DNA of 64,000 nt from Norana najaformis (lineage: Eukaryota > Annelida > Clitellata > Crassiclitellata > Hormogastridae): positions 26,798,953-26,862,952 of the forward strand of contig OZ029916.1 of the NCBI GenBank assembly GCA_964023275.1, written 5' to 3'. Under the pieces are notes generated by a model. The model was not told the DNA's origin, searched no databases, and saw only the letters and a program-made list of their open reading frames with translations. Below, in pieces: positions 1 to 64,000 of the stretch (positions within the stretch are counted from its first letter, which is position 1; each line of letters starts with the position of its first letter). The position numbers were made by a program, and so were the translations under genes.

Positions 1-239
1 TCAGATTATCAGTTGATTAGCCTGTGTGATTAACATGTTAAATGAAATTGAACACGAGACCACAATAAAACGGAATGGTCTTCAATTGCCGGCAAAATAG
101 AGGCAGAGAAAGGTCAAGAAGCTCATGTTGCAGGGAGCATGACAGACTTCCAGAGTGACAGACCAACCACAGCAAAGCTACCATGTTGCATTGCGGAAGT
201 ACGGGACGACAACATTCAAGCCGTGAATGCCACAGTAAG

Positions 240-610
240 GTATTTAATCAGTTAAGGAGAATGCAACTAAAGCTTGACTGTGAGTATCGTCAGCATACTG
301 ATGTGCAGCAAACCCAGGGAGAAAAGAACTTGGCATATTTTAGCTAGCAGTATAAAGGATATACTGTAAAGCAGAGGATGGAACCCAGTGGCAGCCCAAA
401 TGAGACCAGGGACCAAGTCGATCGGGTTGAACCCAAAACCACTGCCTGAGTGCGGTCAGAGAGGATTGAATGCGACCACTGCAGAGGACAATCCACAACA
501 CCGAATGACATCTCAAGGAAGAGAATGCCATGGTCAACAATGTCAAAGGCTGAACTCACATCAGAAAGAGCAAGCAAGGTTACTCGCCCCACAGAAATCA
601 GCAATTATGC
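240..610 (-). pseudogene. LINE reverse transcriptase fragment (CR1/L2-like)
   Basis: Read on the minus strand, this stretch encodes a recognisable piece of a non-LTR retrotransposon reverse transcriptase. The motif ALSDVSSAFDIVDHGIL corresponds to the family's catalytic-region block (L.DLSAAFDTVDH), followed by a fingers/palm segment with SDRTQAVVLGSTRS and then LPLGSILCFTVYPLY, which stands for GVPQGSVLGP.LF.LY. The first aspartate of the active site is present in AFD. Substitutions in the GVPQGS block and the absence of any flanking endonuclease frame mark it as a dead fragment. It lies about 11 kb upstream of PLCB4. Confidence 0.8.
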
Positions 611-619
611 GGGTTAGCA

Positions 620-1430
620 AGACTCAGTGAAATGGAATCTTCTGAAACCAGATTGTTATCAAAGAATTTGCTTCCAGATAACAAGTCGACTGCTTCGACA
701 CAGTGTTAACAATCGTCTTTGATAGAAGACGGAGAGATATGCCCCTATATGTGACATTGGGGAAGAGATTGAAATAATTGGTTATTGGATTATTAATTTA
801 ATAAATTAAATTGTTGCCTAGTATATGTGATTATTATTGTCAATCAACCGGTCAGTCAGTCAATCAGGCAGTCCCCAATAGCAACATCATATGTTGAAGA
901 TATGGTGAGAATATGACAATATTCCCATATGGGCTCCATATGTCCCACATATAGGCCAGCTTGACATTGTTATTGGAATCAGTGAGTCAATCAGTTGACA
1001 GTCATTAATTCAATCAATCAGTCAGTCAATAAAGTTAGCTAGAAAATTATTTGAATAAGGAATTAAAAGGTGTCACTAATTAACATGATATGGCTACTTA
1101 GTGAAACATTTAATGCACTTAACTGCCTATCCAATTCATTTATTCATGTAGCCAGACATGTAACAAATTCATTTGATTATATGTCTGGCTACAGGATTAA
1201 ATATCTTATTTTTATAAAATATATTAAGTAGTTAACTAATGAACAGATTAATTTATTTAAATGGTTACTTATTTGATTAAATAAGATAAATTCAATTACT
1301 GATTAAAATTTAGGTGACTGACTGATAATTTATATGTTAAATAATCATATAAGCATTTAATTATCATAATGACTGATGAACTTTCTGCTTAGCTTTTTAG
1401 TTAGTGATGAATAAATTAAATTAACTGAAT
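620..1430. other. AT-rich intergenic DNA
   Basis: No gene is visible. The stretch is AT-rich with scattered short TCAGTCAAT-like direct repeats (about 845-870 and 980-1035) and a pair of CAGACAT-containing inverted segments near 1150-1195 (TGTAGCCAGACATGTAAC and ATGTCTGGCTACAGG). Confidence 0.5.
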
Positions 1431-1700
1431 AAGTAGATAATAATAATGACTTATTATGGTGGACTGAATGCATACTATTTGTAGTTTGACAATGCAGTGG
1501 AGAGATAAAAATCCTCTGAATGAGAGAGAGAGAGACCGAGAGAGAGACAGACAGATCCAGTATATCTTTTTAACCTGGGAGAATTGATTAGAAAATGCTA
1601 TTTTCCTGAAGTATGCAGTGACATTCAAGCAATTTAAACGAAATGTCAATAAACTGATCGAAGTCATTTGGCTGAGAAGGAAAACTAGTATCATTAATTA
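1430..1700 (+). mobile_element. Degenerate LINE 3' end, copy 1
   Basis: On the plus strand a broken frame reads WEN*LENAIFLKYAVTFKQF followed by KRNVNKL. This resembles the C-terminal WN.LP...V.A.SL..FKR.LD..L block that closes many LINE reverse transcriptases. The same block recurs about 940 bp downstream with roughly three quarters identity, each copy holding a purine-rich GAGA/GACA run upstream. Both are interrupted and non-functional. Confidence 0.5.
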
Positions 1701-1965
1701 TAAAGCAGCTGTTGGTTTTTGTCCAGTTTATGAATGCTTTGTAGGGTGGTAGTTATACAACACTGGAAATTTTAGCAGCCGTTTTCACTGTATTTTGATG
1801 CTTACTTACTTCAATGGCGATTTCTAATGGGGGCTTTGTGGAAAGTACTGATGCTGACAGTTAATTACTGCTACTGGTGATCCCAGTGCATTGTGTAAAA
1901 CACTGTGTTGGCCCTTATTTGCCAGCCTCCTATTTTGCACATCAAATGTGATTCTGAGTCATTTT

Positions 1966-2012
1966 CTTAATAATAATAATAGTAATAATAATAGTAATAA
2001 TAATAATATTAA
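1966..2012. repeat. (TAA)n microsatellite
   Basis: A run of TAATAATAATAG-type trinucleotides ending in TTAATATTG is seen directly. Confidence 0.85.
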
Positions 2013-2364
2013 TATTGCTATAGCTTAATTTGGAATTGCTGTGATGAATTTAAAGTTTATCGACTGTTGTGATTTTGTACTTGATTTTGTTTCACTTAAT
2101 GTAGTCTGGTTTGAAAACTTCTATAGTGTTATTACAGAAAGTAATATCCATAATTAGTGATAGCTTTGAAGAGAAACAACAGTCTGCAATGTTGAAATCA
2201 AAGAGGCCAGATTCTTATGGCCTTGCAACAGGATTTTTAAGGTAGTGCCATCTGAATTTGAAAATGTTTGGTAACTGTGTGAGGCATCACTTACTGGGGA
2301 ATCCACAAATGCTTACCCCAACCGCAATGTTGTATAAAGGGCATATGAAGCCCATGCACATGGA

Positions 2365-2612
2365 ACATTTTATGGACTGAAGGAGTGTATTGATGTTTTG
2401 TAGTTTGATGATGCTATGACAGAGACAGACAGACAGAAAGACAGACAGACAGGCAGACAGAGAACCATTATACCTGGGAGAATTGATTGACAGATGCTAT
2501 TCACCTGAAGTATGTAGGGACATTCAGGCAATTTAAAATAAATGCTTATAAACTGATTAAAGTTGTTTGGCTGTGAAGGAGAACTGGTATCATAATTATG
2601 TACTGGATTCAT
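2365..2612 (+). mobile_element. Degenerate LINE 3' end, copy 2
   Basis: This is a second copy of the 1430-1700 segment, in the same orientation. The matching peptide reads LKYVGTFRQFKINAYKLIKV. A (GACA)n run at about 2419-2462 occupies the place of the GAGA run in copy 1, so the microsatellite appears to be part of the repeat and to have changed unit between copies. Confidence 0.5.
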
Positions 2613-4580
2613 TAATCATATGACATTATTCCTACTGGACTTCCTTAGTTTCCAGGGCTTCATATGTCCTACATATGACATTGCTGTTGAGGTTGGCCTA
2701 ACAGTCTGAGGAACGGAGTTATTAGAGGCATCTGGCAAAGGCAGACTCGTTTAGTCAAAGATTTTGCCAAATTTGATTTTGGTCTGAAGTTCATTAGCAC
2801 ATCTTAACAGATCTGTGCTAAGAAATATATACGAAACCCGGATTTGCCTACCTGAAAATGGATTTTCTACTCCTTCTACCACAGGATTTCAAAGCCAACC
2901 TGTTTTTCTGTTGATGATTATAGTTTAACCACAGCTTTTAAATAGGGTTTGAAGATTCTGGGCTTCTTTAGTTTCCAGGGCCACATGTGCCACTGCCCTT
3001 ACTTCCCTTGGATAGTGCCAACTCATAAGCTCCTGCATAAATATCCAGCTGCATAGCATTACATTTACCAGGCCAGGTCAACTGAGCTCTTTGGCCTTTC
3101 TTCGCCTCTATTCCTTAAATGTTTGAAAACCATTCTGTTTGACCGTGGTTTTGTGTTGTCACATGTAGGTCACGAGTGTTTCTGTTGAGTCTCTCGTGAA
3201 GAGGCATTATAGAAAAAATCTGTGATTCCAGTTAGAATTACAATTCAAGTTGTGGAAAGCCTGCCCTAACAGCTTGCAAACTTTTTATTCCGTTTTATGC
3301 ACCCAGCTTAACTCTGTTCCAAGGCGTCAGAAATCGAGGTAATAAACGTAGTTGCTGTCACCCAATTACCAGGACTTTAAAAAAACGGGAAGCGGTCATG
3401 CACTTAGACTAAAGATGACTCGCTGTGTGGTCGAGGGCCAGAGATTCAGAGATTCACATATGTATTGGCCACTTTTGAGACCTTGGATGGTCAACTTTTG
3501 AGAACACTGCCATTAGGAGAGGTTTTTAATTGTTGTTTAAAGTTGCCGCTTTGAAGCACATCGTCCAGGCTCGGCGTTTCTTTATCTAGAATAGCCCGAC
3601 CACTGGTGCATATAAGTGTCTTTTTCAAATTGGACAAGCCATGAGTCTGTATGCAGGCCTGCTGCCTGCTTGGCCAATCGTCTCGTTTTATGGCTTGTCT
3701 CTGCCTGTCCTCGGCCTACTACTACTTATATACATGCGGCCTACACACCTGGTCTTCTTAATCGCGTGTGCCAGCGCGCTCTGCGAAGAACGGCAAAATC
3801 TGCAATAATTATTTGCTGAGGTGAGTACTTACTGACTGTTTTGGACCATTAGGGCTATGGTTAAGTGGGCTGGAATAGGTGAAAGGGCCTCATGGGTTTG
3901 TGAGTTCCTGAACTGATGCCCATTTAATTGGAATAAATTCCAAGTCCTATCTGTTTAGAGGGTTCATATTGTAATAGAATGAAACTGTTAGAAATCATAA
4001 ATCAAGAGCAAATCAGATGCAAAATTGTATTTTTCTACACTTTGGTGTACACTACGAGTGCGATCAGTGGGCATCAAAACCTTGGAAGTGGTTCTTGAGT
4101 AGGGTGCTTTAACCGTTGATGTTAGGGCAAGAAGGAAAGAATTTGTGGAAATATTGCTAATATGGCCTTGGGTGATGGGCGTATAATTGTTGTGTCGTTG
4201 TTGTTGTTGATGTTATAACACATGGGAAGGCAGAGAAAACTAGGCAGAAACCAATAACTGAGACAGCTCTTAAAATTATGCAGACTGGATAAATATATTG
4301 CAGAAAGTAAGAAATTATAAAATCAGAAGAGAATGCAACAAAAAATGCACTCTGCAGATTACAGGTTCCAGTCTGAAATTTTGGCCAGGGTGTGTAAAAC
4401 ATTTGACCGGGAGGTTGCAGTAGATACAAATCTACTGGGAAATCCCACCCTGCCTGTCTGCCTGTTTCTTCCTGTCTCATAGGGGTGTAAGTTTATTTCG
4501 TTTTTAATCACTAAAAGCTCACTTTCAGTTGACTAATGGATGTAACATTGCAGCCTATCTATCGGTAGTTTGTCCTAGCT
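2613..4580. other. Intergenic DNA without recognised features
   Basis: No coding region, RNA gene or clear repeat could be supported. Short open frames here show no family resemblance. A GTTGTTGTTGTTGATG run occurs near 4190-4210. Confidence 0.5.
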
Positions 4581-4584
4581 TTAT

Positions 4585-4680
4585 ATAATGTATGTATGTA
4601 TGAAAGTATGTAGTTATGTAAGTCACATATTATGTATGTATGTATGTATGTATGTATGTATGTATGTATGTATGCATGCA
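4585..4680. repeat. (TATG)n microsatellite
   Basis: Imperfect TATG repeats start near 4585. They become a near-perfect array between about 4630 and 4672, ending in ATGCATGCAG and a short (GT)n run. Confidence 0.9.
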
Positions 4681-4854
4681 GATATGTGTGTGTGTTTAAC
4701 ATTTGTACAACACCTTTCAAGAACCTTGCAAAATAATGTATGGCATGGTATGGCGAGGTAGTTTAAGGTAATGAGTCATTTGTAATGTGCCTTTATCAAT
4801 GACAATAATTCTGAGAGGCATGGTTCTGGGATTGAAGGATCATTGAGCTGAAGT

Positions 4855-4995
4855 GTAAACACAGAGGACAAGACCAATCCAACACCTTGACCATGTTATG
4901 CACATTTATACTTTATCATCCATGTACTTACTGGGTACACAGTAGGCAGGATCGGAACTGAATTTGTAAGGCAAAAGAGGGAAACTCCTTCCAGA
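4855..4995. repeat. Dispersed repeat, copy A
   Basis: This segment is repeated at 5855-5985 in the same orientation. Shared landmarks in order are GGACAAGA, CCAACACCTT, GTGCATTTATACTTTAT or a close variant, CCATGTAC.TACTGG, and AATTTGTAAG. Identity by eye is about three quarters. No coding content is recognised. Confidence 0.6.
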
Positions 4996-5854
4996 CTGGC
5001 TCATAATGGAACAGCGATACTAACGAGGCCACAACCCGAGGCGGAGACCAGGACTCTCTAGACCAGAACCCAAGACCAGAGGGAGACTCACGTTACTGGA
5101 GGTAGATTCAGGAACTACATTGACCTTATCAACGTTAGACTTAATTGAGATGTTCTATCTATGAAATCTACAACCAAGTTAGGTATTGTGAGCGACATTA
5201 TTTAGATAGTTTCAGGAATCAGTAGGCAGGCAGGCAGGCCGTCGCACTCTGGAGCTTTATTCTGCTATTGTGCAGAGCACATCCAAATTCAATTTTCAAG
5301 TATGTTTAAAATAAAAATTATCATGAAGATAATGAAAATGAGTTTGTATAATGGTGTTACTTTTATCTGTACTAGTACATAGCAATCAGTACAGATGGTG
5401 TCATGTCATCAGGTGGGATCTGTGTATGCACTATATGTGCAATTTTGAACTGTTTTGGCTTCCACTGACCGTGAAGTTTGTTGTAGATGTACAGCGTTTT
5501 GTGCATGGATCTTCAGTGCATGTGGATTTTCATTTATAAGGCTTTCATATTTTGCCTATGAATATATGTTGCTACAGGCCATATGTCGGAGGGATGCTGT
5601 TGTGTGTGTTTTAGTCCACTTTGATTAACCTTACTGTGAATATCCGCAGTTAAACCATGTGTCCAATATAGGTTTGTGTGAGAATGATGTTTGCCTAGTA
5701 GGTGTTATGGACTGAGAGGCCTATTTGTTTGTTACCCCAACAGATGTCCTGGTTCTTAAGACCTATTAACAATAGGCAACAGTTGCTGATTGGTTGCAAC
5801 AGACTATGCATATTATGCTCAAAAATTGGAAAGCCAACAGGAGGCAGCAGTTAA
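4996..5854. other. Intergenic DNA without recognised features
   Basis: Nothing supportable was seen. The stretch contains a short AGGCAGGCAGGC run near 5222. Confidence 0.4.
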
Positions 5855-5985
5855 TGCATAGGACAAGAGCACTCCAACACCTTCACTTATTTATGTGCAT
5901 TTATACTTTATGCATCCATGTACCTACTGGATACTTAGTATGTACAATCAAAAATTAATTTGTAAGAGAAGGAGAGGAACTCGTT
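5855..5985. repeat. Dispersed repeat, copy B
   Basis: Second copy of the 4855-4995 repeat, same orientation, about 1 kb away. Copies this diverged indicate an old family rather than a recent tandem duplication. Confidence 0.6.
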
Positions 5986-6059
5986 AAACAAACACTGGTT
6001 AAGCTGTGGATCATTTATCAGCTTCAGTATAAAACTTCTTGTAGATGGTTGATATCTGT

Positions 6060-6247
6060 AGGTTTGTTTGAAATTTTGTTTTGAAAGTTCAATATACGAA
6101 CCTGTCAATGCAGTCCATCTGTTAAAAACTACTATGGTGAAAATTTCAGACAAATTGAACAGTATTTAGGGGTTGAACAGTATTTAGTGGGTTGTGCAAG
6201 GATTTCTGGCTATACCATATTATACAGCTTTATGGCAAACAAACATG
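6060..6247 (+). repeat. Unclassified retroposon-like repeat, + copy
   Basis: The segment ends in TCTGGCTATACCATATTATA followed by CAGCTTTATGGCAAACAAAC. The same terminal 39 bp occurs inverted at 6734-6772 with one mismatch. A longer match covering about 180 bp, including GGTGAAAATTTCAG and AAATTGAACA, is found inverted at 28120-28265. The common 3' boundary in all three copies suggests a family with a fixed 3' end. No protein is recognised. Confidence 0.6.
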
Positions 6248-6727
6248 AATCAGTACACAAATACAAGTATGTATTTTAGTATGGCTTAAACAATAAACAT
6301 TAGCTTACTGTAATAAAGTAGTAACCAGCAAGGCAGCAAATTGCAAGTTCAGTCGCGAATTTGTCTAGAGCTTGCAGGTGTTCAGCGCAGTGCCACTTCA
6401 GATTTTTATTCATGTGTGCAGTTCAGATTGTTATTTTATGTTTGGAGTTCAGATTGTTATTTTATGTTTGGCTAACAAAGTCTTCTTATTAGAATCAGGA
6501 AATTTGTGACAGTGCTTTTGGATGATTTGCAGCAAATATTATTTTTGCTGTTCATCATTTGTAAGAATTGAATTGTAATTCTGAATAAGCCTTATTCTTT
6601 CTCGACTTTTATTCACAATCTTGAGCGTCTTCACGATTTGCAGTAAAGCAAGGTACCGCTAGTCCTCATTTTATTCCAGCTTACTGGAGGAATGAATTTC
6701 ATAGTTTCAGAATCTGAAATATTTTAC

Positions 6728-6960
6728 TGTGTTTGTTTGCCATAAAGCCGTATAATATGGTATAGCCAGTAACAAAAGAACTCTGGGGGCTAATGACATA
6801 AGCATATGTTGACTCAAGCCATGGAAGTCTGTGTTTGATCCACCCTGCCAACATAGGTTGTTGACCATTCTTTTTTCTCAGTGAACTCAGTGTTTGGATC
6901 AAAGAAGGCCAATCCAACTGTGACCTCACTTAGGTACCACAGATGATGATGGAATGCTGT
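6728..6960 (-). repeat. Unclassified retroposon-like repeat, - copy
   Basis: Read on the minus strand this ends in the same CTGGCTATACCATATTATAC and GGCTTTATGGCAAACAAAC tail as 6205-6247. Its more 5' part (GTTTGGATCAAAGAAGGCCA, then TGTGACCTCACT, GCAGGGTGGATC, and GTTCTTTTGTTA) matches 27440-27650. Confidence 0.55.
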
Positions 6961-9470
6961 AGTAGTGACCTGATGAATTTCTTGATTTCTGTATTTGGTC
7001 AACTGATGAAAAATGAAGACCTTTAGCAGGAGCAGAGACTGCACATGCCTGGACATAAAACCACAGATGAACAGAAAAAACTGGGAGATACCCTTTTCTT
7101 CAAATGGCTTCAGTCTGAACTGGAATCAGAACATCCACATCTTGAATGAATAGATGATTTTTGCCATCTACTAATCCCGGTGAAGGACTCCAGGAACTAT
7201 GAAGTGAATGCCTCAAGATGGCATTTCACCAAGAAAACTGATTACTAGTTCCAAAAGTTCTTTGTAATTGTCTCAGGGATGATGAACTTCAGGGTTTGCC
7301 TCTACAGAAGCATTGCCTGTCTCCTTGAACTTGCCAATCCCAGCCAGATCTGCTGCTGTCTGAAACCTACTGTAGTCAATCCAATGCCCGTTGTCATTGT
7401 AACGTTGAACTGTGGCAATATCTGGACCAGTGGAAGCAGCAAGTTTCAGGACAGTGAATTTATTTTTCAGCTATGAGTTCCATCATATTGTGATGACATG
7501 CCAGACAAACTATATTCTAGCCTAGTGCCTTTTGTATCAAAGTACATGCACCAGTATGGTAATTTGAAAAACAAGCCCCCCACCTTTACCACTGAATCAA
7601 GGCTCATTTAGCATAGAAAAGGTTGAAGAAGTAAGATCAGAAATGAATGCTGGTGAAGGTGAACAAACCTGTGCAGAAAAGATTGTTTCACTAGGTTGAA
7701 GCCAGGTCTCAGTAAGAGCAAATCTGTGCAAGGAATGCTCACAAAAAATTATGTAGGGTCACAGAGTATTTTGAAGGGGACAAATATTTAATTGCCTGTA
7801 ACCAATATACAGGATTTGTTTCAACATCACCAGCCAAAAGAAGCAACAAAAGCTAATAATTAGACAACCACTGATGTGTAGCCAAAGGTATTCTATGTGA
7901 ATTTACATTCAACCCTGATATTATGGATATTAATGTTACTGGTATTACATAGCCAGATATTATGGATATCTTGCTCTGTAATATTATGGATATTAATGTT
8001 ACTGGTATCACTAGCAGCAGAACATAAGACTCAATTGAAAAAACAGCACCAGGAAGCAGGTAAAATGAATGGGCAAAGTTAAAAAATGGGCCAGACTGCA
8101 GCAATGCATATGTAAATCCAGCAATAGACCTGTCTCCATCAGATTTGGCCAGGAGCAGTAACAGGAACTAAGTACAACACAAAGGCAAGCATTGTAACGA
8201 GGCAGCTATAATCAGTGATACAGACATTGAAGACAAGGAAACTGGGAAAAGTGGACAAAAAGACATGACAGAAGTAAGAAAAGAACAGTTCTTCAGTTAG
8301 TGGGCAACGCACGATTGCAGATGATTAAAAGAGTGCCAGCTAGTATTATTTTGGACCTAAAAACAGTAAAATTAAAAGGTTGTGGTTGGGATTCTGCCTT
8401 GTCATTCAGGTCATGAAGCGTAAAAAACACAGGCCAGCCGATGTCCATTTACAACAACATAAAAACTAATACATAGAAGAAATAGTTAAAACTTATCTGA
8501 CAATGAAAAAAGATGAACTAGTCAGAAAATAAAAATTTTAATATTAGAATTGATCAATAATTTAAAATGACAAAATTTGTTTAAAATGTGACAAGAAATT
8601 TTAAATCAGCACATCTGGTAAAGTGCCTCTCATATGCTATTGGGCAGTGTCCTGTTTACCTAGTATAAAGGAAATTCTTGGCTTGACTCTCCTTAAGGTT
8701 CTTGTACTCCTTATATGGCGCCAGCAGTTTCTTTGCTGCATGGTGCGTGTCTGTCATCGGCGTGCTGGCTTTGGCCCCAAATGGAACCATGGCTTCAGTG
8801 GTCAGTTGAGCACTTTGATGTTGAGATATTTTCTCTTTCAGGCAATGGAACATGAATTTTCAGAGTACCTGAATTTTGTTGGTAGTCCTGCCTCTGCTGT
8901 TGTGGGCTCTCACTTTTAGACAAGCCAGCCCTTACTGCAAGACCTTGTTTATGGGTTGTTTGAAGCCACTTTATTTGAAAAGACACCAAAAGCAATTTTT
9001 TAGTACAGAAAACTGTGTGATCCATGATACACATCATGCAAGATTGCACGATCTCTAATGCAATCCTAGGTTGCTGAAATTTTTTTATCACAGACCTGAG
9101 CACATCAAAAGTTGGAATAAAAGCAGCAGTAACTCAAAACTGAAATCTGAAACTTTGGTTTTCACTGAAGCGGTTAACCCCCATAATGTTTGTATATGTA
9201 TTTATGTATCTCACTATTTGTACAGTGCTTTTAAGAACTCAGAGGTGTTAAAACATCGCTATCTAACATAACTAAAAGGTTCAGTTTAATGTGAGTTGAA
9301 AATGTTTCTTGAACTGTCTGAGGACAGTGTTTAAGGACATCTAATGGCTGCCCAAGCTCTTGAGGTGGCTTTTACCTTTCACATACTTCTTGACTAAAAG
9401 AATTTTCCAGATGGTAAGTTGATTTAACCAGGTTTCAACACTGGCCCACCCCTACATTTCATTGGTTGGA
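6961..9470. other. Intergenic DNA, one short direct repeat
   Basis: No gene could be supported. A 28-bp exact direct repeat containing TTATGGATATTAATGTTACT occurs at 7918-7945 and 7981-8008, with a partial third copy between them near 7955. Open frames around 8620-9100 show no recognisable family. Confidence 0.5.
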
Positions 9471-9474
9471 TATG

Positions 9475-9590
9475 AGAGACAGGTTAACACAGTTGGCCCA
9501 GTTATGTGACTGGTACTTTCCCTACACCATCTCCAAAGGGTTCACAGTCGTAGCCTGTAAGACCACTAGATCCTTGTTATTAGTTCATGT
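9475..9590. repeat. Dispersed repeat beside the (AT)n tract, copy 1
   Basis: It matches 9945-10065 in the same orientation: GAGACAGGTTAACACAGTTG against AACAGACAGATTAACTCAGC, then CCCA.TTATGTGA.TGGTAC, and TCCTTGTTATTAG near the end. The two copies bracket the (AT)n tract. Confidence 0.55.
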
Positions 9591-9721
9591 ACTCTATAAT
9601 TATGTTGTATATCTTATTAATGACTCTTACCTTGTCCAAGCAGTTTGCCTGGCCACACACTGAACAATTGAATACCCTTGGCCTGCCATAATATATTGCA
9701 CAATGTATGTGGGTGAATGCT

Positions 9722-9850
<129 letters not shown>

Positions 9851-9944
9851 ATAGGTTTAAACAAGTTTTTACACGAAATTATGCTTGTGTATCATAATTG
9901 CAGTTACAAAGCGTACACTTGCACAAACACACACATACAGAGGA

Positions 9945-10185
9945 GTTAACAGACAGATTAACTCAGCTGACCCAATTATGTGAGTGGTACCTTCCCCATT
10001 CTATCCTAAAAGGATTTACTATCATAGCCTAGAAAAGCCATGGGTCCTTGTTATTAGCTTAGATCTTGATCTGGAACCAAATTTGGCTTTATCTGCCTAT
10101 TGATTTTATTTTGACTGAGCACCTGTGAATAAGCTGGTTCTAGTGACTTTCAGGTTTATGATTGTGATTATGCATGCATGCACAC
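9945..10185 (+). mobile_element. LINE 3'-end fragment with conserved tail
   Basis: The first part repeats 9475-9590. The second part (10060-10180) carries the tail seen many times in this window: CTTGATCTGGAACC, then TGCCTATTGATTTT.TTTTGA, and CTGAGCACCTGTGAATAAGC TGGT. At 39640-39895 the same tail follows a LINE C-terminal coding block, which identifies it as a LINE 3' end. Confidence 0.6.
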
Positions 10186-10389
10186 ACACACACAAACAGG
10201 GGTCTATGTGTAGTGATCTGAACATAGGCTGGCCTTTTGGAGAGTGAAAAACAAGATTATTGGTAAAGAAAGGATATACTGCCTTAGTTTTAATAGCTTG
10301 ACTTGTGTGGTAGGGTTGCCAAGTGGAGATGCTTTGACAAAATTTTGTCAAGATAGCTGTATTGAAGTGATTCAAGTTTGCTTTCTTAA

Positions 10390-10600
10390 TACTTGTTGGA
10401 AAGATCAAACCCGGTGGCTGAGTCCGGACAGGGGAGCTTCGTGGGAGTGGGCATCAATTCAGGCAGCCCCGAACTATGGTTTGGGGTGCAGTGGGGTCGG
10501 TGATGGCTTTGATATAGGTGGCGCAAAAGGACAGAAAGCATTAGATGTTTTAAACCTGCAACCCCCATGAAGGAGCTCAGCCAGTGGAGCATCAACCTTA
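10390..10600. repeat. Unclassified repeat, copy 1 of 2
   Basis: It shares TCGTGGGAGTGGGC.TCAA and GCAGCCCC.AACT blocks, in order, with 60590-60770 inside a MELK intron. It is richer in G and C than its surroundings. Family unknown. Confidence 0.5.
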
Positions 10601-11119
10601 GTTGTTCCTGAAATATGGCGGGCATGATGGTGGCTGCTGTGTTGAAGATGTTAGATGGAAAACACGGAGTTTTCATACCCTATTTTACATCCAGTTTGAA
10701 TCAGCTGTTATTTAGGAAGTACTGAGAATGTCTTTGAGACCTAGGGTTAGTCAACTACTGTCATCTGGCTGAGCTGTACTTGTCTTCGCAAAGGTCACAG
10801 ATAATTCTGACACCTGGCTAATGATCAGTTCACCTGACTTCTCTTCATGATTTGCAGCTACATTGAATATCCTTCTCCCTCGTTCACGTAGTTGGCTATT
10901 TATCCAGATTGCCATGCCGTAGGTCACAGACTGATAGCCTGAGAGATAGGGATAGGAAGGGAGAGACTAGGATGAGGGGTAGAGATAGAGGTAGGGAAAG
11001 GGGAGGATAGGTAGAGGGAAATATAGAGAGAGAAGGTTGGGAGAGGGAGAGAAGCTGAGAGTGAGAGAAAGACTGAGAATTGAGAGGGGTTGCCAGGAGA
11101 GGACTATAGAGTTTATAGA

Positions 11120-11122
<3 letters not shown>

Positions 11123-11196
<74 letters not shown>
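11123..11196. repeat. (GA)n array 1
   Basis: A pure GA dinucleotide run of about 73 bp, about 380 bp upstream of the PLCB4 start codon. A purine-rich region with degenerate GAGAGG repeats precedes it from about 10940. Confidence 0.97.
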
Positions 11197-11199
<3 letters not shown>

Positions 11200-11309
11200 G
11201 AAATGTGTGTTGTGTATGTGTTTGTGTGTGTGTGTTAAAGAATGATCATTAGACGGAAGAGCAAATAATGGGAGGTGGAGGTTGAGAGATATATCAAGGT
11301 GAGAGGGAA

Positions 11310-11313
<4 letters not shown>

Positions 11314-11378
<65 letters not shown>

Positions 11379-11426
11379 GGAGACATAGAGGTAACAGATG
11401 ACAGACAGATAACAGACAGACGACAT

Positions 11427-11469
<43 letters not shown>

Positions 11470-11470
11470 G
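11314..11470. repeat. (GA)n array 2 followed by (GACA)n
   Basis: A second GA run (about 11314-11375) is followed, after a short purine-rich spacer, by imperfect then perfect GACA repeats (11400-11470). It ends about 100 bp before the PLCB4 start codon. Confidence 0.95.
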
Positions 11471-11572
11471 GAAGCATGATAGGTACTAGTTCAGCTGATG
11501 AGCTTAGTTGTTCCTAACTGTATTTTAGATCTGCTGAGATTCTGCTGGCAACTGTTCTGATGGCAGAGTAGA

Positions 11573-38194
<26,622 letters not shown>

Positions 38195-38380
38195 TGTCCA
38201 GACTTGATGTTTAGTGCTCAAAACCAAACCAATGCTGCAGTACAGCAACCGTAGTCTCATGCATATAAATGTTCAAACTTTTACACCGAAGTTGACCACC
38301 AAAGCCAGCAGTTCAACGGTTCAAACTCAAAGACTTCTTTGATACTGATTATGCAATAAAATTTACAACAACAAACTAGA
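38195..38380 (+). other. PLCB4 3' UTR with candidate polyadenylation signal
   Basis: AATAAA at 38355-38360 lies 161 bp after the PLCB4 stop codon (TGA 38192-38194) and is the first canonical signal. Further AT-rich trinucleotide repeats follow from about 38408. The true cleavage site is inferred. Confidence 0.6.
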
Positions 38381-39635
38381 TATATTCATAACTATGTGCA
38401 TTACTGTTATAATTATTATTATTTTGTTGTATCATCACCATCATTTTATTTTTAAAATGAAGATTATTGGAGATTACCTATGGAATGGCTAGTCTGTTTG
38501 ACTGTTATTCTGTTATTATTATCATCGTCATCATCGTCTTTGTGTGCTTCATCATCATCTGTTTGTAATGCAAATGTTTATCATGAGATGCACATAATTG
38601 TCTGCATATGATGGCCAAAGTGAACATACACTTTTGGCTGCCGAGCCTTTTGGCTTTGTTGTTTTGTTTTGTTAGGCTGTGAAAGTGATCTGTGAAACTG
38701 TTGCCTTGGTTTACTTATAGCACCATGTTTGTCTGTTACACCTAAGTAACTGGTGACATCATTAATTACTACTTGAAACCAATGTTTGTGACTTATTTGT
38801 TCAGTTAGCTGGGCACAGTGTTAGACGAGGAACTTCATTGTGAAGCCCATTATGCTAGAAACTGCATGTGTTTCTTGTACTCAGGTAAAGTGATGAAAAA
38901 CATTGGGCATGAACCAAAATAACCAAAAATACAAGGAAATGACAACAGTTAATAGTATGTGTGCTGTACAATTTGAAGCACCAGGAGACTTTTGCGAAAG
39001 TAATCTAGGTAATTACGCCTTTATCGTAATGCTCGAGGCATGAAGTGATGGTCTCTTTTTTAAATCGTATTCCGAAACCACCATCTTTAGGACGGAATCA
39101 CCCGAGATCCATGCCTGCCCGAATGTTGGAAAACGAGCAAGTGTAAAGTTGTGGTTACTATACACGTTATTTTGTCAAAACCACATTCGGCACCTACACT
39201 AGCTATTACATACGATTATTGTTCATTATTCACGTTAAATGTTGCATTAACTGTTGTTTCAGTCGAGTGTACTGATGAACTTGATGAAGTTATGAAGAAT
39301 GCAATTATGTTTACTTTATTTGATGTTGATCTGAACTAGGTATCTTATATATAGACCAGTAAACAAATCTGAACTTGTCCTTCACCAAAAGGTCTAGTTA
39401 TTTATCTAACGGTCGCGAGCCATGGGGTGGGATCTTGATAATTATGTGGACCGCAGCAACGAAAACAAAATATTCTCAAATTATCATTGTGTAAATAAGC
39501 GGATCTGCGTACAGCGCCAAAGTGCCAAACTAGTACGAGGCCACGCGTGATCTTAACTTGATATTTCTGGCCCTCCGACACAATATCCTTCATACAAACT
39601 CGCCTATGATCCACCGCTTACAATTTCTGCATTGG
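38381..39635. other. Intergenic DNA, no recognised features
   Basis: Contains ATC/ATT trinucleotide runs near 38410-38560. A 62-codon frame ending near 39339 shows no family resemblance and is not annotated. Confidence 0.5.
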
Positions 39636-39639
39636 CCTT

Positions 39640-39895
39640 TCGCTCAAAACTGAAAACATTCCTCTTTCACAGATCCTATCCTGATTACCTTTCTTCCTCT
39701 TATCTCTCTTTCCGCTCCAATCCCAAACATCACCCACCGTAGCTACCACGCTATCTCTGCCTGACTTGATCTTGACCCGGAACCGAACCCTTTTTGCCTA
39801 TCGATTTTGTTTTGACTGAGCGCTTGTGAATAAGCTGGTCTCCATGACGTGGCTTTCGTTGGGCGCTGTAGAAATTTCGTTATTACGAAAACGAC
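39640..39895 (+). mobile_element. LINE 3' end: C-terminal codons plus conserved tail
   Basis: The best example of the window's LINE tail family. A plus-strand frame reads ISALAFRSKLKTFLFHRSYP, the LINE C-terminal F+S.LKT.LF block. It is followed by a proline-rich decay, GATCTTGACCCGGAACCGAA, TGCCTATCGATTTTGTTTTG, GAATAAGCTGGTCTCCATGA, and the terminus GGGCGCTGTAGAAATTTCGT. This layout matches CR1/L2 elements, whose 3' ends resemble GGCGCTATATAAAT. Confidence 0.75.
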
Positions 39896-39904
39896 ATCGG
39901 TCAT

Positions 39905-40000
39905 CACAAATTGATCGATTTTGGTTTGACTGAGCGGCCCGACAATAAGTTTGTTTCCTGTGACTTAGTTTTCTTTGAGCGAGGTCTGCGGCGGAAATCG
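39905..40000 (+). mobile_element. Second, diverged LINE tail in tandem
   Basis: ATCGATTTTGGTTTGACTGA followed by GCGGCCCGACAATAAGTT and TTTCTTTGAGCGAGGTCTGC repeats the tail of 39770-39890 with many changes, immediately downstream in the same orientation. Confidence 0.5.
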
Positions 40001-40189
40001 CGTGGGGGACATAAGGGGACTATCCCCTCAAAGTTTTTACTGGGGATTATCCCCATAGTTAAACTTATAATAGGGGACAGCAGAAGGGGACAGTGCTAAA
40101 CCAAGCGCTGTCCCCATGCTTTCTTTAACTTGTATGCGTTGTCCCAGTTTCTTTGCCTTGTTAACAACTATTTTTGAGTTTAAATAATT

Positions 40190-41700
40190 TATGTCTGTTG
40201 GAATAAGTAAAGCATTGATGAAGACCTTCTACCACATGGAGAATTTGTGGGACTATACGATCCGCCTTCTACAACAGGTGCAATTCTGGCCGAGTGCATT
40301 TTTGACGTGCTGCTACGCTTACAGCTACCAGTAGCCTGTCACTTCTTCGTGGACAGTCAGTCATATGAAGGAGCAGGTGACATATGTGGTCAATATAATC
40401 AATGGCTGCCAAGCAATCATAGCTGAGCGACAACCGCTTGCTCTCTATGTTCGCTGTGGCGCTCACTGCGTTAATCTTGTGTCACAGCAAACTCTGGAGT
40501 TTGTCCATTTGGTTAGAGATTCACTGCATAATCTTCAGGAGCTTGGTTGTTTGTTTCCACAATCTATCAAATGTCGTACCACATTTACTAACATCATTCA
40601 GTAGGAGAAATCTCTTCAACAGGTACAGCAAATTAAACCATTGCAGCCTGAAGTCTGTATTATTTGCCAGTGGTCTCACTGGTTCGGGTCGGGAGCGCTT
40701 CTGATGAGTCTGTTCTTGAAGTGGTGCTTTATAAATGTCAGATTACAATTACAATTATACAGTGAGGGTTAAAGGGGTTCTTTCACTTCTGACTCGGTAG
40801 GCCTACTGTTCAGTTCTGGAATGTCTGGATGTGGCAGCTAGCGCATCTGGTTTATATGTAAGTTTGCGGAAAGGAAATGTGCTGTTTGGATTAAAGATGG
40901 CTCTGAAGATTCTTGCACCATTTGAAAGACTCAACAATTCATTGCAGTCAACGTATCAGACCGTATCTGGAATGCTCGCAGATGTCGACAATATCATTGC
41001 AGAACTGATTTCTTTTCTTAACGATGATGTAATTTGATGGTCTGATGCAAGATTACAGTGACATTATAAAGAAGCTTTACTTGGAATCCACTGCTGTACC
41101 GCGACAACGTAAACTTCCAAAGAACAGCATGCTACCAATAGGCCTGCAGAAACATTTGTAGCTTAGACATGTACAGAACATTACCCACCTATTTCATGTT
41201 AATTGATACTGTTCCCTTGAATCTGCGGCACCGTTTTGGAGATAGTGCGTTTGTGCCTACAAGGCACTTGAAAACGTTTTATTTTCTGGCTTTATTGATA
41301 AGCATGTACTGTCCCCATATAAAGAGTTGTGCATAAGTGAAAACTATCAACGAAGCAGCCTTAGTAATGCGGGAAATAGTCCCTGAAGTTTGAGAATTTG
41401 TTGAGATAGGGAAGTTTGTCCGATTACTACTGGTATGTCCTGCGTGTTCTGCAGAAACCGAAAGAAGTTTTAGTGCTCTCAAAAGGCTCAAGACATGTCA
41501 TGGCGAAGAAGCTCTATAACAGAAACTAGATTGAAATCAGTGGTTGTCTGCAACACCCATGAATACCTGATTGATTCGGCTGACAGACAGTTGATTTGCA
41601 CATTTATTTCCAGGTCCACCATAAGATCTGCCAAACTACAAAATGAATGATTGCATATCTCCCCATTTATGAAGTCTATGTTCACTGGCACTACCCCTAT
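40190..41700 (+). pseudogene. Decayed hAT transposase / DUF4371-like gene
   Basis: Several plus-strand frames, broken by shifts and stops, resemble the hAT-like family with ZMYM1 or 52-kDa PKR-inhibitor-repressor relatives. NGCQAIIAERQPLALYVRCG followed by AHCVNLVSQQ (40395-40495) matches NG.QA.I...NP.A.YVHC.AH.LNL, part of the RNase H-like transposase core. At 40830-41037 comes ASASGLYVSLRKGNVLFGLK. At about 41430-41510, VCPACSAETERSFSALKRLK corresponds to the C-terminal hAT dimerisation motif (.P.S.A..ERSFS.LKR+K). The catalytic gene is dead. Terminal repeats were not identified with confidence; the GGGGAC-rich DNA at 40005-40125 and GTCCCCC near 41950 may be relics of them. Confidence 0.7.
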
Positions 41701-42154
41701 CCACCAACTGTGAATAAGAAGTGTTCAAAAATTTAACCACGTTGCAACAACATGCATAGAAAATTGTAAAAAAAACACAGTAAACTTCTTGTTTGTTGTC
41801 CCGAACTAAAAAGTCGTTAGCAGTTTCGGCTTATTTGCAGTTTCGGCTTATTTAGACTTTAAATACTTAGAATCTAGATATTTACTCCGTCATATGAACT
41901 CAGTAATCTGCAAGCAATTGATGAATTATGAATATCTGTGTAGTCTGTCTGTCCCCCTATTTATGTTTACTCTCCGCTTTTGACCCCCATAACGAACAAA
42001 AACATGAAAAAAATTTCGGCGCTATCTCGCGGTCCTCCTAGAGTTATCTACAGATTTTCGCCTCTGCCATTGCAGTTCTCTCTATCTTCTCTCTCTGAAC
42101 TTGCATGAACAGTGGCGTATAATTAATTCATTTCTGCCGTGTGGGCCCCGCGCA

Positions 42155-42320
42155 CTGACACCAGAGGGGCCCCTGTGCCACGACACACGGACACAATGGT
42201 CAATCCGCCACTGACACCAGAGGGCCCCTGTGCCACGACACACGGACACAATGGTCAATCCGCCACTGACACCAGAGGGCCCCTGTGCCACGACACACGG
42301 ACACAATGGTCAATCCGCCA
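42155..42320. repeat. 55-bp tandem repeat, three copies
   Basis: Three consecutive units beginning CTGACACCAGAGGGCCCCTG and ending CAATGGTCAATCCGCCA. The first copy has one extra G and the rest are identical by eye. The identical copies imply a recent expansion. There are no spacers, so this is not a CRISPR-like layout. Confidence 0.95.
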
Positions 42321-42479
42321 CTGACTTCAACTTATCAAAGGACAAAATCTGGCAGTACAATATCGCGGCAGTTTTGTACAAGGACTGAGAAATATAAAAA
42401 GCAACATTTAAAAAATGCGGACCTAAACTTCTCCGCCCGGTCCGGCCCGCCACGAACTCGGTCCCGCCGAGCCCGATGC

Positions 42480-42620
42480 TCATCTCTACTCGAAACAGAA
42501 CTCTTGCTGCCTATCGATTTTGTTTTGAAATCTCGAGCTTGCGATTACGGGTCACCCTTAGGCTTGATAATGTTTATTTAACGACGCCACACAGAACAAT
42601 ATGTCTTAGGCCTATATTAA
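42480..42620 (+). mobile_element. LINE tail fragment and short SINE-like motif
   Basis: TGCTGCCTATCGATTTTGTT repeats the LINE tail. At about 42569, TGTTTATTTAACGACGCCAC followed by ATATGTCTTAG resembles, from memory, a conserved core seen in molluscan SINEs, with a large internal deletion. The SINE assignment is tentative. Confidence 0.4.
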
Positions 42621-43545
42621 ATTACGGGGCCCAAGACCGGTAAGCTGACGGTCCGCTACCCAACCAGAACACCAAGTGGGGAGGCTGGTGGTGGGTTTTC
42701 CCAATGCTCGCGCAGCGGGGGTTGGTTTACTCCCCTCCCTGTCTTGGTTACCTGTTACTGGGCAAGTGTCTTTTGGGAAAGTTAATCTAAGGATGTTCTT
42801 TTGTTAGACTATTCTTTAAATGTCCCTTGGTGTTCTTATTAGCCAGCAATGTTCGGCAGTGTTCCTGATCTTTCGTTTCTTCTTTATCTTCTACTTTGTC
42901 TTCTTTCTTCATTCTGTCGTGTTCGGTCGCGTTTTCTTACTTATATGGCATGAGGGCCGCCTGTGCTAACCAGGGTGACCTCCCTTGTTTGGTGGCACAA
43001 GGGCCGCCTTGGGAAAGCGTGCGTTTAGATTTTTTCTTTCGGATACCTCTTCCTACCTGTAGATGATAAGCCTATATAAGCAGCTCGGTTGACTGAGGAC
43101 AGTGCGAAGATCGAAGGTCCATTTTTAAATGCGCACTCCCGTAAGAGGTGATCCTGAAGGCCTTCTTGGGCAGGGCATCCCAAAAGGAAGTGGCGTACGG
43201 TTTCTTGGGTGTCGCACTCGTCTCAGTTTCTGGTCTCGTGGCGACTCCACAGCATCATCTGTGCGTTTAAGCAGCAGTGGCCTAACGGCGGAGTCTGGTG
43301 ATGACAATTTCGTTTCTTCGGTTGGGGTCGCTCTATTTTCTGGTCAGGCTCACGTTCGGTTCAATGACCCGATATTCATAAACCTGGGCCCGATGTGGAC
43401 TAGTCTCATTGCCACTTCCGAAGGAAGTGGTCTTTCTAGATAGTTATTCTAGATTGGTCGGGAGATCGACGCTGGCGCGATGTAGCACTTTTCTGCACAG
43501 AGCGTCTGAAGTCTCGTTCCCTGTGATGAGGTCACCCTTTCCATA
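42621..43545. other. GC-richer segment with TATA box, possible solo LTR
   Basis: No coding region is recognised. CTATATAAGCAGCTCGGTTG at 43072-43091 is a strong TATA-type core. Short AGGGCCGCC repeats occur near 42953 and 42999. A perfect 8-bp stem with a 3-base loop (CCACTTCC GAA GGAAGTGG) sits at 43412-43430. TG...CA ends and a target duplication were not found, so the LTR reading is only a possibility. Confidence 0.35.
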
Positions 43546-43712
43546 CCCCTTTCTATCTCTTCTTTTTCTTCTTTCTTCTTCTTCGCCTCCGCCTCCTCCT
43601 CCTCCTCCTCCGCCCCTCCTTCTTCTTCTTGCTTTTTCTTCTCTTACGTCCCCTCCTTCTTCGTTTTCTCCTCCTCCTTTTTCTCCTCCTCCTGCTCTTC
43701 AATAAAATCCTG
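43546..43712. repeat. Polypyrimidine (CTT/CTC)n tract
   Basis: Nearly uninterrupted C/T sequence on the plus strand, mixing TCT, TTC and CTC trinucleotides with a CCTCCTCC core. It is followed near 43724 by a short C run and an A run. Mirror-symmetric stretches could adopt H-DNA. Open frames across it encode only low-complexity peptides. Confidence 0.95.
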
Positions 43713-44390
43713 CCCAGCGGTCCCCCCCCCAAAAAAAAACACTGCTTCCACCCTAAACTCGCACAACACGTCAGTGCGCGAGTCTCCGCCAATCAGACAC
43801 GACGTCGGCTAATGACCGACGTGTGCGCTCTGCGTGACGCCGTGGTGGTCTAGATCTTCGGCTGCGTGGTGCACTCGTAGTGGCTGGGCTTCAACTGGGA
43901 CGAAGGCCTTAGACGCCGTTGTCGTCGAGGTTATAATTAGATGCAGCAAAAACCAGGGATTTTCCAACTGCGTCTCGTTGACACAGAAAGCCTTTCACAG
44001 ATATCGGACAAGAACGTCTGTCAGCGTCCCTCAGTAGGTCTTTCTGAAGTCAGCGAATGCAATGCAATCGCTGTTTCAGTTACACTCAACAGTATTTTAT
44101 TAATAACCGTCTAATCGGTTACCAATGAACAACTGTAGGCCTATTAGCATAATCGGGTGTATGTTGTGTGATGACTTGCTGTAAATACTCGGTTACTTAA
44201 TCGGAGTTTGATTAGATATGGAAATAAAGGCGCTAGGTAATGCTCAGAACACGAACAATTCACTGCAAAATATGAGTGCTGGCGAATTAGTCAACTTCTG
44301 AAGCGCTGTTTAACATTAATACGGTAGCCTACCCTCGTAGGCCCTACAGCTCGGTCTTTTACACCTGAGGCGTGGATAATTTTACCTGAA
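43713..44390. other. Intergenic DNA, no recognised features
   Basis: Nothing could be supported beyond short anonymous open frames. Confidence 0.4.
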
Positions 44391-44394
44391 AAAC

Positions 44395-44650
44395 GGACAA
44401 TCGTAAACTCGCGATTTCTACAGCGCCCAGAGAAATCTAAGTGGGGGAACCAGCTTATTCAAAGGCTCTCAGTTAAAACAATATTGATAGGCAAGAAGGG
44501 TTCGGTTCCAGGTCGAGATCCAAGGCAGGCAGGCAGTCGGCTGCGGTGGGTGGTGCTTGTAACTGCAGAAGAGGAGTGCTTTCAGTTTTGAGTGGAAGAC
44601 TTGCACAGAGGTTGCAAGGGGTGAAGTGATGGCGAGTTCGTATGATGGAT
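44395..44650 (-). mobile_element. LINE 3'-end fragment, minus strand
   Basis: On the minus strand the peptide LATSVQVFHSKLKALLFCSY is the LINE C-terminal F..KLK..LF block. It is followed by CTCGACCTGGAACCGAACCC, TTGCCTATCAATATTGTTTT, GAATAAGCTGGTTCCCCCAC and the terminus GGGCGCTGTAGAAATCGCGA. It is the same family as 39640-39895, in the opposite orientation. Confidence 0.75.
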
Positions 44651-45226
44651 ATGCGTAACGATAAGCGGACAAAGCGTGAAGGAATTTCTTTAATATTTTA
44701 TTCTTATTTATATAGGCCCTACACATCATTCGACGATTTATTATTTCGCTTATTTATTACACAGTTCCGCACGAAACACGATGGCAACATGCTGCATAAT
44801 ATTATGCAGGCTGAAGGATCACGCAAGATGTGCGTGCTATTTGGTACTAGCCTAATCACTACTATGTATATATATATAGACCCTACATATTATTCTACAT
44901 GTTGTTGCCTTTGACTCACTCGGTAGACTAGGCTACTAACCTCGTAAACTATTGCCTAGCTATTCTAGTCTGTTTTCCGAGACAGAAGTCTAATTATATA
45001 GGCTACACCATTTCTGTTTACTTGCAAGCTAGACGTCGGCTAACGGAATTTTTCGAAAGGTTACAGCGCTTACTACAGTAAGGATATATCGATGCTTTGA
45101 CCTCCCTTATTAACGAGCATGTATTAATATATTTATATATTTCGTATTTTGCATATTATATATTTATATGATATTGCTATATTATATTAATATTATATAA
45201 TGATAAAAGTGAGCAGAGTAGAACTG
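44651..45226. other. AT-rich intergenic DNA
   Basis: No gene. A TATATAGGCCCTACACATCATTC-like segment near 44708 recurs as TATATAGACCCTACATATTATTC near 44873. 45115-45205 is almost pure A/T. Confidence 0.5.
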
Positions 45227-45303
45227 TGCATCTATGCTATTATTCAAAGAATAGGCTGCTGCAGAGCCATCTCTGGGCTGCTGCTGAATCAGATTACAAT
45301 CGT
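45227..45303. repeat. 77-bp direct flank duplication, left copy
   Basis: Begins TGCATCTATGCTATTATTCA and ends CAGATTACAATCGT. It recurs directly after the 3' LTR at 50051-50127 with two substitutions (C/T and A/T). The next bases, GGAG before the LTR and ACATGGAG after the right copy, suggest the duplication continued a few bases with a 4-bp indel. Confidence 0.95.
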
Positions 45304-45307
45304 GGAG

Positions 45308-45508
45308 TGTAGTGAAAAGTTGGAGAAACAATGAGGATTTTAGGGTTTTGCATATTGTAGATTGTATTACGTCCGACAATTTAGCTATTGTGTTTATGTA
45401 ATTAATTTGCACGGAACACTGGGGAACAGTTGGATGTAATTAACGAGAGGCGGATAGGACGCCCGTAGTTGACAGGTAGAAGTAAACGAGAGAGAGGGAG
45501 AGTGAGAG

Positions 45509-45549
<41 letters not shown>

Positions 45550-45734
45550 CGGAGCAGAGGGATGCTGATCGGATGGCGAAAGGGAGAATTTGGGTGATTG
45601 ACAGATGAAGGGGAAAGTTAAGGAAGGGTGCGAAGCGAAGAAGGCATTCGCTAAACAACGGTCGAAAGAGGCGTTAGGTTCCGGAGAACAGAAGAAAGAT
45701 AATAAACCTGTATCTCTTAAACGGACCTCGCTAG
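45308..45734 (+). mobile_element. 5' LTR of a Ty3/gypsy-type retrotransposon
   Basis: It begins TGTAGTGAAAAGTTGGAGAA and ends GGACCTCGCTAG (427 bp). It is identical to the 3' LTR (49618-50050) except that the internal GA microsatellite is 6 bp shorter. AATAAA at 45701-45706 is the likely polyadenylation signal. The 5' end has the usual TG, but the 3' end is not CA. Confidence 0.95.
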
Positions 45735-46534
45735 ACTAAATAGGCCGATGCGAATCATAGACTCTGAGTTTGCTGAATTTGTTGTAAATACGGTGTAAAT
45801 ACGTGTAATATACGTGCGAAAGAAAGAATCGGTGTTGTCTCTGTACGGTCGGACTGATCCATTCACGAACCCGCGTGCTGTTAAAGGCCTAAAGTCCCCC
45901 GAAGATAAAGCCATATCAATAGCACCGCTCGCCACCATATCCTGAAAGGAGACTTGTGTTCACCAGCGATCCATCGCATCGCAGGACCCACAAGCAAAAA
46001 CATTTCTTTCAGTACATTGTGACAGTGAAGGACTTGATTCGTGTGTCAACGGATACCTACAACGTGACGCCGACATCTAAAGGATTCGACCGATGTGCTG
46101 AGACGAACTAAGCCGAGAAGAACAACCAAGGGAACAACCGTTGCAGCAAAACAACTACCATTTCAGCAACCAAAGGAGGAGTCTGGAGAAGCCAGCAACA
46201 AGTGACGCAGTGTAACGGAGGTCGGAGCTCAACAAGAAATCAATTTCCAGCGGATGCGGCTGTTTCCCCAAAACTACACATTCGACAAATCTGGAACGAA
46301 ATCTGGTGAGCGCATTCCGAGTCGTTAATAACTGATCATTCGTCATTTTGTTCTGTGTTTCAGAGAAGCACTTGACTTGTGATTTTGAGAGTGTGAATGC
46401 AGAAGCTGTAAACCTATTACTATTACTGTTACGTGATATAATTGCATTATCTTATTGTGTCTGTTGGTATACGTGAAACTTATAGAGATTTGTCATTTAT
46501 CGTACTGTATTAACTGGAAGAATTTTATATTGAA

Positions 46535-49246
46535 ATGTTTGACAAAATGAAAAAGAAGGATCTGGAAGAAGAGTGCAGACGGAGAAATATCAACCCAGAA
46601 GGTTTAGATAAACGTGAAATGATACGATTGCTGAAGGGAAATGGAGATGTAGAGGGAGACGGAGATAGAGTGGAAGAAGTTGAGACAGGCGAAGCTAGTA
46701 TCAGTGAAGGCCAGATGAGGCTGAAACTGATTCAAGCTGAGAAAGAGAAAGTGCAGGCTGAGGAGCGGCGTACGCAGGCTGAAAGAGAGAGGATGGAATT
46801 GGAACTCGTTTTACTGCGTGAGAAAGCACAGTTGGGTCTGTTGCAATCTAATAACGCAAGAGTTGATGTAGATGCTGCTGCTGTGTCTGCTTATGCAAAA
46901 CTACCCAACATGCATGAATCCGAAGATCCGGTTTCCTATTTCCATTCTTTCGAGAAGGTTGCGTTTTTGCATGGTATTGATGAGGCTCGATGGGCTAGGC
47001 TTCTTCCATCTTTGTTAAATTCCTCCCTTAGAATGCATTACAACAGATTGCCTATGGAAATCTGTGCCGATTACAGGCAAACGAAATCGTCATTGCTGAG
47101 CGCATGTAGGATGAACGCGAAGTTCTATCTGGATAAGTTCAGATCTATTCACAGAACAGGCAAACAGTCATACCCACAGTTTTTAGATCAGTTGCGTGAT
47201 GTGTTTCAATATTATTTAGAGTCAAAGGATATTACTAATTTTGATGCTCTTAAAGATGATGTAATTTTGGAAAGACTGAAAGAGTCTTTGCCAAGTGATA
47301 CTAGATATTTTGTGGAGGCGAGAAAGCCCCGAACTGCTGCTGAAGTGGCTGATTTTGCCAATCTCCACTACGAATGCACGCTAGAAGGAAGGAAGGTAAA
47401 CCACCTCGAGCAAAAGCAGGGTTATAAGCCAAGGCCTTTTAATGCAAACCATAATGGTAATCAGTGGGAAAGTAAACAAGCCCATTCCACACACCACGAT
47501 ACAGCGGAACAAAGGGCCCAGGACAAAAACCTACAGCAAAATGCAAGACCAATGCATTTTGGGAATGTCCATTATCGAACGGACCAAAGAAATCATTTCT
47601 ACAATAGCAAGTTTAACAAAAACAATTCTCAAGGACAGGGAAATGCCCAAGTAAAATTCGTTAAGCAAAAGTCCAACTTAGACAAAATTGTGGATTACCA
47701 AAAACGATTCGTTGTACCTTTGTTTGTAAATAATATTTCTGTTGAGGCCCTGAGGGATACAGGAGCCCAGGTTACGTTGATAAATTCTGAGCTTGTAAAG
47801 GATAGTTCATCTGCCAGGAAGGGGAAGCCAGTAACCGTGCAGTGTGCTTTTGGGCTTGTGAAATATATTTCAACACAAGAAATTGAAATTTCCTCGCCAC
47901 ATTTTGGTACAGACAGAAGGATAACGATCAAAGCGGGTGTGGTCCCTGGACTTCAAACAGACCTGCTAATAGGCCATGATCTATTTGTAAATAATCCAGA
48001 CTTGGTCGACCCGGTGGGTGCATGTAATTGGGATCCCGTTAGCTTACCCCAAGCATGTATAGCTACCCGCACCCGTAATTACGACGTTAAGGATCAAAGG
48101 GAAACCGTAAACCCGAGGGAGCCACCTAGCGCTGTCACGTCAAACGACGAAGCGACCGATGAGCCCAGTGACGTAGGGGTAATTAGTGACGATCACGAAG
48201 TGGAAACATATGGCACTGGAAGTGATAGCTCTGAAGCAGAAGATAAGCGGATCTCAGGTGAGGAAGATAAGGTAATTAACTTAACGACGCCTGCGCGATC
48301 CGAAACCGCACCGCAAAGCGTCATTAGTGAGAGCGAAAGCCCGGAGGGCAATTCAAAGGAAACGATTAATACCCTAATTAACGAAGAAGTCCCTGATATC
48401 AATACAGCACAGCGAAGCGTCTGTAGTGGGAGCGAGAGCCAAAATGACAGTTCAAAAGAGCCGATTAAATCCGTAATTAACGAAGTCACCGAATTCACTG
48501 CAGCACCAAAACAAGATACCACGTTATCAGAATATTGTAAACGAGAGCCCTCTGCAGATAACAGGCATTTGATAGAAGTTGGTCTGCTGTTTCGGCAAAG
48601 GAGCTCGGATCACAGTCAAGACGATAATGGGAGGGATAGCAAGCAGATTGTTCTGCCCGTGAAAAATAGATCACAGACAATCAAATTAACCCTTCATATT
48701 CTATGGACTGGCCAACGCGATACTGAATCAACAAAGGGTAGATTGTGCCAAGTATTTTCCTGGCCTGCTAGGACAAGTGGTATCCAGTCGTATTTAAGTA
48801 CATGCGCCATTAGTCCGAAAACGGCCATAGTAAAGAAGGCTGATATAGCGCCTCTTGACGTAAGGGTGTTACTCTTGCGGCATTCTGCAGGGAACGAGTT
48901 ACCGGCGAAATGGGATGGACCTCAGGTAGTGAGCAGGAAATTAGACCCAGAAGGAGTAGATAGACCAACTGAATATGATAGAAGAAAACTGATAGCTAGA
49001 GAAGCCTATACGACTACCATCGAATGGGAATTGCTATGCGTGATGTGGTACCTGTATGTCACCTGGTTCTTAATCATTTCCAGTAGTATACACATGGCAC
49101 AATGCTACAGGTTTATCCAGATCATGGCAAAAGAAAACCAGCGGATCACAATTTGGGCTCTGGCAATTCAAAGGTACAATCTAGATATTCATTATGACCC
49201 GGGGAAACATAATTCGCTGGCAGATGGACTATCTATAGCTATATGA
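46535..49246 (+). CDS. Gag-protease polyprotein with integrase and RNase H remnants
   Basis: One uninterrupted 903-codon frame of the LTR element. Residues 5-35 resemble a SAP-type helix-turn-helix (MKKKDLEEECRRRNI). 60-105 form a charged coiled coil. 115-285 resemble a Ty3/gypsy gag capsid (DPVSYFHSFEKVA; FLDQLRDVFQYYL). No CCHC zinc knuckle is seen. 390-485 is an aspartic protease with active-site DTG at 408-410 and LLIGHDL near 477-483. 500-670 is an acidic, Ser/Glu-rich linker with an internal duplication. 700-766 resembles an integrase zinc-binding domain (LPVKNRSQTIKLTLHILWTG), but the second His and second Cys are lost. 775-800 resembles an integrase C-terminus (VRVLLLRHSAGNELPAKWDG). 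825-903 resembles the RNase H end (YNLDIHYDPGKHNSLADGLS) without its TDH catalytic motif. The order integrase before RNase H suggests the Gmr1-like pol arrangement. Confidence 0.88.
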   Translation: MFDKMKKKDLEEECRRRNINPEGLDKREMIRLLKGNGDVEGDGDRVEEVETGEASISEGQMRLKLIQAEKEKVQAEERRTQAERERMELELVLLREKAQLGLLQSNNARVDVDAAAVSAYAKLPNMHESEDPVSYFHSFEKVAFLHGIDEARWARLLPSLLNSSLRMHYNRLPMEICADYRQTKSSLLSACRMNAKFYLDKFRSIHRTGKQSYPQFLDQLRDVFQYYLESKDITNFDALKDDVILERLKESLPSDTRYFVEARKPRTAAEVADFANLHYECTLEGRKVNHLEQKQGYKPRPFNANHNGNQWESKQAHSTHHDTAEQRAQDKNLQQNARPMHFGNVHYRTDQRNHFYNSKFNKNNSQGQGNAQVKFVKQKSNLDKIVDYQKRFVVPLFVNNISVEALRDTGAQVTLINSELVKDSSSARKGKPVTVQCAFGLVKYISTQEIEISSPHFGTDRRITIKAGVVPGLQTDLLIGHDLFVNNPDLVDPVGACNWDPVSLPQACIATRTRNYDVKDQRETVNPREPPSAVTSNDEATDEPSDVGVISDDHEVETYGTGSDSSEAEDKRISGEEDKVINLTTPARSETAPQSVISESESPEGNSKETINTLINEEVPDINTAQRSVCSGSESQNDSSKEPIKSVINEVTEFTAAPKQDTTLSEYCKREPSADNRHLIEVGLLFRQRSSDHSQDDNGRDSKQIVLPVKNRSQTIKLTLHILWTGQRDTESTKGRLCQVFSWPARTSGIQSYLSTCAISPKTAIVKKADIAPLDVRVLLLRHSAGNELPAKWDGPQVVSRKLDPEGVDRPTEYDRRKLIAREAYTTTIEWELLCVMWYLYVTWFLIISSSIHMAQCYRFIQIMAKENQRITIWALAIQRYNLDIHYDPGKHNSLADGLSIAI

Positions 49247-49617
49247 CGAATTAAATATCATTACGCTGTAATATGTTTTAGTTCATTCTGATATGGTGTC
49301 TTAGAAACTTACGTAATTAGCTGAGTAGTTAAATCTTAAAGTGTTACACGATTATATTATTATGTATTTGAACGATATTACTCGTTTTTGGTTTTGTTTG
49401 TGCTTTCTGTTATAGGTACGTAGACTTGTAACTAAATCGCCTGGCGAGTTCGCTGACGTACGGCTTTGAAAGACATTAAACCTAACGCCGTTCGATGCTC
49501 GTCTGTGCTTCTGTAAACAAATCAGCGTTAAATTGAACTGTTTGCCCACCTAAAGAAAGCCAACTGTGTACTTTCCGAAGCTACTGCGGGGTGCCGTCAG
49601 CTTCAGAAGTGGGGAGA

Positions 49618-49818
49618 TGTAGTGAAAAGTTGGAGAAACAATGAGGATTTTAGGGTTTTGCATATTGTAGATTGTATTACGTCCGACAATTTAGCTATTG
49701 TGTTTATGTAATTAATTTGCACGGAACACTGGGGAACAGTTGGATGTAATTAACGAGAGGCGGATAGGACGCCCGTAGTTGACAGGTAGAAGTAAACGAG
49801 AGAGAGGGAGAGTGAGAG

Positions 49819-49865
<47 letters not shown>

Positions 49866-50050
49866 CGGAGCAGAGGGATGCTGATCGGATGGCGAAAGGG
49901 AGAATTTGGGTGATTGACAGATGAAGGGGAAAGTTAAGGAAGGGTGCGAAGCGAAGAAGGCATTCGCTAAACAACGGTCGAAAGAGGCGTTAGGTTCCGG
50001 AGAACAGAAGAAAGATAATAAACCTGTATCTCTTAAACGGACCTCGCTAG
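49618..50050 (+). mobile_element. 3' LTR
   Basis: 433 bp, matching the 5' LTR base for base outside the GA repeat, which is 6 bp longer here. AATAAA lies at 50017-50022. It is preceded by the purine tract that would prime plus-strand synthesis. Confidence 0.95.
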
Positions 50051-50127
50051 TGCATCTATGCTATTATTCAAAGAATAGGTTGCTGCTGAGCCATCTCTGG
50101 GCTGCTGCTGAATCAGATTACAATCGT
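50051..50127. repeat. 77-bp direct flank duplication, right copy
   Basis: Starts immediately after the 3' LTR and matches 45227-45303 at 75 of 77 positions by eye. Confidence 0.95.
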
Positions 50128-50249
50128 ACATGGAGTAACCCAATGTGCTGCAATGTTAGTCCAGCAGGGCCATAGGGTAGCGACATCTAGTTATTCAGAC
50201 GGCCACGTGTTAGCCGTTATGCGGTGGGGCGCAAGTATCAACACAACGT

Positions 50250-51345
50250 CAACACGATAACACATTTTACATCCCCCTTCCTGCCTTTGTGACCCCGCCA
50301 CTGTTTTCACGATTCTTGACAAACACGCTCCTATTAGTACCAAGCCCTGCTCCAACTCTAACAATCATTGGTACAATTCCTATCTCCGGGCTTTCAAATC
50401 TTCCGTCGACGCTTTGAGTGCACTTACAAACGCACTCGTTTTCCGCAACTTTGCCATTAAATCGCGCACAAATAAATACCAACACCTAGCTACGGCTAAA
50501 AGGAGACTTTACTCCCCACTAGTTCGTTTCCGATACTCTAGCCCTCGTCTACTCTGAAAAACCATAAGTTTACTTTTTTATCGGAACTCCTCCAGCCCAC
50601 TGCCAAATTCTCTTCCGTCTTCCTCAGCAGCAAACTCGTTATTTCTTTTCGGACAAAATTAGTGCTCTCTGTCTTTCTCTTCAATCAGTCCTTTCCAAAA
50701 AGCGACAGAACCACCAAAAATTCACCTGCTGTTGCTCCCTCCCACTTTTGATCGTCCACCCTCCCCATCCCGATCCTTATGATCTGTCTTCCAACCCACA
50801 TCAGAGACTGAAATATCAGACTACATAAGTTTTCTTATGTTAAAATCTCCTCCAAACAGAAAGTGCGAATTTGACCTTATACGTACCTCGTCAGTGAGAA
50901 ACTGTGCATCTGTCTTTGTTCCAATCATTACCTAAATAACTAAGCTCCCCTTGTCTACCAATAATTTCCATCTCCTTTTCAGACTCTCTCTCGTGGGTAA
51001 CCATGTATTTGATAAAGAACTACAGATTTGATTTTAACCTGTCTTTCACCTCCATAATAACTGAACGAACTATCCAATCTCGGATTAATGACTACGTGAC
51101 TTATAACTCGTTCCTTAACCTACACCAGTCTGGTTTTAGGCCTACTAAACGGTACTCAACTGAAACCCATAGGCACTCCCTCTACAATACACGCTTGTTT
51201 TTGCAGTATCTCTTCAATAGGTGTCTCGCCTCTGCCTCCTTGATATTTCAGCAGCCTTCGATACGATTGATCGCCGAGTCCCACGATATAGCTTTATTTG
51301 GGCGCTGTAGAAGTCTCGATTTACCATTAAGATTAGCGGAAATTT
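50250..51345 (+). pseudogene. Internally deleted LINE (CR1/L2-like)
   Basis: A decayed plus-strand reading runs from the region between endonuclease and reverse transcriptase (TILDKHAPISTKPCSNSNNH, then WYNSYLRAFKSS) through the fingers (VGNHV...ITERTIQSRINDY, NSFLNLHQSGFRPTKRYSTE) to the first catalytic block LDISAAFDTIDRRVP near 51237-51280. There it joins abruptly to the tail GGGCGCTGTAGAAGTCTCGA, which belongs to the 3' terminus of the same LINE family. The rest of the reverse transcriptase is missing. Several stops and frameshifts are present. Confidence 0.8.
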
Positions 51346-52823
51346 CCTACTTCTATTCAAAGCCAGAAGTTCAAGGCGTCTAGAAGAGATGTGTCATCAA
51401 TCAATAAAAGCATAGCCATAGAGGTTGTAAAATATTTATGTGAATAGTTCTTGACTCAGCTCGGCTTAACAAGCAGTATTTAGAAGCAGCCTAATGTTGA
51501 AACTTGTTTCACAGATCGGAGAACTAAAGACATTCGGATCGATTTCGTGCACGTGTAAGTTGGATCTACCCTTAACATACATTTCTAAAAAAAGGACAGG
51601 TGCTTTCAACTACGTCATCACTCCGTTAAAAAGGTTGTGTGTGATAAACAGAGCCAGAAACTGTGCCACAACCTCTGCAGCTGTTTGCAAGTGGAGCGGG
51701 TAATCGCATCAGGTGAAGTAAGCAAAAATAACATCTTGTGTATGTAATATTCTACAGCAGCTTGTAGTCAGAAGGAGTGTTGTAAAACGTAATTATTTGC
51801 CCACTCACGGCTCAGGCTTCCAACATCAACCAAAGTCCGTTCCGACATACCCTATGAATTCCTCAAAGCTATTAGTTTGAGCTATAGCGCGCTAAAAATA
51901 GGCGGCACATCACGTGACCTGTACAGACTGCCCCATTCAAAGATGCAGTCTGGGTAGGCCTTTCGTATTAAATCTACCGTCTGCAACCAAAATCCAAGTA
52001 AATTTACCGACTTACGAAAGGTGAGCGATGGAATTTCAGATTTCTGCACTGATTTCGACTTAGAAACTTTTAAGGATGAAGGTATCGTGAGATTCGACTC
52101 GGACTTAGTGTAAGTGATGGGCCAATCACTGAACGGCCGGCCGAGCACACCCACTCGTTCCCGGACCTTTCGAAGCCTTCTAGAAAATCTTGTTTTTAAT
52201 TCAGACTGTCTCTTTTCGTGTCTTTTCAGCAATGTCTTATTTATAAATGTAACAGCAAGTTTTCGATGTTAGACCATAATCGGTTTTTGTTAGCTTAAAC
52301 TTGAATGATTGATTTATTCGAGTAAGTCTTTATCACATGATGCAAACGCTATGCAATAGGCTAATTATAAACATCGTTACGTGTTATATATCAAAGTTAA
52401 GGGTTAGAATTGTCTCTTTATTTTTTAAATAGGTTTCGTAGTTCACCAGAATTAATAAATTGTTTTAATGGCAATATTTTGAAGTACGAGAATGCATAGG
52501 AACAGAAAATTACTACCTTGGCGCAGTGCCAAGTCGTGGATTCGTAATTACAGAATATTTTGAACACCAAAAGGCTGAGCTGAAAGACCAGATTTTTTCA
52601 CAGTCCTCCAGCACTGGAGCTTTAAAGTGGGAATGTTTCTGGAAGTGCTGATTTAGTCATTCCAATCAGTGAGTGCTTACTGTGGAATTTTGCTTATGCT
52701 GCTGCATTCCTTGCCATATGTGGGAGAACATGCATAAAATGGAGTTTATAGTTGGATCCAGCCAGCTGCTGCCTGTGCAATCTGGGTATTATTTATTGGT
52801 GAATGTAACGTCTTGTTTTGCAG
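51346..52823. other. Intergenic DNA 5' of MELK, possible promoter
   Basis: A CpG-bearing patch (51880-52200) contains CACGTG at 51911-51916 and a CCAAT box in GGGCCAATCACTG near 52118, 600-900 bp upstream of the first recognised MELK exon. A promoter role is inferred from position only. Minus-strand open sequence in this patch has no ATG. A 5' untranslated exon start at 52824, after the acceptor TCTTGTTTTGCAG, is plausible. Confidence 0.35.
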
Positions 52824-52881
52824 TGAAGAGTTTTACAATCACTTCATCAGGTGTACGTGGTTAGAATTGTTACGTGGAAGA

Positions 52882-64000
<11,119 letters not shown>

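What the first reader, a model, noticed from the sequence alone, without database searches (positions are those of the whole stretch)
46535..49246. Gag-protease frame kept open across deleted integrase and reverse transcriptase
The 903-codon frame joins gag and protease to remnants of both integrase ends and the RNase H end, with the integrase core and reverse transcriptase core absent. Two large deletions left the frame open. The remnants have lost metal-binding and catalytic residues, so they decayed for some time without acquiring a stop. Yet the copy's LTRs are identical. This fits an established non-autonomous lineage that supplies its own Gag and protease and borrows pol from a partner, possibly with the pol-derived tail put to a new use.
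Basis: partly seen in the sequence, partly recalled or inferred. Interest (0 to 1): 0.75.

Follow-up and report, generated by a model that had tools for sequence, protein, structure and literature searches.

The report
Pol-less jumping gene sharing partner's Gag
An animal genome carries a shortened retrotransposon family that lost the enzymes it needs to copy itself, has kept its long reading frame open for a long time, and appears to be carried by a full-length partner with which it keeps swapping its front half.

Summary
The open frame (46535-49246, 903 aa) is real. It belongs to a lineage: 25 contiguous copies of the pol-derived tail, window included, lie at 85% identity or more in the 608-Mb genome. 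All 20 further copies fetched cross both deletion points. A full-length Gmr1-like Ty3/Gypsy partner (gag-PR-IN-RT-RH in one frame) exists; its integrase core occurs in 17 complete copies, one a hybrid without RT. Against partner copy L030, 712 nt of integrase core (13 nt remain, net 233 codons) and 1281 nt of RT (427 codons, 5-nt overlap) are missing. Gag-protease, leader and 3' region are shared with the partner (up to 100%), while the tail is one old clade (71.6% in the integrase end). The gag-PR tree mixes the classes, p-AU 2e-5. The tail frame is kept open: shared variants include 1 stop against 11.6 expected. Its amino acids are only weakly constrained. So this is a long-lived pol-less allele, inferred to be carried by its partner. 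Correction: the LTR is 709 bp, and this copy's 3' LTR stops at base 427. A new use of the tail is not shown.

The parts
45308..46016 (+). 5' LTR, complete, 709 bp, TGTAGT...AGTACA
   Evidence: Boundaries from other copies, where positions 1-709 recur at both ends, mostly next to 5-bp duplications
46017..46534 (+). leader; no TGG (usual start of a tRNA primer site, recalled) near the LTR end
   Evidence: priming site not identified
46535..47689 (+). gag, residues 1-385: weak SAP-like N-terminus, SCAN-like capsid end (47126-47359), no Cys and so no zinc knuckle in residues 285-390
   Evidence: Pfam SAP E 0.0012 (fragment), SCAN 4.5e-8 (fragment); Cys count
47690..48004 (+). protease, DTGA intact at residue 408
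   Evidence: gag-asp_proteas E 1.7e-8 as fragment; motif position
48005..48576 (+). acidic low-complexity spacer with an in-frame 33-codon tandem repeat (48305-48403 and 48404-48502); 99-nt length differences between copies
48581..48856 (+). integrase zinc-domain remnant (residues 683-774), metal ligands lost
   Evidence: 51/92 identical to L030 integrase piece, E 2e-30; Pfam Integrase_H2C2 E 0.0027-0.013
48853..48865 (+). junction 1: 13 nt in place of 712 nt of the partner (integrase core), net 233 codons
   Evidence: L030 4271-4982 missing; crossed by the window and all 20 further copies fetched
48866..48943 (+). integrase C-terminal remnant (residues 778-803)
   Evidence: 81% DNA identity to L030 4983-5060
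48939..48943 (+). junction 2: 5-nt overlap where 1281 nt (427 codons; RT and start of RNase H) are missing
   Evidence: L030 5061-6341 missing
48939..49246 (+). RNase H C-terminal remnant and stop codon; residues about 839-858 look out of frame relative to the partner
   Evidence: 61/117 identical to L030 RNase H piece, E 9e-34; gapped DNA alignment
49247..49617 (+). 3' non-coding region ending in a purine-rich tract
   Evidence: 98.4% identical to L029/L030; tract AGAAGTGGGGAGA
49618..50050 (+). 3' LTR, truncated: only positions 1-427 of 709
45226..45307 (+). left flank; its first 78 nt recur right after the truncated 3' LTR (50050-50127, 2 mismatches)
50050..50127 (+). right-flank copy of the 78-nt stretch

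Best explanation
This is one copy of a long-lived non-autonomous 'pol-less allele' of a Gmr1-like Ty3/Gypsy retrotransposon. Shown: the full-length element encodes Gag-PR-IN-RT-RH in a single frame. Relative to it the short form lacks the integrase core and the RT, both in frame, one junction with a 5-nt overlap. The tail is a single clade whose synonymous divergence from the partner is about six times that of the gag-PR it is attached to. Gag-PR, leader and 3' ends are exchanged between short and full-length copies. Inferred: short RNAs are packaged together with full-length RNAs, reverse transcribed and integrated by the partner's enzymes, and template switching in shared particles swaps the flanks while the tail persists. 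Shown statistically: variants seen in more than one copy rarely put a stop, and never a frameshift, into the tail, although its residues drift. Inferred: the short element's own polyprotein is translated to its end, and early stops are selected against (loss of the own Gag-PR product in cis, or RNA decay), rather than the old enzyme folds being kept. The short form probably persists because its shorter RNA still brings its own Gag-PR into the pool.
For: Copies and junctions. Partner with Integrase_H2C2 2.6e-17, rve 3e-9, RVT_1 1.9e-20, RNase H 3.7e-36. Deletions. Mobility: of 21 short copies, 15 have both LTR ends complete; 12 of these have an exact 5-bp target duplication, 1 matches 4 of 5 and 2 have none; their LTR differences run from 0/689 to 21/671 (two of the 12, L011 and L014, share one flank and are not independent). 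Mosaic: gag-PR identity short-full is 95.5% (max 100) against 95.1% short-short, while the IN end is 71.6% against 94.2%. Trees: gag-PR 10 label changes against 11.3 shuffled, as low in 135 of 500 shuffles, and one short clade rejected p-AU 2.3e-5; IN end one clade, 100/100. dS short-full 0.70 in the IN end (16 pairs) and 0.117 in gag-PR (294 pairs). Frame: shared variants in the tail 1 stop against 11.6 expected (P 1e-4); remnants alone 0 against 6.8 (P 0.001); shared indels in the ORF 10 of 10 multiples of three (5 in the tail) against 0 of 8 in non-coding parts. 12 of 21 copies have no internal stop in the frame read from the gag start.
Against: No RNA, protein or particle data. Amino-acid constraint on the remnants is weak (N/S relative to expectation 0.68, p 0.04; gag 0.28, PR 0.14). 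Gag recombines with the full-length class, so purifying selection on gag does not show that short copies' own Gag is used. Gene conversion between chromosomal copies could also mix flanks. 9 of 21 copies carry stops or frameshifts. Shared variants are not fully independent. The tail could be old because it came from a diverged relative rather than by deletion from this partner's own ancestor.
Confidence: 0.8

Rival explanations
1. The tail frame is kept open only to protect the RNA: a stop inside the tail would expose it to nonsense-mediated decay or lengthen the 3' untranslated part, and the peptide itself does nothing.
For: Stops and frameshifts are avoided while residues drift: remnants 0.68 of the neutral N/S ratio.
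Against: Some amino-acid constraint remains (tail N/S 0.61, p 0.001; remnants p 0.04), and parts such as AKWDGP, SPKT and SIHMAQ are the same in all 12 open copies.
Confidence: 0.4
2. The pol-derived tail has a new function, for example as a particle component that contacts the partner's integrase or RT.
For: Open frame, weak but present amino-acid constraint, conserved stretches in the 12 open copies, and a novel segment in the RNase H remnant that looks out of frame.
Against: Constraint is far below that on gag and PR, and zinc-domain variants shared among full-length copies are more often synonymous (10 S:5 N against 13 S:24 N in short copies). The single-sequence structure model was unusable (pLDDT 36).
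Confidence: 0.2
3. Short copies are pure parasites: they use the partner's proteins for everything, and their own frame is irrelevant.
For: They lack integrase core and RT, and gag is shared by recombination.
Against: The decayed tail is a feature of the short class, yet it avoids stops and frameshifts in shared variants. A wholly irrelevant frame would not.
Confidence: 0.15
4. A one-off deletion in a single copy that has stayed open by chance.
For: None beyond the window itself.
Against: 25 contiguous tail copies including the window; same junctions in 20 of 20 fetched.
Confidence: 0.01

Closest known systems
Athila pol-less families of Arabidopsis (PMC2410132, passages read)
   Same: Non-autonomous LTR elements that keep coding ORFs, inferred there to use the enzymes of other families, exchanging segments by recombination with pol-bearing relatives; cooperation proposed.
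   Different: Plant elements with Gag or Gag plus Env; here an animal Gmr1-like element with Gag-PR fused to decayed integrase and RNase H ends, and free exchange within one family.
IAP 1-delta-1 elements of mouse (PMC6466679, passages read)
   Same: A deletion joins gag and pol remnants in one frame; [quoted passage not shown] the fusion protein acts in cis.
   Different: [quoted passage not shown] here the gag-PR part matches the full-length partner from end to end, there are two deletions, and the tail is old and decayed.
TR-GAG elements of plants (PMC8704663, passages read)
   Same: LTR elements with a single Gag frame and a related, potentially autonomous element; transposition seen in Arabidopsis.
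   Different: Gag only; no protease or pol-derived tail.
Gmr1-like Ty3/Gypsy elements (PMC3587641, PMC2774666, PMC4131045, passages read)
   Same: Integrase before RT; SCAN-type Gag (PMC3424704, passages read); the passages name a fish, frogs and crustaceans as hosts.
   Different: No pol-less allele is mentioned in the passages I saw.

Membership tests
Gmr1-like Ty3/Gypsy | integrase encoded upstream of RT-RNase H | tested here: met
   Partner L030: H2C2 and rve in 3996-5063, RVT_1 in 5064-5900, RNase H in 5901-6641; same order of remnants in the window
Gmr1-like Ty3/Gypsy | SCAN-related Gag capsid | tested here: met
   Pfam SCAN E 2.6e-7 whole, 4.5e-8 fragment; link of SCAN to Gmr1-like Gag from PMC3424704
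Gmr1-like Ty3/Gypsy | RT groups with Gmr1 elements in a tree | not testable with these tools
   no reference RT sequences held
LTR retrotransposon integrated by an integrase | TG...CA LTRs and short target duplications | tested here: met
   exact 5-bp duplications in 12 of 15 short copies with complete ends; 2 of 3 full-length copies (L031 was misparsed and left out); the window copy itself cannot show one, its 3' LTR is cut
Non-autonomous LTR element with a partner | several copies sharing the lesion, plus a full-length relative | tested here: met
Non-autonomous LTR element with a partner | mobilisation by the partner's proteins observed | not testable with these tools
   inferred from target duplications, young LTRs and recombination only
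TR-GAG | single frame encoding Gag alone | tested here: not met
   frame also holds protease and pol-derived tail
Domesticated host gene from gag | host locus without LTRs, not a mobile multicopy family (criterion recalled) | tested here: not met
   multicopy, LTR-bounded, young insertions

The most novel reading that the evidence does not exclude
A balanced two-allele retrotransposon. The full-length form has Gag and Pol in one frame with no stop or shift between them, so it should make them one to one. The pol-less form supplies extra Gag-PR and so sets the Gag:Pol ratio in shared particles. The two forms recombine freely at both ends and have been kept together far longer than any single gag lineage, with the tail retained as a translated particle component.
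Probability: 0.25. Interest if true: 0.75.

Novelty: new variant of a known kind. Interest (0 to 1): 0.56.

Why it matters
It is a clean natural case of a defective element that has lasted beside its presumed helper in an animal genome. The short class has one old tail against a constantly reshuffled front half, so selection acting on the defective element itself can be separated from selection on its helper. That makes two old questions directly testable: whether pol-less elements are mere parasites or contribute Gag, and how single-frame LTR elements obtain more Gag than Pol.

Tried and rejected
Searches of viral contigs, genome contigs and plasmids found no relative. A structure prediction of the tail was of no use (pLDDT 36.1), so no fold search was run. 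PDB search: the third hit of the integrase-end fragment was the Ty3 Gag-Pol chain 7q5b (E 1.5, after two unrelated chains), suggestive only and superseded by L030; the RNase H fragment and the whole protein gave only unrelated hits or weak hits to a viral protease. I at first took the LTR to be 426 bp and the 78-nt flank repeat for a long target duplication; other copies showed that the window's 3' LTR is truncated. Rejected: single-copy accident; domesticated host gene (multicopy, LTRs). Pfam scans of ten open frames elsewhere in the window gave nothing at E 0.01. Rfam and tRNA scans gave nothing.

Rows dropped: of 24 other contiguous tail copies at 85% or more, 20 were fetched for the counts; C13:18.49, C1:2.53, C2:18.18 and C2:11.83 were not in the counts (the last was looked at). 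Ten copies of the full-length class were fetched only as gag-to-integrase pieces (one of them, L041, turned out to belong to the hybrid locus of L044), so leader, integrase-C, RNase H and 3' comparisons use 4 of 14 full-class copies. Two short copies (L022, L024) drop out of the leader comparison. The tool calls its genome counts lower bounds.

Full report
CHECK. The frame 46535-49246 is open, 903 codons. Residues 198-275 match SCAN (E 2.6e-7), 397-484 the Gag-type aspartic protease (E 2.6e-7), 800-881 RNase H (E 2.6e-4); SAP is weak. The integrase zinc domain reaches only E 0.0027-0.013 in fragments. By composition the 413-codon tail should hold about 25 stops; it has none, while the other two + frames have 27 and 44.

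THE GENOME. The 903-aa protein gives 76 matches there (50 of 879 candidates scored). Eight other copies match residues 1-902 at 90-95% identity, seven of them without a stop, with further partial ones. A second set matches residues 1-627 at 92-99% and is mostly the full-length class, with frames up to 1551 codons and only 54-57% identity at the integrase end (two of this set, L027 and L028, proved to be short copies). The tail DNA finds 25 contiguous copies at 85% or more including the window, two at 76% and fragments (40 of 68 candidates scored). The integrase core of the partner finds 17 complete and 1 partial copies at 91% or more and weaker relatives (32 of 32 candidates scored); one of the 17 is a hybrid without RT, and only four of the class were fetched from end to end.

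THE PARTNER. Searched in pieces, L030 shows Integrase_H2C2 (2.6e-17), rve (3e-9), RVT_1 (1.9e-20) and RNase H (3.7e-36), integrase first. With the SCAN-type capsid this fits the Gmr1-like group (integrase before RT: PMC3587641 and PMC2774666; SCAN from Gmr1-like Gag: PMC3424704; passages read). No RT tree could be made. In L030 the integrase, RT and RNase H pieces have no stop and lie in the frame of gag-PR, within an open frame of 1544 codons.

THE DELETIONS. The window tail aligns to L030 in three pieces: 48412-48852 with 3827-4270 (72%), 48866-48943 with 4983-5060 (81%), and from 48939 with 6337 onwards (72%). So 712 nt are replaced by 13 (net 233 codons), and 1281 nt (427 codons) are lost with a 5-nt overlap. 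All 20 other fetched copies run through both junctions, as does the older L043. Against L030 the remnants have lost both zinc histidines and the second zinc cysteine, and the TDH stretch of RNase H (the roles of these residues are recalled). Part of the RNase H remnant (about residues 839-858) looks out of frame relative to the partner, with gaps in the DNA alignment there, yet is nearly the same in the 12 open copies.

LTRs. In other copies the LTR is 709 bp and ends in CA. Of 21 short copies, 15 have both LTR ends complete; 12 of these have exact 5-bp target duplications, L023 matches 4 of 5, and L018 and L028 have none. LTR differences range from 0/689 (L009) to 21/671 (L015); the full-length L029 has 0/689 and L030 1/689, both with 5-bp duplications, while L032 has none. 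Both classes were thus active recently and seem to integrate in the same way.

MOSAIC. Short-full identity equals short-short identity in leader (95.1 and 94.3%), gag-PR (95.5 and 95.1), first part of spacer (96.7 and 96.3) and 3' non-coding (97.5 and 97.1), but falls to 71.6 against 94.2 in the integrase end, 80.6 against 93.2 in integrase-C and 84.8 against 94.5 in the RNase H end (21 short and 14 full for gag-PR, spacer and integrase end, 4 full elsewhere). L009 (short) and L030 (full) are identical over gag-PR. In the gag-PR tree of 35 rows the two classes are mixed (10 changes; 11.3 in shuffles) and one short clade is rejected (p-AU 2.3e-5). In the integrase-end tree short copies are one side of a branch at 100/100. 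dS between classes averages 0.70 in the integrase end (16 pairs) and 0.117 in gag-PR (294 pairs). The tail is therefore an old allele riding on a shared, reshuffled frame. One locus (C8:31.80) even joins a full-type integrase core (98.9%) to a short-type integrase-C and RNase H end without RT.

SELECTION. Pooled pairwise dN/dS among 21 copies: gag 0.24, PR 0.18, spacer 0.51, remnants 0.55. Counting each variant once and taking those seen in more than one copy: N/S relative to expectation is 0.28 in gag, 0.14 in PR, 0.54 in spacer, 0.68 in remnants (p 0.04). Stops: 1 in the tail against 11.6 expected (P 1e-4), 0 in the remnants against 6.8 (P 0.001). Shared indels inside the frame: 10 of 10 multiples of three (5 gag, 4 spacer, 1 remnants); in leader and 3' non-coding 0 of 8. 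Single-copy variants in the remnants do include stops (3, against 6.8 expected) and frameshifts (4 of 5 indels). For comparison, zinc-domain variants shared among full-length copies are 10 S to 5 N, among short copies 13 S to 24 N. The frame is thus kept in lineages that replicate, the residues much less so. Because gag recombines between classes, only the tail reports on selection in the short class itself.

MECHANISM. Best reading: short RNA is carried in partner particles and copied and inserted by partner enzymes, with template switching exchanging the ends; its own polyprotein is translated. None of this was observed directly. Whether the tail peptide acts or only must not be cut short is open. 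I give 0.8 to the pol-less allele reading.

KNOWN KIND. Athila (PMC2410132), IAP 1-delta-1 (PMC6466679) and TR-GAG (PMC8704663) are the nearest cases (passages read). In the listings of nine paper searches I saw no pol-less Gmr1-like lineage; the listings were capped and most subscription papers are not held, so this is weak evidence.

Noticed in passing
window 45226-45307 and 50050-50127: A 78-nt stretch of the left flank recurs right after the truncated 3' LTR with 2 mismatches. It may come from the empty allele (haplotype switch or rearrangement); the two copies differ more than the LTRs do (2/78 against 0/426, Fisher p 0.024).
   Followed up: partly
L028 (C1:53936800-53943300), flanks of the element: A perfect 294-bp direct duplication abuts both complete LTR ends in place of the usual 5-bp target duplication; L018 has a direct repeat of about 500 bp near its ends, and L021 one of about 40 bp.
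   Followed up: partly
L044 (C8:31804300-31807200): A hybrid copy: full-length-type integrase core joined to short-type integrase-C and RNase H end, RT missing; a recombinant or an intermediate.
   Followed up: partly
L043 and its neighbour (C2:39797322-39803842): Two short-type tails about 5.8 kb apart, 76% identical to the window tail; the fetched one, L043, has the same junctions.
   Followed up: partly
L013, L020, L024: Three further short copies have 3' LTRs whose match stops in the same part of the LTR (after bases 458, 510 and 439).
   Followed up: no
window 46017-46060: No TGG follows the LTR end, so the usual tRNA primer site (recalled) is not recognisable although copies are young.
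   Followed up: no
window 39757-44532: Inverted repeats of about 119 bp (83%) bound a 4.8-kb stretch whose broken translation looks (by eye, recalled) like a hAT transposase end.
   Followed up: no
window about 50300-51500: Right flank has broken frames that look (by eye, recalled) like a non-LTR retrotransposon; bases 50298-50435 are a dispersed repeat, 39 further matches listed (40 of 401 candidates scored).
   Followed up: partly
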